Assembly (NCBI RefSeq): GCF_021129305.1
Contig: NZ_JAJOMB010000011.1
Location: 186,001 to 250,000 of the forward strand
From: Kineosporia babensis
GTDB taxonomy: Bacteria > Actinomycetota > Actinomycetes > Actinomycetales > Kineosporiaceae
Direction of reading: 5' to 3'
Length of the DNA: 64,000 bases
In this document: in pieces, positions 1 to 64,000 of the stretch
Numbering within the stretch: the stretch's first letter is position 1
Layout of the letters: each line of letters opens with the position of its first letter
Translations under genes and position numbers: made by a program
Notes under the pieces: model-generated
What the model was told of the DNA's origin: nothing
Database searches by the model: none
What the model saw: only the letters and a program-made list of their open reading frames with translations

Positions 1-130
1 CGTCGATGTACGGGCGGCTGGCACCGCGCGCCACCGTGACTACCGCCGTGGGCCGGGTACGCCCGGGTCGGTTCAGCTCTTCGGCTAGTTCTTCGGCCCG
101 CCTGGGACCGGTGATCGTCTGCGCCCCCAC
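1..130 (-). CDS. Possible N-terminus of an unrecognised protein, cut by window edge
   Basis: A reading frame stays open from a GTG at the right end to the window edge and gives about 43 residues. They have ordinary protein composition: a Glu/Leu/Arg-rich helix (RRAEELAEELNRPGR) and then a beta-like stretch (TAVVTVARGASRPYID). A purine-rich GAGGGCGG lies just upstream of the GTG. I do not recognise the family. Direction agrees with the next gene, UbiA. The plus-strand frame over the same bases is Ser/Pro/Arg-rich and looks like a shadow. Confidence 0.35.
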   Translation of the reverse strand, partial: MGAQTITGPRRAEELAEELNRPGRTRPTAVVTVARGASRPYID

Positions 131-214
131 AACCGCCCGCCCTCACGATCGCCTTGGTTTCTCCCCTGCTGCCTCATCGGCATCCGTAGGGGCCCACTGA
201 AGATCCCGAGCAAT

Positions 215-1069
215 TCAGGCAGCTACTAGGAATCCGGCTACCAGGAGAGCAACCGAGCCCAGCGTCAGCCGAAACGCGGCGTGTCCACCCAGTATCCCGA
301 CGCGTCCCACCGCGCCGGCGAGGGCCAGTCCGACCCCGGCGACCAGCAACACCACCGACAGAAGCCTTCGCAACGTACCGATGCCGTCCGAACCGATGAC
401 CCCGATCAGCAACCCGCCGGCGGCCAGCGCGATCAGCACCGCCATCACTGTCAGAGATCGGGCCGGGCCAATTCGCTGGGGTAGGCCACGCACGCCGGTG
501 ATCGCGTCCGCCTCGGTATCGCCGACCGTGTTCGCGAAATGGGCTCCGGCGCCGAGCAATGCGGCGGCGACAATGGTAGACGTCGGTGGCGCCTGGGCGA
601 GTACGGCCAAGGAGGCGATCACGGGCAGCAGACCGAACGAGACCAGGTACGGAAGCGGGCTGACCACCGTGCCTTTCAGACCGGCGTTGTACCCGATGGC
701 GCTGAGCACCGCGATGAGATGGCAGAGCCCGGCCCCGTGGTCAAGTCGCCAGGAGAGCAGAATCGCCGCCGCGGCTGCCAGACCCGCACCCGCCTGGATC
801 ACCCGCTCGTCCACCAGGCCGGCACTGATCGGTTTGTCCGAGCGCTGGGCAACCCGATCGCGTTCGGCGTCGAAGGCGTCGTTCGACCAGCCCACGCACA
901 GCTGCCCGGCCAGCACGGCTACGCCCACCGCGACCGCCGTCCGAAAACCGTCGGCCGAAAGACCATCCTGGACCGCGAGCGCGTAAGCCGTCACGAACAC
1001 TGTGACAGCCAGGGTCGGAAGCGGGTGACAAGCGTCCACCATTCCCCGAACCGCGCGTAGCGAAGGCAC
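215..1069 (-). CDS. UbiA-family prenyltransferase
   Basis: Integral-membrane enzyme of the UbiA superfamily, which transfers a prenyl group from a polyprenyl diphosphate to an aromatic or polar acceptor. The protein is 284 aa and mostly hydrophobic helices. It shows the first Asp-rich motif (SNDAFDAERDRVAQRSDKP, the NDxxDxxxD signature near residue 63) and a second acidic motif (GDTEADAITGVRGLPQRIG near residue 180). Both normally bind the Mg-diphosphate. The GTG start lies two bases beyond the stop of the upstream tetR gene, with AAAAGG at ribosome-binding distance, so the two genes are probably translated together. The acceptor cannot be read from sequence. Menaquinone-type and secondary-metabolite acceptors are both possible. 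Confidence 0.85.
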   Translation of the reverse strand: MPSLRAVRGMVDACHPLPTLAVTVFVTAYALAVQDGLSADGFRTAVAVGVAVLAGQLCVGWSNDAFDAERDRVAQRSDKPISAGLVDERVIQAGAGLAAAAAILLSWRLDHGAGLCHLIAVLSAIGYNAGLKGTVVSPLPYLVSFGLLPVIASLAVLAQAPPTSTIVAAALLGAGAHFANTVGDTEADAITGVRGLPQRIGPARSLTVMAVLIALAAGGLLIGVIGSDGIGTLRRLLSVVLLVAGVGLALAGAVGRVGILGGHAAFRLTLGSVALLVAGFLVAA

Positions 1070-1070
1070 T

Positions 1071-1844
1071 TCAGGCCTTTTCGATCATCGCACCGATACC
1101 GTCGAGCACCCGGTCCAGACCGAACCGCATCTCCGACCAGATCAGGTCTGCCCCCGGCGCCGGCTCTCCCGGAGCAGGTACGTCCGCCTCCATCGCCCCG
1201 CTCATCACCGTGTGGGTAAGGGCCGGGAACCGCCCGTCGCCCAGCACCTGACGCATCACCGCTGCAAACGTGGCCGCGCCGTCCACCGCACCGGCGCCGA
1301 TCTCGGCCGCCAGCGTCCCGTAGCCGCGTACCAGATTGCTCAGCAGCAGGATCGAGGCCAGCTTCTCCCCCTCCGCCAACCGCGTCTCCTGGAGGCACCG
1401 CAACCCGCGCTCCATCCACATCACCTGGTTGGGCAGCGGCGGCAACGTACTGATCGGAATCCGCAGTACCCACGGGCGCTGCCGGTAAGCAGCGAGCATT
1501 CCCATGGCCCACGCATCCAGGCCCACCCGCCAGCCTTTTTCCACCGGGGGCAGTTCCGGAGGCCCACCCACGGCCGCATCCAGCACCAGGATCAGCAGCT
1601 CGTCCTTGCTGCCCACGTGCCGGTAGAGCGCCATGGCGGTCACCCCGACCTCGGCCGCAACCTTGCTCATCGACACCGCAGCCAAACCGTCGGCGTCGGC
1701 GATGCGCACCGCCGCGTCCACGATTTCCCTTACCCCCACCGTCGGCCGGGGGCCCCTCACCGGCCGCTCGCGTAGGCCCCAGATCTCGGCGATGGCCGCG
1801 GGGACGGCGAACTCCGCCCGATCGTCATCCGCCATGCCTCCCAC
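1071..1844 (-). CDS. TetR/AcrR-family transcriptional regulator
   Basis: This 257-aa protein has a TetR DNA-binding domain near residues 40-90 (EIVDAAVRIADADG, then the recognition helix region GVTAMALYRHVGSKDELL). A long C-terminal ligand domain of the tetracycline-repressor C type follows. TetR proteins of this kind usually repress a neighbouring exporter and release DNA when ligand binds. It lies back to back with the DrrAB-type transporter. The 85-bp gap between the starts holds a 19-bp imperfect palindrome and two direct repeats, which are probable operator sites. Control of the transporter, of itself and of the co-directional UbiA gene is inferred. Confidence 0.9.
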   Translation of the reverse strand: MGGMADDDRAEFAVPAAIAEIWGLRERPVRGPRPTVGVREIVDAAVRIADADGLAAVSMSKVAAEVGVTAMALYRHVGSKDELLILVLDAAVGGPPELPPVEKGWRVGLDAWAMGMLAAYRQRPWVLRIPISTLPPLPNQVMWMERGLRCLQETRLAEGEKLASILLLSNLVRGYGTLAAEIGAGAVDGAATFAAVMRQVLGDGRFPALTHTVMSGAMEADVPAPGEPAPGADLIWSEMRFGLDRVLDGIGAMIEKA

Positions 1845-1860
1845 CCTCTCATCAAGTTTT

Positions 1861-1915
1861 CTGTGTACAGCGTAGACAGTTAGCTATATGGTCTACACAG
1901 TTTATGGTCTACACA
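1861..1915. promoter_or_regulatory. Putative TetR operator cluster
   Basis: CTGTGTAC-AGC-GTAGACAG at 1861-1879 is a palindrome with one mismatched pair. The 12-mer ATGGTCTACACA occurs twice, at 1888-1899 and 1904-1915, 16 bp apart. GTAGAC (1872-1877) and GTCTAC (1891-1896) also form an inverted pair. All share a GTCTACAC-like half site. They lie between tetR and the exporter genes, so they are the likely binding sites of that TetR protein. Confidence 0.6.
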
Positions 1916-1929
1916 AAAAGGAGTCGGGG

Positions 1930-2892
1930 ATGCCCAGCCACTCACCGGCGATCACCGCCCAAGGCCTGACCAAGCGCTACGGCGACCACACCGTCCTCAA
2001 TGATCTGGATCTGGAGGTCGACGCCGGTTCGATCTACGCCCTGCTGGGGCCCAACGGCGCCGGCAAGACCACCACCGTGCGCATCCTGGCCACGCTCACC
2101 ACGCCCGACTCCGGCCGGGCCACGGTCAACGGGCTGGACGTCGCGCACCAGCGCAAGCACCTCCGCCGTACGATCAGCCTCACCGGGCAGTACGCCGCGC
2201 TCGACGAACTGCAGACCGGCCGTGAGAACCTAGGCATGATCGGTGCACTGGCCGGGCTCAACCGAGCCCAGGCCCGCTTTCGCTCGGGCCAGCTTCTCGA
2301 CCAGCTGGATCTCGCCAAGGCCGCCGACCGGCAGGTGGTCACCTACTCCGGCGGGATGCGGCGACGGCTCGACCTGGCCGCCGGGCTGCTGCGCCGACCT
2401 GCGGTGATGTTCCTCGACGAGCCCACTACCGGCCTGGATCCCCGTAGCCGGGAACAGCTTTGGCAGGTGATCAGCGAGGTTGCGGCGAGCGGGACCACGG
2501 TCCTCCTGACCACGCAGTACCTGGAGGAGGCCGACCGGCTGGCCGACCGGGTGGCGATCATGGACCAGGGCCGCAAGGTCGTCGAAGGCACCCCCAGCGA
2601 GCTGAAGCAGCAGGTCGGAGGGGAACTGCTGCGTCTGGAGCTGGCCGATCGCGACGCCTTCGACCTGGTTCGGGCAAGGGCCGGCAAGAACGCAATGGGG
2701 GACGCCTCTGCTCTCGTTCTCAAGATCCCGGTCACCGGAGCTGCACCCGAGATTCGTTCACAAATGGACGTTCTCGATCCCGACCGCACGCTGATCCGGC
2801 ACTTCGCACTGCACCGCCCGGACCTGGACGACGTGTTCTTCACCTTCACCGGCCAACCCGCCAAGACGGCCAAGGAGCTCTCGCATGTCTGA
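1930..2892 (+). CDS. DrrA-type ABC transporter ATP-binding protein
   Basis: ATPase subunit of an ABC-2 exporter of the daunorubicin-resistance (DrrA) type, which powers efflux through the membrane subunit encoded next. The 320-aa protein has Walker A (GPNGAGKTT), the ABC signature (YSGGMRRRLDLA), Walker B (AVMFLDEPTTGLD), an H-loop region after TTQYLEEADRLADR and a DrrA-like C-terminal extension. I start at ATG 1930 because AAGGAG precedes it at correct spacing. The in-frame ATG at 1888 lies inside the operator repeats and would add only 14 residues. The gene overlaps the permease by 8 bp. The cargo is unknown. Confidence 0.92.
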   Translation: MPSHSPAITAQGLTKRYGDHTVLNDLDLEVDAGSIYALLGPNGAGKTTTVRILATLTTPDSGRATVNGLDVAHQRKHLRRTISLTGQYAALDELQTGRENLGMIGALAGLNRAQARFRSGQLLDQLDLAKAADRQVVTYSGGMRRRLDLAAGLLRRPAVMFLDEPTTGLDPRSREQLWQVISEVAASGTTVLLTTQYLEEADRLADRVAIMDQGRKVVEGTPSELKQQVGGELLRLELADRDAFDLVRARAGKNAMGDASALVLKIPVTGAAPEIRSQMDVLDPDRTLIRHFALHRPDLDDVFFTFTGQPAKTAKELSHV

Positions 2893-3667
2893 TCCGGCCA
2901 TGTCTGCGAACACCGCCTCGGTCGCGCTGACCCTGACCGGACGCACGCTGCGGTTGTCCCGGCGCAACACCGAAGCTCTGCTGATCTCGCTGGTCCTGCC
3001 GATCATGCTGATGCTGGTCTTCGTCTACCTGTTCGGCGGCGCCCTGCAGCCCGGCGTCGGCACCTCGGCCTACGTCACCTACGTCGTACCTGGGGTTCTG
3101 CTGCTGTGCGCCGCCTTCGGGGCGGCCCTCACCGCGGGAGCAGTCAGTTACGACATGACCAGTGGCATCATCGACCGCTTCAGATCAATGGACGTCGGTG
3201 GCGGCTGGTTCCTGTGCAGTCACGTGGTTGCCAGCCTGGCTCGCAACATCGTCTCCACCACCATCGTCCTCGGGGTCGCCCTGGCCATCGGATTCCGCCC
3301 GGACACCACTCCAGCGCACGCCCTGGCCGCCGCCGGTGTCCTGATCGCGTTCGTCCTGGCCGTCTCCTGGCTCTCCGCCGTGGTCGGCCTGATCGCCAAG
3401 ACCCCGGAAGCAGCCAGCAGTTTCACCTTCGTACCGATGTTCCTGCCCTACGCCAGCAGCGCGTTCGTCCCGATCGAGACCATGCCGAGCTGGCTGCGGG
3501 GCTTCGCCGAGCACCAGCCGGTCACCCCGGTGATCGAGACCCTGCGCGGACTCCTGCTGGGTGCCGACGTGGGCAACAGCCCCTGGCTGGCCCTGGCCTG
3601 GAGCACCGGCCTGCTGCTGCTCGGCGTGGCCTTGTCCGGTGTGCTGTTCCGACGCCGGGCCGCCTGA
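2885..3667 (+). CDS. ABC-2 type permease (DrrB-like)
   Basis: Membrane subunit of the exporter, 260 aa with about six hydrophobic segments. It carries the ABC-2/DrrB arrangement: an N-terminal helix after RLSRRNTEALL, a central GAVSYDMTSGIIDRFRSMDV loop typical of DrrB proteins, and a final helix ending in FRRRAA. The ATG overlaps the end of the ATPase gene, which fixes the pair as one transcription unit. An in-frame ATG five codons downstream is an alternative start. The partner is the preceding ATPase. Control by the divergent TetR protein is inferred from position. Confidence 0.9.
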   Translation: MSDPAMSANTASVALTLTGRTLRLSRRNTEALLISLVLPIMLMLVFVYLFGGALQPGVGTSAYVTYVVPGVLLLCAAFGAALTAGAVSYDMTSGIIDRFRSMDVGGGWFLCSHVVASLARNIVSTTIVLGVALAIGFRPDTTPAHALAAAGVLIAFVLAVSWLSAVVGLIAKTPEAASSFTFVPMFLPYASSAFVPIETMPSWLRGFAEHQPVTPVIETLRGLLLGADVGNSPWLALAWSTGLLLLGVALSGVLFRRRAA

Positions 3668-3702
3668 CCTCTCTTCCGGGGACGTGACGTACCTTCCAGT
3701 AC

Positions 3703-4221
3703 GTGACCCTGAAGCTGCTGATCATCTCCGACACCCACCTGCCCAAGCGCGGCCACGACCTCCCCGCGCAAGTCTGGTCCGCGGTGGCCGAGGCCGACAT
3801 CGTGTTCCACGCCGGCGACTGGGTGGCCGAATCGCTGCTCGACCGCCTGGAACGCCGGGCCCAGCAGGTGGTCGGGGTCTGGGGCAACAACGACGGTCCG
3901 GGCCTGCGCCGCCGCCTGCCGGAAGTCGCGCGGATCGAACTCGAGGGCATCCGTTTCGCCATGACCCACGAGACCGGCGCCGCCGACGGCCGGGAGAAGC
4001 GCTGCGACAAGACCTATCCCGAAACCGACGTGCTGATCTTCGGCCACAGTCACATCCCCTGGGACACCGTCACCCCCAACGGACTGCGCCTGCTCAACCC
4101 GGGCTCCCCCACCGACCGCCGCAAGCAGCCCGACCACACCTACCTCACCGCCACTGCCCAGAACGGCCAACTGCTCGACGTGGTGCTGCACCGCATGCCC
4201 CCGGAAACCACCAAGGCATAG
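3703..4221 (+). CDS. YfcE/MJ0936-type metallophosphoesterase
   Basis: Small (172 aa) calcineurin-like phosphoesterase. The di-metal ligands are visible in order: DTH (ISDTHLPK), GD (FHAGDW), GNND (WGNNDGPG), a His in MTHETG and the terminal GHSH (FGHSHIPW). This is the full set of the single-domain MJ0936/YfcE phosphodiesterases. Family members cleave model phosphodiesters and the physiological substrate is usually unknown. The start is a GTG 35 bp after the exporter permease, so it could be read from the same transcript, though a functional link is not evident. Confidence 0.88.
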   Translation: MTLKLLIISDTHLPKRGHDLPAQVWSAVAEADIVFHAGDWVAESLLDRLERRAQQVVGVWGNNDGPGLRRRLPEVARIELEGIRFAMTHETGAADGREKRCDKTYPETDVLIFGHSHIPWDTVTPNGLRLLNPGSPTDRRKQPDHTYLTATAQNGQLLDVVLHRMPPETTKA

Positions 4222-4229
4222 CCTGGAGC

Positions 4230-4304
4230 ATGGCTGACGTCCGGATCGGCATCTCGGGACGGCGCTACCCCGCTGACATCTCCGACCCCTGCGCGCACTG
4301 GTGA
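4230..4304 (+). pseudogene. Remnant of a DUF72-family gene (N-terminus only)
   Basis: An ATG with a GGAG just upstream opens a 24-codon frame whose first residues, MADVRIGISGRRYP, resemble the conserved start of DUF72 proteins (usually an RIGTSGWxYP-type sequence). The frame then departs from the family and stops. The next 90 bases do not continue DUF72 in any frame. The usual protein is about 230-300 aa, so this looks like the stub of a deleted gene. A chance resemblance in a short peptide cannot be excluded. Confidence 0.5.
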
Positions 4305-4398
4305 TTCCCCGCTCAGCGCACCGGTCTTGGCCATCAGGGCAGCCCGAATCCCCATCCCCTGAAGGTAATCCCCAGCAGCACGAACCGGTCCGTGGCGC

Positions 4399-4725
4399 TC
4401 AGACCGGATAGTCGGAGTTGTGGACGTACTCGAGATCGGAAGGCTGCACGTTCCTGACCCGTAATGCCTCGACCAACTGTTCCTCGCCCGTGACCCGGAC
4501 AAACCCGTGCTCGAGCATCCCGTCGTCCGGTCCGATGCACCAGTCGTTCGCCATGTACTCCTCGTCGAACTCCCGATGGAAGACGTTGAAGGTCCCGACC
4601 GACCCGGGGATCGAGTACACCGCGATCCAGGCCCGATGACGCGGCACGCTCGCCTCGACCTCTGCCACCATCAATTGCCCACGCCGCAACGCGGTACGAG
4701 TAGCCACCGGCCAGTCAACATTCAC
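4399..4725 (-). CDS. Hypothetical protein
   Basis: The protein is 108 aa and of no family I recognise. It is soluble, acidic and aromatic-rich, with no signal peptide or membrane segment. The frame opens further upstream into the tRNA gene, but a GTG preceded by AAGGGGG is the sensible start and keeps the gene clear of the tRNA and its terminator. Features are a central FNVFHREFDEEYMANDW stretch and a C-terminal EEQLVEALRVRNVQPSDLEY. It stands alone between the DUF72 remnant and the tRNA genes. Codon use is ordinary for the window. Confidence 0.65.
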   Translation of the reverse strand: MNVDWPVATRTALRRGQLMVAEVEASVPRHRAWIAVYSIPGSVGTFNVFHREFDEEYMANDWCIGPDDGMLEHGFVRVTGEEQLVEALRVRNVQPSDLEYVHNSDYPV

Positions 4726-4745
4726 GGTGCCCCCTTGTCCGACCC

Positions 4746-4788
4746 GCAAAAACAGAACTGGCCCGGTCCGAAGCAGACCGAGCCAGTT
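4746..4788 (-). terminator. Rho-independent terminator of the first tRNA-Lys
   Basis: AACTGGC (4756-4762) with CGGTC pairs with GACCG and GCCAGTT (4782-4788), a 12-bp stem with one mismatch. On the minus strand it is followed by CTGTTTTTGCG. It begins 8 bp after the tRNA 3' end. Confidence 0.8.
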
Positions 4789-4795
4789 ACCGAGG

Positions 4796-4868
<73 letters not shown>

Positions 4869-5055
4869 TCGGTTGGTGCTGGATAAGAGTGCCACACTCG
4901 CCCCGGACGTGCCAAAACGGGTCCCCGCCGAACCGATGGACGACGCTTGGGCACCAGTGACTTCGAGGTCCAGGACAACCGGTGGCAGCAGGACCGGCAA
5001 CCAACCGCCAGCCGATTGCAGCTCGACGGGCAGACGAGCACTCAGGCGCAAACGA

Positions 5056-5085
5056 GCGAAGCCCGGTCGCATGACCGGGCTTCGC
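5056..5085 (-). terminator. Hairpin terminator of the second tRNA-Lys
   Basis: A perfect 13-bp stem, GCGAAGCCCGGTC with GACCGGGCTTCGC, encloses a GCAT tetraloop and begins 8 bp beyond the 3' end of the second tRNA. A clear U-run is missing, as is common in high-GC actinobacteria. Confidence 0.75.
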
Positions 5086-5093
5086 ATCCAAGG

Positions 5094-5166
<73 letters not shown>

Positions 5167-5327
5167 TTGGCTGGCGCAGCCTGGTTCCTTGCGGCCCCTT
5201 GCTGCGTTGAAAACATTAGCAGGCGCCGGACGAAACCACGAAACCGATAACCCCGCCCGCCGCGTGACGGTCGGCACAGCAGGCCGAAACCGCCACGCAG
5301 ACAGGCAAAAGCCCTGACCCGAACCGG

Positions 5328-5954
5328 TCAGGAAGGGGGCAGGACGTACTTCTTGGCGGCCGCGCGGGCGGTCTCGCTGTCCGGGCCCGGATGCGGCACG
5401 AAGAGCACCTCGCGGTAGTACTTCAGCTCCTCGATGCTCTCCCGGATGTCGGCCAGGGCCCGGTGCCCGCCGTTCTTGGCCGGGGAGGCGAAGTACACCC
5501 GGGGATACCAGCGGCGAGCCAGCTCCTTGATCGAGGAGACGTCCACGATCCGGTAGTGCAGGTGCGCCTCGAGTTCGGGCATGTCCCGGACCAGGAACGC
5601 CCGGTCGGTGCCCACCGAGTTGCCGGCCAGCGGGGCCTTGCGGGCGTCGGGCACCCACTTCTTCACGTAGTCGAGGACCATCTGCTGGGCCTCCTGCATG
5701 CTCACGCCACTGTCCAGCTCGTCCAGCAGGCCCGAGGTGGTGTGCATGGTGCGCACCACGTCCACCATCGTGTCGACCACGCCCTCGGGCGGGCGGATCA
5801 CCACGTCCACCCCCTCGCCGAGGATGTTCAGCTGGGAATCGGTGACTAGCGCCGCCACCTCGATGAGGGCATCCTTCCCCAGGTCGAGGCCGGTCATCTC
5901 GCAGTCGATCCACACGATGCGGTCCTGCGAACGTTCGCTGTTCTCCGATGTCAC
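5328..5954 (-). CDS. orn: Oligoribonuclease
   Basis: A 3'-to-5' exoribonuclease that degrades RNA fragments of two to five nucleotides, including the pGpG left by c-di-GMP breakdown. The 208-aa protein has the DEDDh set: D and E in [13 protein letters not shown] in [11 protein letters not shown], and H/D in [18 protein letters not shown]. Orn-specific [14 protein letters not shown] is present. The open frame runs 29 codons further upstream, but the GTG ([12 protein letters not shown]) fits family length and clears the divergent prsW promoter. It is cytoplasmic and acts as a homodimer in known relatives. Two GGDEF-EAL proteins elsewhere in the window would produce its substrate. Confidence 0.95.
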
Positions 5955-6033
5955 GGCCGGTACTCTACGCTTCGAGGCGTTCGTCGGCTCTGGATGAACC
6001 GCCGGGTACCGCGCGCCGCTAAGGTCTGAAACC

Positions 6034-7203
6034 GTGAGCACGCCGTCCCCCTACCAACCGGCCCAGCCCGCCGACGCACCGATGGTGACGCCGCGGCGTC
6101 CCCGGTTCCGCACCACCATCCTGTGGGTGGCGGTCGTGGTCGTCCTGGTCGGCTCGGCTCTGCTCAGTCTCACCGCGATCACCCGCGAGACCGGCCTGGC
6201 CGGCCTGGTGACCGGTTCGGTGCTGGCCGCGGTGCCGGTCTTCCCGGTGGTGGCGGCCTTCCTCTGGCTGGACCGCTACGAGGCCGAGCCCCCGCCGCTG
6301 CTGGCCCTGGCCTTCGCCTGGGGCGCCGGGGTGTCCACGTTCGGCGCCCTGGTGATCAACACCGCATCGATGGTGGCGATCCACAACGCGGGCGGGGACA
6401 TGACGCACGCCGCGGTGTTCGTGGCGCCGGTGGTGGAGGAGGCGTTCAAGGGCGCCGCCGTGCTGCTGATCCTGCTGATGCGCCGCCGGGAGTTCGACGG
6501 CGTGGTGGACGGCATCGTCTACGCCGGGATGGCCGGTATCGGCTTCGCCTACGTGGAGAACGTGCTGTATCTGGGCCGTACCCTGGCCGACGCCGAGTCC
6601 GGGGGTGGCGGTACGGCCTTCGTGTTCATCCTGCGCTGTGTGGTCTCGCCGTTCGCGCACCCGCTGTTCACGGCGGCGATCGGCGTCGGCATCGGGATGG
6701 CGGTGCGCACCCGCACCCCGGCCCTGCGAGTGCTCGCCCCACTGGCCGGTTACCTGGTGGCGGTGCTGCTGCACGGGGTCTGGAACTGGTCGGCCTCGTC
6801 CGGCCTGGCCGGTTTCGCCTCGGCCTACGTGGTGCTGCAGGTGCCGGTGTTCCTGGCCTTCATTGCACTGGCGCTGGTGGCCCGGCGCCGCGAGGGCAAG
6901 CTGGTGGCCCAGCACCTTGACATCTACGGGCGGACCGGCTGGCTGACCCAGGCCGAGGTGGCGATGCTGGCCTCACTGCCGGCCCGGCGTGAGGCCCGCA
7001 GCTGGGCGTTGCGTACCGGCGGCAGCGAGGCCCGCCGGGCGATGCGCGACTTCCAGGAGCTCGGGAGCGAACTCGCCTTCCTGCGTGAGCGGATGGCCAG
7101 GGGCACGGCCGCACCGGACGCCCCGAACACGGAGTACGCGATGCTCGCGACGCTTTCGACGTTGCGCTCGCGCTTCCTGCCGAGGATGCCCCACCACCCC
7201 TGA
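6034..7203 (+). CDS. PrsW-family intramembrane glutamic protease
   Basis: A 389-aa polytopic membrane protein of the PrsW/CAAX-like protease family. The family includes the B. subtilis site-1 protease for an anti-sigma factor. It has the glutamate pair in VVEEAFKG, a second glutamate in FAYVENVLY, and the histidine motifs [10 protein letters not shown] and [10 protein letters not shown]. About eight transmembrane segments precede a soluble C-terminal region of about 100 aa with an Arg/Ala-rich helix. It starts at a GTG 79 bp from the divergent orn start. The substrate is unknown, and no anti-sigma gene adjoins it. Confidence 0.9.
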
Positions 7204-7242
7204 CCGGAGGGATCCACCGGCCACCCGCTCGACCTCAGGTGC

Positions 7243-7476
7243 TCAGCCCAGCAGGTGGTCGAAGTCGCCGTCCTTGGCGCCGAGGATCATCGCCTCGATC
7301 TCGCCGCGGGTGTAGACCAGAGCCGGCCCCTGCGGGAACCGGGAGTTGCGCACGGCCACCTGACCGTCGTGCAGTGCAGCCAGCTCGACGCACTGACCCT
7401 GGGAGTTGCTGCGGGCGGACTTCTTCCACTCCGCGGTGATCAGATCGGCCCGCATCCCGTTGTGAATCTGCGACAT
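7243..7476 (-). CDS. DUF397 protein
   Basis: A 77-aa protein with the DUF397 signature: WKKSARSNSQGQCVELA, then QVAVRNSRFPQGPALVYT and a C-terminal helix. I begin at the ATG with TTGGAGG five bases upstream rather than the in-frame TTG overlapping that site. DUF397 proteins in actinomycetes usually accompany an XRE/DUF5753 regulator and often an RsbW-like ATPase, as in the whiJ/abaA-type loci of Streptomyces. All three occur here. They are thought to act as small partners or antagonists of the XRE protein. Confidence 0.9.
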   Translation of the reverse strand: MSQIHNGMRADLITAEWKKSARSNSQGQCVELAALHDGQVAVRNSRFPQGPALVYTRGEIEAMILGAKDGDFDHLLG

Positions 7477-7753
7477 CTCGACCTCCAAAAACTGGCAGAC
7501 GACGTCCGCGGTCCAGATCGCTCAGACGTTGGCACGTTCTCCTGCACGTTCTCCTGCGCGTGCACTTGCGCGAGCAGTCCGGCAGTTCGTGACTATACGG
7601 GCAGGTCGGACCGCCTGACCAGCCTGTTTTGCACACTGTGTTGGTATATGCACACGCCTAGTCAACAGGTCGCTCTGTGCACAAGAGGGTTAACACCCGC
7701 ATCGCACGCCCCGACGATGCCCTCGCCGGGCCAGGACATCGTGAGACGTGAAA
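7477..7753. repeat. Intergenic region with tandem 12-mer and GTGCAC boxes
   Basis: No gene is seen here. GCACGTTCTCCT is repeated head to tail at 7532-7543 and 7544-7555. GTGCAC occurs at 7560-7565 and inside TGTGCACA at 7676-7683, and GCACAC at 7631 and 7650. The same hexamer lies over the start of the XRE gene (8618-8623), so these may be sites for that regulator. Confidence 0.5.
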
Positions 7754-8612
7754 TCAGGCCTGCGCCAGGATCTTCTGCAGAGTGCGCCGGGTCATGTCCG
7801 GCGGCTGGCTGTCCACCGTGAGCCGCTCCATGGTCTGCGCATAGCGCTCCACGTGGTCCGGCTTGTCCAGGTAGTGCGCACTGGTCAGGTGCTCGACGTA
7901 GACCGTGTCGGGCAGCTCCGGCTCCGGGAAGCGCAGGATGGTGAAGGCACCGCCCTCACCGACGTGCCCGCCGAACCGGAACGGCATCACCTGCAGCGTC
8001 ACGTTCGGCAGCGTCATCAGGTCGAGCAGGTGCTCCACCTGCTCGCGCATCACCTTGGCGCCCCCGATCGGCCGGTGCAGCGCAGCCTCGTCGACCACCG
8101 CCCAGAAGTGCGGGGGGGCTCTCCCGGCGCAGGATCGACTGGCGCTTGATCCGGAAGTTCACCCGGCGCTCGACCTCGGCCACGGCCGCGTTCGGGGCGC
8201 CGGCACTGACCACCGCGCGGGCGTAGGCCTCGGTCTGCAGAAGCCCGGGCAGCAGCTGGATCTCGTAGCTGCGGATCAGGCTGGCGGCCTCTTCCAGGCC
8301 GACGAACGTCTCGAACCAGTTCGGCAGCACGTCGTCGTAGCTGTGCCACCAGCCGGGGTGGTTGGCCTCCCGGGCCAGGGCCACCAGCGCCTCGCGCTGG
8401 GCCGCGTCCTCGACCCCGTAGTACTCGAGCAGATCGGCGATGTCGCGGTCCTTGAATCCGACCCGGCCCAGCTCGAGACGGCTTATCTTGGACTCGGACG
8501 CGCGGATCCGGTAGCCCGCGGCCTCTCGGGTCAGGTTCCTCGACTCCCGCAGGCGTCGTAACTGGGCGCCCACCAGAATGCGCCGGACCGTCGGTCCACC
8601 CGGCGTCGTCAC
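7754..8612 (-). pseudogene. XRE-family regulator with DUF5753, frameshifted
   Basis: The first part encodes an XRE helix-turn-helix (LREARN-like LRESRNLTREAAGYR, SESKISRLELGR) and the start of DUF5753 (ANHPGWWHSYDDVLPNWF, SYEIQLLPGLLQTEAYARAV) up to RRESPP. From there the other reading frame continues the family exactly: HFWAVVDEAALHRPIGG, NVTLQVMPFRFGGHVG, DTVYVEHLTSAHYLDKPD. The break is a run of seven cytosines on the coding strand (8112-8118). Six would restore a normal protein of about 285 aa. It may be a sequencing error, a recent pseudogene or a slippage switch. The start is a GTG with GAGG upstream. Confidence 0.85.
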
Positions 8613-8780
8613 AGTGTGTGCACCTCACTAGAAGTCAAGAGGATCCGATCGCCGATGAGCGTGGCTCTTCGTGTCCAACCTGCAGCATTGCCGCGACCCG
8701 GTGCCAGTGTGCCACCTCGGCGACCTCAGGACCTAGCGGAAGCCACTTTCATCGGATTTCGGACGGCTCGCACATTTATC

Positions 8781-8838
8781 GCAGATGCACGTGCATCTGC
8801 ACGAACCAATCGGATACTCTCGAGATGCACGTGCATCT
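8781..8838. promoter_or_regulatory. Two perfect palindromes, centres 40 bp apart
   Basis: GCAGATGCACGTGCATCTGC (8781-8800) is a perfect 20-bp palindrome. AGATGCACGTGCATCT (8823-8838) is a perfect 16-bp palindrome with the same core. Their centres are exactly 40 bp (about four helical turns) apart. They lie in the 315-bp gap between the XRE gene and the ATPase gene, which otherwise holds no gene. A dimeric regulator binding cooperatively is the natural reading. The XRE protein is the nearest candidate. Confidence 0.7.
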
Positions 8839-8927
8839 GGCGGTAGCGTTTGCACCGGCACAGCGCGCGTGGTCAGGGGAACCGGTCCGGCGAAAGGCTG
8901 AGTTCCCCCAGGGGTCGGGAATGAGGT

Positions 8928-9512
8928 GTGAGGCCAGTCGTGGTGATTGCACAGCCGCAGTCCGTAGACGTAGCGCCACCTGCCGAGCAGAGCGGGGGTG
9001 AGCACGAGATCGTGCTTGAGACCGGCTCTGCCTCCTGCCTCCTGCCTGCCACACCCCAGGCCGTACCCAAGGGCCGGGCCTTGGTCCGCCGCGGCCTGAA
9101 GCACCTGGGCGCCGATTCCGTCTCGGACGACGTCGCTCTGGTCGCCACCGAGCTCCTGGCCAATGCGCTCGAGCACGGCGTCCGCGACGCCGATGCCCGC
9201 GCCAGCGAGCCGGACGAACTGCACCGCCGACGGCTGGACGGGGTACGGATCTCTCTGGCCAGCACCGGCTCGCACATCGTCCTGTCGGTCACCGATCCCA
9301 GCCCCACGCCGCCGGTCCGCCGTCCGCGTGACCCGCTGTCCGGCGGGGGCCGGGGAATGCAACTGGTCGAGTCGCTGAGCCTGTGCTGGGGCTGGACGCT
9401 GCTGGAGGAGCAGGACGGGCAGCGTCTGCCCGGTAAGTCGGTGTGGGCGATGTTCCCGAAGACCGCCGTGGAGAAGCCGGCCGCGCAGATCCGGATCCAG
9501 GGCGCAGCCTGA
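8928..9512 (+). CDS. RsbW-like ATP-binding protein (HATPase_c_2)
   Basis: A 194-aa GHKL ATPase of the anti-sigma/serine-kinase type. It shows the N box (ATELLANALEHGV), a G1-like VTDPSP and the G2 box GGRGMQLVESLS. There is no membrane segment. Actinomycetes hold many such single-domain proteins, often beside DUF397 and XRE/DUF5753 genes, and this one completes that trio. The expected action is binding or phosphorylating a protein partner, but no sigma factor or STAS antagonist gene is adjacent. The GTG start is uncertain because several GTG codons follow. The two palindromes upstream probably control it. Confidence 0.85.
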   Translation: MRPVVVIAQPQSVDVAPPAEQSGGEHEIVLETGSASCLLPATPQAVPKGRALVRRGLKHLGADSVSDDVALVATELLANALEHGVRDADARASEPDELHRRRLDGVRISLASTGSHIVLSVTDPSPTPPVRRPRDPLSGGGRGMQLVESLSLCWGWTLLEEQDGQRLPGKSVWAMFPKTAVEKPAAQIRIQGAA

Positions 9513-9514
9513 TC

Positions 9515-9562
9515 CCGCGCAAGAACCAGCAATACCCCAGCCGGCCGCGCAGGAACCAGCAA
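9515..9562. repeat. Short 30-bp-period direct repeat
   Basis: CCGCGCAAGAACCAGCAA (9515-9532) recurs as CCGCGCAGGAACCAGCAA (9545-9562), one mismatch in 18, in the 73-bp gap between two convergent genes. Function is unknown. Confidence 0.6.
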
Positions 9563-9585
9563 CGTCCCGGTCGGCAACCTCGAAG

Positions 9586-10434
9586 TCAGCTGATCCGGGC
9601 CACACCGCTGAGCATCCGGATCGGCAGCGGCTGCCCGGGGTTACGCCACTGCGTCACGTCGACGAGCCCGGGCTCGATCAGCTCCGAACCGTCGAACAGC
9701 TGCTCCACCTGCGCGGTCGAACGCGCCACGAAGGGCGTGCTGGAAGCCTGGAACACCTGCTCCAGCCGCTCGATCACGGCCGGTTCCGTCCCGTCCGCGC
9801 AAACTACCGAGACCGCCAGGTAACTGCCCTCGGGCAGCAGCTTGCGGTACTGCTCCAGCACCTTGACCGCGATCTCCCGGCGCACGAAGTGCAGCACGGC
9901 GACCATCAGCAGTCCCACCGGCCGGTCCAGATCGAGGTGGTTGCGCAGCTTGCTGTCGTCGATCAGCGAGTGCGGCCGGCGCAGGTCGTGGTTCAGCGCG
10001 AGCACCCCCGGGCCCGGCTCGCGCAGGGCCCGGTTGTACGTCATCACGATCGGATCGTTGTCGACGTAGACCACTCTGGCGTCCGGCTGGAACACCTGTG
10101 CCACCTCGTGCACGTTGGGCGAGGTGGGGATTCCGGAGCCGAGATCGATGAACTGGTCGATGCCGAGCTCGGCCAGCGCGTGCCCGGCCCGGATCAGGAA
10201 ACCGCGATTGGCCAGGGCACACGCGCGGAAGTCGGGGACCAGCCCGGCGACCTCGTGCACGGCCCGGCGGTCGACCTCGTAGTTGTCCTTGCCGCCGATC
10301 GCGTAGTCGTACATCCGCGCGGCACTGGGCTTGGACGCGTCGATGTCCGGTGGGATCCAGCCGTCGTCGGACGACGTCCAGGACCAGTCGACCTCGATCT
10401 GCTCGGCCGGTGAACCGTGGGGCTGCGTCGTCAT
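9586..10434 (-). CDS. DUF574 SAM-dependent methyltransferase
   Basis: This 282-aa protein is of the actinobacterial S-adenosyl-methyltransferase family DUF574. It has the family opening (SKPSAARMYDYAIGGKDNYE), the NRGFLIRAGHALAELGIDQF segment, the glycine-rich SAM motif IDLGSGIPTSPNVHEVAQ and VVYVDNDPIVMTYNRAL. The track of the frame extends upstream, but the ATG of MTTQPHGSP, with GGAGAA nearby, matches family length. Members are abundant in Streptomyces and relatives and their substrates are mostly unknown. It ends convergently with the ATPase gene. A divergent Lrp-type gene lies upstream. Confidence 0.9.
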   Translation of the reverse strand: MTTQPHGSPAEQIEVDWSWTSSDDGWIPPDIDASKPSAARMYDYAIGGKDNYEVDRRAVHEVAGLVPDFRACALANRGFLIRAGHALAELGIDQFIDLGSGIPTSPNVHEVAQVFQPDARVVYVDNDPIVMTYNRALREPGPGVLALNHDLRRPHSLIDDSKLRNHLDLDRPVGLLMVAVLHFVRREIAVKVLEQYRKLLPEGSYLAVSVVCADGTEPAVIERLEQVFQASSTPFVARSTAQVEQLFDGSELIEPGLVDVTQWRNPGQPLPIRMLSGVARIS

Positions 10435-10591
10435 CGTCGGCGTTCTCCGCGCTCGATCCAGGCAGGACACCACCAACCTAATAGCCGGTACAGATCTACC
10501 TGAATGGATGAAAACCCCCGCCCATCCCACCTAAACGCGCACTTCGCTCCCGCCCTGCGCCGCAGAAGGGGCCAGTACTAGGCTGTCACCT

Positions 10592-10873
10592 GTGATCACC
10601 GTGTTCGTGATGCTTCAAGCCAGGCCGGATCGGATCCCCGAAGTTGCGACGGAGGTCTCAGCCATCGAGGGGGTGCGCGAGGTCTACTCGGTGACCGGTG
10701 ACGTCGACCTGGTCGCCATCGTCCGGGTGGAGAAGCAGGACGATCTCGCCGACATCATCGCCGACCACCTGGGCAAGGTGGAGGGCGTGGTCTCGACCCG
10801 CACCTACCTGGCCTTCCGCACCTACGCCCCGGACGCGGTGGACGACGCGCTCACCTCAGGCTTCGACGTCTAG
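10592..10873 (+). CDS. Stand-alone Lrp/AsnC ligand-binding (RAM) domain protein
   Basis: A 93-aa protein that is just the effector-binding RAM domain of Lrp/AsnC regulators, without the helix-turn-helix: VFVMLQARPDRIPEVATE, then EGVREVYSVTGDVDLVAIV and GVVSTRTYLAFRTYAP. The G-DVDL turn is the amino-acid-binding region in the family. Stand-alone RAM proteins form oligomers and may sense amino acids or modulate full-length Lrp proteins. The start is a GTG. Transcription ends at the long hairpin 18 bp after the stop. Confidence 0.88.
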   Translation: MITVFVMLQARPDRIPEVATEVSAIEGVREVYSVTGDVDLVAIVRVEKQDDLADIIADHLGKVEGVVSTRTYLAFRTYAPDAVDDALTSGFDV

Positions 10874-10890
10874 GTTTCCGAACCCAAAGG

Positions 10891-10951
10891 CAACAACCAA
10901 CGGACGGTGCCCTCGCCTCGAGCAGGCGAGGGCACCGTCCGTTGGTTGTTG
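10891..10951. terminator. Bidirectional terminator with a perfect 27-bp stem
   Basis: The arms at 10891-10917 and 10925-10951 are exact reverse complements over 27 bp, with a 7-base loop TCGAGCA. It sits between two genes that end towards each other (the RAM-domain gene and gntR), 18 and 6 bp from their stops. It therefore serves both. The stem is unusually long for a terminator. Confidence 0.85.
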
Positions 10952-10956
10952 GGCTT

Positions 10957-11622
10957 TCAGGGAAGATCCAGCCCGGCCAGCAGCGCCCGCCGGCTGGCCC
11001 GAACGTGTTCCCGCATGACCTGCTCGGCGCTGTCACCGTCCTTGGAGCGGATCAGGTCCAGGACCACGTGGTGCTCCCGGTCGGACTGCCGGGCCCGGCC
11101 GGGCTGCTGCAGCGAGGTGACCACCAGCCGGGAGTAGGCCAGCTGGTTCATCAGCGTGCGGTAGTGCGCCTCGAGCTTGGTGTTGTCGGCGCCGGTGATC
11201 AGCAGCCCGTGGAACTCCTCGACCAGCTCGGCGTACCGGGCCCGGTCGTCGGCCTCGACCGCCAGATCGGACTGGCGGACGTTCTCCTCCAGCTGCTCCA
11301 CCTCCGGCACCCGCCCGCGCAGCGCCAGCAGCCGGGCGGCCGCCCCTTCCAGCAGTTCCTTCATCTCGAACAGCTCGGTGATGTCCCGCCGCGACGGCGC
11401 CGCGACGAAAGTGCCCACCCGCGGGCGGATCTCGACCAGCCCCTCGGTCTGGAGCTGTTTGAGCGCCTCCCGCACCGGGGTCCGGCTGACCCCGAACTCC
11501 TCGGCCAGGGCGATCTCGGAAAGCAGGGCACCGGAGGCCGCCTCACCGGTGATGATCCGCCGGCGCATCTCGGCGATCACCCGTTCCTGACGACTCCCGG
11601 TGCCTTCCGCCACGCGCTGCAT
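10957..11622 (-). CDS. GntR-family regulator with FCD domain
   Basis: This 221-aa protein has an N-terminal GntR winged helix (RRRIITGEAASGALLSEIAL, GVSRTPVREALKQLQTEGLV) and a C-terminal FCD ligand domain containing the Asp/His metal-site pattern (ARYAELVEEFHGLL, EHHVVLDLIRS, MREHVRASR). FCD regulators usually respond to the carboxylate or substrate of the pathway beside them. The ATG has GAGGAACG just upstream. It is the first regulator in the cluster reaching to the luciferase-like monooxygenase, and it probably binds the 15-bp sites at the two divergent promoters. That binding is inferred. Confidence 0.92.
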   Translation of the reverse strand: MQRVAEGTGSRQERVIAEMRRRIITGEAASGALLSEIALAEEFGVSRTPVREALKQLQTEGLVEIRPRVGTFVAAPSRRDITELFEMKELLEGAAARLLALRGRVPEVEQLEENVRQSDLAVEADDRARYAELVEEFHGLLITGADNTKLEAHYRTLMNQLAYSRLVVTSLQQPGRARQSDREHHVVLDLIRSKDGDSAEQVMREHVRASRRALLAGLDLP

Positions 11623-11647
11623 CGTTCCTCGGTCTCGATCGGACGGC

Positions 11648-12154
11648 TCAGCCGAGCGGCGAAAGGCCCTCGGAGCTGAAGAACTTACCCGAGCTGTAGA
11701 CCACCGGCGGCAGGTCGGTGACCTCGGCCGCGACCACCCGGCAGATGAACACGGTGTGAGTGCTGGCCTGCAGCCGCTCGCGGATCTCGACTTCCAGGTG
11801 GGCACTGCTGCCGGCCAGCAGCGGGGTGCCGAACTGCCCACGGCTCCAGGCCACGCCCTCGAACTTGTCGCCGGTCTTGGAGGCGAACTTGCCCATCACC
11901 TCCATCTGCTCGACCGAGGCGATGTTGATCGCCAGGTGCGAGGCGGTGAACAGGCAGTCGTGGGTGTTGGAGGTGCGCTGCACGCAGACCATCACGGTGG
12001 GCGGGTCCAGCGAGATGCTGGCGAAGGCGTTCACCGCCAGGCCGCGCGGGGTGTCCTCGTCCATCGCGGTGACCAGCGTGACGCCGGTGACGAAGCGGCG
12101 GTTGACCTGCTTGAGGATGTCGACATCGGGGCGGGTGGGAGTGGAGACCGTCAT
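11648..12154 (-). CDS. Flavin reductase-like protein (two-component monooxygenase reductase)
   Basis: A 168-aa protein of the flavin reductase-like FMN-binding family. It makes reduced FMN from NAD(P)H for a partner oxygenase. Motifs are RRFVTGVTLVTAM, the FMN-contacting GLAVNAFASISLDPPTVMVC, AINIASVEQMEVMGKFAS and the C-terminal HTVFICRVVAAEV. GGAGGA precedes the chosen ATG, 18 codons inside the open frame. No separate oxygenase gene adjoins it on this strand. The luciferase-like enzyme at the far end of the divergent operon is the obvious partner. Confidence 0.9.
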   Translation of the reverse strand: MTVSTPTRPDVDILKQVNRRFVTGVTLVTAMDEDTPRGLAVNAFASISLDPPTVMVCVQRTSNTHDCLFTASHLAINIASVEQMEVMGKFASKTGDKFEGVAWSRGQFGTPLLAGSSAHLEVEIRERLQASTHTVFICRVVAAEVTDLPPVVYSSGKFFSSEGLSPLG

Positions 12155-12204
12155 TGGATCCTCCTGCTGATACGGGTTCTCGCCGGGAAATTCGGGGGCG
12201 GGGC

Positions 12205-12639
12205 TCACTGGTCCTGGCCGACGGTGATCACGCCGATCGCGGTGAGCAGGCCCCGCGGGTCCCAGGTCACGTCCTCGGTGTGGATCAGCCCGTCGGGGCC
12301 GAAGGCGGCGAAGGTGGCGCCGGAGACCTCGACCCGGCGCTTGGTGGCCGGTACGCCGAGGAAGGGGTGGCTGTGGGTGCCCGCGCTGTGCCAGCGCACC
12401 GCCACCTTGTCCCCCTCCACGACCAGGTCGTCGATGGTGGTGACCAGGTCGGGGAAGGCCGCCCGGGTGGTGATGATGGTCGCCTTGAATGCCTCGCGGT
12501 CCAGGCCCTCGTCGTCGTTGCGGGCGCGCCGCCGGTAGTCCGGGGCGAGCAACTGGTCGAGGGCGTCCACGTCGCCGTCGTCCCAGGCGGCCGACCAGCT
12601 CTCGGTGACCAGCCGGCGGCGGGTCTCGCTGTCGCTCAT
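12205..12639 (-). CDS. SnoaL/NTF2-like protein
   Basis: A 144-aa single-domain NTF2-fold protein of the SnoaL-like polyketide cyclase/ester cyclase family: SWSAAWDDGDVDALDQLL, DREAFKATIITTRAAFPDL, VAVRWHSAGTHSHPFLG. The fold hosts isomerases, hydrolases and binding proteins, so the reaction is not predictable. The ATG overlaps the stop of the BCCT gene by 4 bp and has GAGGAAACC upstream, so it is co-translated with the transporter. Its place in the cluster suggests processing of the imported compound or of a reactive intermediate. Confidence 0.85.
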   Translation of the reverse strand: MSDSETRRRLVTESWSAAWDDGDVDALDQLLAPDYRRRARNDDEGLDREAFKATIITTRAAFPDLVTTIDDLVVEGDKVAVRWHSAGTHSHPFLGVPATKRRVEVSGATFAAFGPDGLIHTEDVTWDPRGLLTAIGVITVGQDQ

Positions 12640-14309
12640 GCGGTTTCCTCCTTGTCGGTGCAGGCGTCCAGTTCCTGCTTCTTCAGCTGCGCCCGGCGCA
12701 CCGCGTGCTGGTCCTGCACCAGTTCCTTCCAGAACGAGACGGCCAGCCCGGCGATGATCACCAGGAACGGTGCGGAGGTGACGATCACGGTGTTCTGCAG
12801 CGCGTTCAGGCCGCCGGCGAGCATCAGCACGATCGCGGTGATGCCGGTGAGGATGCCCCACAGGACCAGGATCGAGCGGCGCGGGGTGAGCGAGCCGCCG
12901 GAGGTCATCATCGCCAGCACGTAGGTGTTCGCGTCGGCGCCGGAGACGAAGAACATCACGACCAGGAAGATCGCCACCGCGGAAGTGACGCTGGCGAACG
13001 GGAAGTTCTCGAGAGTGGCGAAGAACGCGCTGTTGATGTCGGCCGCGGTCTGCTCGGCGATGGTGCCGCCACCGAACATGTCCACGTGGATCGCGGTACC
13101 GCCGAAAACCGTGAACCAGGTGAAGAAGACGACGGTGGGCACGACCAGGACACCGACGATGAAACCGCGGATGGTACGGCCCTTGGAGATCCGGGCCAGG
13201 AAGACGCCGACGAAGGCGCCCCAGGACACCCACCAGGCCATCATGAAGTAGGTCCACCACTGCATCCACTGCAGGTCGCCGAAAGCCGTTCCCTGCAGGC
13301 TCATCCGGAAGAAGTCGGTGGCCCACAGGCCGAGCGACTCGATGTACAGGTTCGCGATGAACACGGTCGGGCCGACCACCAGCATGAACACGAACAGCGC
13401 ACCGGCCGCGATCACGCTGCCCTGGCTGAGGTACTTGATGCCCTTGCTGACCCCGGTGACGGCGGACATCGTGAAGATCGCGGTGACCGCGGCGATGATC
13501 AGTACCTGGGCCACGTTGTTGACCGGGATACCGAAAAGCGTGGCCAGGCCGTTGTTCACCTGCAGGGCGCCCAGGCCGAGCGAGGTGGTGGTGCCGAACA
13601 AGGTGGCGAACACCGCCAGGACGTCGATCGCCTTGCCGATCGGGCCGTCGACCCGGTTACCCAGCAGAGGACGGAACAGCTGGCTCACCAGGGTCGGGCG
13701 GCCTTTGCGGTGGGTGGAGTAGGCGATCGCCAGACCGAACACCGCGAAGATGGCCCAGGCGTGCAGGCCCCAGTCGAAGTAGCTGTACTGCATCGCCCGC
13801 ACCGCCGCGTCCGGCGTCCCGGCCTCGGCCAGAGCGTGCGGCGGGGTGGCGAAGTGCGAGATCGGCTCGGCCACGCCGTAGGAGACCAGGCCGATGCCCA
13901 TCACCGCGGACAGGATCATCGCGAACCAGGAGAGGTTGGAGAACTCCGGGCGGTCGGTGTCCTTACCGAGGCGGATGTCGCCGTACGGGCTGAAGGCCAG
14001 GAACACCAGGAAGACCAGGAGCGCGAGGGTGACCACTAGGTAGGCCCAGCCGAAGGTGCCGGTCAGCCAGTTCAGGGAAGCGTTGGTGACGTCGTTGAGG
14101 TTCTCGGTGAACAGCACGCCCCAGGCCACGAAGAGGGCGCAGACCGTGACCGAGGCGGCGAACACGCCCCCGAGCCGGCCGCGACCGGCGCTGTTGTCGT
14201 TCTGCGGCTGACCCACGGGCACCTCGGCGCTCGGCGATGGGGGCGGCGTACTGGCCTGGGGGACGTCGATGACGTCGACCTCTGCAGGCTCGCTGAACTT
14301 CTGGGACAT
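12636..14309 (-). CDS. BCCT-family transporter
   Basis: A 557-aa secondary transporter of the betaine/carnitine/choline family. It has a long Pro/Glu-rich cytoplasmic N-terminus, 12 membrane segments, the unwound-helix region AVMGIGLVSYGVAEP and the Trp-rich helix WTYFMMAWWVSWGAFVG followed by FLARISKGRTIRGFI. Substrates in the family carry a quaternary ammonium or similar cation, bound in an aromatic box. The ATG follows an excellent AGGAGGG. It is the first gene of an operon with the SnoaL-like protein and flavin reductase, read from a promoter with a near-consensus -35 and -10. Import of the pathway substrate is inferred. Confidence 0.93.
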   Translation of the reverse strand: MSQKFSEPAEVDVIDVPQASTPPPSPSAEVPVGQPQNDNSAGRGRLGGVFAASVTVCALFVAWGVLFTENLNDVTNASLNWLTGTFGWAYLVVTLALLVFLVFLAFSPYGDIRLGKDTDRPEFSNLSWFAMILSAVMGIGLVSYGVAEPISHFATPPHALAEAGTPDAAVRAMQYSYFDWGLHAWAIFAVFGLAIAYSTHRKGRPTLVSQLFRPLLGNRVDGPIGKAIDVLAVFATLFGTTTSLGLGALQVNNGLATLFGIPVNNVAQVLIIAAVTAIFTMSAVTGVSKGIKYLSQGSVIAAGALFVFMLVVGPTVFIANLYIESLGLWATDFFRMSLQGTAFGDLQWMQWWTYFMMAWWVSWGAFVGVFLARISKGRTIRGFIVGVLVVPTVVFFTWFTVFGGTAIHVDMFGGGTIAEQTAADINSAFFATLENFPFASVTSAVAIFLVVMFFVSGADANTYVLAMMTSGGSLTPRRSILVLWGILTGITAIVLMLAGGLNALQNTVIVTSAPFLVIIAGLAVSFWKELVQDQHAVRRAQLKKQELDACTDKEETA

Positions 14310-14364
14310 CTGGCCCTCCTGAGGCGCCTATGCCTTGGGACTGCGGTTGGATCAAGCTCTTCGA

Positions 14365-14410
14365 TGTTGCATGCATCAGGGATGCTACGAAGGTCACATG
14401 GGGGTGTCAA
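14365..14410 (-). promoter_or_regulatory. Promoter and operator of the BCCT operon
   Basis: On the minus strand TTGACA (14405-14410) and TAGCAT (14382-14387) are separated by 17 bp. TGTTGCATGCATCAG (14365-14379, plus-strand reading) follows the -10 box, over the expected transcription start. The same 15-mer, with two changes, lies at the equivalent place in the divergent promoter. Confidence 0.75.
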
Positions 14411-14603
14411 TGGCCGTGAGCCAGGGCATAGGAATCCACTCGGGAAACGGTAGTGCCGCAGCCCTCGAACCGCCCTCCGGGTCACCCTTGCCAGGGCTCA
14501 TTCGCTGGCAGTTACGGGTGTATTGCGAACTTGAGACGGCTGCGGACGGGTGAGCGCGGCGGTAACCGGACGGCAACCCGAGTCGGGCTTCCGATGACGT
14601 CTG

Positions 14604-14648
14604 TTGACACTCGCATCGGGCGGTCGTACGTTCTGTTGCATACATGAG
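14604..14648 (+). promoter_or_regulatory. Promoter and operator of the DUF1185 operon
   Basis: TTGACA (14604-14609) and TACGTT (14627-14632) are spaced by 17 bp. TGTTGCATACATGAG (14634-14648) begins two bases after the -10 and matches the operator of the divergent promoter at 13 of 15 positions. A repressor on these sites would block both operons. The nearby GntR protein is the candidate. Confidence 0.75.
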
Positions 14649-14661
14649 CGAGGAGAAGCGC

Positions 14662-15318
14662 ATGAGCGTCGACCTGGAGCCGAGTCCCGGCTCGCTGGAT
14701 CTCGAAGCCGCCCCCCGTACGCCGGACTGGCTGCGGCGGATCGCGGTGTACCGGGAGGAGGTGCTGCTCGAGAACGCAGCTGCGCCCGCCGTCCCTGCTC
14801 TGAAGGCCACAGCGGCGGCCGTGATCCGCAATCCCTGGATCGGGACCCCCTCCTCGCGTGACCTCTCCCCCGAGGTCGAGGCGATCGCCCCGGTTCTGGC
14901 CCGTGAGCTGACCGGACGGCTGATCGCCACCCTGGGCGGCACCGCGGCGATCGAGGCGTTCGGGAAGGCGGCGATCGTCGGCACCCGCGGCGAGCTCGAG
15001 CACGCCGGGGCGCTGATCCACACCCCGTTCTTCGGCAACCTCATGCGCGAGTTCCTCGAGGGCGAATCCATCATCTGCTTCGCCGACACCCGCGCCGACG
15101 CCGGCGAGACCCTGGTGGTGCCGATGTGGCACAAGAACCACGCCGCCACCCGCAGTCACTACCAGACGATCACCGCGCGGATCTCCGACGGCCCCCGGGC
15201 CGACGAGATCGTCGTGGTGGCGGCGGCCTCCACCGGCCCCCGCCCACACGCCCGGATCGGCGACCGGCGTACCGATCCGACTGTCAGCGCGTCCACCATT
15301 GCGAAGGGAACCAAGTGA
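14662..15318 (+). CDS. DUF1185 (amino acid synthesis family) protein A
   Basis: A 218-aa member of the DUF1185 family. The conserved core reads AIEAFGKAAIVGTRGELEH and AGALIHTPFFGNLMREFL, with HYQTITARISDGPRADEIVV near the end. Known structures of the family show a chorismate-mutase-like trimeric fold, but no reaction is established. I take the ATG with AGGAG at the right distance. An in-frame ATG six codons earlier lies inside the operator. Compared with the next gene it has a divergent, longer N-terminus and a longer tail. Its stop overlaps the next start (TGATG), so both are made together. Confidence 0.88.
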   Translation: MSVDLEPSPGSLDLEAAPRTPDWLRRIAVYREEVLLENAAAPAVPALKATAAAVIRNPWIGTPSSRDLSPEVEAIAPVLARELTGRLIATLGGTAAIEAFGKAAIVGTRGELEHAGALIHTPFFGNLMREFLEGESIICFADTRADAGETLVVPMWHKNHAATRSHYQTITARISDGPRADEIVVVAAASTGPRPHARIGDRRTDPTVSASTIAKGTK

Positions 15319-15869
15319 TGAACGTCCGCAAGATCGTCACGATCGTCGACGAGACCCTCACCGAGGGCGGCCGTCCGGTCGAGCCCGCCGCCCGGGTCGC
15401 GGTCGTCGCGGCAGTGATCGAGAACCCCTGGGCGGGCCAAGGTTTCGTGGAGAACCTGACCGCCGGGATCGACGCCAACGCCTCCGACCTGGGCGCGCTG
15501 CTGGCCCCGCGGGTGATCGAGGCGCTGGGTGCGCCGGTCGAGGCCTACGGCAAGGCGGCGATCGTCGGTCTGGACGGCGAGATCGAGCACGGTTCGGCGC
15601 TGATCCACACGCTGAAGTTCGGCAACCACTTCCGGGACGCCGCCGCGGCCAAGACCCTGCTGCCGGCGGTGGAGAAGCGCGGGCCCGCGGGCATCGTCTT
15701 CGACATCCCGCTCAAGCACTTCACCGACGCCACGATCCGCTCGCACCACCAGACCTTCGAGGTGCGTATCCCGGACGCCCCGCACCCGGGCGAGATCGTG
15801 ATCGCGCTCGCCGCCGCGGCCCAGGGCCGGCCCCAGCAGCGCCTCGCGGCCCTCTCCACCGAGCAATGA
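15318..15869 (+). CDS. DUF1185 (amino acid synthesis family) protein B
   Basis: A 183-aa second DUF1185 protein with the family start intact (RKIVTIVDETLTEGGRPVEP), then AYGKAAIVGLDGEIEH, SALIHTLKFGNHFRDAA and HHQTFEVRIPDAPHPGEIV. It and its neighbour share the GKAAIVG-GE-EH-ALIH-FGN core but differ elsewhere, so they are old paralogues or subunits of a hetero-oligomer. The role is unknown, and the name amino acid synthesis protein is a family label without biochemical support that I know of. It overlaps the hydrolase gene by 4 bp (ATGA). Confidence 0.9.
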   Translation: MNVRKIVTIVDETLTEGGRPVEPAARVAVVAAVIENPWAGQGFVENLTAGIDANASDLGALLAPRVIEALGAPVEAYGKAAIVGLDGEIEHGSALIHTLKFGNHFRDAAAAKTLLPAVEKRGPAGIVFDIPLKHFTDATIRSHHQTFEVRIPDAPHPGEIVIALAAAAQGRPQQRLAALSTEQ

Positions 15870-16588
15870 GCCGCCCGGTCGTCGTTCTGCTGCACGGGGT
15901 GGGCCTGGACCACTCCGTGTGGCGGGACGTCGTCCCGCTGCTGAGCCGCTACCAGGTCCTGACCCCGGACCTGCCCGGCCACGGCTCGGCCGCCAGAGTC
16001 CCCCAGGACGTCGACCTGGCCGGGCTGGCCGGGTTGCTGGAGATCCCGCCCGGCTCGCATCTGGTCGGGTTCTCGCTCGGCGCCCTGGTCGCGCAGTATC
16101 TGGCGATTCACCGGCCGGAACTGGTGGCCTCGCTGACCAGCGTGAGCTCGGTCTGCCGGCGCACCCCGGCCGAGCGAGAGGCGGTGCTGGGCCGCCTGGC
16201 GGTGGCTGAGCAGGACCCGGCCCGGGCCGCGGCCGCCTCGATCGACCGCTGGTTCGCCGGATCCACGGTTGCGGCCGAGACCATCGAGCACACCCGGGCC
16301 GTACTCACCGCCAACGACCCGGCACAGTTCCTGGCCTGCTACCGGGTCTTCGGCACCGGCGACGCGGTCGTCGGAGGAGATCTGCACCGGATCACCGCGC
16401 CCTCCATCGCCGTCACCGGCGCCGAGGACCCAGGTTCCACCCCGGAGATGTCACAGCGCCTGGCGGCCGCCATCCCCGGCGCCCGGGCCGTGATCGTCCC
16501 GGGTGTGCGCCACATGCTCCCGGTCGAGACACCCACCGTGCTGGCCGGCCTCATCGACGAGGTCATCGGAGGAAAAGTCAATGTCTGA
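15866..16588 (+). CDS. Alpha/beta hydrolase
   Basis: A 240-aa alpha/beta-hydrolase with oxyanion region LLHGVGLDHSVW, nucleophile elbow GFSLGALVAQ (Ser), acid TGAEDPG (Asp) and histidine GVRHMLPVE, the complete triad in order. There is no signal peptide, so it acts in the cytoplasm. It lies in a tight operon, overlapping the DUF1185 gene before it and the aldehyde dehydrogenase after it. In analogous two-component oxygenase pathways such a hydrolase cleaves an amide, enamide or lactone made by ring opening. That role is inferred. Confidence 0.9.
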   Translation: MSRPVVVLLHGVGLDHSVWRDVVPLLSRYQVLTPDLPGHGSAARVPQDVDLAGLAGLLEIPPGSHLVGFSLGALVAQYLAIHRPELVASLTSVSSVCRRTPAEREAVLGRLAVAEQDPARAAAASIDRWFAGSTVAAETIEHTRAVLTANDPAQFLACYRVFGTGDAVVGGDLHRITAPSIAVTGAEDPGSTPEMSQRLAAAIPGARAVIVPGVRHMLPVETPTVLAGLIDEVIGGKVNV

Positions 16589-18065
16589 AACCCTTACCCA
16601 TCACATCGGTGGGGAGAAGGTCGAGCCGGCCGGTGGCGGGCACTTCGACAGCACCAACCCGGCCACCCGGGAAACCCTGTACGCGGCCGCCCGGGGCGAT
16701 GCCACCGACGTCGACAAAGCGGTCAAGGCTGCCCGCCGGGCGTTCGAGTCGCCCGCCTGGCGGGACATGACCCAGACCGGCCGCGGCCGGCTGCTGCGCC
16801 GGCTGGCCGAACTGATCGCCGAGAACGCCGAGGAACTGGCCCGCACCGAGAGCCTGGACAACGGCAAGCTACTGCGCGAGATGCGCGGCCAGATGCAGGG
16901 TCTGCCCGAGTACTACCACTACTACTCCGGTCTGGCCGACAAGATCCAGGGCGACGTGATTCCCACGTCCGACCGGGCGGTGCTGAACTACACCATGCGC
17001 GAGCCGCTGGGCGTGGTCGGCGCGATCACCCCCTGGAACTCCCCACTCACCCTGACCACCAGCAAGCTTGCGCCCGCGCTGTGCGCCGGGAACACCGTCG
17101 TGATCAAGCCGTCCGAGTACACCTCGGCCTCGGTGCTGCGGCTGGCCGAGCTGATCGACGAAGCCGGGTTCCCGCCTGGCGTGGTCAATGTCGTCACCGG
17201 GTTCGGCGCCGAGGCCGGTCAGGCTCTGGTCGAGCACCCCGGCATCGCCAAGATCTCCTTCACCGGCAGCACCGGTACCGGTTCCCGGATCGCCGCGTCG
17301 GTGGCCTCGCGTTTCCTCGGCTCGACCCTGGAACTGGGCGGCAAGTCACCGAACATCGTGTTCGAGGACGCGAACCTGCACAACGCCGCGATGGGTGTCG
17401 TGGCCGGTGTTTTCGCCGCCGCCGGGCAGACCTGCATCGCCGGTAGCCGGGTGTTCGTGCACCGCAGCGTCTACGACGAACTGCTGGAGCGGGTGGCCGC
17501 CCGGGCAGCGTCGATCAAGATCGGCGATCCGCTGAACGCCGAGACCGAGCTCGGTCCGCTGGCTTTCGCCGACCAGCGGGACAAGGTGGCCGGTTACGTG
17601 GACCTCGGCCGATCCGAGGGCGCCCGGGTGCTGACCGGCGGCTGCGTCTCGGACGGCGGTGGGCTGGGCGGTTACTTCTACGAGCCGACCGTGCTGGTCG
17701 ACGTCAACAACGGGATGCGGGTGGTCCAGGAGGAGATCTTCGGTCCCGTCGTCGCGATGATGCCCTTCGAAACCGAGGACGAGGTGGTCGCCTTGGCCAA
17801 CGACACCGAGTACGGTCTCGCGGCCGGTGTGTGGACGAAGGACCTCGGCCGGGCCCACCGGATGGCCAACCGGCTCGAGGCCGGCACGATCTGGGTGAAC
17901 ACCTACCGGGCGATGTCGCCGATGTCGCCCCGCCAGGGTTTCAAGAACAGCGGTGTGGGGGTCGAGCACGGGCAGGCGACGATCAAGGAGTACACCCAGC
18001 TCAAGAGCGTCTGGATCAACACCAGCGACGCTCCGGTCGCCGACCCGTTCGTGCTGAGGAGCTGA
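16581..18065 (+). CDS. Aldehyde dehydrogenase (NAD(P)-dependent)
   Basis: A 494-aa enzyme of the ALDH superfamily. Visible are the cofactor-site TPWNSPLTLTT, catalytic glutamate LELGGKSPNIVFED, nucleophile cysteine AAAGQTCIAGSR and the C-terminal EEIFGPVVAMMPF. The sequence is closest in style to betaine-aldehyde and hydroxymuconic-type dehydrogenases. The ATG has GGAGG upstream and overlaps the hydrolase stop by 8 bp. It should oxidise the aldehyde or hemiacetal produced by the monooxygenase to a carboxylate. The substrate is inferred. Confidence 0.93.
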   Translation: MSETLTHHIGGEKVEPAGGGHFDSTNPATRETLYAAARGDATDVDKAVKAARRAFESPAWRDMTQTGRGRLLRRLAELIAENAEELARTESLDNGKLLREMRGQMQGLPEYYHYYSGLADKIQGDVIPTSDRAVLNYTMREPLGVVGAITPWNSPLTLTTSKLAPALCAGNTVVIKPSEYTSASVLRLAELIDEAGFPPGVVNVVTGFGAEAGQALVEHPGIAKISFTGSTGTGSRIAASVASRFLGSTLELGGKSPNIVFEDANLHNAAMGVVAGVFAAAGQTCIAGSRVFVHRSVYDELLERVAARAASIKIGDPLNAETELGPLAFADQRDKVAGYVDLGRSEGARVLTGGCVSDGGGLGGYFYEPTVLVDVNNGMRVVQEEIFGPVVAMMPFETEDEVVALANDTEYGLAAGVWTKDLGRAHRMANRLEAGTIWVNTYRAMSPMSPRQGFKNSGVGVEHGQATIKEYTQLKSVWINTSDAPVADPFVLRS

Positions 18066-18066
18066 C

Positions 18067-18294
18067 ATGCCGCTGGTGGACGTCACCATCACCGAAGGCC
18101 GCTCCGCCGAGCAGATCCGCGCCCTGATCGGCCGTCTGCACGCGGCAGTGGTCGAGACCATCGACGCCAGGCCGGAATTCGTCCGGGTGATCGTGCGTGA
18201 GGTGCCGCGCGCGCACTGGGCCACCGGCGACGTCACCGTTGAGGAAATGGGCTCGCAGGCCCGCATTGCTTTGGAGCAGAAGGAGTCACAATGA
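18067..18294 (+). CDS. 4-oxalocrotonate tautomerase-family protein
   Basis: A 75-aa tautomerase with Met directly followed by Pro (MPLVDVTITEGRSAEQ), so the processed protein exposes the catalytic N-terminal proline. Length is slightly above the 62-residue type enzyme. An Arg occurs in RVIVREVPRAHW where the family has substrate-binding arginine and a hydrophobic pocket. It sits between the dehydrogenase and the monooxygenase, which it overlaps by 4 bp. It would isomerise an enol or dienol intermediate or dehydrohalogenate. The first is more likely here. Confidence 0.9.
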   Translation: MPLVDVTITEGRSAEQIRALIGRLHAAVVETIDARPEFVRVIVREVPRAHWATGDVTVEEMGSQARIALEQKESQ

Positions 18295-19337
18295 AGTTCT
18301 CTCTTTTCGTCCACATGGAACGCTGGGACGAGTCGGTCAGCCACCGTGAGCTGTTCGAGAACCTGACCGAACTGACGCTGCTGGCCGAGGCCGGCGGGTT
18401 CAGCACGGTGTGGGTGGGCGAGCACCACTCGATGGAATACACCATCTCGCCGAACCCGATGCCGACCCTGGCCTACCTGGCGGCGCGCACCTCGACCATC
18501 CGGCTCGGGGCGGGCACGATCATCGCGCCGTTCTGGAACCCGATCCGCGCGGCCGGTGAGTGTGCCCTGCTCGACGTGATCAGCAACGGCCGGATGGAGG
18601 TCGGCCTGGCCCGCGGCGCCTACCAGTTCGAGTTCGACCGGCTGGCCGGCGGTCTGCCCGCCACCGACGGCGGCAAGCACCTGCGGGAACTCGTGCCGGC
18701 CGTGCGGGCGCTGTGGCAGGGCGACTACGCGCACGACGGCGAGATCTGGAAGTTCCCCACCTCGACCTCGGTGCCCAAGCCGATCCAGCAGCCCACCCCG
18801 CCGATGTGGATCGCCGCCCGGGACCCTGCCTCGCACGACTTCGCCGTGGCGAACGGCTGCAACGTGATGGTGACGCCGCTGATGAAGGGCGACGAGGAGG
18901 TGGAGAACCTGGTGGGCAAGTTCGAGACCGCAGTTGCTGCCCACCCGGAGATCACCGAGCGGCCCAAGCTGATGGTGCTGCGCCACACCCACGTGCACGA
19001 CGAGAGCGACCCGGAGGGCTGGAAGCCGGCGGCGGCCGCGATCAACAAGTACTACCGCAGCTTCGATGCCTGGTTCGGCAACAAGAGCACCCCGGAGGAC
19101 GGCTTCCTGGAGCCCAGCCCAGAGTCGAAGTTCGACGGTCGGCCCGAGTTCGAGTTGGAGTCGCTGCACCGTACCGCCATGATCGGCACGCCTGCCGAGG
19201 TGATTGAGCGGCTGAAGCACTACCAGGCGCTGGGGGTGGACGAGTTCAGCTTCTGGATCGACAACAGCATGTCGCACGAGGAGAAGCGGGCCTCGCTGCA
19301 GCGCTTCGTCGAGCACGTGGTGCCCGCCTTCAGCTGA
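18291..19337 (+). CDS. LLM-class flavin-dependent monooxygenase
   Basis: A 348-aa luciferase-like TIM-barrel oxygenase that uses reduced FMN supplied in solution. Marks are the N-terminal MKFSLFVHMERWDESVSH, the barrel motif STVWVGEHHSMEY, IRLGAGTIIAPFWNP, VISNGRMEVGLARGAY and the C-terminal GTPAEVIERLKHYQALG. It has no reductase domain, so it needs the flavin reductase encoded in the divergent operon. As last gene of the operon it follows the tautomerase with ATGA overlap. By analogy with TgnB and other two-component oxygenases it probably opens or hydroxylates the imported substrate. Confidence 0.92.
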   Translation: MKFSLFVHMERWDESVSHRELFENLTELTLLAEAGGFSTVWVGEHHSMEYTISPNPMPTLAYLAARTSTIRLGAGTIIAPFWNPIRAAGECALLDVISNGRMEVGLARGAYQFEFDRLAGGLPATDGGKHLRELVPAVRALWQGDYAHDGEIWKFPTSTSVPKPIQQPTPPMWIAARDPASHDFAVANGCNVMVTPLMKGDEEVENLVGKFETAVAAHPEITERPKLMVLRHTHVHDESDPEGWKPAAAAINKYYRSFDAWFGNKSTPEDGFLEPSPESKFDGRPEFELESLHRTAMIGTPAEVIERLKHYQALGVDEFSFWIDNSMSHEEKRASLQRFVEHVVPAFS

Positions 19338-19349
19338 CCTACCCGTCCC

Positions 19350-20107
19350 AGCTTCACCAGCCTTCGCATCGCTTCGCCAGCCTTTGCGGCCGCAAAAGCC
19401 CAGGTCGCCGGCCGGGCGGTGGGAACGGAGGCTGGTGAAGCCTTGCTCTCCGCCCACCTTCTCGCCAGACCTGACCAGCCCTGGCACCCGCAACGCCCGG
19501 GCGGCGGAACAGTCGCTGGTGAAACCCGAGTGTTCTTTCCCCTCCGCATAGCTCCCGCCCGGACCTGGCCAGCCTTTGCACCCGCAAGGCCCGGGCGGCG
19601 GAACAAGGCGCTAGCGAAACCCAAGCACCCCCGCCCTCCGCACCGCTCCCGCCGGACCTAACCAGCCGTTTCACCCGCGATACCGGGCGGCGGAACGCGG
19701 GACAGCCGCTGGTGAAACCCCTAGTGTTCCTGCCCTCCGCCGAGCTCCCGCCGGACCTAACCAGCCGTTTCACCCGCGATACCGGGCGGCGGAACGCGGG
19801 ACAGCCGCTGGTGAAACCCCTAGTGTTCCTGCCCTCCGCCGAGTTCCCGCCGGACCTGACCAGTCTCTGCACCCGCAGAATCGGGCGGCAGGACGGTCGC
19901 TGGTGAAACCCCAAGTGTTCCTGACCTCCGCTGAGCTCTCGCCGGACCGGGCCAGCCTTTGCACCCGCAATGCCCGGGCGGCGGGACAAGGCACCAGTGA
20001 AACCCAAGCACTCCAGCCCTCCGCCCCACTCCCGCAGGACCCGACCAGCCCTTGCACCCACAATCCCGGCAGCAGGGACAAGGCGCTGGCGAGGTTCGGA
20101 TTGGGGC
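19350..20107. repeat. Degenerate tandem repeat array, unit 85-99 bp
   Basis: About eight head-to-tail units fill the gap after the monooxygenase gene. A shared landmark, GGGCGGCGGAAC or close, falls at about 19414, 19499, 19593, 19685, 19784, 19883, 19976 and 20067. Units 19645-19743 and 19744-19842 are identical over all 99 bp and the others are diverged. Each unit holds GCTGGTGAAACCC and ACCAGCCGTTTCACCC-type segments, so GTTTCACC can pair with GGTGAAAC. Spacings of 85, 94, 92 and 93 break any reading frame, so it is probably non-coding although a minus-strand frame stays open. Confidence 0.85.
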
Positions 20108-20157
20108 AGGCGGTGAGCGGGTGGTTTGGGATGGTTCGCGAGGATAGCCTGAGTCGG

Positions 20158-21342
20158 ATGGGTGAGGTTCAGGAGTTGCGGGATCAGGTCGAGGCCCTGA
20201 TCCGGCGCTGGCACGTCTACGAGGTGGACCGGGGCGGGCGGCCGGTGATCGACTTCGACTGCTCGCCGGATCGGGCCCCTCGGCGGTATCGGCCGGTCGA
20301 GAGCCGGTTGGAGGTGTACCAGGAGCTCACCCGACTGCGTGCGACGGCGGCGGAAATCGGTTCGGGCGCGCGGCAGATCGGCGAGGTGATCCGGGCGCAC
20401 CGGGCTTATGCCGGAGCACTGCTCGGGCGTCGCGATCCGCTGTACACGTATCTGCGCGACACCCAGGGCTGCGATGCCGAGGGGTGGCCGGAGGAGCACA
20501 TTCTGCAGGTGCGTGATCTGGCGGTGAAGGCGCTTGAGGGTTTAGGGGTGCGCTGGGGCCGCGACCTGAACCGGGACCTGCTGGCGCTGGAACAACCGAT
20601 CACGGGGGAAGAAGCGGCCGAGCTGATCCCGGCGGCGGCAAGATCGCTGGAACCGGTTGTGCGGGAGCTGGTCCGGAGCACCGCGAAGTACTCGGTGCGG
20701 GTGCAGCCGGACGACGTGGACGACTTCTGGGCCTACTGGCTGGACGGCGCCGGTCAGGACGTGCGGCTGCGGATCAACCAGCGCTACGCCACGTTCACCA
20801 TGGTTCAGGTGCGGCAGTTCGCCCTGCATGAACTGCTGGGACACGCGCTGCAGTACGCCTCGTACACGCAGGTCTGCGCCGAGGACCCGGATGTGCCCTG
20901 GGTGCGACTGATGTCGGTGAACCTGCCCTACCAGTTCATGCTGGAAGGACTGGCCCAGGCGCTACCGCTGTTCGTGACGCCGTCCGACGCCGCGCTGGTG
21001 GCCCGGGTGCGGCTGGCGCATTATCTGCAACTGGTGCGGGGCGAGCTGCACCTGGCGGTGAACGCGGGCGTGCCGCTGATCGAGTGCGCCAACCATGCGC
21101 GGGCCCGGGTGCCGTACTGGACCGACGCGACGATCAGCGACACGTTGACCGAGCGCAGCGCGAATCCCCTGCTGCGTTCCTACCTCTGGTCCTACCCGGC
21201 CGGTCTGGACTGGTGGGCCGCGCTGGCTGATTCGGCCGACGACCAGGCCCGGGACCGGGTGCTGCAGGCGGTGTACCGCCGTCCGCTGTCGCCGGTCCAG
21301 CTCGAGCGGCTGGCCGGTCAGGCCACGTCGGCGTTGAAGTAG
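20158..21342 (+). CDS. HEXXXH-motif protein, probable zinc metallopeptidase-like
   Basis: A protein of about 394 aa with HELLGHALQYASY near residue 230, an HExxxH pattern, and a downstream EGLAQALPLF. In DUF1704/tyrosine carboxypeptidase-type gluzincins an HExxxH is followed by an EGLA glutamate as third zinc ligand, so a metallopeptidase is plausible. Overall similarity to that family is not certain. There is no signal peptide or membrane helix. The open frame runs back through the repeat array. I take ATG 20158, and ATG 20131 is an alternative. Neither has a strong ribosome site. It overlaps the end of the convergent CAP gene by 25 bp. Confidence 0.65.
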   Translation: MGEVQELRDQVEALIRRWHVYEVDRGGRPVIDFDCSPDRAPRRYRPVESRLEVYQELTRLRATAAEIGSGARQIGEVIRAHRAYAGALLGRRDPLYTYLRDTQGCDAEGWPEEHILQVRDLAVKALEGLGVRWGRDLNRDLLALEQPITGEEAAELIPAAARSLEPVVRELVRSTAKYSVRVQPDDVDDFWAYWLDGAGQDVRLRINQRYATFTMVQVRQFALHELLGHALQYASYTQVCAEDPDVPWVRLMSVNLPYQFMLEGLAQALPLFVTPSDAALVARVRLAHYLQLVRGELHLAVNAGVPLIECANHARARVPYWTDATISDTLTERSANPLLRSYLWSYPAGLDWWAALADSADDQARDRVLQAVYRRPLSPVQLERLAGQATSALK

Positions 21343-22394
21343 CGCACCGAGTACTTGCGGGTGATCTTCTTCTTGGTCAGCGCGGTGTCGGCCTTGTTCC
21401 AGGTTCGGATGCCGCTCACGGTCACGTCCAGCCGTCGCGATCGCACGCCGGTGGGCAGGGCGAAGTCGGCCACCTCCCAGACCAGGGCCGGGGTGCCGTA
21501 GTCGGGCCGGCCGTGCACGGTGGGTTTGTATTGGCACACCTTGAGCCTGGCGCCGCCGGCGATGCGGACGGTGACCTTGGCGCGGGCGAAGTCGATCTTG
21601 TCGTTCGAGGCGCTGAGGGACCAGCGGCCGCCCGGATCGAGCTCGTTGGGGAAGTAGCCGGGGGTGGGCCAGGAGACCCAGGCCGGGCTCTTGACCTTGG
21701 CCGGCCGACTGGGGATGACCCACAGGGCGCTGGCGCCGGAGGTGATGCCGCTGCCCATCTTCTTCACGAACGGGTACAACAGCCAGCGACGGTGGCCGGC
21801 CTCTGTGTTGTTCGGGCCCGGGTCTGCGAGGTACTGGGCCACCGACTCGGCGCCGGTGCAGCTGAGACAGAGGTTGGAGTGGCCGGCCGCATCAGCACCT
21901 TCGGCGCTGTAGCAGGGCCAGGATGTGGGTGGGGCGTGGCTCAGGGAGTTCTCCGCGTCCATCATCAGGGCGGCCTTCTGGGCCTTGGCCGACAGCTTGG
22001 CATCGAAGGTAACCGGGGTGAGTTGGCCCATCGCCCGGAAGAAGTTGACGGTCTTGAGGGTGGCGGTCTGGGTGGCGGTGGAGGGGCGGCCGGCTACGCA
22101 GTCGGTGGTGGAGCCGTTCCACTTGACCGGGGTGGCCAGGGCGGGGCGCAGACGCTTCAGGACGGCCTGGCGAACGGCGGCACGGTTGCCGGTGTCGATG
22201 GGGCGAAAGGCGACGGCTTGCAGAGAAGTCGTGGGGCCATCGGATGCTGGGGAGTCAGCGGTAGAGAGCGGCACCGGGACGGCCACGGCCACCGCGCTCG
22301 CAGGCACCGAGACGGTCCGGACCGAAGCCGTTCCTTGTGCGGCTACCAAGAACACGATGGCGCCGACCACTGCCAGAAGAGCCTGTCGCTTCAT
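21318..22394 (-). CDS. Secreted CAP/SCP-like protein
   Basis: A 358-aa protein with a signal peptide (MKRQALLAVVGAIVFLVA, then AAQGTAS) and a CAP superfamily domain near residues 115-225: TVNFFRAMGQLTPVTFDAKL, MMDAENSLSHAPP and TEAGHRRWLLYP. Six cysteines suggest disulphides in the exported form. A C-terminal region of about 100 aa looks beta-rich (RLKVCQYKPTVHG, LDVTVSGIRTWNKAD). CAP proteins have no agreed enzymatic role in bacteria. It is convergent with the HEXXXH gene and may act outside the cell. Confidence 0.82.
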   Translation of the reverse strand: MKRQALLAVVGAIVFLVAAQGTASVRTVSVPASAVAVAVPVPLSTADSPASDGPTTSLQAVAFRPIDTGNRAAVRQAVLKRLRPALATPVKWNGSTTDCVAGRPSTATQTATLKTVNFFRAMGQLTPVTFDAKLSAKAQKAALMMDAENSLSHAPPTSWPCYSAEGADAAGHSNLCLSCTGAESVAQYLADPGPNNTEAGHRRWLLYPFVKKMGSGITSGASALWVIPSRPAKVKSPAWVSWPTPGYFPNELDPGGRWSLSASNDKIDFARAKVTVRIAGGARLKVCQYKPTVHGRPDYGTPALVWEVADFALPTGVRSRRLDVTVSGIRTWNKADTALTKKKITRKYSVRYFNADVA

Positions 22395-22454
22395 CAGCTT
22401 CCCCCCGAAAGCCCTGAATGAGATGCGACCAACCCTAGCTCACCGCAAGACAAA

Positions 22455-23387
22455 TCAACCAATCGCCGGGATGGCACTCACCGGTGCACCCGCCAGGCGG
22501 GCCGCATGCAGCGCAGCACCCACCACCGGGCTGGACAACGGCTCACGTAGGTCGAATCGCTCACCCAGGCTGCGCGCGAAGGAGTCCAGCACCTCGGGCA
22601 CCGCGAAGATCCCGCCCGAGTAGGACACCGGAACCGGCGCGGCGAAGGCCAGACGTCGTCCCAGAACCTCGACCAGCTGGGCCAATTCCTCCCCCGCAGC
22701 CGTCAACAGCGCAGCCGCGGCCGTGTCTCCAGCCCGTGCGGCCGTGACCAGTGGCCGGGAGAGCGCAGCGATCGGGGTGCGGTCACGCTGCCATTGGTTG
22801 ATCACGACGTCCACCGCGTCCAGGTCTGTACCCAAACCCAGGTGATCGCGAAGGATGCCCAGCAGCGGCCCGGGCGCCAAGCGTCCGTCGCTCATCTTCG
22901 AGAACAACTGCAGCGCACCAACTCCGAGCCAGTGGCCAGACCCCTCGTCCCCGAATCCCTCACCCCAGCCGCCGACCCGCAGACCCACGCCGTCGTGCCG
23001 GCCGTAGGCGATCGATCCGGTGCCGCTGACCACGCTGATACCGTCGGCGCCGCCCAGCGAACCAGCCCAGCTGCAGACCACATCGTTGTCGCAGGTGTAT
23101 CTTTCGTGCCCGATCAGCCCTTTCGGAATGGCGTCGAGCAAGGGCACATCGGAACTGATCTCGCCGTATCCGGCCAATCCGAAGAAGCCGTGGGAAATCT
23201 CCGAGATCCCGGCCGCGGAAGTCACTTCACCAATACCCTCGGCCAGCACCTGCTCGACCCGATCGGGGCGCCCCGGGTGATAGGACGTGGTCGTCTCGTA
23301 AGAAGCCAGCACCGCACCCTCGGCCGAAAGCAGACAGAACGCCGTCTTGGTACCGCCGCCATCAACACCGAGAAAGACCGCACCCAC
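22455..23387 (-). CDS. BadF/BcrA-type ATPase, probable N-acetylglucosamine-like sugar kinase
   Basis: A 310-aa ASKHA-fold kinase of the BadF/BadG family that includes GlcNAc kinase. It has phosphate-1 FLGVDGGGTKTAFCLL, the DND catalytic region TCDNDVVCSW, phosphate-2 GISVVSGTGSIAYG with GGWGEGFGDEGSG, and adenosine-site SYSGGIF. It starts with a GTG nine bases after the GH4 stop and is the last gene of the uptake operon. It would phosphorylate the monosaccharide released by the GH4 enzyme. Sugar identity is inferred only from family. Confidence 0.88.
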   Translation of the reverse strand: MGAVFLGVDGGGTKTAFCLLSAEGAVLASYETTTSYHPGRPDRVEQVLAEGIGEVTSAAGISEISHGFFGLAGYGEISSDVPLLDAIPKGLIGHERYTCDNDVVCSWAGSLGGADGISVVSGTGSIAYGRHDGVGLRVGGWGEGFGDEGSGHWLGVGALQLFSKMSDGRLAPGPLLGILRDHLGLGTDLDAVDVVINQWQRDRTPIAALSRPLVTAARAGDTAAAALLTAAGEELAQLVEVLGRRLAFAAPVPVSYSGGIFAVPEVLDSFARSLGERFDLREPLSSPVVGAALHAARLAGAPVSAIPAIG

Positions 23388-23396
23388 GAAAAACCC

Positions 23397-24740
23397 TCAT
23401 TCCCCGGCTGCCCGCCGGAACCGGTCCATTGCCGCGCCATGCGCATTACTCGCATCGTCCAGAATCGACTCGGCCACCGCAAGACCCGGGACCAGCGGAT
23501 CCAGCACCAGCGCCTGCAACGCCAGTTCCCGGGAGCCGCTGAGTGCCGCCTGCACAGTGATTTCCTGCTGCTGCGCCCGGGCGGTCAGCACGGCCGCAAT
23601 ACCGGCCGGCAGAGCGCCCACCCCGAGCCCGGTAATGCCCGAGGCCCCGACCACCGCCGGAACTTCGACCACGGCCTCGGGCGGAAGGTTGGGAATCTTG
23701 CCCGCGTTGGGCAGGTTCACCGCCAGCTCGACGTGCTCGCGACCGGTCACGACGGCTTCGCAGATCGCCACCAGCCGCTCGGCCTCCTGGTCGTCCACCG
23801 GCGCCAGCGGCTGCGAACCGTCGGCCTGAGCGTGCAACCGGTCCCAGAGGTCGTTCTTCTCGTCGATATAGCGAATCGTGTCGTCCCGACCACCCTGCAG
23901 CCCCCAGGGCAGATGATCACCGTCCGCTCCCAGGTAATGCCCGAAGAACTCAGAGACATGGCGATCGCCCGGGGCCGGGTACCGGCCGAAAGTTCGCAGG
24001 AGATCGGCCGAAACGGGAAGATGGACGCCTTCTTCATTGGTCGAGGGAGCATCCCGGTCCCCCGCCTGCGCAGCCACCGCCTCACGCAGCCGCGGATACA
24101 CATCGAGCGGCCCCTGGCGCAGGTCGAGCAACCAGCACAGGTGGTTCAGCCCGGCGAAGGTCGCGGATATCTCACCGGCCGGAACTCCCAGATCGGCGCC
24201 GATCTTGGCCAGGGTGTGCATGGTGCCGTGGCACAGCCCGACCGTCTGAACCGGAGTAGTAGCAGTGATCGAACGGACGTTTGCGGTGAGTGGGTTCGTG
24301 TAGTTCACCAGCAGCGCGGAAGGGGCCAACTCGGCAATGTCTTCCGCAATGGCAACCAGTTCCGGAACATGACGCAAGGCCCGCAGAACTCCGCCCGGGC
24401 CCACACTGTCCCCCACCGTCTGGGCGATGCCGTATCGCGCAGGCACTTCCAGATCGTGATGCCAGCCCTCCGCCCCGCCCACCGCGATCGTCGTGGTCAC
24501 GAACCGGGCCCCGGGAAGAGCCTCTCGCCGGTCGGTGTGCGGCACGAACGTCAGGTCCGCACCCTTCTCCTTGGCGATCCGGCGGCCGACCCGGGCCATC
24601 GTCTCGGCCGCATCCTCCACCAGATCGACCAGATGCACCGTCCAGCCGTCGAAAGTGCGGGACTCGGCCAGGTCGTTCATCAGGCCCGGCGTGAAAACCG
24701 TGCTTCCGGCTCCGATCAGAACGATTGAGGTGTTGCTCAT
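23397..24740 (-). CDS. Glycoside hydrolase family 4 enzyme
   Basis: A 447-aa NAD- and metal-dependent GH4 enzyme. Shown are the Rossmann start (SIVLIGAGSTVFTPGLM), VNYTNPLTANVRS, the metal cysteine motif VGLCHGTMHTL and the following metal histidine GLNHLCW. GH4 enzymes hydrolyse alpha- or beta-glycosides by an oxidation-elimination cycle at C3. Members differ in sugar and in need for a 6-phosphate. CHG at the metal site differs from the CNV of 6-phospho-beta-glucosidases, and no PTS gene adjoins, so a non-phosphorylated substrate such as a galactoside or uronide is more likely. It acts on sugar brought in by the ABC genes upstream. Confidence 0.9.
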   Translation of the reverse strand: MSNTSIVLIGAGSTVFTPGLMNDLAESRTFDGWTVHLVDLVEDAAETMARVGRRIAKEKGADLTFVPHTDRREALPGARFVTTTIAVGGAEGWHHDLEVPARYGIAQTVGDSVGPGGVLRALRHVPELVAIAEDIAELAPSALLVNYTNPLTANVRSITATTPVQTVGLCHGTMHTLAKIGADLGVPAGEISATFAGLNHLCWLLDLRQGPLDVYPRLREAVAAQAGDRDAPSTNEEGVHLPVSADLLRTFGRYPAPGDRHVSEFFGHYLGADGDHLPWGLQGGRDDTIRYIDEKNDLWDRLHAQADGSQPLAPVDDQEAERLVAICEAVVTGREHVELAVNLPNAGKIPNLPPEAVVEVPAVVGASGITGLGVGALPAGIAAVLTARAQQQEITVQAALSGSRELALQALVLDPLVPGLAVAESILDDASNAHGAAMDRFRRAAGE

Positions 24741-24749
24741 GGCTTCCTC

Positions 24750-25574
24750 TCAGCGGGTACTGCCGGCCAGCAGGCCGTTGACGATGTAGCGGTTGAAGGT
24801 CAGGGCCAGGACGACCGGGACGACGATGGCCAGCACGCCGGCCGCATCGAGCAGGGTCACCGGGACCACGTGGCGTCCTTGCAGACCAGCGATCACGACG
24901 GTGAGGGGCTGGGTGGACAGGTCGCTGGAAAGCACCAGCGGGAACAGGAACTGCGCCCAGGCGAAGAGGAAGGTGATCAGCGCGGTGGAGATGATTCCGG
25001 GACGGGCGAGCGGGAGGACGATGTGCCAGAGCACCTGCAGCCGGCCCGCTCCGTCGACGGTCGCGGCTTCCTCCAGGCTGACCGGCATGCTGGAGAAGTA
25101 GTTGTACAGGACCCAGGTGGCCAGCGGCAGGAATCCGGAGACGTAGACCAGCACGATCCCGGTGTAGGTGTTGACCAGGGAGAACTGGCTCATGATCCGG
25201 TAGAGCGGGATCAGGGTGGTGTAGGCCGGTAGCGTCATGGTGGCCAGAACGGTGTAGAAGATCACCTTTCGGCCGCGGAACCGCATCCGGGCGAAGGCGT
25301 AGGCCGCCAGGGTGGCCAGCAGCACGGTCACGACGGTGGCGGCGCCGCACTCGATCACGATGTTCCAGGCCGAGCGGCGGATCTGGGCCGGTACTTCGCC
25401 GTCGCCGGTCAACAGGGTGCGATAGTTCTCCAAAGTCGGGTTCAACGGCAGGAACTGCACCGGTGTGGCCCGGGCGTCGGACTCGGTCTGCAGGCTGGTG
25501 CGCACCGCCCAGTAGATCGGGACGAGTGACCAGAGCAGCAGCAGGGCCAGACCGATGCGGCGGGCCGGCTTCAC
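24750..25574 (-). CDS. Carbohydrate ABC permease (MalG type)
   Basis: A 274-aa inner-membrane permease with six membrane segments. Its CUT1-family EAA loop reads EEAATVDGAGRLQVLWHIVLP, with LPLARPGI just after. The start is a GTG with GGTGGAG upstream, overlapping the stop of the first permease by 4 bp (GTGA). It pairs with the MalF-type subunit and the lipoprotein. No ATPase gene is in the operon, so a shared MsiK-type ATPase encoded elsewhere probably powers it, as in Streptomyces CUT1 systems. Confidence 0.92.
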   Translation of the reverse strand: MKPARRIGLALLLLWSLVPIYWAVRTSLQTESDARATPVQFLPLNPTLENYRTLLTGDGEVPAQIRRSAWNIVIECGAATVVTVLLATLAAYAFARMRFRGRKVIFYTVLATMTLPAYTTLIPLYRIMSQFSLVNTYTGIVLVYVSGFLPLATWVLYNYFSSMPVSLEEAATVDGAGRLQVLWHIVLPLARPGIISTALITFLFAWAQFLFPLVLSSDLSTQPLTVVIAGLQGRHVVPVTLLDAAGVLAIVVPVVLALTFNRYIVNGLLAGSTR

Positions 25575-26476
25575 ATCTCCACCTTTCGGTAGACCAGCCG
25601 CACCACGGCCATTGAGATCGCCAGGGTGGCCAGCGTGATCAGCAGGGTGAGGGCGTAACCGGCTCCGAAGTCGAGGTTCTGGAAACTGACGAAGTAGGTC
25701 TGCATGGTCACCGAGGCACCGGTCGAGGCGGCCCCGTTGAGCACGTAGGGCTGGTCGAACACGTTCAGGGTGGCGATCACGGCCTGCACCATGGCGACGG
25801 CGATTCCGGGCCGGGCCAGCGGCAGGGTGATCCGGCGGAAGGCGGCCCAGGGCGAGCAGCCGTCGAGTTGTGCGGCCTCGTACAGCTCGTCCGGGATCAG
25901 TTGCAGCGCGGCCAGGATCAGCAGGGCGGACAGCGGGGTGATCTGCCAGACCTGGACCAGCTCGATCAGGCCGATGGTCAGCAGCCGGTTCTGGCCGAGC
26001 AGCAGACCGCCGTCGGCCCCGAACAGCTGCAGGACCGCGCTGATCAGACCGGAGTTCGGCTCGAAGATGCCCTGCCAGAGAATGCCCTCGACCACGCCGG
26101 GCAGCGCCCAGGGCAGGATCATCACCGCGATCACCAGACTCCGCCCGCGGAACGGCCTTTGCAGGAGCACCGCCGCGGCGGTCCCCAGCAGCGTCGACAG
26201 CGTGACCCCGATGAGCACGTAGAGGCCGGTATTGGCCATGCTGGAACGCACGGCCGCATCCCCGAAGAGCCCGGTGAAGTTGCTCAGACCCGCCCACCGC
26301 ATCGGTGGGTCCAGGGCGTCGACAATGAAGAACGACTGCACCACCGCGAAAACCGCAGGCAGCAGGGCCAACCCGGCGATGAACAAGGTCACCGGCGCGA
26401 CCATCAGGTAGGGCAGAACATCAAACCTGCTTGGGGACGATTGAACTGTCGCCTTGGGAGCCAGGACCGCCGTCAT
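25571..26476 (-). CDS. Carbohydrate ABC permease (MalF type)
   Basis: A 301-aa permease with six membrane segments and the EAA loop YEAAQLDGCSPWAAFRRITL followed by PLARPGIAVAMV. The N-terminal cytoplasmic segment is short. The ATG overlaps the stop of the substrate-binding-protein gene (ATGA). It is the first permease of the CUT1 pair, with the next gene as its partner. Confidence 0.92.
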   Translation of the reverse strand: MTAVLAPKATVQSSPSRFDVLPYLMVAPVTLFIAGLALLPAVFAVVQSFFIVDALDPPMRWAGLSNFTGLFGDAAVRSSMANTGLYVLIGVTLSTLLGTAAAVLLQRPFRGRSLVIAVMILPWALPGVVEGILWQGIFEPNSGLISAVLQLFGADGGLLLGQNRLLTIGLIELVQVWQITPLSALLILAALQLIPDELYEAAQLDGCSPWAAFRRITLPLARPGIAVAMVQAVIATLNVFDQPYVLNGAASTGASVTMQTYFVSFQNLDFGAGYALTLLITLATLAISMAVVRLVYRKVEM

Positions 26477-27798
26477 GCAGCACCGGCCAGATCCTCGGCC
26501 GCCTCGGCGATCGTGCCGACCGCCTGCTCCACACTCATCGATCCGGTCGCCGCCGCGTGCAGGCTGGTGTAGACCGCGTTCGAGAACTTCGGGTACCAGG
26601 TCGGAGCGCCGCCTTCGAACACCGGCTGGGAACCTTCCAGCATGGTGACCAGTTCGGCGCCGCCCGCCAGCTTGTCGGCGTTCACCATACGATCGACCGC
26701 GGAGACGTGCGACGGCAGGGGGTAGGCCTCGTAGATCTTCTCCGGGCCGTCCAGCCCGGAGAACGCGGCCTGGGTCTCAGCACTGGCGAACCAGTCGATG
26801 AACTTGGCTGCGGCGTCAGGGTATTTGGCCTGCTTCGGAATACCCACCGCATCGGGGTTGGACAGGTTCGCCGCCGGACCGGTCACGCCCGGCGTGGGCA
26901 GATACTCCACATCACCGGCGACCTTGGACGAGCCCTCGACGTCGTAAATCGTTCCCACGGTTCCGGAGTAGTCCGAGAACGTGCTCGCCACCTGACCGGT
27001 GGCCATCAGCGTCTGCTGCCCCTGAGAGTCCGTCACGTTGATGTTTCCGGGCGGGACGAGACCTTCTTTGAGCGCACCGATCATCCACTGCGCCGCCTGG
27101 AATCCGGCCGAACCGGGCTCCTTGAACTGCGGATTCCCCTCGGCGTCGAGCACGGTCCCGCCGAATGCGGCGGTGGTCTCGTACCAGTAGGTGGACAGGC
27201 CCTCGGCGGCGGCGAACGGGATGTTCAGCGGGTACTCGACCACCCCGGCCTGCTTGATCCTGCGCAGATCGTCGGTGTAATCGTCCATGGTTCGTGGCAT
27301 CTCACCGATCCCGGCCTTCTCGAACATGGCCCGGTTGACCGTCGTGACCATGAACGAGGCGTCGTACGGAATCCCGACCACGTGCCCGTCGCTGGTGAAC
27401 GACGCAAGCTGCGGGACATCGTCCTTCATTGCCGCGGTGTCCAGGAAGGTCTCCATCGGGGTGAACCAGCCGAGCTTGCCCAGCTGCCCGACCCGCGACC
27501 AGTCCACGTTGGTGGCGTCGGCGAAGTAGGTGTTGGCGGCCGCCGCGGCAGAGATCTTGGTCTGCAGGCTGTCCCAGTCCAGGTTGGTCCAGTTCACCGT
27601 GATCCCGGTTTCCTCGGTGAACTCGGCCAGCAGCGCCTTGGGTGGAGGTTCGGCGGCCAGCACCACGTTGATCGTGACCCCGCTGGTCTGGTCCGAGGCG
27701 TTCTTGTTGCCGACGCTGGGGGCTCCGCAGCCGGCCGCCACCAGGGCCGCGGTCAGGCCCAGGGCCGCGATGAGCTTGCTGCTTCTGGTCCTCGGCAT
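26473..27798 (-). CDS. Sugar-binding lipoprotein of an ABC transporter
   Basis: A 441-aa extracellular solute-binding protein of family 1. A lipobox LVAAGCGAP follows a hydrophobic signal, so the mature protein is lipid-anchored at Cys24. The substrate-binding fold is recognised from EEPPPKALLAEF-like strand and helix spacing, GQVASTFSDYSGTVG and PEKIYEAYPLPS. The frame is open 37 codons further upstream, but the ATG has GAGGAG six bases before it and gives a normal signal. It is first in the operon and is read from the region holding the TGMGCAG boxes. The ligand is probably an oligosaccharide or glycoside for the GH4 enzyme. Confidence 0.92.
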   Translation of the reverse strand: MPRTRSSKLIAALGLTAALVAAGCGAPSVGNKNASDQTSGVTINVVLAAEPPPKALLAEFTEETGITVNWTNLDWDSLQTKISAAAAANTYFADATNVDWSRVGQLGKLGWFTPMETFLDTAAMKDDVPQLASFTSDGHVVGIPYDASFMVTTVNRAMFEKAGIGEMPRTMDDYTDDLRRIKQAGVVEYPLNIPFAAAEGLSTYWYETTAAFGGTVLDAEGNPQFKEPGSAGFQAAQWMIGALKEGLVPPGNINVTDSQGQQTLMATGQVASTFSDYSGTVGTIYDVEGSSKVAGDVEYLPTPGVTGPAANLSNPDAVGIPKQAKYPDAAAKFIDWFASAETQAAFSGLDGPEKIYEAYPLPSHVSAVDRMVNADKLAGGAELVTMLEGSQPVFEGGAPTWYPKFSNAVYTSLHAAATGSMSVEQAVGTIAEAAEDLAGAA

Positions 27799-27829
27799 GA
27801 CGCTCCTCGAAGGATGGCGTGCGCGAAAG

Positions 27830-27972
27830 TGAGCAGTTCTCGATTTTCCCTGCGCAGAACTGCGCAGTTGGTGAACTGAACCGTACGATTTGGGCTCAAC
27901 CAGCGTCAATGACGGAATCGAACATTCCTGTTACGAGCAGTGGGATGCGCAAATGAGCAGTCCAATGCGCAG
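27830..27972. promoter_or_regulatory. Array of TGMGCAG boxes, probable DeoR operators
   Basis: TGAGCAG at 27830 and 27954 and TGCGCAG at 27851, 27861 and 27966, with TGCGCAA at 27946, lie between the divergent uptake operon and deoR. All have the same orientation. Near pairs are 8, 10 and 12 bp apart. DeoR-type repressors commonly bind direct repeats, so these boxes are the likely sites for the adjoining regulator. Confidence 0.6.
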
Positions 27973-27990
27973 ATTGGTTAGGGTGAAAAG

Positions 27991-28746
27991 GTGCGGAGAG
28001 CGGAACGGCTGAGCGCGATCCTCGACCAGGTGCGCACCGACGGCAGCGTCGACGTGCTCGAGCTGGCCACCTCGCTGGGTGTCTCGGGGGCCACGGTGCG
28101 CCGCGACCTGCAGGCGCTGGCCGAGAACCGGATGCTGGTGCGCACCCGGGGCGGGGCGATGTCCAACGACATCGGCGACGAACTGCCGTCCCGGCTGAAG
28201 GCCCCGCGCTTCCAGGCGGAGAAGAAGCGCATCGGTGCCGCTGCGGCCGCGCTGGTCCCCGACGGCGCCGTGGTCGGGCTGACCGGCGGCTCGACCGCAC
28301 TGGAAGTGGCCCGCGCCCTGGCCCGCCGGCGCGGCGTCACCATCGTCACCAACGCCATCGACCTGGCTGAGGAACTGGCCGGAAACTCGGGCCTGCGCAT
28401 CGTGGTGATCGGTGGAATCCTGCGCACCTCAAGAGAACTCGTGGGTCCGGCCGCGGAGACCATGCTCTCGAACTACCACCTGGACATCGCCTTCGTCGGA
28501 GTGGACGGACTCACCCCGGACGAGGGCTGCACCACCTACGACGAGATGGAAGCCCAGACCGACCTGGCCTTCCTGCGCCGGGCCCGCCGCAGCGTGGTGA
28601 TCGCCGACTCCTCCAAGCTCGGCAAGGTCACCTTCGCCCGGATCAGCCCACTGGCCGAGGTGGACGACGTGGTCACCGACACCGGCGCCGAGCCGGAACA
28701 ACTCGAGGCGATCGAAGCTACCGGCGTTCAGGTAACGGCGATTTAG
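27991..28746 (+). CDS. DeoR/GlpR-family transcriptional regulator
   Basis: A 251-aa regulator with the DeoR winged helix (RAERLSAILDQVRTDGSVDV, ATSLGVSGATVRRDLQAL) and the DeoRC sugar-phosphate sensor: GLTGGSTALEVARAL, TIVTNAIDLAEEL, IAFVGVDGLTPDEGCTTYDE. These repress sugar operons until a sugar phosphate binds. The GTG start has AGGGTG upstream. It is divergent from the GH4/ABC operon, and the repeats between fit its control. Its stop overlaps by 3-4 bp the convergent sorC gene. Confidence 0.93.
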   Translation: MRRAERLSAILDQVRTDGSVDVLELATSLGVSGATVRRDLQALAENRMLVRTRGGAMSNDIGDELPSRLKAPRFQAEKKRIGAAAAALVPDGAVVGLTGGSTALEVARALARRRGVTIVTNAIDLAEELAGNSGLRIVVIGGILRTSRELVGPAAETMLSNYHLDIAFVGVDGLTPDEGCTTYDEMEAQTDLAFLRRARRSVVIADSSKLGKVTFARISPLAEVDDVVTDTGAEPEQLEAIEATGVQVTAI

Positions 28747-29744
28747 CCTTCGGCAGCCAGGCGTTCGGCTACGCGGTGGTCGGTGATCAGGACGTTGACC
28801 CAGCCGCCCTGGAGCGATGCACGGATGGCGTTGTACTTGCGGTCGCCGCCGGCGACGCCGACGCGGCGGGGCACCCGGCGCAGTACGTCGGCGCCGATAC
28901 CGATCAGGCGGTCCTCGAAGGGGGTGGTGATGTGCTCGCCGTGGGCGTCGAAAAAGCGTAGGCAGACGTCGCCGACTGCGCCGAGGCGCCGCAGGTGAGC
29001 GGTTTCGGTCTCGGCGATGGCGTTTCCGCTCTGGCGCAGCAGGGGTGAGGGTTCGAGGCTGCCGATGCCGGCGAGCAGCAGGGTGAGGTGTTCCCAGGCG
29101 CGGAGCACGTCGGCGATGGCCTGGTCGGCGACCAGACCGTCGCGGGTGGCGGACGATGCAACCAGACCAGGAGCGGGTAGGTAGACGGCGTTGCCCCCGG
29201 TCATCTGAGCCAGGCGGCCGGTCAGGCGGGTGGCGGTGGCCTGGGCGGTGACCACGCCCATGCCGCCGAGCACCTGCACCACCTCTTCGGTGGTGCGGGC
29301 CGGGCGGGGCTGCATCGCCTCCACCGTGGCCAGCAGGGTCGAACTCCAGGACGAGATGCCCACCCGTTCGCCGCCCATCAGCGTGGTCTCCAGGTAGACC
29401 GCGGCGGTCGAGGCCAGGGCGGGCAGGATGCGTTCTTCCTCGGTCTCGTCGCCGGTGTCGGCCACCACCACCTCGCTCAGGCCGTACTTCTGCTCGACCG
29501 CTTCCTCCATGTCGGCGTACACCCCGCGCGGTGAGATCACGATGGTGCGCACGATGCCCAGCTCGACCGCCTTCTTCAGCAGCCGGGACACCCGTGGCTG
29601 CGAAATATGCAGCTGGGCGGCAATTTCGGGCTGACGCAGGCCGCGCTCGTGGTACATCCGGGCGACCTTGGTGAGCAGCCTGATCTGGCCGGCGGGCAGG
29701 ACCGGACCGGCAGGGCCGGGGCGGCGGGACGGCGCGTCAGTCAT
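28743..29744 (-). CDS. SorC/DeoR-type sugar-binding regulator
   Basis: A 333-aa regulator of the SorC family with an N-terminal helix-turn-helix (RMYHERGLRQPEIAAQLH, SQPRVSRLLKKAVELGIVR) and a large effector domain (VGISSWSSTLLATVEAM, LLLAGIGSLEPSPLL, GVAGGDRKYNAIRASLQ). Relatives bind phosphorylated sugars and regulate the operon beside them, often as activators. It is divergent from the eight-gene sugar operon. An inverted repeat TGTCAA-N8-TTGACA lies in the 127-bp gap and is the probable binding site. Confidence 0.93.
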   Translation of the reverse strand: MTDAPSRRPGPAGPVLPAGQIRLLTKVARMYHERGLRQPEIAAQLHISQPRVSRLLKKAVELGIVRTIVISPRGVYADMEEAVEQKYGLSEVVVADTGDETEEERILPALASTAAVYLETTLMGGERVGISSWSSTLLATVEAMQPRPARTTEEVVQVLGGMGVVTAQATATRLTGRLAQMTGGNAVYLPAPGLVASSATRDGLVADQAIADVLRAWEHLTLLLAGIGSLEPSPLLRQSGNAIAETETAHLRRLGAVGDVCLRFFDAHGEHITTPFEDRLIGIGADVLRRVPRRVGVAGGDRKYNAIRASLQGGWVNVLITDHRVAERLAAEG

Positions 29745-29821
29745 GTCTGCACATATCTATTCGACAGCGGCGAGCTATGCAGTATGCCACGTCGCGCCCG
29801 CATCCGAACCCGTCCAGGGGA

Positions 29822-29865
29822 TGTCAAATCGACCATTGACAGCAGCAGCACCGGCGCCACATCAT
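29822..29865 (+). promoter_or_regulatory. Promoter and operator of the apiose-type operon
   Basis: TGTCAA (29822-29827) and TTGACA (29836-29841) form an inverted repeat spaced by 8 bp. The right half also makes a -35 box, with CATCAT (29860-29865) 18 bp on as a -10. Transcription would begin at about the ATG at 29872, so the first gene may be leaderless. ATGGAT-ATTC-ATCCAT (29890-29905) is a further palindrome just inside the gene. Confidence 0.5.
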
Positions 29866-29871
29866 CGAGCC

Positions 29872-30546
29872 ATGTCCAATCAACGTCGAATGGATATTCA
29901 TCCATGGCTGCGCCCCGCCACCGGGGTGCTGTTGCTCGGCCTTCTGAGTGCCTGCTCGCAGGTGCCCGGCATCTACACGATCGAGAGCAAGAGCGACGCG
30001 CAGGCCGCGGCCAGCAGCCAGACGTTCGATCCGGCCGCCTACGTCGAGGCCGCGTGGGACTCCAAAGTGCTTCCGGCAGTGCAAGAACAAGCAACGGACG
30101 CGTCGACTCTCCTCCCGGCGATCGCGGACGATCCCGAGGCGGCCGGCGAGCAGTACGGCAACCGTCCCGGAGTCGGCAGCCCGTTCTCGTTCCTGATCAA
30201 GGGCACGGGCACGGTCACCGAGGTGGACGCCGAGAGCCCGACCGCTCCCCTCACCGTGCAACTGGACGGCGTTGACGAGGAAGTCAGCATCGGGACCGGC
30301 ACGGTGATCGCCGGTACCGCGCTGCGCGACGCAGTCGGCTTCATCAGCTTCAGCGAATTCAACAATCAACTCGACTACGCCGATGTGGCGACGAAGCTGA
30401 ACGACCGGGTGCGCACCGACGTCCTCAAGCAGTTGCCCGAAGACCGGGGAGCGCTCGAAGGAGCGAAAGTCTCCTTCAGCGGCGCCTTCTCCGCACTGGT
30501 CCCGGGCACGGTGATGATCGTCCCGGTCACGCTCGAGGTGAGCTGA
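29872..30546 (+). CDS. DUF2291 family lipoprotein
   Basis: A 224-aa protein with a signal ending in lipobox GLLSACSQ, then a DUF2291 domain (IKGTGTVTEVDAESPTAPL, GTALRDAVGFISFSEFNN, PGTVMIVPVTLEVS). DUF2291 genes travel with ribose-type sugar ABC transporters. Their role in transport is unknown. The ATG has no evident ribosome site, in keeping with the leaderless promoter proposed upstream. ATG 29821 or 29890 are alternatives. Its stop overlaps the start of the ATPase gene (TGATG). Confidence 0.82.
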   Translation: MSNQRRMDIHPWLRPATGVLLLGLLSACSQVPGIYTIESKSDAQAAASSQTFDPAAYVEAAWDSKVLPAVQEQATDASTLLPAIADDPEAAGEQYGNRPGVGSPFSFLIKGTGTVTEVDAESPTAPLTVQLDGVDEEVSIGTGTVIAGTALRDAVGFISFSEFNNQLDYADVATKLNDRVRTDVLKQLPEDRGALEGAKVSFSGAFSALVPGTVMIVPVTLEVS

Positions 30547-32050
30547 TGCTCACCGCAGAGGGCGTGAGCAAGAACTACGGCGGGGTGCACGCCCTGCGCG
30601 ACGTCACCTTCACCGCCCACCGCGGCAAGGTCAACGTGCTGGTCGGGGAGAACGGCGCGGGCAAGTCCACACTGATGAAGATCCTCTGCGGGGCCGAGCG
30701 GCCGAGCTCGGGCACCATCCGGCTCGAGGGCGAGGCGGTCCAGATCGACAGCCCGCGCACGGCGATGGCGCACGGCATCGGCATCATCCACCAGGAGCTC
30801 AGCCTCTTCCCCAACCTCTCGATCGCCGAGAACCTTTTCGCCGGGCGGGAACTGCGCCAGCGCGGGTTCAGCGATCTGCAGACCCAGCGCGGCCGCTCGA
30901 AGGAGGTGCTGGCCCGGCTCGGCCAGAGCCACCTGGACCCGGACCGGCTGGTCGGCGAACTCCCGATCGGCCAGCAGCAACTCGTCGAGATCGCCCGGGT
31001 GCTGCTGGAGGACGTGCGCATCCTGATCATGGACGAGCCCACCTCGGCCTTGTCCAACCACGAGGTGGACATCCTGTTCACGGTGATCGGCGACCTGCTG
31101 GCCGACGACGTGACGATCATCTACATCTCGCACAAGCTGGACGAGTTCCGCCGGATCGGCGACCACGTCACGGTTCTGCGGGACGGCCGGCTGGTGGCGC
31201 ACGAGCGGATGGATCGCACCGACACCGCCTGGATCGTGCGGCAGATGGTCGGCCGCGATCCGGACAGCCTGTTCACCCGTAACCGCTCCGAGACCGGCGA
31301 AACCCTGCTCTCGGTGGATGGTCTCACCGTGGCCGGGCCCACCCGGGCGCTGGTCGACGACGTGAGCCTCCAGGTCCGGGCCGGTGAGGTGGTCGGGATC
31401 TACGGCCTGATGGGAGCCGGGCGCACCGAGCTGATGGAAGCCCTGATGGGCCTGCGGAAAACGGCTTCGGGCACGGTGGCGGTCAAAGGACGCGTGGAGC
31501 CGGCCGGGACGGTCAGGGCCCGGCTGGCCGCGGGGCTGGCTCTGGTACCGGAAGACCGGCAGCGCGACGGCCTGGTCCAGACCATGTCGGTGCGCGACAA
31601 CATCGTCCTGTCCACCCTGAACCGGCTGACCCGGGGCGGGCTGTTCCGGCGCGGGGCGCAACGGCAGACGGCCCAGCGCAAGGTCGACGAACTGGCCATC
31701 AAGGTGGGCGATCTCGCTCTGGCGATCACCTCGCTCAGCGGGGGCAACCAGCAGAAGGTGGTGCTGGCCCGGGCGATGCTCACCGACCCGGTGGTGCTGC
31801 TGCTCGACGAGCCCACCCGGGGCGTGGACGTGGGCGCCAAGAGCCAGATCGCCGACCTGATGGCCGGGCTGGCCCAGGCCGGGTTCGGCGTCCTGTTCAT
31901 CTCGTCCGAACTGGCCGAGGTGATGGCCATCGCCGACCGGGTGCTGGTGATGGCCGCCGGCCGGATCACCGCCGAGTTCGACGCGGACGAGCTCACCGAA
32001 GAGGCGCTGGTCGCGGCCTCCGCATCGAAACCGGCTATGGAGGTCGAAGA

Positions 32051-32054
<4 letters not shown>
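30546..32054 (+). CDS. Sugar ABC transporter ATPase (RbsA/MglA type)
   Basis: A 502-aa protein of two fused ABC domains. The first has GENGAGKSTL, signature LPIGQQQLVEIARVL and LIMDEPTSAL. The second has the reduced Walker A GLMGAGRTEL, signature LSGGNQQKVVLARAM and LLLDEPTRGVDVGAK. This is the standard CUT2 arrangement in which the second site is weak. It energises the permease that follows. The operon context of split transketolase, kinase and isomerase points to a C5 sugar, D-apiose being the best fit. Confidence 0.93.
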
Positions 32055-34143
<2,089 letters not shown>

Positions 34144-34155
34144 GGAGAACAACCC

Positions 34156-35046
34156 ATGCTGGTCGCCGATCCCAACGGTGTCGCCGGCTGGCGCCGGTTC
34201 CGCGAGGAACTGAGCGCGGCCGACGACCCGGGCAAGGCCCACCTGCTGGCGGCCCAGGCCGCGCGGCTGCGGGCCGCCGACATCCGCATGATCAACCGGG
34301 CCGGGCTCGGGCACGTCGGCGGCGACATGTCGGTGCTGGACATCCTGACCACTCTGGTGTTCGGGGTTCTCCAGATCGACCCGGAACAGCCCGAGGCCCC
34401 CGATCGCGACCGGCTGATCCTCAGCAAGGGCCACAGCGCCGGGGCGCTCTACGCCACGCTGGCGGCGGCCGGCTTCTTTCCCGAGTCCGAGCTGGAGACC
34501 TTCGCCCAGCCGCTCTCGGCGCTGAACGGTCACCCGAACCGCGTGAAAGTCCCTGGTGTAGAGACGAACACCGGTCCGCTGGGGCACGGCCTGCCGGTCG
34601 CGGTCGGGATGGCCGTGGCCGGGGTGCTGGCCGCCTCGGACCGCAAGGTGTTCGTGGTGCTGGGTGACGGCGAACTGCAGGAGGGCAGCAACTGGGAGGC
34701 GGCGATGGCGGCCGGGCACCGAAAGCTGGCCAACCTCACCGCGATCGTCGACCGGAACCGGCTCCAGCAGGGTGCCCGCACCGAGGACACGGTCACGCTG
34801 GAGCCGCTGGCCGACAAGTGGACGGCGTTCGGCTGGCGGGTGGTGGAGCTGGACGGCCACGATCACCTCGCTCTGCTGGACGCTTTCACCCAGCCCCGGG
34901 ACGAGCGGCCGACCTGTGTGATCGCCCGGACGGTGAAGGGCAAGGGCATCTCGTTCATGGAGGACCGGGTGGAGTGGCACCACAAGGTGCCCAGCGGCGA
35001 GCAGGTCACCACCGCTCTGCAGGAACTGGAGGAAGTACAGGCATGA
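34156..35046 (+). CDS. aptA: Split transketolase N-terminal subunit (AptA-like)
   Basis: A 296-aa thiamine-diphosphate half of a two-subunit transketolase. It has GLGHVGGDMSVLDILTTL, ILSKGHSAGALYATLAAAG, GPLGHGLPVAVGMAVA and the ThDP/Mg motif LGDGELQEGSNWEAAMAA with the Asn in IVDRNRLQQ. In the D-apiose pathway the AptA/AptB pair converts apulose 4-phosphate to dihydroxyacetone phosphate units and a C2 acceptor product. The C-terminal half is the next gene, overlapping by 4 bp. A different pentose transketolase is the alternative. Confidence 0.85.
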   Translation: MLVADPNGVAGWRRFREELSAADDPGKAHLLAAQAARLRAADIRMINRAGLGHVGGDMSVLDILTTLVFGVLQIDPEQPEAPDRDRLILSKGHSAGALYATLAAAGFFPESELETFAQPLSALNGHPNRVKVPGVETNTGPLGHGLPVAVGMAVAGVLAASDRKVFVVLGDGELQEGSNWEAAMAAGHRKLANLTAIVDRNRLQQGARTEDTVTLEPLADKWTAFGWRVVELDGHDHLALLDAFTQPRDERPTCVIARTVKGKGISFMEDRVEWHHKVPSGEQVTTALQELEEVQA

Positions 35047-35984
35047 GCGCTGTCATCGACACCGCGCCGACGTTCGACTGCCGGGTGGCCTTCGCCGAGG
35101 AACTGATCGCGCTGGCCGAGCAGGACCCGCGGATCGTCGCGGTCTGCAACGACTCGGTCGGCTCGAGCAACCTGGTCGGGTTCCGCGAGAAGTTCCCGGA
35201 CCGGCTGATCAACGTGGGTATCGCCGAGCAGGACATGGTCGGGGTGGGCGCCGGGCTGGCGCTCAGTGGTTACGTGCCGTTCGTCTGCGGGGCGGCGCCG
35301 TTCCTGACCGGGCGGGCGCTGGAGCAGATCAAGGCCGATGTCGCGTACAGCCAGGCGCCGGTGGTGCTGTGCGGGATGAGCCCGGGGATGGCCTACGGCG
35401 AACTCGGCCCGACCCATCACTCGATCGAGGATCTGGCCTGGCTTCGGGCGGTTGCCGGGCTGGGGATCGTGGTGCCGGCCGATCCGCTGCAGACTCGCGA
35501 GGCGGTGCGCTGGGCGGCTTCGGCGGCTACTCCGGTGTTCCTGCGGGTCGGGCGGTTCAAGGTTCCGGCCGTCAGCTCGGGCTTTTCGTTCGGGAAGGCG
35601 GAGGAGCTGCGCAGCGGCGACGGTATTGCCCTGGTGGCCACCGGTTCGATGGTCTCGCGGGCGGTTCAGGCGGCGGAAGTCCTGGCGGGCGAGGGCATTG
35701 CGGCCCGGGTTCTGAACATGGCCACGATCGCTCCCTTGGACGAGGCTGCGGTGGTGCGGGCGGTGCACCAGACCCGCGGCATCGTCACGGTCGAAGAGGC
35801 GACGATCACCGGCGGGCTGGGGGCGGCCGTGGGCGAGATCAATCTGCGGCAGGCCCGACCGGTGCCGATGCGGATGCTGGGCTCACCTCGGGAGTTCGCG
35901 CCGACCGGCGATACGGCCTTTCTGCTGGAGCATTTCGGGCTGACCGCCGAGGGCATCGCCGCCGCCGGTCGTGAGCTGGCCTGA
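35043..35984 (+). CDS. aptB: Split transketolase C-terminal subunit (AptB-like)
   Basis: A 313-aa subunit with the pyrimidine-binding domain (catalytic Glu in INVGIAEQDMVGVGAGLA, GPTHHSIEDLAWLRAV) and the C-terminal transketolase domain (GIVTVEEATITGGLGAAVGE). It completes the enzyme begun by the previous gene. The ATG overlaps the previous stop and its own stop overlaps the kinase start (TGATG). Cytoplasmic heterotetramer is the expected form. Confidence 0.85.
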   Translation: MSAVIDTAPTFDCRVAFAEELIALAEQDPRIVAVCNDSVGSSNLVGFREKFPDRLINVGIAEQDMVGVGAGLALSGYVPFVCGAAPFLTGRALEQIKADVAYSQAPVVLCGMSPGMAYGELGPTHHSIEDLAWLRAVAGLGIVVPADPLQTREAVRWAASAATPVFLRVGRFKVPAVSSGFSFGKAEELRSGDGIALVATGSMVSRAVQAAEVLAGEGIAARVLNMATIAPLDEAAVVRAVHQTRGIVTVEEATITGGLGAAVGEINLRQARPVPMRMLGSPREFAPTGDTAFLLEHFGLTAEGIAAAGRELA

Positions 35985-37432
35985 TGTCTTCCTACGGCCT
36001 GGCCGTGGATCAGGGCACCAGCGCCACCAAGTGCGTGCTGCTCGACGAGGCCGGCCGGATCGCCCGTTCGGCCTCGTCCCCGGTGGCGATCTCCTATCCG
36101 CAGCCCGGATGGGTGGAGCAAAGGCCGCAGGACGTTCTCGAGAGTGTGGCGGTAGCTGCGGCTTCAGTGCTTGAGGACGTCGGTGCTGGTTCGGTGGTCG
36201 GCGTCGGGTTGAGCACACAGCGGGAATCCGCACTGCTCTGGGACCGCGCCACGGGCCGGCCGGTGGACGCGCTGCTGGGCTGGCAGGATCAGCGGGCAGC
36301 ATCGGTCTGCCGTCGGCTTCGGGTGCACGAGGCGCGGATCCGGGAGCTGACCGGCCTGCCGTTGGACCCGATGTTCAGCGCGGCGAAGCTGACCTGGCTG
36401 CTGGATCGGCACGACCCGGACCGTTCGTTGTCGCGGGCCGGGCGGTTGGCGGTGGGAACGGTGGACTCCTGGCTGGTGTGGTCCCTGACCGGGCAGCACG
36501 TGATCGAGGCCGGAAATGCCTCGCGCACCCAGCTTCTGGACCTGTCCACGGCGGCCTGGAGCCCGGAGCTGCTGGACATCTTCGCGATTCCGGAAGCCGT
36601 TCTTCCCGCTGTCGTCTGGTCCGAGGGGGATCTGGGGGTAGTTGCCCGCGGACCGATGGCCGGGCTTCGCCTGCGGGCCGTGCTGGGAGACTCGCACGCA
36701 GCTCTGTACGCGCACGGGGAGGTAGGCCGCGGGGCCAAAGTCACCTACGGGACCGGCTCATCGGTGATGCAGAGCGAGCGTGGCGCTGCTGGGCCTGGCC
36801 TCGATACTGAACCGAACCCTCGTGACGACAGCGGTTCGGTCTGCCGCACGATGGCCTGGGCAGACCCACGTCCGCAATTGGCTCTGGAAGGCAACATTCG
36901 CTCCAGCGGCTCCACCCTCACCTGGCTGGCCGAGCTGTTCGGGACCACCCCGGAGAACCTGTCCCGGCTGGCTGGTGAGGCGAGCAGCGACGGCGTGCAC
37001 ATCGTCCCTGCTTTCGGAGGCCTGGCGGCTCCCTGGTGGGACGAGGGCGCCCAGGGACTGATCAGTGGCGTCACGCTGGGCACCCGGCTCCCCCAGCTGG
37101 CGCGCGCTGCGGTCGAATCCATTGCCCTCCAGGTTGATGCCGTCATCCGGGCCATGGGTGGTGCTACCTCGATCCTCGCCGACGGGGGCGCCACCTCCAG
37201 CGATGTGCTCATGCAGCTTCAGGCCGACATCAGCGGCGTTCCGGTGCGGCGGGCGGTGGAGCGGGAGCTTTCGGCGATCGGGGCCGGGCTGCTGGCCGCG
37301 CGATCGAGCTGGGGAACCCTGCAACCGCTGCACTACAACGAATTTCATCCTGGATCCGACCACCACCAGAGCGCGGCTCTGCGCGCTTCGTGGCTGACCG
37401 CCGTCCGTAGATCAAGACTCGATGGAGAGTGA
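35984..37432 (+). CDS. aplK: FGGY-family sugar kinase (apulose kinase-like)
   Basis: A 482-aa kinase of the FGGY family, recognised by the N-terminal phosphate loop [17 protein letters not shown], the sugar-site [39 protein letters not shown] and the C-terminal [20 protein letters not shown]. The sequence alone fits xylulokinase or glycerol kinase relatives. Beside a split transketolase and a TIM-barrel isomerase, D-apulose kinase is the best reading. It starts within the TGATG of the transketolase stop. Confidence 0.8.
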
Positions 37433-37436
37433 CATC

Positions 37437-38426
37437 GTGACCGAATACCCGCGCTTCGGAGCCGGACTCTGGCACTTCGCCTCGTACCTCGACCGGTACG
37501 CGACCGACGGCTACGGCCCGGCCCGCACCACCCTGGAGGCGATCCAGCTGGCCGGTTCGGTCGGCGAGCTGTCGGTGGTCGACCTGAACTACCCGTTCAC
37601 GCCGGGCGTCTCGCTGGAGGAGGTGAAGGACGCGCTCAAGGCCAGCAACCTGACCGCGATCGGCATCACCCCGGAGATTTACTTGCGCAAGCATTCTCGC
37701 GGCGCGTTCACCAACCCCGATCCGGCCGTGCGAGCGTCTGCCCTTGACCTCATGCACGAAGCCGCGGGCGTGGTGCGGGAACTCGGCGCCGACTACGTCA
37801 AGATCTGGCCGGGGCAGGACGGCTGGGACTACCCGTTCCAGGTCAACCACAAGCAGCTGTGGGCGCTGGCCGTGGACGGCATGCGCGAGCTGGCGGGCGC
37901 CCATCCGGACCTGAAGTTCGCGATCGAGTACAAACCGCGCGAGCCCCGGGTGAAGATGACCTGGGACTCAGCCGCCCGCACCCTGCTGGGGATCGAGCAG
38001 ATCGGCCTCGACAACGTCGGCGTGCTGCTCGATTTCGGGCATTCGCTGTACGGCGGTGAGTCCCCCGCCGATGCCGCCCAGCTGATCATCGACCACGGCC
38101 GGCTCTACGGGATGGACGTCAACGACAACCTCCGCGGCTGGGACGACGACCTGGTGGTGGGCTCGGTCCACCTGATCGAGATCCTGGAGTTCTTCCACGT
38201 GCTGCGGCAGAACAACTGGGACGGGGTGTGGCAGCTGGACCAGTTCCCGTTCCGGGAGGATCCGGTCGATGCGGTGAAGACCTCGCTGCGCACGCTCAAG
38301 GCGCTGCACCGGGCCCTGGACCGGCTGGACGTGCCCGCCCTGCTGGCGGCGCAGGACCGGCAGGACGCGATGGCCTCGCAGCGGATTGTGCAGGATGCGT
38401 TGCTCTCCGTCGGCACTTCGGACTAG
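37437..38426 (+). CDS. apsI: TIM-barrel sugar isomerase (D-apiose isomerase-like)
   Basis: A 329-aa xylose isomerase-like TIM barrel of the AP_endonuc_2 family. Probable metal ligands are the Glu of [16 protein letters not shown], the Asp/His of [14 protein letters not shown], the Asp of [15 protein letters not shown] and a late Asp in [12 protein letters not shown]. This is the pattern of L-rhamnose- and D-apiose-isomerase relatives. I take GTG 37437, which has GGAG nine bases upstream, over ATG 37422 inside the kinase gene. Conversion of apiose to apulose is inferred from operon context. Confidence 0.75.
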
Positions 38427-38531
38427 GCGGTACAGGACTGCCCTGTCGGCCTCGGTAACGCTTCGGTTTCACTCTGCGATTACCGGGGCCGGATGGGCCC
38501 TACGGGGCAGAAGTAACGCCCTGGGGCTGTC

Positions 38532-39251
38532 ATGATCTGGGCGATGAGTACCGCCCAGCCTCCTCTGACCGGGTACTACCGCGCCCTGCTGCGGTCGTAC
38601 CTGACGACGGCGAGCCCGGACGTGAACGGTACGGCCCACGCCTTCGCCACCCCGGTGGAGAAGGCTGCGGAACCACAGGAACGACTCTGGACGGCCTGGG
38701 GCGAGGTGATCCGCCAGGCCAGTGTGCGTGCCCCGGAGGATCACACCCGCCTGGTCGAGCTGGTGGTGGCGCTGCGCGACCGCGGCTTCAAGCCGGACGC
38801 CACCAACCCGCACATCATCTGGGGCCAGGTTCTCTGGACCGGCCTGCCGCTGCTGAACGCGCAGATGCGCGAGGCCTGGAACTGGGCCGCCCCGCCGGCC
38901 ACCTCGGACTACACCTGGCGCAACGTCAACGGCTTCGCCGCCCGGCTGACCGTGGCCGGGGTGGACTTCTCACTGCTGGGGCTGTGGACCATCCGCTCCA
39001 GCCTGGAGGAGAGCACCAAGGTCACGGCGACCGAGCTGATGGCCGCGGCCGAGTGGTTCAAGTACCTGTCCAAGTCGCTCGTGCAGTGGTCGGAGGCGGA
39101 CCGGCAGTTCGACGGCCCGGACGACCCGGCCTCGCGCCCCGGCAAGCTGCTGCTGGATCAGGGCTTCGCCCGGTCCGGGTTCAGCGCCCGCCGGCTGGCC
39201 TACTGGCAGCACCGGATCCAGCAGGGCTCCAGCCAGCAGAAGGCCGTCTGA
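38532..39251 (+). CDS. Hypothetical protein
   Basis: A 239-aa soluble protein with no recognised domain. It is helical and Trp-rich (LWTAWGEVIRQASVRAPED, WNWAAPPATSDYTWRNVNG) and ends in a basic, Gln-rich tail. Two starts are possible. ATG 38532 has GGGG at five bases and ATG 38544 would remove four residues. It stands alone between the sugar operon and the 2H phosphoesterase gene, in the same direction. Codon use is like its neighbours. Confidence 0.7.
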   Translation: MIWAMSTAQPPLTGYYRALLRSYLTTASPDVNGTAHAFATPVEKAAEPQERLWTAWGEVIRQASVRAPEDHTRLVELVVALRDRGFKPDATNPHIIWGQVLWTGLPLLNAQMREAWNWAAPPATSDYTWRNVNGFAARLTVAGVDFSLLGLWTIRSSLEESTKVTATELMAAAEWFKYLSKSLVQWSEADRQFDGPDDPASRPGKLLLDQGFARSGFSARRLAYWQHRIQQGSSQQKAV

Positions 39252-39285
39252 CCAGCTCTCATCGCCGGTAGCGGATAATCACCCC

Positions 39286-39819
39286 ATGGCCTCGCAAGAG
39301 CAGTCCGCGCTGATCGTGCCGATTCCCGAGACCGAACCGGTGGTGGGACGTCTGCGCGCCGAGCTGGACGGCAGCGCCGTGAAGGGGGTTCCGGCCCACG
39401 TGACGGTGCTCTTCCCCTTCCTGCCGCCCGAGTCGCTGGACGAGGAGGTCCGCAGCACGTTGCGCGAGGTGTTCGCCACCCAGACCCCTTTCGACGTCGA
39501 CTTCACCGAGGTGCGCTGGTTCGGCGACCAGGTGGCCTGGCTGGCCCCGGAACCGAACATCGCCTTCCGTCAGCTCACCACCGCCGTCTGGAACTGCTTC
39601 CCGGACACCCCGCCGTACTCCGGTGAGCACGACGGCGACCACCCGCACCTCACCCTGGGCCACGACCGTCCGGTCGAGACTCTGCAGCAGGCCGCCGCCG
39701 AGGTGACCGAGCAGTTGCCGATCCCCGCCCAGATCAGATCGGTGCATCTGATTGCGGGGTCGGACGAACCGGACTCCTGGCGCACGCTCGAGGTGTTCAC
39801 GCTGGGCCACCGCAGCTGA
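39286..39819 (+). CDS. 2H phosphoesterase (2'-5' RNA ligase-like)
   Basis: A 177-aa two-histidine phosphoesterase. The two HxT motifs are HVTVLFPF near residue 38 and HLTLGHDR near residue 123, with the internal pseudo-repeat of the family. Members act on 2'-5' linked oligonucleotides, cyclic phosphates or ADP-ribose cyclic phosphate. Which applies here is not clear. Cytoplasmic. Probably its own unit, 35 bp after the previous gene. Confidence 0.88.
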   Translation: MASQEQSALIVPIPETEPVVGRLRAELDGSAVKGVPAHVTVLFPFLPPESLDEEVRSTLREVFATQTPFDVDFTEVRWFGDQVAWLAPEPNIAFRQLTTAVWNCFPDTPPYSGEHDGDHPHLTLGHDRPVETLQQAAAEVTEQLPIPAQIRSVHLIAGSDEPDSWRTLEVFTLGHRS

Positions 39820-39885
39820 TCCTTCCGGGCGGATTCCCCGGCCCTGCGCGTTGAGTCACCGCACCTTGCGCACGATGAACCAGAC

Positions 39886-40674
39886 GTGGACGACTCCCGC
39901 GATCAGGGCCGCCGCACGCGCCGGGGCCCAATGGTGAAATTCGGGCTGGCCCTGACGCTGCTCGCGCTCGTCATGCTGGCCCCGATGCTGGCCTGGAACC
40001 TGCCCGGCGAGAAGACGGCCCTGGGCACCAACTACACGCTGCGCAGCGCTCAGCTGGCCAGCGGGAAGTCGACGACGGCGCGCTGGGACCCGTGCCAGAA
40101 GGCGATCACCTGGCAGGTGAACATGGCCGGGTGGCCGGCCAAGAAGCGCCCGGCGATGCTCAAGCAGATCCAGAGTGCGGTCGCCCAGGTCTCCCGGATC
40201 ACCGGGATGAAGTACCGCTACGCCGGGACGACGACGTTCACGCCGCGGCAGGAGAACCTGGTGTCGGCGCCGGCCGACATCGTGGTGGCGGTGATCAACC
40301 CGAAGACCACGAACTTCTCTTTCAGTGAGAACTCGCTCGGCTACGGTGGAGTGCTCTGGGCCACCTGGTACGGCGGGGACGGCGAAGGGGCGGCCGTGGT
40401 GCGGGGTTACGCGGTGCTGATCCCGAGCGGGATGAACAAGCTCAAGGCCGGTTTCGGCAAGGGCAACACCCAGGGCAACGTGATCCTGCACGAGATGGCG
40501 CACGCGGCCGGGCTGGACCACGTGCGCAGCAGCAAGCAGCAGATGTATCCGGACCTGACCGCCAAGTCGCCCAACGGGTACGCCTCGGGTGACCTGCAGG
40601 GGCTGGGCAAGGTGGGCAAGAAGGCCGGCTGCATCACCATTCCGGACCGGGTCAACATCACCAATTACGACTGA
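39886..40674 (+). CDS. Membrane-anchored or secreted metzincin protease
   Basis: A 262-aa protein with a basic N-terminus, one hydrophobic segment (VKFGLALTLLALVMLAPMLA) acting as signal or anchor, and an extracellular zinc protease domain. The zinc motif is ILHEMAHAAGLDHVR (HExxHxxGxxH). The methionine of the Met-turn is probably in SKQQMYPDLT. Its size, and two cysteines placed to pair, fit the small matrixin-like proteins of actinobacteria. The start is a GTG. The substrate is unknown. Confidence 0.88.
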   Translation: MDDSRDQGRRTRRGPMVKFGLALTLLALVMLAPMLAWNLPGEKTALGTNYTLRSAQLASGKSTTARWDPCQKAITWQVNMAGWPAKKRPAMLKQIQSAVAQVSRITGMKYRYAGTTTFTPRQENLVSAPADIVVAVINPKTTNFSFSENSLGYGGVLWATWYGGDGEGAAVVRGYAVLIPSGMNKLKAGFGKGNTQGNVILHEMAHAAGLDHVRSSKQQMYPDLTAKSPNGYASGDLQGLGKVGKKAGCITIPDRVNITNYD

Positions 40675-40751
40675 GGACGCTCGCGGGCGCCGCTGATCCT
40701 TTTACTTCAGCAAATCGGGGACGTCGGCCCGGCCGGGCGGTGAGCGCCGGC

Positions 40752-40844
40752 TCGGGTGCGGGTCCAGTCGCGGAACGACCTGCACCCGAACTGGACCCGA
40801 CGGTCCGGTTCGTCGGCGATCCCGGGCCGGGGACGAACGTCCCC
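40752..40844 (+). promoter_or_regulatory. Possible structured leader before a GGDEF-EAL gene
   Basis: Four perfect pairings compete. TCGGGTGC (40752-40759) pairs with GCACCCGA (40782-40789). GGGTCCAGT (40760-40768) pairs with ACTGGACCC (40790-40798). GGACC (40793-40797) pairs with GGTCC (40802-40806). Then GGGGAC-GAAC-GTCCCC (40829-40844), followed by TGTTTCT, resembles a terminator. Its left arm can instead pair with GTTCGTC (40808-40814) through GACGAAC. The order fits an attenuator. It matches no riboswitch class I know, and high GC makes chance stems common. Confidence 0.4.
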
Positions 40845-40908
40845 TGTTTCTGCTCTTCCGAAAGTTCTGCGGCGCAACCGGCCGCCGAGGGTTCAGTCGG
40901 ATGGCTGA

Positions 40909-43020
40909 ATGCCGATGTCCATTGCCATGGGGGCGATGTTGCTGCGGTTACGGCAGTGGTGGGGCTTGCACGCGGGGGCGAGGTTCTTCGTCACGCTCGC
41001 GGTGATCAGTCTGGTCCCGGTGCTCGCACTGGGCACCGTGATGGCGACGCAGTACCGGACCGAGCTACGGGACCGGGGTATCGCGCAGGGCCGATTGCAG
41101 GCCGCGCTGATCTCCCGGCTGATCACCGACACCCAGCTCGAGCAGGTCACCCTGAAGAACGGGGTGAGCGTCCTGGAGCGGGCCCGGCTGGACCGGCTGG
41201 CCGACACCCAGGTGGACAGCGGCATCATCACCCGATTCCGGTTGCGCGGCCCAGATCTTCGGATCGTCTACAGTTCGGACGGCTCCGGTCTGCGTTACGG
41301 CCCGGCGGTCGGTGACAGCACCGAGCTGACCGGCCAGTCCGCCGCCGACGTGCTCACCGCGCTGAACGGCGACCCGACCGCCCTGATCGTCAAGACCGAG
41401 CAGGACGGCAAGGAGATCGAGGTCATCGAGGCGTTCGCCCCGATGTACAACGTGCGCACCCACGAGCTGATCGGGGTGCTGCAGGCCGAGCTGCCCTACG
41501 GCCCGATCGCCGAGCAGATGAACTCCGGTCTGCACCGGCTGTACGCGGCCCTGGGTACCGGGCTGCTCGTGCTGTACCTGGTGCTGGCCTCGCTGGTCTG
41601 GTGGTTCACCCGCGAACTGGCCCGCACCGCGGCCAAGTTCGAGCATCAGGCGCTGCACGACGCGCTCACCGACCTGCCCAACAAGGCGCTGTTCGCTGAC
41701 CGGATCTCGCAGACCGCCACCCTGGTCGAGCGCGGCGGCGGGATCCACCTGGGCCCGGGCCGGCGCGGAGGTGGCGCCGCGGTGGTGCTTTTCGACCTGG
41801 ACGGCTTCCGCGAGACCAACGAGGCGATCGGCCCGGTCAACGGCGACATCGTGCTGACCACGGTGGCCGAGCGGCTGCGCAACACCGTGCGGGCGGTGGA
41901 CACCGTGGCCGGCCTGGGCAGTGACGTGTACGGGCTGATCCTGGCCGGGGTGGAGAAGCAGGACCAGATCGAGGCGGCCGCGGCGCGGATCAACCGCGCG
42001 GTCGAGGAGGACATCCTGCTGGACGACTTCGACGTGCCGGTAAGGGTTTCCGGCAGCATGGGCGTGGTGTTCATGCCGAAGAACGGCACCAACGCCGAGG
42101 GTCTGCTGAACCGCGCCGACGTGGCCCTGAACGTGGCCAAGACCTCGCACAGCAAGCTGGTCTGCTACGACGACGAGCAGAACAACTACAGCCCGGACCG
42201 GCTGGCGATGATCGGCCAGCTGCGCTCGGCGATCGACAACGACGAGCTGCGGCTGCACTACCAGCCCAAGGTGGGCCAGCCGGACGGGCACGTGACCTGC
42301 GTGGAGGCGCTGGTGCGCTGGCAGCACCCGGACCGCGGGCTGCTCTCGCCGGACAAGTTCGTGCCGCTGGCCGAGCAGACCGGGCTGATCGACGACCTGA
42401 CCCGCTGGGTGCTCACCGCCGCGCTGCGCCAGCTCACCGTGTGGCGCCGGGCCCGGCCGGACCTGAGCGTGGCGGTGAACATCTCCGAGCGCAGCATGAA
42501 TCACCTGGACCTGCCGCAGATGGTGTTCGACGCGATGAACGACACCGGCGCCGAGGCCTCCGCCCTGGTCCTGGAGATCACCGAGGGCGCGCTGGTGACC
42601 GACCCGGAGCGGGCCGGGGTGGTGATGCAGCACCTGGCCGGGGCCGGGGTGCGGCTCAGCCTGGACGACTTCGGTGAGGGCTTCACCAGCCTGCACACGC
42701 TGTCCGGGCTGCCGCTGAACGAGCTGAAGATCGACCGGATCTTCGTCAACGACGTGCTCAACGGCCCGAACGACGCGGCGATCGTGCGCTCGGTGGTCGA
42801 GCTCGGGCACAACCTGAACCTGCAGGTGGTGGCCGAGGGGGTGGAGACCGCCGAGATCCTGGCCCTGCTGAACCAGATGGGGGTCAACGCGGCGCAGGGG
42901 TACTACTTCAGCCCGCCGCTGCCGGCCGAGGAGATCATGGACTGGCTGGCGGCCAGCACCCCGCCGAACGAGCCGTTGCAGCTGCCGCCGGACAACCCGG
43001 AGCCGCCGCCGCAACCGTAG
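40909..43020 (+). CDS. Membrane GGDEF-EAL protein
   Basis: A 703-aa inner-membrane protein. An N-terminal helix (FFVTLAVISLVPVLALGTV) and a second near residue 220 (LGTGLLVLYLVLASLVWWF) flank an extracellular sensor of about 150 aa. Then come a GGDEF domain with a degraded signature (GLGSDVYGLIL, so probably not a cyclase), and an EAL domain with EALVRWQHP, LEITEGALV, LDDFGEGFTSL, LKIDRIFV and VVAEGVET. The essential EAL residues are kept, so c-di-GMP hydrolysis to pGpG is expected. A Pro-rich tail ends the protein. Only a weak GAGG precedes the ATG. Confidence 0.92.
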   Translation: MPMSIAMGAMLLRLRQWWGLHAGARFFVTLAVISLVPVLALGTVMATQYRTELRDRGIAQGRLQAALISRLITDTQLEQVTLKNGVSVLERARLDRLADTQVDSGIITRFRLRGPDLRIVYSSDGSGLRYGPAVGDSTELTGQSAADVLTALNGDPTALIVKTEQDGKEIEVIEAFAPMYNVRTHELIGVLQAELPYGPIAEQMNSGLHRLYAALGTGLLVLYLVLASLVWWFTRELARTAAKFEHQALHDALTDLPNKALFADRISQTATLVERGGGIHLGPGRRGGGAAVVLFDLDGFRETNEAIGPVNGDIVLTTVAERLRNTVRAVDTVAGLGSDVYGLILAGVEKQDQIEAAAARINRAVEEDILLDDFDVPVRVSGSMGVVFMPKNGTNAEGLLNRADVALNVAKTSHSKLVCYDDEQNNYSPDRLAMIGQLRSAIDNDELRLHYQPKVGQPDGHVTCVEALVRWQHPDRGLLSPDKFVPLAEQTGLIDDLTRWVLTAALRQLTVWRRARPDLSVAVNISERSMNHLDLPQMVFDAMNDTGAEASALVLEITEGALVTDPERAGVVMQHLAGAGVRLSLDDFGEGFTSLHTLSGLPLNELKIDRIFVNDVLNGPNDAAIVRSVVELGHNLNLQVVAEGVETAEILALLNQMGVNAAQGYYFSPPLPAEEIMDWLAASTPPNEPLQLPPDNPEPPPQP

Positions 43021-43048
43021 GGCCGACGGCGGTGCCAAGATGGGCAGT

Positions 43049-43564
43049 ATGAGTGACGGCGTCCCCGCAGAACCCATCCGGATCGGCCATGACGAACGCC
43101 AGGCCGCGGTGGAAGCGCTGAAGCACCACCAGCAGGCCGGGCGGCTCGATGCCCAGGAGTACGAGGAGCGCTCGGTCAAGGCCGGCAACGCACGCTCGCA
43201 GCAGGAGCTGGACGCGTTGTTCACCGACCTGCCGCAGCCGCACTCCGGCGCTGCGGCCTACGGCTCCGCTCCGGCCGGGCTGACGCAGACCAACAGCACG
43301 CTGACGCCCGGGGCACCCGCGCCCGAGCCGGTGGTGGCGACCGGCACGCCGCGGCGCGGGGTGCTGAACATCGACGAGCCGTGGGCCACCACGATCGTGT
43401 CGATCACGCCGATCCTGGGAGTGGTCCTGTTCTTCGTCACCGAGTCCTGGCTGTGGTTCCTGGCCATCCCGGTGGTGGCGCTGCTGGTCTACGGCCCGGA
43501 AGGGCGGTACGGGGTGGGCCCGGACGCCGCGCTGAAGGAGAAGAAGCGCAAGCGAAACCGTTAG
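43049..43564 (+). CDS. DUF1707 membrane protein
   Basis: A 171-aa protein with an N-terminal DUF1707 domain (IRIGHDERQAAVEALKHHQ, GRLDAQEYEERS, QQELDALFTDLP), a Pro/Thr-rich linker, and two C-terminal hydrophobic segments (TIVSITPILGVVLFFV, WLWFLAIPVVALLVYG). The end is strongly basic (EKKRKRNR). DUF1707 domains are common at the N-terminus of actinobacterial membrane proteins and have no settled function. ATG 43040 is an alternative start. It is convergent with merR, overlapping by 4 bp. Confidence 0.85.
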   Translation: MSDGVPAEPIRIGHDERQAAVEALKHHQQAGRLDAQEYEERSVKAGNARSQQELDALFTDLPQPHSGAAAYGSAPAGLTQTNSTLTPGAPAPEPVVATGTPRRGVLNIDEPWATTIVSITPILGVVLFFVTESWLWFLAIPVVALLVYGPEGRYGVGPDAALKEKKRKRNR

Positions 43565-43965
43565 GAACTACGTTCGCGGTGGGACGTGAGGCGGTTGCGC
43601 AGCGTCCCCGCGAACGACTCGGCGATCCGCAGCTGCCCGCGCAGGGCGTCGCAGCGGGCGTCGGCGGCCACCCGGTACATGGCCAGGCGCTCGAGGATCT
43701 GCTCGTGGCCCTGGGTGGAGCCCTCGTCGTCCAGCTTGTCCAGCACACCGAGCAGGTCGCGCATCTCGTCCAGGCTGAAGCCCAGCGGCTTCATGTCCTT
43801 GACCAGCTGCAGCCGGGCCACGTCGGCCTCGAGGTAGAGCCGGAACCCGCCCTGGCTGCGGGCCGAGGGGGCGATCAGGCCGATCTCCTCGTAGTACCGG
43901 ATGGTGCGCAGGGAGAGTCCGACACGCTCGGCCACCTCGCCGATGTGCATCGTGGGCTCGGACAT
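43561..43965 (-). CDS. MerR-family transcriptional regulator
   Basis: A 134-aa MerR protein with the N-terminal winged helix (MHIGEVAERVGLSLRTIRYYEEIGLI, of which GLSLRTIRYYEE is the recognition part), the second wing FRLYLEADVARLQLVKDM and a dimerising coiled coil. The C-terminal half lacks the cysteines of metal-sensing MerR proteins, so a non-metal or unknown signal is likely. AAGGGGAGAG precedes the ATG. The target is not evident. No divergent gene lies within 250 bp. Confidence 0.9.
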   Translation of the reverse strand: MSEPTMHIGEVAERVGLSLRTIRYYEEIGLIAPSARSQGGFRLYLEADVARLQLVKDMKPLGFSLDEMRDLLGVLDKLDDEGSTQGHEQILERLAMYRVAADARCDALRGQLRIAESFAGTLRNRLTSHRERSS

Positions 43966-44265
43966 CTCTCCCCTTCGCACCGGTGGCGCCAGTCGTGTCA
44001 CCAGGCCGGTCGGCGCTGGGATCGCGGGGCGTTGCACCAGCCGCGACGCGTCAGTTTACGCAGTCCGGAGGGGCTCGCGCCGGGCCTATGGCAGAAATGT
44101 CCTGAGACGCAGCTGAGAGACACTCACGCGGCGCAACCCCGGTAAAGGCTCGCCCCCGAGCCAACCGCGTGCTAAACCTTCCGGAGCGTGAGGTTTTGTC
44201 CCCTCCGGGGTGAGACCGCGCACACGCTCCTGCGGAGCTCCTCGCACGACTTCCGGGGCAAATGC
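43966..44265. other. Intergenic region, no gene seen
   Basis: The region between merR and the terminator of the CAP gene holds no convincing reading frame. It should contain the merR promoter. AAACCT (44174-44179) and AGGTTT (44191-44196) form a weak hairpin, and no MerR-type 19-bp spacer promoter was recognised. Confidence 0.4.
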
Positions 44266-44306
44266 GTGAGGCCGGAACGACCCCGGACAGGTCGTTCCGG
44301 CCTCAC
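44266..44306 (-). terminator. Strong hairpin terminator of the CAP gene
   Basis: GTGAGGCCGGAACGACC (44266-44282) and its exact complement at 44290-44306 form a 17-bp stem with loop CCGGACA, 18 bp after the stop of the CAP gene. No U-run is seen. Confidence 0.8.
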
Positions 44307-44323
44307 GTCCGGTACGGGTGCGG

Positions 44324-45304
44324 TCACGCCGGCTTGGCGAAGACCTGGGTCCAGTAGTTGCCGTTCTTGGCCAGGCCCAGCCCCATCTCGGTGTAGTCGC
44401 AGTTGAGGATGTTGGCCTTGTGGCCGGCCGAGTTCATCCAGCCCTCGACCACGGCCTCGGCGCTGCCGTAGCCCTGCGCGATGTTCTCGGCGGCGGCACC
44501 GAACTTGTACCCGGCATCGGCCATCCGGTCGAACGGGCTGCGACCGTCCTGGCTGTCGTGGCTGAAGTACTTCTTGGCCGCCATGTCGTCGCTGTGGCCC
44601 TGGGCGGCGGCGTTCAGCTTGGAGTCGAGCTTCAGCGCGGTCTTGCAGCCGTTGCTGGCGCGCTCCTGGTTGGTCAGCTTCAGCACCTGCTGGGCGGCCG
44701 AGCCACCGGTGCTGGGCGCGGTGGTGGTGGACGGCTTGTCGTCCGGGGTGCTCGGCGCCGGCTCGGGCTTGCCGGTCGTGGGCGAGGCGCTGGAGGTGGG
44801 CTCGGCGGCCGGCTTCTTCTTGGTGTTCTTCACGGTGAACGTGGAGGTGGACACCGTGGCCGACTTGCCGGCCCGGGAGGTGAGCACGCTGACCGTGTAC
44901 TTGCCGTTCGGCAGCTTCTTGGTGTTGAGCTTCAGCGCGTAGGGCGCCTTCTCGTCCTTCACCACCTGGCGCTTCTTGCCGTCCACGACGAACACCACCA
45001 GGCTGCCGGCGCTGACCTTCTTCGGACCCTTGACCGTGTAGGTGCCCTTGACCGTGCCCAGGTCCTTCGGGGTCTGGGCGGCGACCGCCAGGGTGGCCTC
45101 CGGCTCCGGGGTGGTCGCGGGTGCGGTGGTGGCCTCGGGGGTGGGCGCCTCGGTGTTGAAGTTGGCCGAGGCCAGCTTCGTCTCGTCGGAGGACGAGCCC
45201 CCGAACAGCTTCGGCCCGAGGAACACGGCCACCAGCGCGATCAGGGTCAGCGGAGCCAGGACGAGGATGGCGTTCCGCGTCCAGTTCGTTGACTGACTGT
45301 GCAT
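44324..45304 (-). CDS. Membrane-anchored CAP-domain protein
   Basis: A 326-aa protein with an N-terminal membrane segment (AILVLAPLTLIALVAVFL), a Thr/Pro-rich linker, a beta-sandwich-like region of about 90 aa (TYTVKGPKKVSAGSLVVFVV, LPNGKYTVSVLTS) and a C-terminal CAP/SCP domain. The CAP motifs are VLKLTNQERASNGC, GHSDDMAAKKYFSHDS, AAENIAQGY and WMNSAGHKANILN, so the HxxxxFSH and GHKANI signatures are kept. It resembles the spore-coat YkwD type. It acts outside the membrane and its activity is not established. The upstream part of the open frame is discarded in favour of an ATG with GGGAG nearby. Confidence 0.88.
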   Translation of the reverse strand: MHSQSTNWTRNAILVLAPLTLIALVAVFLGPKLFGGSSSDETKLASANFNTEAPTPEATTAPATTPEPEATLAVAAQTPKDLGTVKGTYTVKGPKKVSAGSLVVFVVDGKKRQVVKDEKAPYALKLNTKKLPNGKYTVSVLTSRAGKSATVSTSTFTVKNTKKKPAAEPTSSASPTTGKPEPAPSTPDDKPSTTTAPSTGGSAAQQVLKLTNQERASNGCKTALKLDSKLNAAAQGHSDDMAAKKYFSHDSQDGRSPFDRMADAGYKFGAAAENIAQGYGSAEAVVEGWMNSAGHKANILNCDYTEMGLGLAKNGNYWTQVFAKPA

Positions 45305-45481
45305 GAGAACAAAACTCCCGAAAGTGCTCGCGGTGGCCGATTCCGTTCCGGACGCTAACACCGGCCCGAGTGCGGCGAGAATGCCGAAAAGCGCCTCTGA
45401 CCTCGTCACCTGCACTGTTCTGGCGAGGCTTAACACTGATTTGCCGGTGGCTTGTGACCACCCGCGAGTACTACCGCCGGG

Positions 45482-46174
45482 TCAGAACATCGGCCGGATC
45501 AGCAGGTCGGGGGATTCGGTGTCGTGCAGCGCGGCCAGGGTGGGGGCGTACATCCGCTGCTTGATCAGCCCCAGGGTGGCGCCGGCCCGCGGGGCCAGCT
45601 CGGCCGCGTACTTCACCGCGCTCGGCACCACCGCCTCCTCGGCCGCGGTTATGTCCACCAGGCCCACCGCCTGCGCCTCGAGGCCGCCGAAGCGCCGGCC
45701 GGTGATCATCGCCTCGTGGGCGGCGGCGACCGGGAGCCGGCTGCGGATCAGCGAGGTCATCGCCACCGTGAACGGGATGCCGATCTCCACCTCAGGCAGG
45801 CAGAAGAAGCCGCGGTCGGCGCGCATCAGGCGGAAGTCGTGGGCCAGGGTGAAGATCGCCCCGGCGGCGAAGGCATGGCCCTGCACCGCGGCGACCGTGG
45901 GGACCGGCAGCTCCAGCAGCTTGGCGAAGAGCTGGTGCACGGCGATCACGTAGTCGGTGAAGCGCTGGTCGTCCTGTTCCCGCAGCCACTGCAGGTCCAG
46001 GCCGTTGGAGTAGATCCTGCCGGTGGCGGTGGTGACCAGCGCCCGCGGGCCCTCGGTGTGGGCGACGTCCTCCAGCAACCCGCTCACCGAGGTCAGCCAG
46101 TCCGGGTGGAACACGTTCTCGCCGTCGCCCAGGTCGAGCAGGAAGACGTCGCCGGTCCGGGTCAGGCTGGGCAT
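45482..46174 (-). CDS. Enoyl-CoA hydratase/isomerase family protein
   Basis: A 230-aa crotonase-fold protein. The oxyanion hole regions are SNGLDLQWL and the glycine-rich QGHAFAAGAIFTLAHDFR, and PEVEIGIPFTVAM follows. It is shorter than typical hydratases (about 260 aa) and resembles delta3-enoyl-CoA isomerase-type members. Only one acidic residue is present in the usual catalytic region (the Glu of PEVEIG), which suits isomerase rather than hydratase chemistry. It forms a pair with the crotonase gene 15 bp upstream. Confidence 0.86.
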   Translation of the reverse strand: MPSLTRTGDVFLLDLGDGENVFHPDWLTSVSGLLEDVAHTEGPRALVTTATGRIYSNGLDLQWLREQDDQRFTDYVIAVHQLFAKLLELPVPTVAAVQGHAFAAGAIFTLAHDFRLMRADRGFFCLPEVEIGIPFTVAMTSLIRSRLPVAAAHEAMITGRRFGGLEAQAVGLVDITAAEEAVVPSAVKYAAELAPRAGATLGLIKQRMYAPTLAALHDTESPDLLIRPMF

Positions 46175-46189
46175 GCTCTCGGATCCTCC

Positions 46190-47014
46190 TCATCGGCCGG
46201 TGAACTCCGGATCACGGCGCTGCGCGAACGCGGTGACCGCCTCGATCAGATCCTCCGAGGACATGAACGCCGCGTTCCACGCCGCCACGTGCTTGAGTCC
46301 GATTTGCACCCTACTCGCCCGCTCCGCGTCCAGGACCTGCTTCACGCCCTGAACTGTCAGCGGTGGGTTGGCCGCCACCTGCCGGGCGAACTCGTGGGCC
46401 GCCCGCAGGGACTCCTGCGGGCCGGGCAGCACCTGGTTCACCAGCCCGATCCGGGCGGCCTCGGCGGCGTCCACGTCCTTGCCGGACAACGCCAGCTCCC
46501 GCAGGTGCCCCTCGCCGATGATCGCCGGTAGCCGGTGCAGGCTGCCCAGGTCGGCGACGATCGCCATCCGCACCTCACGCACGCTGAACCGGGCCTGGGC
46601 ACTGGCGTAACGCACGTCGCAGGCGGCGATCAGGTCCACCCCGCCGCCGATGCACCAGCCGCTGACCGCCGCGACCACCGGCTTGCGGCACTCGGCCACG
46701 GTGCTGACCGCGTCCTGCATCGCCCGGATCTCCCGGTGCAGCTCGGTGCGCGGCCCGGCCAGGCCCGGCTGCCCGCTGAACATGTCCTGCCAGCGCCGGG
46801 CGAAGGCCTCCAGGTCCAGGCCGTAGCTGAAGTGCTCGCCCGAGCCGGTCAGCACCACCGCCCGCACCGACTCGTCCCGGTCCAGCTCGGTGAACACCTG
46901 CGGCAGTTCGGTCCAGAAATCCGGCCCCAGCAGATTGCCCTTACCCGGCCCGAGCAGCGTCACCTCGGCGACCGCTGCCTCCTGCCGGACCCGCAGCGAA
47001 ACCAGCTCGGCCAT
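46190..47014 (-). CDS. Crotonase-family protein, dienoyl-CoA isomerase-like
   Basis: A 274-aa crotonase-fold enzyme with FSYGLDLEAFARRWQDM, AAVSGWCIGGGVDLIAACDV, and the acidic region REVRMAIVADLGSLHRLP. The Asp/Glu placing (Asp in DLIAACDVRY and ADLGSLHRLP) is like delta3,5-delta2,4-dienoyl-CoA isomerases. GGAGG lies just before the chosen ATG. The track of the frame is open 28 codons further. It is the first gene of a two-gene operon and is likely to serve beta-oxidation of unsaturated acyl-CoAs. Confidence 0.87.
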   Translation of the reverse strand: MAELVSLRVRQEAAVAEVTLLGPGKGNLLGPDFWTELPQVFTELDRDESVRAVVLTGSGEHFSYGLDLEAFARRWQDMFSGQPGLAGPRTELHREIRAMQDAVSTVAECRKPVVAAVSGWCIGGGVDLIAACDVRYASAQARFSVREVRMAIVADLGSLHRLPAIIGEGHLRELALSGKDVDAAEAARIGLVNQVLPGPQESLRAAHEFARQVAANPPLTVQGVKQVLDAERASRVQIGLKHVAAWNAAFMSSEDLIEAVTAFAQRRDPEFTGR

Positions 47015-47122
47015 GCTGACCTCCGTCGTCGACGCCCAGAACCCGCAAATCATGGCCACTGTAAGTCGAACCGCCACGGTGCGGCAGGATGAGCCCACCG
47101 ACAGTGATCCAGGAGGCGACCC

Positions 47123-48169
47123 ATGGCAGCACCGTCAGCGCCGGACCAGCCTGATCGTGACCCGGTCAGCGATCTGCGGCGGATCGCGTTCCTGCTCGAG
47201 CGCTCGCTGGCCTCCTCGTACCGGGTCAAGGCGTTCCGGGGTGCGGCCTCCGCCCTGCTGCCGCTGGAGCCCGAGCAGATCCGCACGGCCAAGCTCACCG
47301 ACCTCAAGGGGGTGGGCGAGAAGTCGGCGGCGGTGATCGAGCAGTCGCTGGCCGGGCAGGTTCCGGACTACCTGGCCAATCTGGAGCAGGAGGCGCGGCA
47401 GCCGCTGGCCGAGGGTGGCGAGGAGCTGCGGGCGGCGCTGCGCGGTGACTGCCACAGCCATTCCGACTGGTCCGACGGCGGCTCACCGCCGGCCGAGATG
47501 GCCTGGACGGCGAAGGAACTCGGGCACGAGTACCTGGTGCTGACCGACCACTCACCCCGGCTGAAGGTGGCCAACGGGCTGAGCGCCGATCGGCTGCGGC
47601 GCCAGCTGGACGTGATCGAGGTGATCAACCAGCAGCTGGCCCCGTTCCGGGTGCTGACCGGCATCGAGGTGGACATCCTGGACGACGGGACGCTGGACCA
47701 GGACCCGCAGTTGCTGGCCCGGCTGGACGTGGTGGTGGCCAGCGTGCACTCCAAGCTGGCGATGCCCGGCAAGGCGATGACCCGGCGGATGATCGCGGCG
47801 ATCGAGAACCCGCACACCGACATCCTGGGGCACTGCACCGGCCGGATGGTCAAGCCTCGGGAGGGCCGTAACCCCAAGGGCCGGCCGGAGTCCGAGTTCG
47901 ATGCGGACGCGGTGTTCGCCGCCTGCCGGGAGAACGGCACCGCGGTCGAGATCAACAGCCGCCCCGAGCGCCTCGACCCGCCGCGCCGGCTGCTGCGGCA
48001 GGCGGTGGAGGCCGGCTGCGTGTTCTCGATCGACACCGATGCGCACGCGCCTGGTCAGCTGGACTGGCAGATCATCGGCACCTCACGGGCCCAGGAGTGC
48101 GGGGTGCCGGCCGAGCGGGTGATCAACACCTGGTCGGCGGAGGAGTTGCTGGCCTGGACCGGGAACTGA
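47123..48169 (+). CDS. PHP-domain protein with helix-hairpin-helix N-terminus
   Basis: A 348-aa protein. The first 85 residues resemble the 8-kDa/HhH part of family X DNA polymerases (LASSYRVKAFRGAASALLPL, LKGVGEKSAAVIEQSL). The rest is a PHP phosphoesterase with the full metal set: GDCHSHSDWSDGG, LVLTDHSPRL, GIEVDIL, VVASVHSK, ILGHCTGR and DTDAHAPG. The polymerase palm is absent, so it is like the PolX C-terminal nuclease with the DNA-binding head kept. Cleavage of DNA 3'-ends or nucleotides is inferred. A purine-rich GGAGGCGACCC precedes the ATG. Confidence 0.88.
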   Translation: MAAPSAPDQPDRDPVSDLRRIAFLLERSLASSYRVKAFRGAASALLPLEPEQIRTAKLTDLKGVGEKSAAVIEQSLAGQVPDYLANLEQEARQPLAEGGEELRAALRGDCHSHSDWSDGGSPPAEMAWTAKELGHEYLVLTDHSPRLKVANGLSADRLRRQLDVIEVINQQLAPFRVLTGIEVDILDDGTLDQDPQLLARLDVVVASVHSKLAMPGKAMTRRMIAAIENPHTDILGHCTGRMVKPREGRNPKGRPESEFDADAVFAACRENGTAVEINSRPERLDPPRRLLRQAVEAGCVFSIDTDAHAPGQLDWQIIGTSRAQECGVPAERVINTWSAEELLAWTGN

Positions 48170-48177
48170 AAGACCCC

Positions 48178-48268
48178 GCCGGGAGTGACCCGCGCTGCGT
48201 CCCTGACACGCAGCCCGCATCCGCTCCCGGCGAGGCATGAGAAAGCCTCTACCATGACCGGCTTTCTC
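48178..48268. terminator. Two hairpin structures between convergent genes
   Basis: GCCGGGAG (48178-48185) pairs with CTCCCGGC (48224-48231), enclosing an inner GCTGCGT/ACGCAGC stem (48194-48200 with 48208-48214). GAGAAAGCC (48239-48247) then pairs with GGCTTTCTC (48260-48268). They lie between the PHP gene and the P450 gene and probably end both transcripts. Confidence 0.75.
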
Positions 48269-48316
48269 GGCAACGTAGTTGGCACTAAAGCAGCAAATGT
48301 TGTCGGTCCGTGACGT

Positions 48317-49654
48317 TCATCGCCGCGGGATCAGCGCCAGTGGCAGGCCGTTTTTCGGCCGCAGCGTGACCAAGGCCTCTACCACCGGCTCCCGGGCCCC
48401 CGCGGGCCGGCGCACCGCCCGGTCGCGCAGCAGAGAAGCAAGCAGCAGAACGGATTCCAGCAGGGCGAAGTCACGGCCGATGCACAGCCGGGGCCCGGCG
48501 CCGAACGGCAGGTAGGACGGGTGACGATCGCCCTCGCCGGGCCCGGCGCCGAGGAATCGCCCCGGATCGAAACGCAGCGGATCGGGCCAGCTTTTCGCGC
48601 TGCGGTGCAGCAGCCAGGGGCTGACGATGACCAGCGTCCCGGCCGGCACCTCCACCCCGTCGATGGTGTCCGGGCCGCTCGAGCGCCGGGTGATCACCCA
48701 GGCGGGCGGGAACAGCCGCAGCGCCTCGTCGATCACGGCCCGGGTGTACGTCAGCTGCGGCACGTGCTGCCACTGCGGCCGTTCGCCGGCCAGCACCTGG
48801 TCGAGCTCGGCGTAGAGCCGTTCCTGCACCCCAGGGGACCCGGCCAGCAGATGCAGGGTCCAGACCAGGCTGGAGGCGACCGTCTCGTGCCCGGCGATCA
48901 CCAGGGTGACCAGCTCGTCGCGCACCTCCTGATCGCTCATCCAGGGCTCCTGCGGCTCCTGCCCGTGCCCGGCGGCCCGCAGCAGCATGCTCAGCAGATC
49001 CGGATCAGAGGACGTCAGGGGCTGGCTGAGGCGGCGATCGACGATGGCGGCGGTGGTGCGGTCGAGAGTCGCCACCGCAGAACGCATCCGGCGGGCCGAA
49101 CGGGTGGGCAGCCGGCCCAGCGGGCCGGCGGCCAGCGGTGAGGTGGCGCGGGCGATCACCTGGCGGGTGGCCCGCTCGACGGCGTGCACCAGATCCTCGC
49201 CCGCATCGGCCAGGTCGTCGGCGAACAGGGTCTTGCCGACCACCGTGATCATCGCCCGCATGATCGCCGCCTCGGCGTCGATCGGGGTGTAGGCGGGCAC
49301 CTGGTCCCAGGCCGCCCGCAACTGCTCGGCCGCCTCCACGGTGGAGGCCGCCACCTGCTCCAGCCCACCGTGGTGGAAGGCCGGCTGCAGGGTGCGGCGG
49401 TGCCGGCGCCACACCTCACCGTCGGAAGTGAGCAGGCCGGAGCCGGTGACCAGGGACAGCGAGCCGTACTGGATCGTGGCCTTGGTGTAGTTGCGGTGAT
49501 TGCGCTGCAGCACGTGCCGGGCCCCGGCCGGGGTGTTGACCAGCAGCACCGGCGTACTCGGCATCGGGAACGCCACCAGGTCGCCGTGCCGGGCCACGGT
49601 CCGCTCCAGCCAGGCCGGAGGGTTGCGCATGATCGCCGGGACCCCGGTGATCAT
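48317..49654 (-). CDS. Cytochrome P450
   Basis: A soluble 445-aa P450. Seen are the I-helix VIAGHETVASSLVW, the K-helix ExxR in IDEALRLFPP, and the heme loop PFGAGPRLCIGRDFA with the Cys thiolate. The style is that of bacterial fatty-acid or terpene hydroxylases of the CYP102/CYP4-like group, though without a reductase domain. The ATG start leaves out a PLPLDM-like segment upstream that fits the family N-terminus. A CTG overlapping the stop of the GroES-like gene could begin a protein 24 residues longer. No ferredoxin gene adjoins it. Confidence 0.9.
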   Translation of the reverse strand: MITGVPAIMRNPPAWLERTVARHGDLVAFPMPSTPVLLVNTPAGARHVLQRNHRNYTKATIQYGSLSLVTGSGLLTSDGEVWRRHRRTLQPAFHHGGLEQVAASTVEAAEQLRAAWDQVPAYTPIDAEAAIMRAMITVVGKTLFADDLADAGEDLVHAVERATRQVIARATSPLAAGPLGRLPTRSARRMRSAVATLDRTTAAIVDRRLSQPLTSSDPDLLSMLLRAAGHGQEPQEPWMSDQEVRDELVTLVIAGHETVASSLVWTLHLLAGSPGVQERLYAELDQVLAGERPQWQHVPQLTYTRAVIDEALRLFPPAWVITRRSSGPDTIDGVEVPAGTLVIVSPWLLHRSAKSWPDPLRFDPGRFLGAGPGEGDRHPSYLPFGAGPRLCIGRDFALLESVLLLASLLRDRAVRRPAGAREPVVEALVTLRPKNGLPLALIPRR

Positions 49655-49722
49655 GTCCAGCGGAAGCGGGCCGTCGGCGTCGAGCGGGGTGTAACGGGCG
49701 TTGCGCCGGGGGGCTGACGAGG

Positions 49723-50067
49723 TCAGAGGTACAGCCCCGTACGGTCGTCCTCCACCCGGGGAGCGGCCACCGCGTGGATGTCCCGCTCGCGCAGCAGGAT
49801 GTACTGCTCACCGTGCAGTTCCACCTCGGACAGCTCCTCCGGGTCGTACAGCACCCGGTCGCCGACCTGGACCTGGCGCACGTGCTGGCCGATCGCCACC
49901 ACCTCGGACCAGGCCAGGCGCTTGCCCACCGAGGCGGTGGCCGGGATCACGATGCCCGCGCTGGAGCGCCGCTCCCCCGCGTCCTTGTCCAGCGAGACCA
50001 GCAGCCGGTCGTGCAGCATGCGGATCGGGAGCTTGCCCGCGTCGTTCAGGGTGCTCACCTCAGCCAC
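49723..50067 (-). CDS. GroES-like co-chaperonin paralogue
   Basis: A 114-aa GroES-fold protein. It has IRMLHDRLLVSLDK, the mobile-loop region GERRSSAGIVIPATA and VGDRVLYDPEELSEVELH, with a C-terminal tail longer than usual. Normal GroES is about 97 aa and lies next to groEL. Here there is no groEL, and the gene is packed between DUF3618 and P450 genes, so it is probably an accessory paralogue. The start is a GTG overlapping the end of the DUF3618 gene. It may be co-translated with the P450. Confidence 0.85.
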   Translation of the reverse strand: MAEVSTLNDAGKLPIRMLHDRLLVSLDKDAGERRSSAGIVIPATASVGKRLAWSEVVAIGQHVRQVQVGDRVLYDPEELSEVELHGEQYILLRERDIHAVAAPRVEDDRTGLYL

Positions 50068-50359
50068 GGCTCCGGGAGAAGATCAGGACCCCGGCGAGCA
50101 CCACGAACGCCCCCGCCACCGCCGCCAGCCGCTCGGTGCGCAGTTCCCCCTCGGGGGTGTGGGTGACCGACTGCACCCGGGCCGAGACCAGCGCGGCGCC
50201 CTGCTGGGCGATCGCCTTGGGGTGGGCCCGCCCGCTCAGCTCGTCGATGGTGGCGGCCAGCCGCTCGCGCCGCATCTGGATCTGCTGCTCCAGCTCCGAG
50301 GGGGTGCCGGTGATGGTCTCGTTCTCGCCCGGTTTCGGGCCGGGCCCGTTCTCGCTCAT
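50060..50359 (-). CDS. DUF3618 membrane protein
   Basis: A 99-aa protein with the DUF3618 helix (PSELEQQIQMRRERLAATID, ELSGRAHPKAIA) followed by one C-terminal transmembrane segment (LAAVAGAFVVLAGVLIF) and an RSRG tail. Such proteins occur widely in actinobacteria, often near YhjD or phage-holin-like membrane proteins, and their role is unknown. The ATG is chosen inside the longer frame to fit the family. Its stop overlaps the GroES-like start by 8 bp. Confidence 0.85.
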   Translation of the reverse strand: MSENGPGPKPGENETITGTPSELEQQIQMRRERLAATIDELSGRAHPKAIAQQGAALVSARVQSVTHTPEGELRTERLAAVAGAFVVLAGVLIFSRSRG

Positions 50360-50378
50360 TGCTGCCTCTCTCGCGATG

Positions 50379-50843
50379 TCAGACCCCGAGGGTCTTGCGC
50401 AGCGACGCGACGTGCCCGGTCGCCTTGACGTTGTACTTGGCCAGCTCGACCTTGCCGTCGGCATCGACCACGACCGTGGAGCGGATCACGCCGACGACGA
50501 CCTTGCCGTACAGCTTCTTCTCGCCCCAGGCACCGTAGGACTCAAGCACTTCGCGCTCGGGATCCGACAGCAGCGGGAAGGTGATGGCGTCGCGCTCGAC
50601 GAACTTGGCCAGCTTGGCCGGCTGGTCCGGCGAGACGCCGAGCACGGCGAAGCCCTCGGCCCGCAGGGCGTCCAGGCTGTCGCGGAAGTCGCAGGCCTGC
50701 TTGGTGCAGCCCGGCGTCATCGCGGCCGGGTAGAAGTAGACGATCACCCGGCGGCCGGCGAAGTCGGACAGCGAGACCTCCGAGCCGTCCGCAGCGGTCA
50801 GGGTGAACGGCGGGGCGGGGTCGCCGACCTCGAGCTTGGCCAC
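50379..50843 (-). CDS. bcp: Peroxiredoxin, Bcp type
   Basis: A 154-aa thiol peroxidase of the AhpC/TSA Bcp/PrxQ group, which reduces peroxides and organic hydroperoxides. The active-site segment is YPAAMTPGCTKQACDFRDSL, with the peroxidatic Cys in TPGCTKQAC and a resolving Cys five residues on. YGKVVVGVIRSTVVVDADGK is the typical later strand. The GTG start has AGAGGAG eight bases before it. Cytoplasmic, reduced by thioredoxin in relatives. It is read in the same direction as the DUF3618 gene 20 bp further on. Confidence 0.93.
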   Translation of the reverse strand: MAKLEVGDPAPPFTLTAADGSEVSLSDFAGRRVIVYFYPAAMTPGCTKQACDFRDSLDALRAEGFAVLGVSPDQPAKLAKFVERDAITFPLLSDPEREVLESYGAWGEKKLYGKVVVGVIRSTVVVDADGKVELAKYNVKATGHVASLRKTLGV

Positions 50844-50875
50844 GATTTTTACTCCTCTGCGCAGATCGGCAAAGC

Positions 50876-52792
50876 CTACCGGGAGCCCGGTTCGTAGCAG
50901 CACGACATCCCCGTGCGGATCTCGGCCCGCAGGCGTCGCCCCAGCTCGGCGTGCTGGACCTCGATCCGCTCCAGCGCCCGGCGGATCGCCTTGGCCACCG
51001 CCGTGCGGGCCCGCTCCGCCGACCCGGCGAACTCCCGCGACCGGCCGCCGCGGCCGGTCGCCGCCGCCAGCTCGGCGATCAGCCACTCCCGCTCCTGCCG
51101 GGCCCGGGCCGCCCGCTCCGGAGCCTCTTCCTGCCAGCGCTCGGCCTGGGCCGCCAACTGCTCCAGCCGCCGCCGGTACTCCTGCCGGGCCTGCGGGTCG
51201 AGCACCGGCTGAGCGCTCTCCTCACCGGTCCCCACCAGCTCGGCCACCGGAACCGCCCGGCCCGGGTTGGCCAGCAGCACCGCCAGGTGCGCCATCCCGA
51301 CCAGGTCTTCCACCTCGAGCGCCTCGGCGCCGAACTCCAGCCGCCAGCCCTGCTGCTGCCGGGTGCATTTCACCGCGACCGGACCACCGTGCCCAGCCTG
51401 CTGCCGGTACCGAAGTGCGGTAGCAACGTCCTTGGTTCGACCCCGTGCCTCAAGAGCAGCCGCGAGCGCCAGCCGGGACGAATCCGCCGCCGGCCGGTGC
51501 CCGATCGCCAGGTTGTCCGCCACCGCAGTGCTGAAACACTCGATCGCCCGGTCGATCTCACCAGCGAAAACGGCGGCTGCACCCAGCGCTTCGGAGGCCG
51601 ATCCGAAGCAGGACACCCCCAGGCTCGCCATCACCGGAAGCCTGGCGAAGGGTTTCAGCTCGGCCGCGGCCCGGGCCACCAGGTCGTGCTCCCCGGCCGC
51701 GATCCCGGCGTGAATCATCGCGTGCAGCACCAGAAGTCGCGAACTGTTGCTGGGCAGGTCCTCCGGCGCCCCCAAACGGCCCAGCGCCTGGTCGTTCGGC
51801 GCCGAGACCAGGGCGAGCGCAGCGAAATGGGCCTGGTCGAAGGTGCTGAGCGAGGGCGAGTGCGCCGCCCGGCGGATCAGCGGCGCAAGCTCAGCGGCAC
51901 GCCCTTGGTACCAGCGAATCGTCAGCATTTGCAGCACGTACCAGCCTTCGGCATCCGCATCCCCGGCCCGGATCCCCTCCTTCGCGCACAGCTCGGCGGC
52001 CGGTTCGGCCTCGTCGAAGCGCCCGGCCCGGATCAGCAGCATGGTCTCCAGCGCCCGCAGCACGAACCGGGCGGCCAGATGCTCACGCCGTTCGAGCAGC
52101 GCCCGCAGTTCGGCCAGACCTCGCTCGGCGTTCGGATCGGCGGCCAGGAAGAGGTCCACGCAGTGCCAGAGCAGACCGCTGACCAGGTCACAGTGCCGCC
52201 CGGTGAACGAGGCGACCTCGATCAACCGCAGGGCCAGTCCCCGCCGGTACTGGTCCTCGCCCGGCCCGAGCAGGCAGTGGTGGGCCAGGCTCAACGCCTC
52301 GGCCAGGGCCACCGGATCCCCCGCGCGCTCGGCTTCGCGCAATGCGCGCAGCACCCGGGCGGTACCGGCATCGGCGTAGTCGGCCTCGGCGGCCAGCCGG
52401 ATCCGCAGCCGCAACGCCCGGGGATCGTCCGGCGGGATAACCCACAGCGCCTGACGTTGCAGCGCCCTCACGGCCAGTGACTCGGTCAGAGTGCGGTGCT
52501 CGTGCACCCACATGCCGCCCAGCCCCAGCGCGGTCTCGGCCAGTGTCTGCGGATCGGCCACCTCCGCCAGCGCCGCCGCGTGCTCACGCCGGCTGCGGGC
52601 AAGATCGCCCTCTTGATGCAGCGCTCGCCGCCCCGCCGCCAGCGCCCCGCTCGCCCGCATCGCCCGCCCCCTCGCCGCCGCCTCTGCGACAGCAGAGAAC
52701 AGCGGCGGAGCGGTAGATACACGTGCCTCAGGTACGGGTGGAGGCCACCGGAGTCGTGCCGGGCCGCAGTGCCGCCCCCATCGATGGGCCAC
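50876..52792 (-). CDS. Helical-repeat protein, C-terminal part of a large regulator family
   Basis: A 638-aa protein of alpha-helical TPR-like repeats (RTLTESLAVRALQRQALWV, LRALREAERAGDPVALAEAL, GRFDEAEPAAELCAKEGI) and a C-terminal domain ending in AVAKAIRRALERIEVQHAEL, RLRAEIRTG and CCYEP. That end is shared by large actinobacterial ATP-binding/BTAD-type regulators, but the N-terminal ATPase and DNA-binding domains are missing here, so it is a shortened relative. No membrane segment. The GTG start is weak and an ATG 44 codons downstream is possible. Role unknown. Confidence 0.75.
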   Translation of the reverse strand: MAHRWGRHCGPARLRWPPPVPEARVSTAPPLFSAVAEAAARGRAMRASGALAAGRRALHQEGDLARSRREHAAALAEVADPQTLAETALGLGGMWVHEHRTLTESLAVRALQRQALWVIPPDDPRALRLRIRLAAEADYADAGTARVLRALREAERAGDPVALAEALSLAHHCLLGPGEDQYRRGLALRLIEVASFTGRHCDLVSGLLWHCVDLFLAADPNAERGLAELRALLERREHLAARFVLRALETMLLIRAGRFDEAEPAAELCAKEGIRAGDADAEGWYVLQMLTIRWYQGRAAELAPLIRRAAHSPSLSTFDQAHFAALALVSAPNDQALGRLGAPEDLPSNSSRLLVLHAMIHAGIAAGEHDLVARAAAELKPFARLPVMASLGVSCFGSASEALGAAAVFAGEIDRAIECFSTAVADNLAIGHRPAADSSRLALAAALEARGRTKDVATALRYRQQAGHGGPVAVKCTRQQQGWRLEFGAEALEVEDLVGMAHLAVLLANPGRAVPVAELVGTGEESAQPVLDPQARQEYRRRLEQLAAQAERWQEEAPERAARARQEREWLIAELAAATGRGGRSREFAGSAERARTAVAKAIRRALERIEVQHAELGRRLRAEIRTGMSCCYEPGSR

Positions 52793-52837
52793 CGCTGTTC
52801 CACGCCGGTCGCCGGAGGCTCTAGGCTGGGCTGCGTC

Positions 52838-52919
52838 GCGCGAGTGGTGTAATTGGCAGCCACGCAGGATTTAGGTTCCTGTGCCTTCGGGCGTGGGGGT
52901 TCGAGTCCCCCCTCGCGCA
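52838..52919 (+). tRNA. tRNA-Leu (anticodon TAG)
   Basis: An 82-nt class II tRNA with acceptor GCGCGAG/CTCGCGC, anticodon stem CAGGA/TCCTG around loop TTTAGGT (anticodon TAG, for CUA codons), long variable arm GTGCCTTCGGGCGT and T-arm GGGGGTTCGAGTCCCCC. CCA is not encoded. A small TGCCC-CTTC-GGGCA hairpin 20 bp further may help termination. Confidence 0.97.
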
Positions 52920-53082
52920 CTTCAGTACCCCTGGCGATCTGCCCCTTCGGGCAAGTGATCAAAATCCGCAGCCGATTGGCCGCAACCTCGGCACCGGTAC
53001 GCAGCGTCCTACAGATGGGCCGGCCTTGTGCCGACTCGATCGCAAGCAGCGCCGGATGCCTGAGGGACGGGATCAGAATCGA

Positions 53083-53775
53083 GTGACGACGGTACGCGTG
53101 GGGCGGTTCAGCGTCTCCCAGACCCAGGCCGAGAACTGGCTTCTCGACGACACCGCGATGAACAACGCCCGGTGCGGTTATCCGGCGTACGAGGAGTACC
53201 GGGCGCAGCAGTGGAGCGGGCCGCTGGAGGACGCCGATCTGCTCGCCCCGGTGCTGCTGGAGAGCCCGGTCCCGCCGGAGTCCTACAGCTGGCTGCGCGA
53301 GCGGCTCCCGGCCCTGAACCGGGCGCTGGAATCGATCGCGCCGAACGCCGACATTGCCTCCTCGGCAACGCCTCTCGAGCTGATTGCGCCGCTCTTCGAC
53401 GGGCTCGGCGAGCCGGGTGGCGAGGCGGTCGGGATGCCGGTTCTGGCCGGGGTTCTACACCGCAAGCGCCCACGGTTCGTCCCTTTGTGGGACGCCCGGA
53501 TCCGGGCCTGTTACTACGGTCCCGACGCCCCGGTCACACCGGTCGGCGAGCGCTCCCCGGGGCAGTTCGCGACGGCCGTCGCCGCTGCCGTGCGGGCTGA
53601 CCTCGCGGTCGCACCGAACCTGTGGAAGGGGCTGGCCGGCATCGCCGACCGGCCTCCGATCACTCCCCTGCGAGCACTGAGCATCGTGGCCCGGCACCTG
53701 GGGGACAGCACGGGCGTGGTTCCCGAGCAGCGCGAGCCGACGCCCGGCCTGAGTGACATGTACCACAACCCCTGA
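53083..53775 (+). CDS. DUF6308-like hypothetical protein
   Basis: A 230-aa actinobacterial protein resembling DUF6308: FSVSQTQAENWLLDDTAMNN near the start, LNRALESIAPNADI, KRPRFVPLWDARIRACYYG, and PLRALSIVARHLGDSTG near the end. It is soluble, with no catalytic motif I can name. The start is uncertain. GTG 53083 has a loose GGGA upstream, while ATG 53056 and ATG 53026 would lengthen it. It stands alone between tRNA-Leu and the SAM riboswitch. Confidence 0.7.
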   Translation: MTTVRVGRFSVSQTQAENWLLDDTAMNNARCGYPAYEEYRAQQWSGPLEDADLLAPVLLESPVPPESYSWLRERLPALNRALESIAPNADIASSATPLELIAPLFDGLGEPGGEAVGMPVLAGVLHRKRPRFVPLWDARIRACYYGPDAPVTPVGERSPGQFATAVAAAVRADLAVAPNLWKGLAGIADRPPITPLRALSIVARHLGDSTGVVPEQREPTPGLSDMYHNP

Positions 53776-53924
53776 TTGAGGACGTCTCTGCTCCCCTGTC
53801 GAATGGTGGCGCACCTGCACGGGTTTCGGCAGCCGTACGAAGAACTCCCTCGCGCCGTCTCGCAGGGCGAGACCGTCGGGATCACCCCTTGAGCGTTTCC
53901 AGAACGTCACCTAACGTGGACGTA

Positions 53925-54061
53925 GGTCATGAGCGCCAGCGACAAGCCCCGGCTCGCTGGCCGGCAACCCTCCTCCGCGGTGGGGTGCTCCGGGTGAAGA
54001 CCTGGCGGTGGCCAAACGGTCCGCCGCAAGCGCGGACCCGTGCCATCGGGTCCCTGACCCG
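53925..54061 (+). ncRNA. SAM riboswitch (SAM-I/SAM-IV superfamily)
   Basis: The conserved core is evident. P1 GGTC (53925-53928) pairs with GACC (53999-54002). Between them are ATGAGCGCCAGC, ACAAGCCCCGGC and GCTGGCCGGCAACCCTCC, then GCGGTGGGGTGCTCCGGGTGA, the standard S-box order. After P1 a GGCGG/CCGCC hairpin (54004-54008 with 54021-54025) suits the extra 3' domain of SAM-IV-type RNAs. Next are two competing hairpins, GGACCCG/CGGGTCC and CGGGTC/GACCCG, the second ending at the GAGGAG ribosome site. Control of translation by SAM is inferred. Confidence 0.85.
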
Positions 54062-54072
54062 AGGAGTTCGCT

Positions 54073-55545
54073 ATGTCCACATCCTTCCGCAACACCCGTT
54101 ACCGCCAGGCCTCCCAGGGCGTCGTCACCCCGGCCGGCGGGATCTCGACCTTCACCTCCCCCGAGGCGGCCCGGGTCAGCGAGCCCACCACGGCAACGTT
54201 GGCACCGGCCCGGCTGCCGATCGGGCCGCTGCTGCCGGTGGTCGGCGGCAACCTGGCCACGCCGCTGGCCGGCGGCCGCACCGCCCGCGCGGTGAACCTG
54301 GACTACGCGGCCAGCGCCCCGGCCCTGCAGGCGGTGGCCGACCACGTGACCGAGGTGCTGCCGTACTACGCCAGCGTGCACCGTGGGGCCGGTTACGCCT
54401 CGCAGGTCAGCACCGCGCTGTACGAGAGCGCGCGGCAGACCGTGGGCGCCTTCGTCGGAGCCCGCGCCGACGACCTGACGATCTTCACCCGCAACACCAC
54501 CGACGCGCTGAACCTGCTGGCCAGCGCGGTTCCGGAGGACGGCGAGGTGCTGGTGCTGGACGCCGAGCACCACGCCAACCTGCTGCCCTGGACCAGCCGC
54601 CGGCACCGGCTGATCAACACCGCCGGCACGATCACCGAAACGGTCGCCGCGCTGGAGGCTGCCCTGACCGAGCGCCCGGCCGCGCTGGTCACGGTGACCG
54701 GCTGTAGCAACGTCACCGGCGAGATCCTGCCGATCGCCGAGATCGCCCGGATCGCCCACGCCCACGGCGCCCGGATCGCGGTGGACGGCGCGCAGCTGGT
54801 GCCGCACCGCAAGGTCGACATCGCCGCGCTCGGCCTGGACTACCTGGCCTTCTCCGGTCACAAGCTCTACGCCCCGTTCGGCTCCGGCGTGCTGATCGGC
54901 CGCTCCGACTGGCTGGACGCGGCCCAGCCGCACCAGGCCGGGGGCGGCGCCGTGCGCGCGGTCAACGCCGAAGGCCAGGCCGACTGGACCACCGGGGTGG
55001 CCCGGCACGAGGGCGGTACCCCGAACGTGCTGGGGGCGGCGGCGCTGGCCGCGGCCTGCCGGGCGATCGACGAGCTGCCCGAGGGTGCGATCGAGGAGCA
55101 CGAGGCGGCGCTGTCGGCCCGGCTGCTCGAGGGCCTGGAGCAGATCCCCGGCGTGCGGGTGCTGCGGGCCTGGTCCGACAGCACCGACCGGGTCGGCGTG
55201 GTCGGCTTCACGGTCGAGGGGCACGAGGCCGCACGGGTGGCGGTCTACCTGTCCGCCGAGCACGGGGTCGGGGTTCGCGACGGCAAGTTCTGCGCCCACC
55301 CGCTGCTGAACCGGCTGGGTGTGACCGGCGGGGCGCTGCGCGCCAGCCTGGGCCTGGGCTCGCGCAGCGAAGACGTGGAGCGGCTGGTCAACGCCGTGCG
55401 CACGCTCGTCACCGAGGGCGAGAAGCTGCAGTACGAGCAGATCGACGGCGCCTGGACGCCGGTGAACGACGACCGTCCGGCCCCGAGCTGGTCCACCTGG
55501 GGTGCCACCAACCCGGTGGACAAGGGTTCTGAGTGCGGCTTCTGA
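54073..55545 (+). CDS. Class V aminotransferase (cysteine desulfurase-like) under a SAM riboswitch
   Basis: A 490-aa fold-type I PLP enzyme, about 80 residues longer at the N-terminus than typical SufS/CsdA. Seen are LDYAASAPALQAV, HRGAGYASQVS, the PLP region VLDAEHHANLLPW, VDGAQLVPHRKVDI and the Schiff-base lysine in FSGHKLYAPFGSGVL. A late Cys (GKFCAHPLLNRLG) could be the persulfide cysteine. It begins at ATG 54073 with GAGGAG. Regulation by the upstream SAM riboswitch places it in sulfur or methionine metabolism. Its exact substrate is uncertain. A strong terminator follows. Confidence 0.85.
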   Translation: MSTSFRNTRYRQASQGVVTPAGGISTFTSPEAARVSEPTTATLAPARLPIGPLLPVVGGNLATPLAGGRTARAVNLDYAASAPALQAVADHVTEVLPYYASVHRGAGYASQVSTALYESARQTVGAFVGARADDLTIFTRNTTDALNLLASAVPEDGEVLVLDAEHHANLLPWTSRRHRLINTAGTITETVAALEAALTERPAALVTVTGCSNVTGEILPIAEIARIAHAHGARIAVDGAQLVPHRKVDIAALGLDYLAFSGHKLYAPFGSGVLIGRSDWLDAAQPHQAGGGAVRAVNAEGQADWTTGVARHEGGTPNVLGAAALAAACRAIDELPEGAIEEHEAALSARLLEGLEQIPGVRVLRAWSDSTDRVGVVGFTVEGHEAARVAVYLSAEHGVGVRDGKFCAHPLLNRLGVTGGALRASLGLGSRSEDVERLVNAVRTLVTEGEKLQYEQIDGAWTPVNDDRPAPSWSTWGATNPVDKGSECGF

Positions 55546-55558
55546 TCCACTTCTAGGA

Positions 55559-55585
55559 AAAGCCCCCGGCCCGCCCGGGGGCTTT
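55559..55585. terminator. Rho-independent terminator between convergent genes
   Basis: AAAGCCCCCGG (55559-55569) and CCGGGGGCTTT (55575-55585) form an 11-bp stem. It carries T-rich flanks on both strands, so it serves the aminotransferase and the convergent GGDEF-EAL gene. Confidence 0.9.
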
Positions 55586-55592
55586 CCTCGTC

Positions 55593-57971
55593 TCAGCTGG
55601 TGCGGCGCAGGTTCTCGTCGTCCGCGGCCTGCTGCGCGGTGATCGCCTCGGCGATCTGCGGCCAGGGCACCGGTCGTCCGTACAGCCAGCCCTGACCTCG
55701 GTCGGCGGCGACCGACCGGCACAACCCGGCCTCTTCCTCGTCCTCGATGCCCTCCATCACCACCTGGATCCCCAGCCGGTGCGACATCCGGATCACCCCG
55801 TCGACGATCGCCAGGGTCTTGGTCTCGGTGCTCAGGCTGCGGGTGAGCGACTTGTCGATCTTCAGCACCTGCACCGGCAGCCGGCGCAGGTAGCCCAGGG
55901 CCGAGTAGCCGGTGCCGAAGTCGTCGATCGCCAGTTCCACGCCCAGGCTGCGCAGCTCGGCCAGCACGTTGATCGCCGGGTCGCCCTCGTCGACCAGGAT
56001 CGCCTCGGTGATCTCGACGATCACCTGCCGGGCGGGGATCTGCAGCCGGTTCAGGTGGTGGCGCATCAGCTCGACGAAACCGGGGGCGCGCAGCTGGATC
56101 GGTGAGGCGTTGACCGAGACGCTCATCCCGGCCCGGAACACGCCGGCCTGGGCGGCCTCGGTGAGGGTCTCGCTGAGCAGCTGCTCGCCGAGCGCGACCA
56201 CCATCCCGGTCTGCTCGGCCACCGCGATGAACTCGTCCGGCGGGATCGGGCCGAGCTCCTCGTCGGTCCAGCGGGCCAGCGACTCGAAGCTGATCAGCCG
56301 GCCGTCGGCCAGACCGACGATGGGCTGGCCAACGGTGTGCACCGCGCCGGCCGCGATGGCCAGGCGCAGCCGGTGCTCCAGCCGTAGCCGGCGCTCCCGC
56401 AGGGCCGCCACCGGGCCGCTGTAGATCTCCACCGAGTCGCGCCCGGCCGCCTTGGCCGCAGCCAGCGCGGCCGCCGACTCGGCCAGACCCTCGATCCGAT
56501 TACCCTCCGGCGGCCGATCGCCGTGGACCAGACGGCCCACCCCGACGCTGGCCGACGTTCCCGACCCGGGTGCCTCTCGTTCCAGCGCGGTACCGACGGC
56601 CTTGCGCAGGCGCTCGCCCAGTACCCCGCCGTCGTTCAGGTCTCCGGGGGCCAGCGCGGCGAACTCGTCGGCGCCGATCCGGGCCACCATCACCTCGGCC
56701 GGGCTGATCTCGCGCAGCGCCCGGGCCGCGGCCACCAGCAGCCGGTCGCCCGCATCCTGCCCCAGCAGGTCGTTGATCTCCTTGAACCCGTCCAGGTCGA
56801 GGGTGAGCACGCACCAGGGCCGGTCGGCGTGCTGCAGCTCGTCGATCCGCTCGATCAGGGCCCGGCGGTTGGGCAGGCCGGTCAGCGCGTCCCGGAAGGC
56901 CTGGCTGCGCAGCCGTTCGGTGAGCCGCAGCCGCAGGTAGGCGCTGATCAGCTCGCGGGTCAGGACCAGCAGGCCGAGCAGGGCGAACAGCGCCAGGCTG
57001 CCCCGGGCCAGGGCGTCCAGGCCCTGCGGGCGGGCCAGGGCCACCGCCACGGTCACCGCCGCGAAGGTGAGCACCACGGTGACCTGGGCGGCAACCACCT
57101 CCTGGCGGTCGCGGGTGCCGTCGGAGTCGGCGGTGGGGTTGGACCGGCGGTAGCGCACCAGCCCGATCGCGATCAGCGGCCAGGCCAGTGACCACAGCGC
57201 CATCGCGGGCCAGGGCACCTGCCGGCCTTCCGGGCCGAAGGCCAGCAGCATCATGCTCAGGTCGGCCAGGATGTGGCAGATCAGGCCGGGGATCGCGGGC
57301 CACAGCCGGCATTCGATGTCGCGCAGGCAGACCAGCAGCACGATGCCGAGGATCGCGCTGTCGGCCAGGACGATCACCCCGTTGATGGTGACGTCGCCGG
57401 TCAGCGGATCGCCCGGATCGACCAGCATGCTGCGCCAGCACAGCAGGGTGATCGCGCAGGCCAGCATCAGGGCGTCGAGGCCGAGGCGGATGCCGGGCCA
57501 GTCGCTGCTGGAGCTGCGCGGCCCGCGGATCAGCGCGATCACCCCGACCGGGGCGCCCAGGGCCGAGATCGCGTCGCCCGGGGCCGGATAACCGACCACG
57601 CCGTCGAGATGGTCCACCGCCAGCACCAGTTCGCCCGCGCCCCAGATCATCACGGTGATGCCCAGCAGCAGCCGGAACGCCTCGTACGGGTGGCCGGGGA
57701 CCTTGCCGCTGCTCACCGCGGTCACCAGGGCGCCGGAGGCCAGCGCGCTGAGGCTGGTCATCCACAGCCCGTAACCGTCGGCCAGCGGGCCGGGAGCCAG
57801 ACCGGCGAGCAGCATCGTGCTGAGGGCGCCGAGCACACCGAAGAGCAGCAGCAGGCTGAGGGCGGTGCGCAGCGCCGGTGACCGAGTGTGGTCCTCGGCG
57901 CCCGGGTGATCGGCCGAGCCCGGCTCACCCGATCGGCCCGCCGCCGGGGCGCCCACGGCCGCTTCCTGCAT
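55593..57971 (-). CDS. Membrane GGDEF-EAL protein
   Basis: A protein of about 792 aa with around eight N-terminal membrane segments, a GGDEF domain and an EAL domain. GGDEF reads GADEF (ARIGADEFAALAPG), a mild variant. LTLDLDGFKEINDLLGQDAG is intact, so cyclase activity is possible. EAL reads ESLARW, with VEITEAILV, IDDFGTGYSAL, LKIDKSLTR and the GIEDEEE/QGWLYGRP end. The key Glu, Asp and Lys residues are kept, so c-di-GMP hydrolysis is expected. The start at ATG 57971 has no clear ribosome site. The open frame begins 36 codons earlier. Confidence 0.92.
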   Translation of the reverse strand: MQEAAVGAPAAGRSGEPGSADHPGAEDHTRSPALRTALSLLLLFGVLGALSTMLLAGLAPGPLADGYGLWMTSLSALASGALVTAVSSGKVPGHPYEAFRLLLGITVMIWGAGELVLAVDHLDGVVGYPAPGDAISALGAPVGVIALIRGPRSSSSDWPGIRLGLDALMLACAITLLCWRSMLVDPGDPLTGDVTINGVIVLADSAILGIVLLVCLRDIECRLWPAIPGLICHILADLSMMLLAFGPEGRQVPWPAMALWSLAWPLIAIGLVRYRRSNPTADSDGTRDRQEVVAAQVTVVLTFAAVTVAVALARPQGLDALARGSLALFALLGLLVLTRELISAYLRLRLTERLRSQAFRDALTGLPNRRALIERIDELQHADRPWCVLTLDLDGFKEINDLLGQDAGDRLLVAAARALREISPAEVMVARIGADEFAALAPGDLNDGGVLGERLRKAVGTALEREAPGSGTSASVGVGRLVHGDRPPEGNRIEGLAESAAALAAAKAAGRDSVEIYSGPVAALRERRLRLEHRLRLAIAAGAVHTVGQPIVGLADGRLISFESLARWTDEELGPIPPDEFIAVAEQTGMVVALGEQLLSETLTEAAQAGVFRAGMSVSVNASPIQLRAPGFVELMRHHLNRLQIPARQVIVEITEAILVDEGDPAINVLAELRSLGVELAIDDFGTGYSALGYLRRLPVQVLKIDKSLTRSLSTETKTLAIVDGVIRMSHRLGIQVVMEGIEDEEEAGLCRSVAADRGQGWLYGRPVPWPQIAEAITAQQAADDENLRRTS

Positions 57972-58079
57972 ACGCAACGTATCGGTGCGATCCACGGGCG
58001 GCCAAAGCGGGCGAGGCGAATTCTCGATAACCCGAACTCTAGCTACTCCCGAGCACTCTGCGTGCCCGTTCGGGAGCAA

Positions 58080-59702
58080 TCAGGCAACGCTCACCTCGAT
58101 CGAGTCCCAGCCGGTGGCGCCGTCCGGAGCGGGCGGGGCGACATCCTCGACCTGGACAGCTCCGTCACCGTCGGTAGCCCGGACCTGGATCCGGTGGGAA
58201 CCGGCCGGGGCGTTCCAGGACAGATACCACTGCCGCCAGGTGTCCACGCTCGCCTCGGCGCCGAGAGTGGCGCTCTGCCAGGGCCCCTCGTCGATCCGGA
58301 CCTCCACGGCCTGGATGCCGCGGTGCTGGGCCCAGGCGATGCCGGCCACGGCGACCGTCCCGGCCGCCAGATCGGCGCCGTTCGCGGGCACGTCGATCCG
58401 GGAGGAAGTCTTCACCGGTCCGCGCTGCGACCAGCCGCGGGTGCTCCAGTAGGCCTCGGCCCGGTCGAAGCGGGTGACCTCGAGATCGACCACCCATTTC
58501 GTGGCCGAGACGTAGCCGTAGAGGCCGGGCACCACCATCCGGACCGGGAAACCGTGTTCCAGCGGCAGGGGCTGGCCGTTCATCCCGATCGCCAGCAGGC
58601 AGTCGCGGCCGTCGGTCAGCACCTCCAGCGGGGTGGAGGCGGTCCAGCCGTCCGAACTCTTGGACAGCACCATGTCGGCCTCGGCGCTGATCCCGGCCCG
58701 CTGCAGCAGCGGCCCGAGGGGCAGGCCGAGCCAGCGCGCGGTGCCGGTGAGGTCGCCGCCCACCTCGTTGGACACGCACATCAGGGTCAGGTCACGTTCC
58801 ACCAGGTCGGCGGCGATCAGTTCGGCCCAGGTCAGGGTGATCTCGCGGTCGACGAGGCCATGGATGCGCAGGGACCAGTCCTCGGCCCGGAGCAGGGGCA
58901 CGCTCAGAGCCGTGTCGATCCGGTAGAAGTCGGCGTTCGGGGTGATGAACGGCTCCATGCCCTCCACCCCGACCTCCACGCCGGCGGGCAGATCGGGGGC
59001 TGCGTCGGCCGGGCTGGGCAGCTTGATCGCCGCGCGAGATTCCTGGGCGCCCCGCAGCCGGGCGCCGAGCCAGTTGCCGACCGCGCCGGTGATCACACCC
59101 ACGGCCAGGACCGCGCCCAGGCCGAGCGCCGTGCGCCGCCCGGCCAGTTGCTGCCTGGCCGGGTCTGATTGCCTGGCCAAATCTGGCTGCTCGGCCAGGC
59201 CTGGTTGCTCGGCCGGCTCTGGGCGGGCGGTCGGCTCTGGGTGGGCGGCGGCGAATTCGCGGACCAGGCCGGCCAGCACCTGCAGGACGTACATCCCCGC
59301 GGCGGCGCCGACCAGGCTGGGCAGGGCGGCCAGGGCCGAGGCTTCGGGACGGGTGGCGGCAGCGAACGCGGCCAGTGCGCCGAGGGCCAGCACCAGCCAG
59401 GTACCGGCCCGGCCGGCTCTGGCTGGGCTACCGGCCCGGTCCTGGACCGCGAGCAGGCCGGCCAGGGCCGACAGGAGCGCGGCGATCAGGTAGGCCACGG
59501 TCAGCAGGGCAAGCTTGTCGTGGGTGCCGAAGGTGCTGATCGCGAAGCTCTTCAGCCCGGCCGGGACGTGGTCCACCACCACGTCTCCGAGCGCGATGAT
59601 CGGCGCGGCCGACGGGGTGACCAGCCCGGCGATCATCTCGGCCAGGCCCAGGGCGAAGATGCCGGAAACCAGGCCGGCCGCGGCGGCGAGAGGCTTCTTC
59701 AC
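58080..59702 (-). CDS. Membrane molybdopterin oxidoreductase, sulfite-oxidase-like
   Basis: A 540-aa protein with about five N-terminal membrane segments, a linker with a short Gln/Pro/Ala repeat, and a sulfite oxidase-type molybdenum-cofactor domain. The probable Mo-ligand Cys is in LTLMCVSNEVGGDLTGTARW. FPVRMVVPGLYGYVSATKWV and the Ig-like dimerisation domain (GTVAVAGIAWAQHRGIQAVE) follow. No TAT signal is seen because the membrane segments precede the domain. It starts at a GTG seven bases after the response regulator stop. Substrate and electron partner are unknown. Confidence 0.9.
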   Translation of the reverse strand: MKKPLAAAAGLVSGIFALGLAEMIAGLVTPSAAPIIALGDVVVDHVPAGLKSFAISTFGTHDKLALLTVAYLIAALLSALAGLLAVQDRAGSPARAGRAGTWLVLALGALAAFAAATRPEASALAALPSLVGAAAGMYVLQVLAGLVREFAAAHPEPTARPEPAEQPGLAEQPDLARQSDPARQQLAGRRTALGLGAVLAVGVITGAVGNWLGARLRGAQESRAAIKLPSPADAAPDLPAGVEVGVEGMEPFITPNADFYRIDTALSVPLLRAEDWSLRIHGLVDREITLTWAELIAADLVERDLTLMCVSNEVGGDLTGTARWLGLPLGPLLQRAGISAEADMVLSKSSDGWTASTPLEVLTDGRDCLLAIGMNGQPLPLEHGFPVRMVVPGLYGYVSATKWVVDLEVTRFDRAEAYWSTRGWSQRGPVKTSSRIDVPANGADLAAGTVAVAGIAWAQHRGIQAVEVRIDEGPWQSATLGAEASVDTWRQWYLSWNAPAGSHRIQVRATDGDGAVQVEDVAPPAPDGATGWDSIEVSVA

Positions 59703-59709
59703 TGCTGCA

Positions 59710-60378
59710 TCACCCAGCCTCCCCGGCCCGGACCAGACCGCTCTCGTAGGCCAGGACCACCGCCTGGGCCCGGTCACGCAGGTCCATCTTGCTCAGGATC
59801 CGGCCCACGTGCGTCTTCACCGTCTGCTCGCCCAGCACCAGGTGGGCGGCGATCTCACCGTTGGACAGGCCGCCCGCGATCAGGGCCAGCACCTCGGTCT
59901 CGCGCGGGGTCAGGGCCCGAAGCCGTTCGGTCGCCCTGGTGTCCTTGGCCGGGCGCCGGGCGAACTCCTCGATCAGCCGCCGGGTGACCGTGGGCGCCAG
60001 CAGCCCCTCCCCCGAGGCGACCACCCGCACCGCGGCGACCAGCTCGTCGGCCCGGGCGTCCTTCAGCAGGAAGCCGCTGGCCCCCGCCCGCAGCGCCTCG
60101 AAGACGTAGTCGTCCAGGTCGAAGGTGGTCAGGATGAGTACCCGGGGATGCCGGTCACCGGGCAGCGCCATGATCTGCCGGGTGGCGCCGATCCCGTCGA
60201 GATTGGGCATCCGGACGTCCATCAGCACGATGTCGGGCAGCATCGTCCGGGTCACGTGCACGGCCTCCACCCCGTCCGAGGCCGCTCCCACCACCTCGAA
60301 GTCGGGCTGGGCGGCGAGCAGCGCCGAGAACCCCTCCCGGACCATCACCTGGTCGTCCACCACCACGATCCGCGTCAT
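59710..60378 (-). CDS. NarL/LuxR-family response regulator
   Basis: A 222-aa response regulator with receiver domain (VVVDDQVMVREGFSALLAAQ, phosphoacceptor Asp in LPDIVLMDVRMPNLDG, ILTTFDLDDYVFEALRAGA) and a C-terminal LuxR helix-turn-helix (LTPRETEVLALIAGGLSNGE, LVLGEQTVKTHVGRILSK). Its ATG overlaps the kinase stop by 4 bp, so the two are a cognate pair. Target promoters are not evident. The adjoining Mo oxidase gene is downstream on the same strand and may be in the regulon. Confidence 0.94.
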   Translation of the reverse strand: MTRIVVVDDQVMVREGFSALLAAQPDFEVVGAASDGVEAVHVTRTMLPDIVLMDVRMPNLDGIGATRQIMALPGDRHPRVLILTTFDLDDYVFEALRAGASGFLLKDARADELVAAVRVVASGEGLLAPTVTRRLIEEFARRPAKDTRATERLRALTPRETEVLALIAGGLSNGEIAAHLVLGEQTVKTHVGRILSKMDLRDRAQAVVLAYESGLVRAGEAG

Positions 60379-61775
60379 GCCGTTCCTTCATCCCGCTTTC
60401 CGCCCGACCGGTTTCCGCCGGACCGCACACCGTCAGGAGCATCGCTGGGCAGGAACAACTGAACCAGAAATCCCTGTGCCACCGGCCCCACCTGCAGGCG
60501 CCCACCCACCGCGACCGCCCGTTCCCGCATCCCGATGATCCCGTGCCCGGTCTCCGGGGCCACCCCGACCTCAAGCCAGCCCAGACGATCGTCCGCCGAT
60601 CTGGGCAACCCAGCCACGTGCGTCTCCGATTGACCAGGTAACCCGCTCAGAACCGCGAGATCCACGCCCCGTGCGTCCCCATGGCCCTCCAGTCGCACCG
60701 GCGCCCCCTGCGCATGCCGGGAGGCGTTGGCCAGCGCTTCCTGCATGATCCGGAAACCGGTGAGCGACCGCCCTTCCCGCAGCACCCCCAGGTCACCGGT
60801 GATCCGGACCTCGAGGTCGACCCCGGCCCGGCGGGAGCTCTCGACCAGGTCGTCGAGCAGGTGCAGACCGGGCTGCGGGGCGTTCTCGGCCTGGGTGTTC
60901 TCCTGCCGCAGCACGCTCAGCAGACCCCGGGTCTCGGTGAGCGCGGAGCGGGCGGTCTCGGAGATCGACAGCAGTTCCTCACGCGCGGCATCGCCCAGCC
61001 CGGGCACCCGGTACTGCGCGGTCTCGGCCTGCACCACCACCAGGGACATGTGGTGGGCGACGATGTCGTGCAGGTCGCGGGCCAGCCGGGCGCGTTCCTC
61101 GAGCACCCTGCGCAGGGCCCGTTCGCTCTCGCTGACCTCGGTCTGCACCCGCAGTTCCTGCCGGGCCCGCACCAGCCGCCCGGTGAGCACGCCGAACAGG
61201 ACGATGATGGCCAGCCCGACCGCCCAGCCGTCGGCCTCGGCCCGTGGCAACCCCCACCAGAACAGCAGCACGGTCAGGAACCAGGCCCCGAGCGCCTCGG
61301 GCAGCGAGCGCCGGATGCCGGTGGCGAACAGCAGGGCGAACATGATCAGGCCCTGCACCACCAGCCAGGGCCAGGGGGCGTCGGCGGCGTCGGGCAGCAC
61401 CACTCCCAGGACGAACGCCGTGGCCACGCTGAACATCAGGGCCTGGAGCGGGCGAGTGAGGACGAACAGCAGCGGGCCGGCCACCAGCAGGGCGACGAAG
61501 ACGAACGGCGCGTAGCCGGTGACCCCGACGTCGTAGGTGGTCCCGGCGGTGCCGAAGGCGATCCAGAACATCGCGAAGGCGGCCAGCATGACCAGCAGCA
61601 GTAGCCAGCGCGGACCAGGATTGCGGTGCTGCGGATCGAGCAGGTGCACGAACGGGTCGCTCGCCCCGACCAGCGCCCGGCGCACCCGGCCGGGCCGGCG
61701 CACCGGCCGGACGGCCTTGGCCGGCTTGGGTGGCTTGGGTGGGCGGTCCTTCTTCCGCCGCCGGATCGCAGTCAT
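60375..61775 (-). CDS. Sensor histidine kinase (HisKA_3 type)
   Basis: A 466-aa membrane kinase with a basic N-terminal tail (RRRKKDRPPKPPKPAK), about five membrane segments, the H-box LARDLHDIVAHHMSLVVVQ and an ATPase domain. The ATPase N region is FRIMQEALANASRHAQG, and GHGIIGMRERAVAVGG is the G2 box. The section between is poor in the usual VxDDG glycine box, which may be degraded (VDLAVLSGLPGQSETH). It phosphorylates the response regulator that follows. The membrane part gives no clue to the signal. Confidence 0.92.
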   Translation of the reverse strand: MTAIRRRKKDRPPKPPKPAKAVRPVRRPGRVRRALVGASDPFVHLLDPQHRNPGPRWLLLLVMLAAFAMFWIAFGTAGTTYDVGVTGYAPFVFVALLVAGPLLFVLTRPLQALMFSVATAFVLGVVLPDAADAPWPWLVVQGLIMFALLFATGIRRSLPEALGAWFLTVLLFWWGLPRAEADGWAVGLAIIVLFGVLTGRLVRARQELRVQTEVSESERALRRVLEERARLARDLHDIVAHHMSLVVVQAETAQYRVPGLGDAAREELLSISETARSALTETRGLLSVLRQENTQAENAPQPGLHLLDDLVESSRRAGVDLEVRITGDLGVLREGRSLTGFRIMQEALANASRHAQGAPVRLEGHGDARGVDLAVLSGLPGQSETHVAGLPRSADDRLGWLEVGVAPETGHGIIGMRERAVAVGGRLQVGPVAQGFLVQLFLPSDAPDGVRSGGNRSGGKRDEGTA

Positions 61776-61963
61776 GACGCGACTTTAGAGGGCACCCGCA
61801 GGACCCGTCGTCACTCCTGAGAGTTACTCGGTGAGGGGCCGCATCACTCCTTGGTACCGGTACCGATCTCGCTCCCGAGCATGACGATCTTGTCCCCGTT
61901 CGATTCCTACCTTGACCGCCTGCCGCGCCGCCGGAAAGTCCGTCGGCCCGGTCTGGGGGTACG

Positions 61964-62587
61964 GTGACCACGCGAGTTCTAGCGGTTTTCTCAGCTGTGA
62001 TGGCGGTTTTCGCGCTCAGCGGCTGGGGCACGACAGTTCAGCCGTCGGGCCCGGAGAACCGGCCGGCGGCGGCCGGGGTGCGCGCCCTGAGCAGCGGGGA
62101 AGAGCTTCCTGCCGACCTGACCGGCGCCCTCGGCTACGAACCGGCGCTGATCCGGCTGACTTCCGGCACCATCGCGCCGGTGGCGCCCGAGGGCGGCTGC
62201 TCCTCGCCGTTCGGCGGTAGCCCGTACCACTTCACCGACGCCTGCCGGCAGCACGATCTGGGCTATGACCTGCTGCGATACGCCGATTCCGAGGGGCAGC
62301 CGCTGGGGCCGTGGGCCCGCCGGGCGATCGATGCCCGGTTCGCCTCCGAACTCTTCGGCCAGTGCAGCGACCCGGGCTGCTGGGCGATGGCCTCGCTCTA
62401 CGTCGGCGCGGTCGAATTCAATTCCTGGCGGCAGGGTTACGGGGTTCCCGGGCTCGAGTCCCTGGTCCAGCTACTGGGCCCGGTACTGGCCGGAGTGCTG
62501 GTCGGCAGCGCCGTCTGGCTGCTGCTGAGCCGCCCTTGGAACAGCGCACGTGGGGCTCGACTCCTCGCCCTGGCTGGCGCACGATGA
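61964..62587 (+). CDS. Prokaryotic phospholipase A2, membrane-anchored
   Basis: A 207-aa protein with an N-terminal signal (VLAVFSAVMAVFALSG), a prokaryotic PLA2 domain, and a C-terminal membrane segment (LLGPVLAGVLVGSAVWLLL). The catalytic region reads FTDACRQHDLGYDLLRY, with the His-Asp pair of the PLA2 active site. Cys pairs (GGCSSPFGG, FGQCSDPGCW) are present for disulphides. Secreted actinobacterial PLA2 proteins such as that of S. violaceoruber are about 120-160 aa. The extra anchor here is unusual. It starts at a GTG and overlaps the next gene by 4 bp. Confidence 0.85.
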   Translation: MTTRVLAVFSAVMAVFALSGWGTTVQPSGPENRPAAAGVRALSSGEELPADLTGALGYEPALIRLTSGTIAPVAPEGGCSSPFGGSPYHFTDACRQHDLGYDLLRYADSEGQPLGPWARRAIDARFASELFGQCSDPGCWAMASLYVGAVEFNSWRQGYGVPGLESLVQLLGPVLAGVLVGSAVWLLLSRPWNSARGARLLALAGAR

Positions 62588-63855
62588 AGAGCACAATGAT
62601 GGACGATTGTGGCGGGCCGGGCAGGAACGGCTGGGTTCGGGTGGACGGTCACCTGGGCCGACGGGGATGGCAGGCGGTCGGGGCGGCCGCGATGCTGGCC
62701 CTGGTGCTGCCGCCCCAACTGCTGCCGCATCCGCTGCACGTAGACATCCTGATCGGGGCTGCGGCCGCGCTCCTGGGTTACTTCATGGCCTCGGCCCTGC
62801 TGCGCGGTGTATCGGCGATGCACCTGCAACGGGTTCCGGGCCGCCGGGTCGCCCCGCTCCTGGCACTGGGCCTGCTGGCGGTGGCCGGCCTGCGCACCCG
62901 CGCCCGGGTACAGGGGCTGCGGCATGAAATGGGCATGCCGGGAAATGCTTTTGACGCTACCGAGCATGCTGCACGGGCGGTCACCGGCGCAGTGCTGGCG
63001 GCTTCGGCGGTCCTGCTGGCAATAGCGCTGCTACGACGGCTTTCCTGGCGGCATCTGGCTCTGGTGGCGGTGCTGCCGGTGGTGGCTGCTGCGCTGATCT
63101 CGGCCCGTTCCGGACCGGCCGACCCGAATCTGAAGGGGACCGAATTCCTGGACGGGGCGCGGGATGCCGCAGCAGTGTCGGAGGCGACCGGACGCTCGGC
63201 CGTAACACCGCACCGCATCTACATCCCAGTGGGTACCGCACCGAGCCACACCGGTCGGGCTCAGGCCGCGGTCGCCGCCACCGAGTTGGCCGGCGGGCTG
63301 AATTCGGCTGCGGTACTGCTGATCATCCCCACCGGATCCGGCTGGGTGAACACCCGCACCGCCCGCATCGTGGAAGACCTGTACGACGGTGATCTGACCA
63401 CGGTGGCCGTGCAGTACGGAACCACTCCCAGCTGGCAGTCCTACCTGCGCGGCGGGGCCGGGGTGCACGAGAGCGCGGCCGAGCTGGTCCGGGCCATGCG
63501 GGCGCGGATCAATCAGCTTCCGCCGGCCCAGCGGCCGCAACTACTGGTCTACGGCGAGAGTCTCGGCGCCTGGGGACTGCTGCCGACGCTGGAGAGCAAC
63601 GGTTCGGCGGTGGATGCCGCGCTGCTGACCGGGGTCCCGGGAGACCCTCGGATCAGCAGCGCGAACACCACCGTGCTGAACCATCCGGACGATCCGGTGC
63701 CGGGCTGGAAACCCTGGCTGGCACCGGCCGCGTTCCTGCGGGCCTCGGCCGACGCGATCGCCTCGGAGGCGGTGCCGATCGGTCACGGCCACCGCTACGG
63801 CGCCGAGACCACCGGAGCCTGGTGCGACCTGCTGGACCGGCCCGCGTGTGCCTAG
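62584..63855 (+). CDS. Integral-membrane alpha/beta-hydrolase (PF10081 type)
   Basis: A 423-aa protein with four or five N-terminal membrane helices and a C-terminal alpha/beta-hydrolase domain. The nucleophile elbow is VYGESLGAWGLLPTL (Ser). IPTGSGWVNTRTARIVEDLY and VAVQYGTTPSWQSYLRG are typical of the PF10081 family, and the His is probably in PIGHGHRYG. It is translated with the phospholipase gene (ATGA overlap), so lipid or cell-envelope ester hydrolysis is likely. Orientation of the domain relative to the membrane is not settled. Stop overlaps the convergent rdgB gene. Confidence 0.85.
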   Translation: MKSTMMDDCGGPGRNGWVRVDGHLGRRGWQAVGAAAMLALVLPPQLLPHPLHVDILIGAAAALLGYFMASALLRGVSAMHLQRVPGRRVAPLLALGLLAVAGLRTRARVQGLRHEMGMPGNAFDATEHAARAVTGAVLAASAVLLAIALLRRLSWRHLALVAVLPVVAAALISARSGPADPNLKGTEFLDGARDAAAVSEATGRSAVTPHRIYIPVGTAPSHTGRAQAAVAATELAGGLNSAAVLLIIPTGSGWVNTRTARIVEDLYDGDLTTVAVQYGTTPSWQSYLRGGAGVHESAAELVRAMRARINQLPPAQRPQLLVYGESLGAWGLLPTLESNGSAVDAALLTGVPGDPRISSANTTVLNHPDDPVPGWKPWLAPAAFLRASADAIASEAVPIGHGHRYGAETTGAWCDLLDRPACA

Positions 63856-64000
63856 GGCCTGTCCTGGAAGAAAGTAGCCAGTTCGGCCGCCAGCAGCCGG
63901 AAAGCCTTGCCGCGGTGACTGATCGCGTTCTTCTCGGCAGCGGACAGCTCGGCGGCCGAGCGGGTCTCACCTTCCGGCCGCAGGATCGGGTCGTAGCCGA
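63852..64000 (-). CDS. rdgB: RdgB/HAM1 family non-canonical purine NTP pyrophosphatase, C-terminal part
   Basis: The window keeps the last 49 codons. GYDPILRPEGETRSAAELS and EKNAISHRGKAFRLLA are the conserved end of RdgB/HAM1 proteins, which hydrolyse dITP, XTP and similar to monophosphates. The rest lies beyond the window edge. Its stop is convergent with the hydrolase gene, overlapping by 3-4 bp. Confidence 0.93.
   Translation of the reverse strand, partial: GYDPILRPEGETRSAAELSAAEKNAISHRGKAFRLLAAELATFFQDRP

Follow-up and report, generated by a model that had tools for sequence, protein, structure and literature searches.

A locus of ten genes in the window, the 64 kb stretch of the Kineosporia babensis genome that was analysed here, probably represents an actinobacterial variant of the gene set for the degradation of trigonelline (N-methylnicotinate). 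Judged from sequence relationships, we give this assignment a probability of about 0.65, with trigonelline itself as the likely substrate. The relatives of the LLM oxygenase, aldehyde dehydrogenase (ALDH), DUF1185, hydrolase and flavin reductase proteins are clustered in Acinetobacter with genes annotated as tgnA, tgnB and tgnC, which agrees with the trigonelline-like relationship proposed in an earlier sequence-only reading of this DNA. New in comparison to the known tgn genes are the fusion of SnoaL and reductase, a DUF1185 paralogue with a His to Gln exchange, an added 4-OT-type tautomerase and the exchange of BCCT and NCS1 transporters.

All ten frames between positions 10957 and 19337 are intact and open from ATG to TGA. 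Pfam profiles back each of the assignments (Table 1), so that the gene inventory of the sequence-only reading is borne out. The minus strand encodes GntR, flavin reductase, SnoaL and BCCT, the plus strand the two DUF1185 proteins, hydrolase, ALDH, tautomerase and LLM oxygenase. The GntR/FCD regulator gene had not been named before. Overlaps had been described as present throughout; they are found at five of the eight same-strand junctions (1 to 8 bases), whereas the other three are gaps of 1, 25 and 50 bases. The grouping is more than chance, since the only two DUF1185 matches of the genome both lie at this locus, only two BCCT matches exist genome-wide, and the genes recur together in other actinobacterial loci.

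Table 1. Features of the locus, with positions in the window
Feature	Position	Strand	Evidence
GntR/FCD-family regulator, probable control of divergent units	10957..11622	-	PF07729 89 bits, PF00392 75 bits; intact frame
Flavin reductase, reductase component, TgnA-like without TgnA C-terminal half	11648..12154	-	PF01613 125 bits
SnoaL/NTF2-like protein, probable reductase accessory domain	12205..12639	-	PF07366 92 bits
BCCT transporter	12636..14309	-	PF02028 607 bits
Operator-like site, BCCT side	14367..14378	.	TTGCATRCATSA
Operator-like site, DUF1185 side	14636..14647	.	TTGCATRCATSA
DUF1185 paralogue a, TgnF-like; further in-frame ATG at 14644	14662..15318	+	PF06684 (AA_synth) 185 bits
DUF1185 paralogue b, TgnF-like, His174 equivalent replaced by Gln	15318..15869	+	PF06684 (AA_synth) 206 bits
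Alpha/beta hydrolase, TgnD-like	15866..16588	+	PF12697 77 bits
Aldehyde dehydrogenase, TgnC-like	16581..18065	+	PF00171 589 bits
4-oxalocrotonate-tautomerase-type protein	18067..18294	+	PF01361 53 bits
LLM flavin-dependent monooxygenase, oxygenase component, TgnB-like	18291..19337	+	PF00296 198 bits

For comparison we used 69 actinobacterial loci. As they were picked by LLM similarity the sample is not random, and contig ends truncate some of them. In 66 loci the LLM gene is accompanied by those for ALDH, hydrolase and both DUF1185 proteins. The previously suggested neighbourhood search for DUF1185 beside LLM and BCCT genes found each DUF1185 paralogue in 67/69 and BCCT in 39/69 of these LLM-selected loci. 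ALDH and hydrolase are likewise present in 67/69 each, flavin reductase, SnoaL and GntR in 66/69 each, and the tautomerase in 56/69. The ALDH was counted at an identity of at least 60%, which leaves out the distant 40% ALDH of locus L016, and the identity limits for the reductase exclude the 29% one of locus L015. Within the genus the LLM gene is encoded by two of six genomes, Kineosporia babensis itself included, which indicates that the cluster is accessory. Judged by titles and the opening lines of abstracts, none of the papers listed in the literature searches assigns the actinobacterial cluster; it may have been recognised earlier in the full texts of Perchat 2018, Boivin 1990 or the homarine paper.

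The LLM oxygenase is 50% identical to the annotated Acinetobacter TgnB, 53% to the LLM protein of the Sinorhizobium meliloti pSymA cluster and 80% to a protein from Pseudomonas japonica. In the tree, which holds seven TgnB-type and two third-type rows on long branches, the window-type proteins form a clade of their own apart from the TgnB type. In 85 of the 91 columns that are fixed within each of the three clades the window and TgnB types agree. The first tree nests Pseudomonas within the actinobacteria, as a transfer from actinobacteria to Pseudomonas would; an alternative with the actinobacteria together was not rejected (p-AU 0.354), and therefore no direction of transfer is claimed.

LLM oxygenase and flavin reductase are a candidate two-component ring-opening pair, homologous to TgnB at 50% and, for the reductase domain, to the annotated Acinetobacter TgnA at 34% over 146 aa. 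The reductase is 55% identical to a SnoaL-reductase fusion of Arthrobacter dokdonellae. Both SnoaL and flavin reductase are encoded in 66 of 91 loci examined, fused in 15 and adjacent in 51; in locus L104 the fusion is a single annotated CDS carrying both Pfam domains. Due to these fusions SnoaL is probably a domain or accessory of the reductase and not the distinct, unassigned pathway step for which it was previously taken. A separate cyclase or isomerase step was ranked behind this explanation for the same reason.

Paralogues a and b of DUF1185 are 45% and 47% identical, respectively, to the DUF1185 protein of the Acinetobacter tgn cluster, and b is 49% identical to the one of S. meliloti. 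The Glu, His and Arg residues of the structure paper (PMC2954203) are present in full in paralogue a (8/8) and with one exception in paralogue b (7/8). The conserved His (H174 equivalent) is a Gln in 68 of 68 b sequences, while 8 of 68 a sequences differ at that position. H174 is not a universal DUF1185 residue, as SPO0826 has a Leu there and those eight a sequences deviate. DUF1185 had been regarded as lacking a role in the known scheme, which is wrong: a passage in PMC7913881 describes HcdD, a DUF1185 protein, as a homologue of A. baylyi TgnF, a stimulator of the TgnE-dependent oxidation of succinate semialdehyde. Two copies of this TgnF-related family are encoded at the locus.

The ALDH is of the TgnC type, with 44% identity to the annotated TgnC over the full length, yet it is 56% identical to an ALDH of Rhizobium binae. 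The intact hydrolase shares 30% with the hydrolase of the Acinetobacter cluster, 28-32% across the Tgn-type ones and 36% with that of R. binae; its Ser70, Asp188 and His216 are at least 98% conserved among 68 sequences. The N-terminal Pro, Arg11 and Arg39 have functional roles in the 4-OT subgroup. All three are present in the tautomerase of the window, and Pro1 and Arg11 occur in 57/57 and Arg39 in 42/57 of the compared sequences. Neither SnoaL nor tautomerase has a counterpart in the annotated tgn cluster of Acinetobacter sp. PK01. To that extent the tautomerase stands outside the known scheme, as had been stated, but it is not universal, being absent from 13 of the 69 LLM-selected loci as searched.

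An SSADH (TgnE) gene linked to the cluster was not found in the window. At a minimum identity of 45% and within about 10 kb it is linked in 5 of the 69 actinobacterial loci and was not found linked in the other 64, and SSADH linkage was therefore dropped as a general feature. The gene adjoins the cluster in Arthrobacter, Pseudarthrobacter and one Nocardioides. Elsewhere in the genome of K. babensis two SSADH-like genes are encoded, with 59% and 52% identity to the Arthrobacter SSADH.

A search of 249 Pseudomonas genomes gave a TgnB match at E <=1e-60 in 141. In 139 of these (two partial) the identity is 48-53%, which is the range of the window-type LLM proteins compared directly; the other two have matches of 41-42% only. 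For that direct comparison 20 Pseudomonas genomes were picked for a window-type LLM (about 80% identical), which is their only TgnB match (E <=1e-30) save for one genome with a second, 30% match. All 20 encode a TgnC-like ALDH (51-53%), one of which contains a stop. A full operon in Pseudomonas was considered and rejected: partner genes, either DUF1185 with ALDH or SSADH with CMD, share the stretch with the LLM gene in only 6 of 20 loci, and in the remaining ones they lie past the limits of the stretch or at another place in the genome. We also compared seven Pseudomonas stretches around the TgnC-like ALDH or the LLM gene, only three of which include the latter. DUF1185 is found in 7/7 (57-60% identity to that of S. 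meliloti); a CMD-family gene is present in 6/7 and SSADH in 3/7, with 76-81% and 69-71% identity, respectively, to their Acinetobacter counterparts. The permease of P. japonica is 55% identical to the Acinetobacter permease.

The motif TTGCATRCATSA occurs in the 64 kb only at the two sites given in Table 1, against 0.01 expected for a pattern that was chosen after the sites were seen. Both sites are also found in a same-genus relative (locus L014), and among the 12 upstream sequences printed only those of the window and L014 have the pair. 8-mers such as GCATACAA (29/74) and GTATGCCA (27/74) are frequent upstream of DUF1185 genes, where one letter shuffle gave at most 10, the counts being inflated by kinship. 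A further operator motif, TTGCATRCAT with one mismatch allowed, was discarded, as its 2 occurrences in the window against 1.7 expected are not above chance.

The tgn trigonelline degradation of Acinetobacter was reportedly described by Perchat et al. 2018. TgnAB is said to open the N-methylpyridinium ring to an N-formyl-N-methyl enamide aldehyde, TgnC to oxidise this aldehyde, and TgnD to remove the N-formyl/methylamine part. For the window we infer a similar order of steps. The BCCT transporter would import the betaine, and the small flavin reductase with its SnoaL accessory domain would supply reduced flavin to the LLM oxygenase, which would carry out the TgnAB step. The ALDH and the hydrolase would then act as TgnC and TgnD, respectively. 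Tautomerase and the asymmetric pair of TgnF-like DUF1185 proteins may convert a formylsuccinate-type enol or enamine to succinate semialdehyde, the putative substrate of an SSADH from another part of the genome. GntR may govern both divergent units via the two TTGCATRCATSA candidate sites.

The trigonelline assignment is favoured by the kinds of genes shared with the tgn cluster of Acinetobacter sp. PK01, by the agreement in the clade-fixed LLM columns, by the SSADH genes linked in five loci and present elsewhere in this genome, and by the TgnC-like ALDH, DUF1185, CMD and SSADH relatives in Pseudomonas with a window-type LLM. A further point is the pSymA cluster of S. meliloti, which adjoins nodL-noeA-noeB: according to a passage in PMC4207669 trigonelline does not support growth of a strain that lacks pSymA, and Goldmann 1991, by its title, locates trigonelline genes in the pSym symbiotic region. 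The assignment is weakened by the separate LLM clades, by SnoaL and tautomerase as genes foreign to tgn, by the SSADH that is mostly unlinked and the Pseudomonas partners that are mostly distant from the LLM gene, and by an ALDH and a hydrolase closer to the R. binae-type cluster, which has no SSADH in the three stretches inspected.

At identities of 50% for the LLM oxygenase and 30% for the hydrolase the substrate may differ. The foremost alternative is the same chemistry on homarine (N-methylpicolinate), N-methylisonicotinate or another N-methylpyridinium acid, with a shifted specificity of the LLM clade. We consider this unlikely, although the LLM clade and the resemblance of ALDH and hydrolase to the third cluster type would fit it, and tautomerase, second DUF1185 and SnoaL could mean an altered route. 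A paper of 2026 (Nat Microbiol) announces a homarine pathway in environmental bacteria; however, as excerpted, PMC13390433 reports that homarine catabolism involves Mgd, an N-methylglutamate dehydrogenase, and PMC8269262 argues on steric grounds against homarine as a likely substrate of TgnAB. The agreement of window and TgnB types in the clade-fixed columns also speaks against a changed specificity. Moreover, the SSADH genes near the cluster in Arthrobacter, Pseudarthrobacter and one Nocardioides, together with SSADH and CMD in Pseudomonas, fit a pathway that ends in succinate semialdehyde.

A role of the LLM protein as monooxygenase of aldehydes, ketones or sulfur compounds, next to genes of an unrelated pathway, is improbable. 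Proteins with the LLM fold act on many substrates, and the PDB matches include luciferases and dimethylsulfone monooxygenase, but the best of them reaches 113 bits (phmmer) compared to 347-391 bits for TgnB-type proteins (BLAST; a strict comparison of the two scales is not possible), and the annotated tgn cluster has the DUF1185-ALDH-hydrolase-reductase set as well.

BCCT and NCS1 transporters interchange between loci. An NCS1-type permease without BCCT is encoded in 27 of the 69 loci, which fits an N-heterocyclic quaternary compound. The turnover of a BCCT-imported, non-aromatic betaine osmolyte such as glycine betaine or stachydrine, as BCCT and an ALDH whose best model is betaine-aldehyde dehydrogenase (below cut-off) might suggest, is very improbable in view of these 27 loci, of the annotated TgnC, which scores best against that dehydrogenase model too and likewise stays below its cut-off, of a BCCT score of 589 below the glycine-betaine equivalog cut-off of 650, and of an Asp found in 39/39 aligned cluster BCCTs (38 loci and the window) where the other BCCT of the genome has a His.

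Tentatively, and with a low probability, the trigonelline-like assignment could be extended to a second lineage of N-methylpyridinium ring-opening monooxygenases in actinobacteria and many pseudomonads, with a SnoaL-gated reductase (N-terminal sensor domain) in actinobacteria and a DUF1185 hetero-oligomer that acts with the 4-OT tautomerase on the last steps. If true, a hetero-oligomer of two paralogues, one without the conserved His, would give DUF1185 an enzymatic role, for which we found no example in the limited literature covered, partly as excerpts. The asymmetric pair is a direct handle on this domain family of open function, as is the SnoaL-reductase fusion on the control of two-component oxygenases. 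The described Tgn enzymes are said to originate from Acinetobacter, and if the window-type LLM lineage were assigned, a common soil gene would gain an annotation. A passage in PMC8269262 states that trigonelline builds up in higher plants, with a presumed importance as labile carbon on land.

Several known gene sets resemble the locus. Rhodococcus pyridinivorans has an LLM gene together with reductase, ALDH, tautomerase and its own SSADH, but the LLM identity is only 28%, an amidohydrolase replaces the alpha/beta hydrolase, and the tautomerase gave no BLAST match at 1e-3 with that of the window. This set may serve pyridine degradation.

The cluster type of R. binae, Agrobacterium and Mesorhizobium shares, in R. 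binae, LLM (46%) and DUF1185 (46-47%) in addition to the ALDH and hydrolase mentioned above. It has a helix-turn-helix regulator of about 600 aa and amino-acid type ABC transporters (in Agrobacterium a proline/betaine type is nearby), and none of the three stretches inspected includes an SSADH.

The rhizobial plasmid clusters (S. meliloti pSymA, R. etli) combine GntR, DUF1185, hydrolase, reductase, LLM, ALDH and SSADH. They differ in an ABC transporter and NIPSNAP instead of BCCT, a single DUF1185 and a stretch without annotated SnoaL or tautomerase. The Pseudomonas sets share an LLM protein of about 80% identity and, in the seven inspected stretches, relatives of DUF1185, ALDH, hydrolase, reductase and GntR. 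In contrast to the window they have one DUF1185 per stretch, an NCS1 permease, a separate NUDIX and no SnoaL match, and their genes are often in two places.

The annotated tgn cluster of Acinetobacter sp. PK01 comprises GntR, DUF1185, an alpha/beta hydrolase, tgnA, tgnB, tgnC, a cytosine permease and SSADH, and thus unites LLM, flavin reductase, ALDH, hydrolase, DUF1185 and GntR as the window does. While it has one DUF1185, a TgnA of 310 aa, the cytosine permease and a linked SSADH, the window has two DUF1185 proteins, a reductase of 168 aa with SnoaL, the added tautomerase, BCCT, an unlinked SSADH and an LLM oxygenase with 50% identity to TgnB.

The cluster comprises ten intact genes within positions 10957-19337 of the window (bases 186001-250000 of contig 3 in a 9.4 Mb assembly of 89 contigs), and overlaps are found at five of the eight same-strand junctions. 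The motif TTGCATRCATSA has two sites, one ahead of each divergent unit, and no others in the 64 kb, where 0.01 would be expected, a figure to be read with the fact that the pattern was picked after the sites had been seen. Nine flanking frames were checked; those matched by Pfam (exonuclease, DUF5753 regulator, methyltransferase, CAP-domain protein, BcrAD ATPase, GH4 hydrolase and transport permease) look unrelated to the cluster. Directly after the gene of the LLM flavin-dependent monooxygenase lies a tandem repeat array (19444-20089; periods between 92 and 191 bases, at most 5 copies, matches of 72-79%), which is also crossed by long frames.

Genes of the cluster and their positions in the window
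Gene	Position	Strand
GntR/FCD regulator	10957-11622	minus
Flavin reductase	11648-12154	minus
SnoaL	12205-12639	minus
BCCT transporter	12636-14309	minus
DUF1185 a	14662-15318	plus
DUF1185 b	15318-15869	plus
Alpha/beta hydrolase	15866-16588	plus
Aldehyde dehydrogenase (ALDH)	16581-18065	plus
Tautomerase	18067-18294	plus
LLM oxygenase	18291-19337	plus

The LLM was found in nine of 297 genomes of the order (E up to 1e-40). All ten genes are present in five of eight same-order stretches (L014, from the same genus, and L017-L020), and L016 contains nine of them plus an ALDH that is only distant (43%). The L015 stretch gave no BCCT, SnoaL or tautomerase match and a distant reductase (28%), while the LLM match of L021 lacks 37 residues at its start and that 16-kb stretch gave no match to any partner gene. 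The named genome collection has 457 loci with an LLM relative; the 80 best were retained, 60 of them actinobacterial (Nocardioides, Streptomyces, Mycobacterium, Geodermatophilus, Arthrobacter, Sinomonas, Tsukamurella, Gordonia, Nocardia and others) and 20 from Pseudomonas. Together with eight loci of the order and one plasmid this gives 69 actinobacterial loci picked by their LLM, in which partner genes no more than about 10 kb from the LLM were counted under identity limits. ALDH, hydrolase and each DUF1185 gene are present in 67 of the 69, reductase, SnoaL and GntR in 66 each, the tautomerase in 56 and BCCT in 39; LLM, ALDH, hydrolase and both DUF1185 genes occur jointly in 66. True absences may be fewer than counted, since contig ends cut some loci. 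BCCT is the sole transporter in 34 loci and an NCS1 permease in 27; five have both and three neither. All 39 aligned cluster BCCTs carry an Asp where the other BCCT of the window genome has His, in a helix which we take to be TM4. Pro1 and Arg11 of the tautomerase are invariant (n=57). In Streptomyces tuirus PHM034 (L050, 4127-5071) the SnoaL and BCCT genes may be broken or misassembled, because each match is in two pieces.

SnoaL and reductase are both present in 66 of 91 loci examined; they are fused in 15 (one continuous frame, SnoaL first) and separate but adjacent in 51, the matched parts being -10 to 197 bases apart. One or both are missing in the other 25, chiefly in Pseudomonas and rhizobia. 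The fusion of Arthrobacter dokdonellae is one annotated CDS with both Pfam domains. A Pseudomonas NUDIX protein shows weak similarity (25% across 146 aa) to the C-terminal half of Acinetobacter TgnA, where Pfam found no NUDIX domain. Lineages thus seem to differ in the accessory part of their reductase, and SnoaL might act as a sensor or gate. A riboflavin kinase gene lies beside the cluster in A. dokdonellae (L104), together with a NUDIX gene, and in L015; it perhaps supplies the flavin cofactor to the oxygenase.

In DUF1185 paralogue b, the residue equivalent to His174 of BB2672 (PMC2954203) is Gln in 68/68 sequences, and in paralogue a it is His in 60/68. Five of five single-copy proteins compared have His, and SPO0826 has Leu. 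A mixed hexamer of a and b is possible by analogy, because BB2672 and SPO0826 are described in the same paper as hexamers in solution.

In the LLM tree one clade (96/97) unites the window-type proteins of actinobacteria and Pseudomonas, a second (100/99) the TgnB-type LLMs and a third (100/98) the Rhizobium binae type; the outgroup branch is very long. Nesting of Pseudomonas inside the actinobacteria is not secure (p-AU 0.354, outgroup left out). Of 91 columns fixed within each clade, drawn from 33, 7 and 2 rows (window, TgnB and R. binae type), 63 are the same in all three, 22 are shared by window and TgnB type alone and six differ between these two.

The window LLM shares about 80% identity with the Pseudomonas LLMs, and these share about 50% with TgnB. 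The 20 Pseudomonas genomes picked for this LLM contain no other TgnB match with E of 1e-30 or below, bar one second match (30%), and all 20 encode a TgnC-like ALDH (51-53%; one holds an internal stop). Each of seven stretches inspected contains DUF1185 (57-60% to S. meliloti), hydrolase, ALDH (56-57% to S. meliloti), reductase and GntR; six have a CMD-family gene (76-81% to Acinetobacter), three a succinate-semialdehyde dehydrogenase (SSADH; 69-71% to Acinetobacter) and only three include the LLM itself. Partner genes share a stretch with the LLM in six of the 20 loci; mostly its neighbours are a reductase (17/20) and an NCS1 permease (15/20). A TgnB match with E of 1e-60 or below is found in 141 of 249 Pseudomonas genomes; in 139 of these the identity is 48-53% (two partial) and in two only 41-42%, and none reaches 60%. 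In the phylum of the window three of 396 genomes gave a match, at 48-50%. The window-type LLM can be read as filling the TgnB slot in Pseudomonas, because genomes with the rest of a Tgn-type set encode no other close relative of TgnB and, in a minority of loci, it is physically linked to that set.

Known Tgn chemistry is the basis for the steps of a putative route. BCCT would take up the substrate, the LLM with reduced flavin would open the ring, ALDH would oxidise the aldehyde and the hydrolase would remove the formyl-methylamine part. As last steps, we infer that the remaining dicarboxylic enol or enamine may be converted to succinate semialdehyde via the tautomerase and the DUF1185 pair, and then to succinate by an SSADH encoded elsewhere in the genome, where homologues of 59% and 52% are found. 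The substrate, probably trigonelline, could also be homarine, for which a pathway was published in 2026, or another N-methylpyridinium acid. SSADH linkage favours a succinate-semialdehyde end and hence trigonelline, but it is present in only five of the 69 actinobacterial loci.

Clusters of the third LLM type, in R. binae, Agrobacterium and Mesorhizobium (L108, L111, L138), share LLM, ALDH, hydrolase, DUF1185 and reductase with the window but differ in having another kind of regulator and amino-acid type ABC transporters (with a proline/betaine type nearby in Agrobacterium); SSADH is absent from these three stretches. They possibly act on another pyridinium betaine. A plasmid stretch of Rhodococcus pyridinivorans encodes LLM, flavin reductase, ALDH, amidohydrolase, tautomerase, SSADH, a formate-dehydrogenase-like protein and nicotinate phosphoribosyltransferase, perhaps for pyridine degradation; its tautomerase near the LLM gave no BLAST match with that of the window at 1e-3.

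The sequence-only reading had left DUF1185 without a role in the known trigonelline scheme. That was wrong, because TgnF of A. baylyi is described in PMC7913881 as a homologue of HcdD, a DUF1185 protein, and as stimulating TgnE; for HcdD itself the authors of that paper observed no stimulation. The plasmid cluster of Acinetobacter sp. PK01 has annotated tgnA, tgnB and tgnC with GntR, DUF1185, hydrolase, cytosine permease and SSADH. The window proteins are 50% (LLM to TgnB), 44% (ALDH to TgnC), 45% and 47% (DUF1185), 30% (hydrolase) and 34% (reductase to TgnA, across the reductase domain) identical to their PK01 counterparts. Beside these tgn genes (L109, 4453-11407) lie sarcosine-oxidase-like, FolD and PurU genes, which would fit a use of released methylamine and formate. 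A strain of S. meliloti without pSymA is described in PMC4207669 as not growing on trigonelline. On pSymA, GntR, DUF1185, hydrolase, reductase, LLM and ALDH are found with an ABC transporter and SSADH, adjoining nodL-noeA-noeB, and the LLM encoded there is 53% identical to that of the window.
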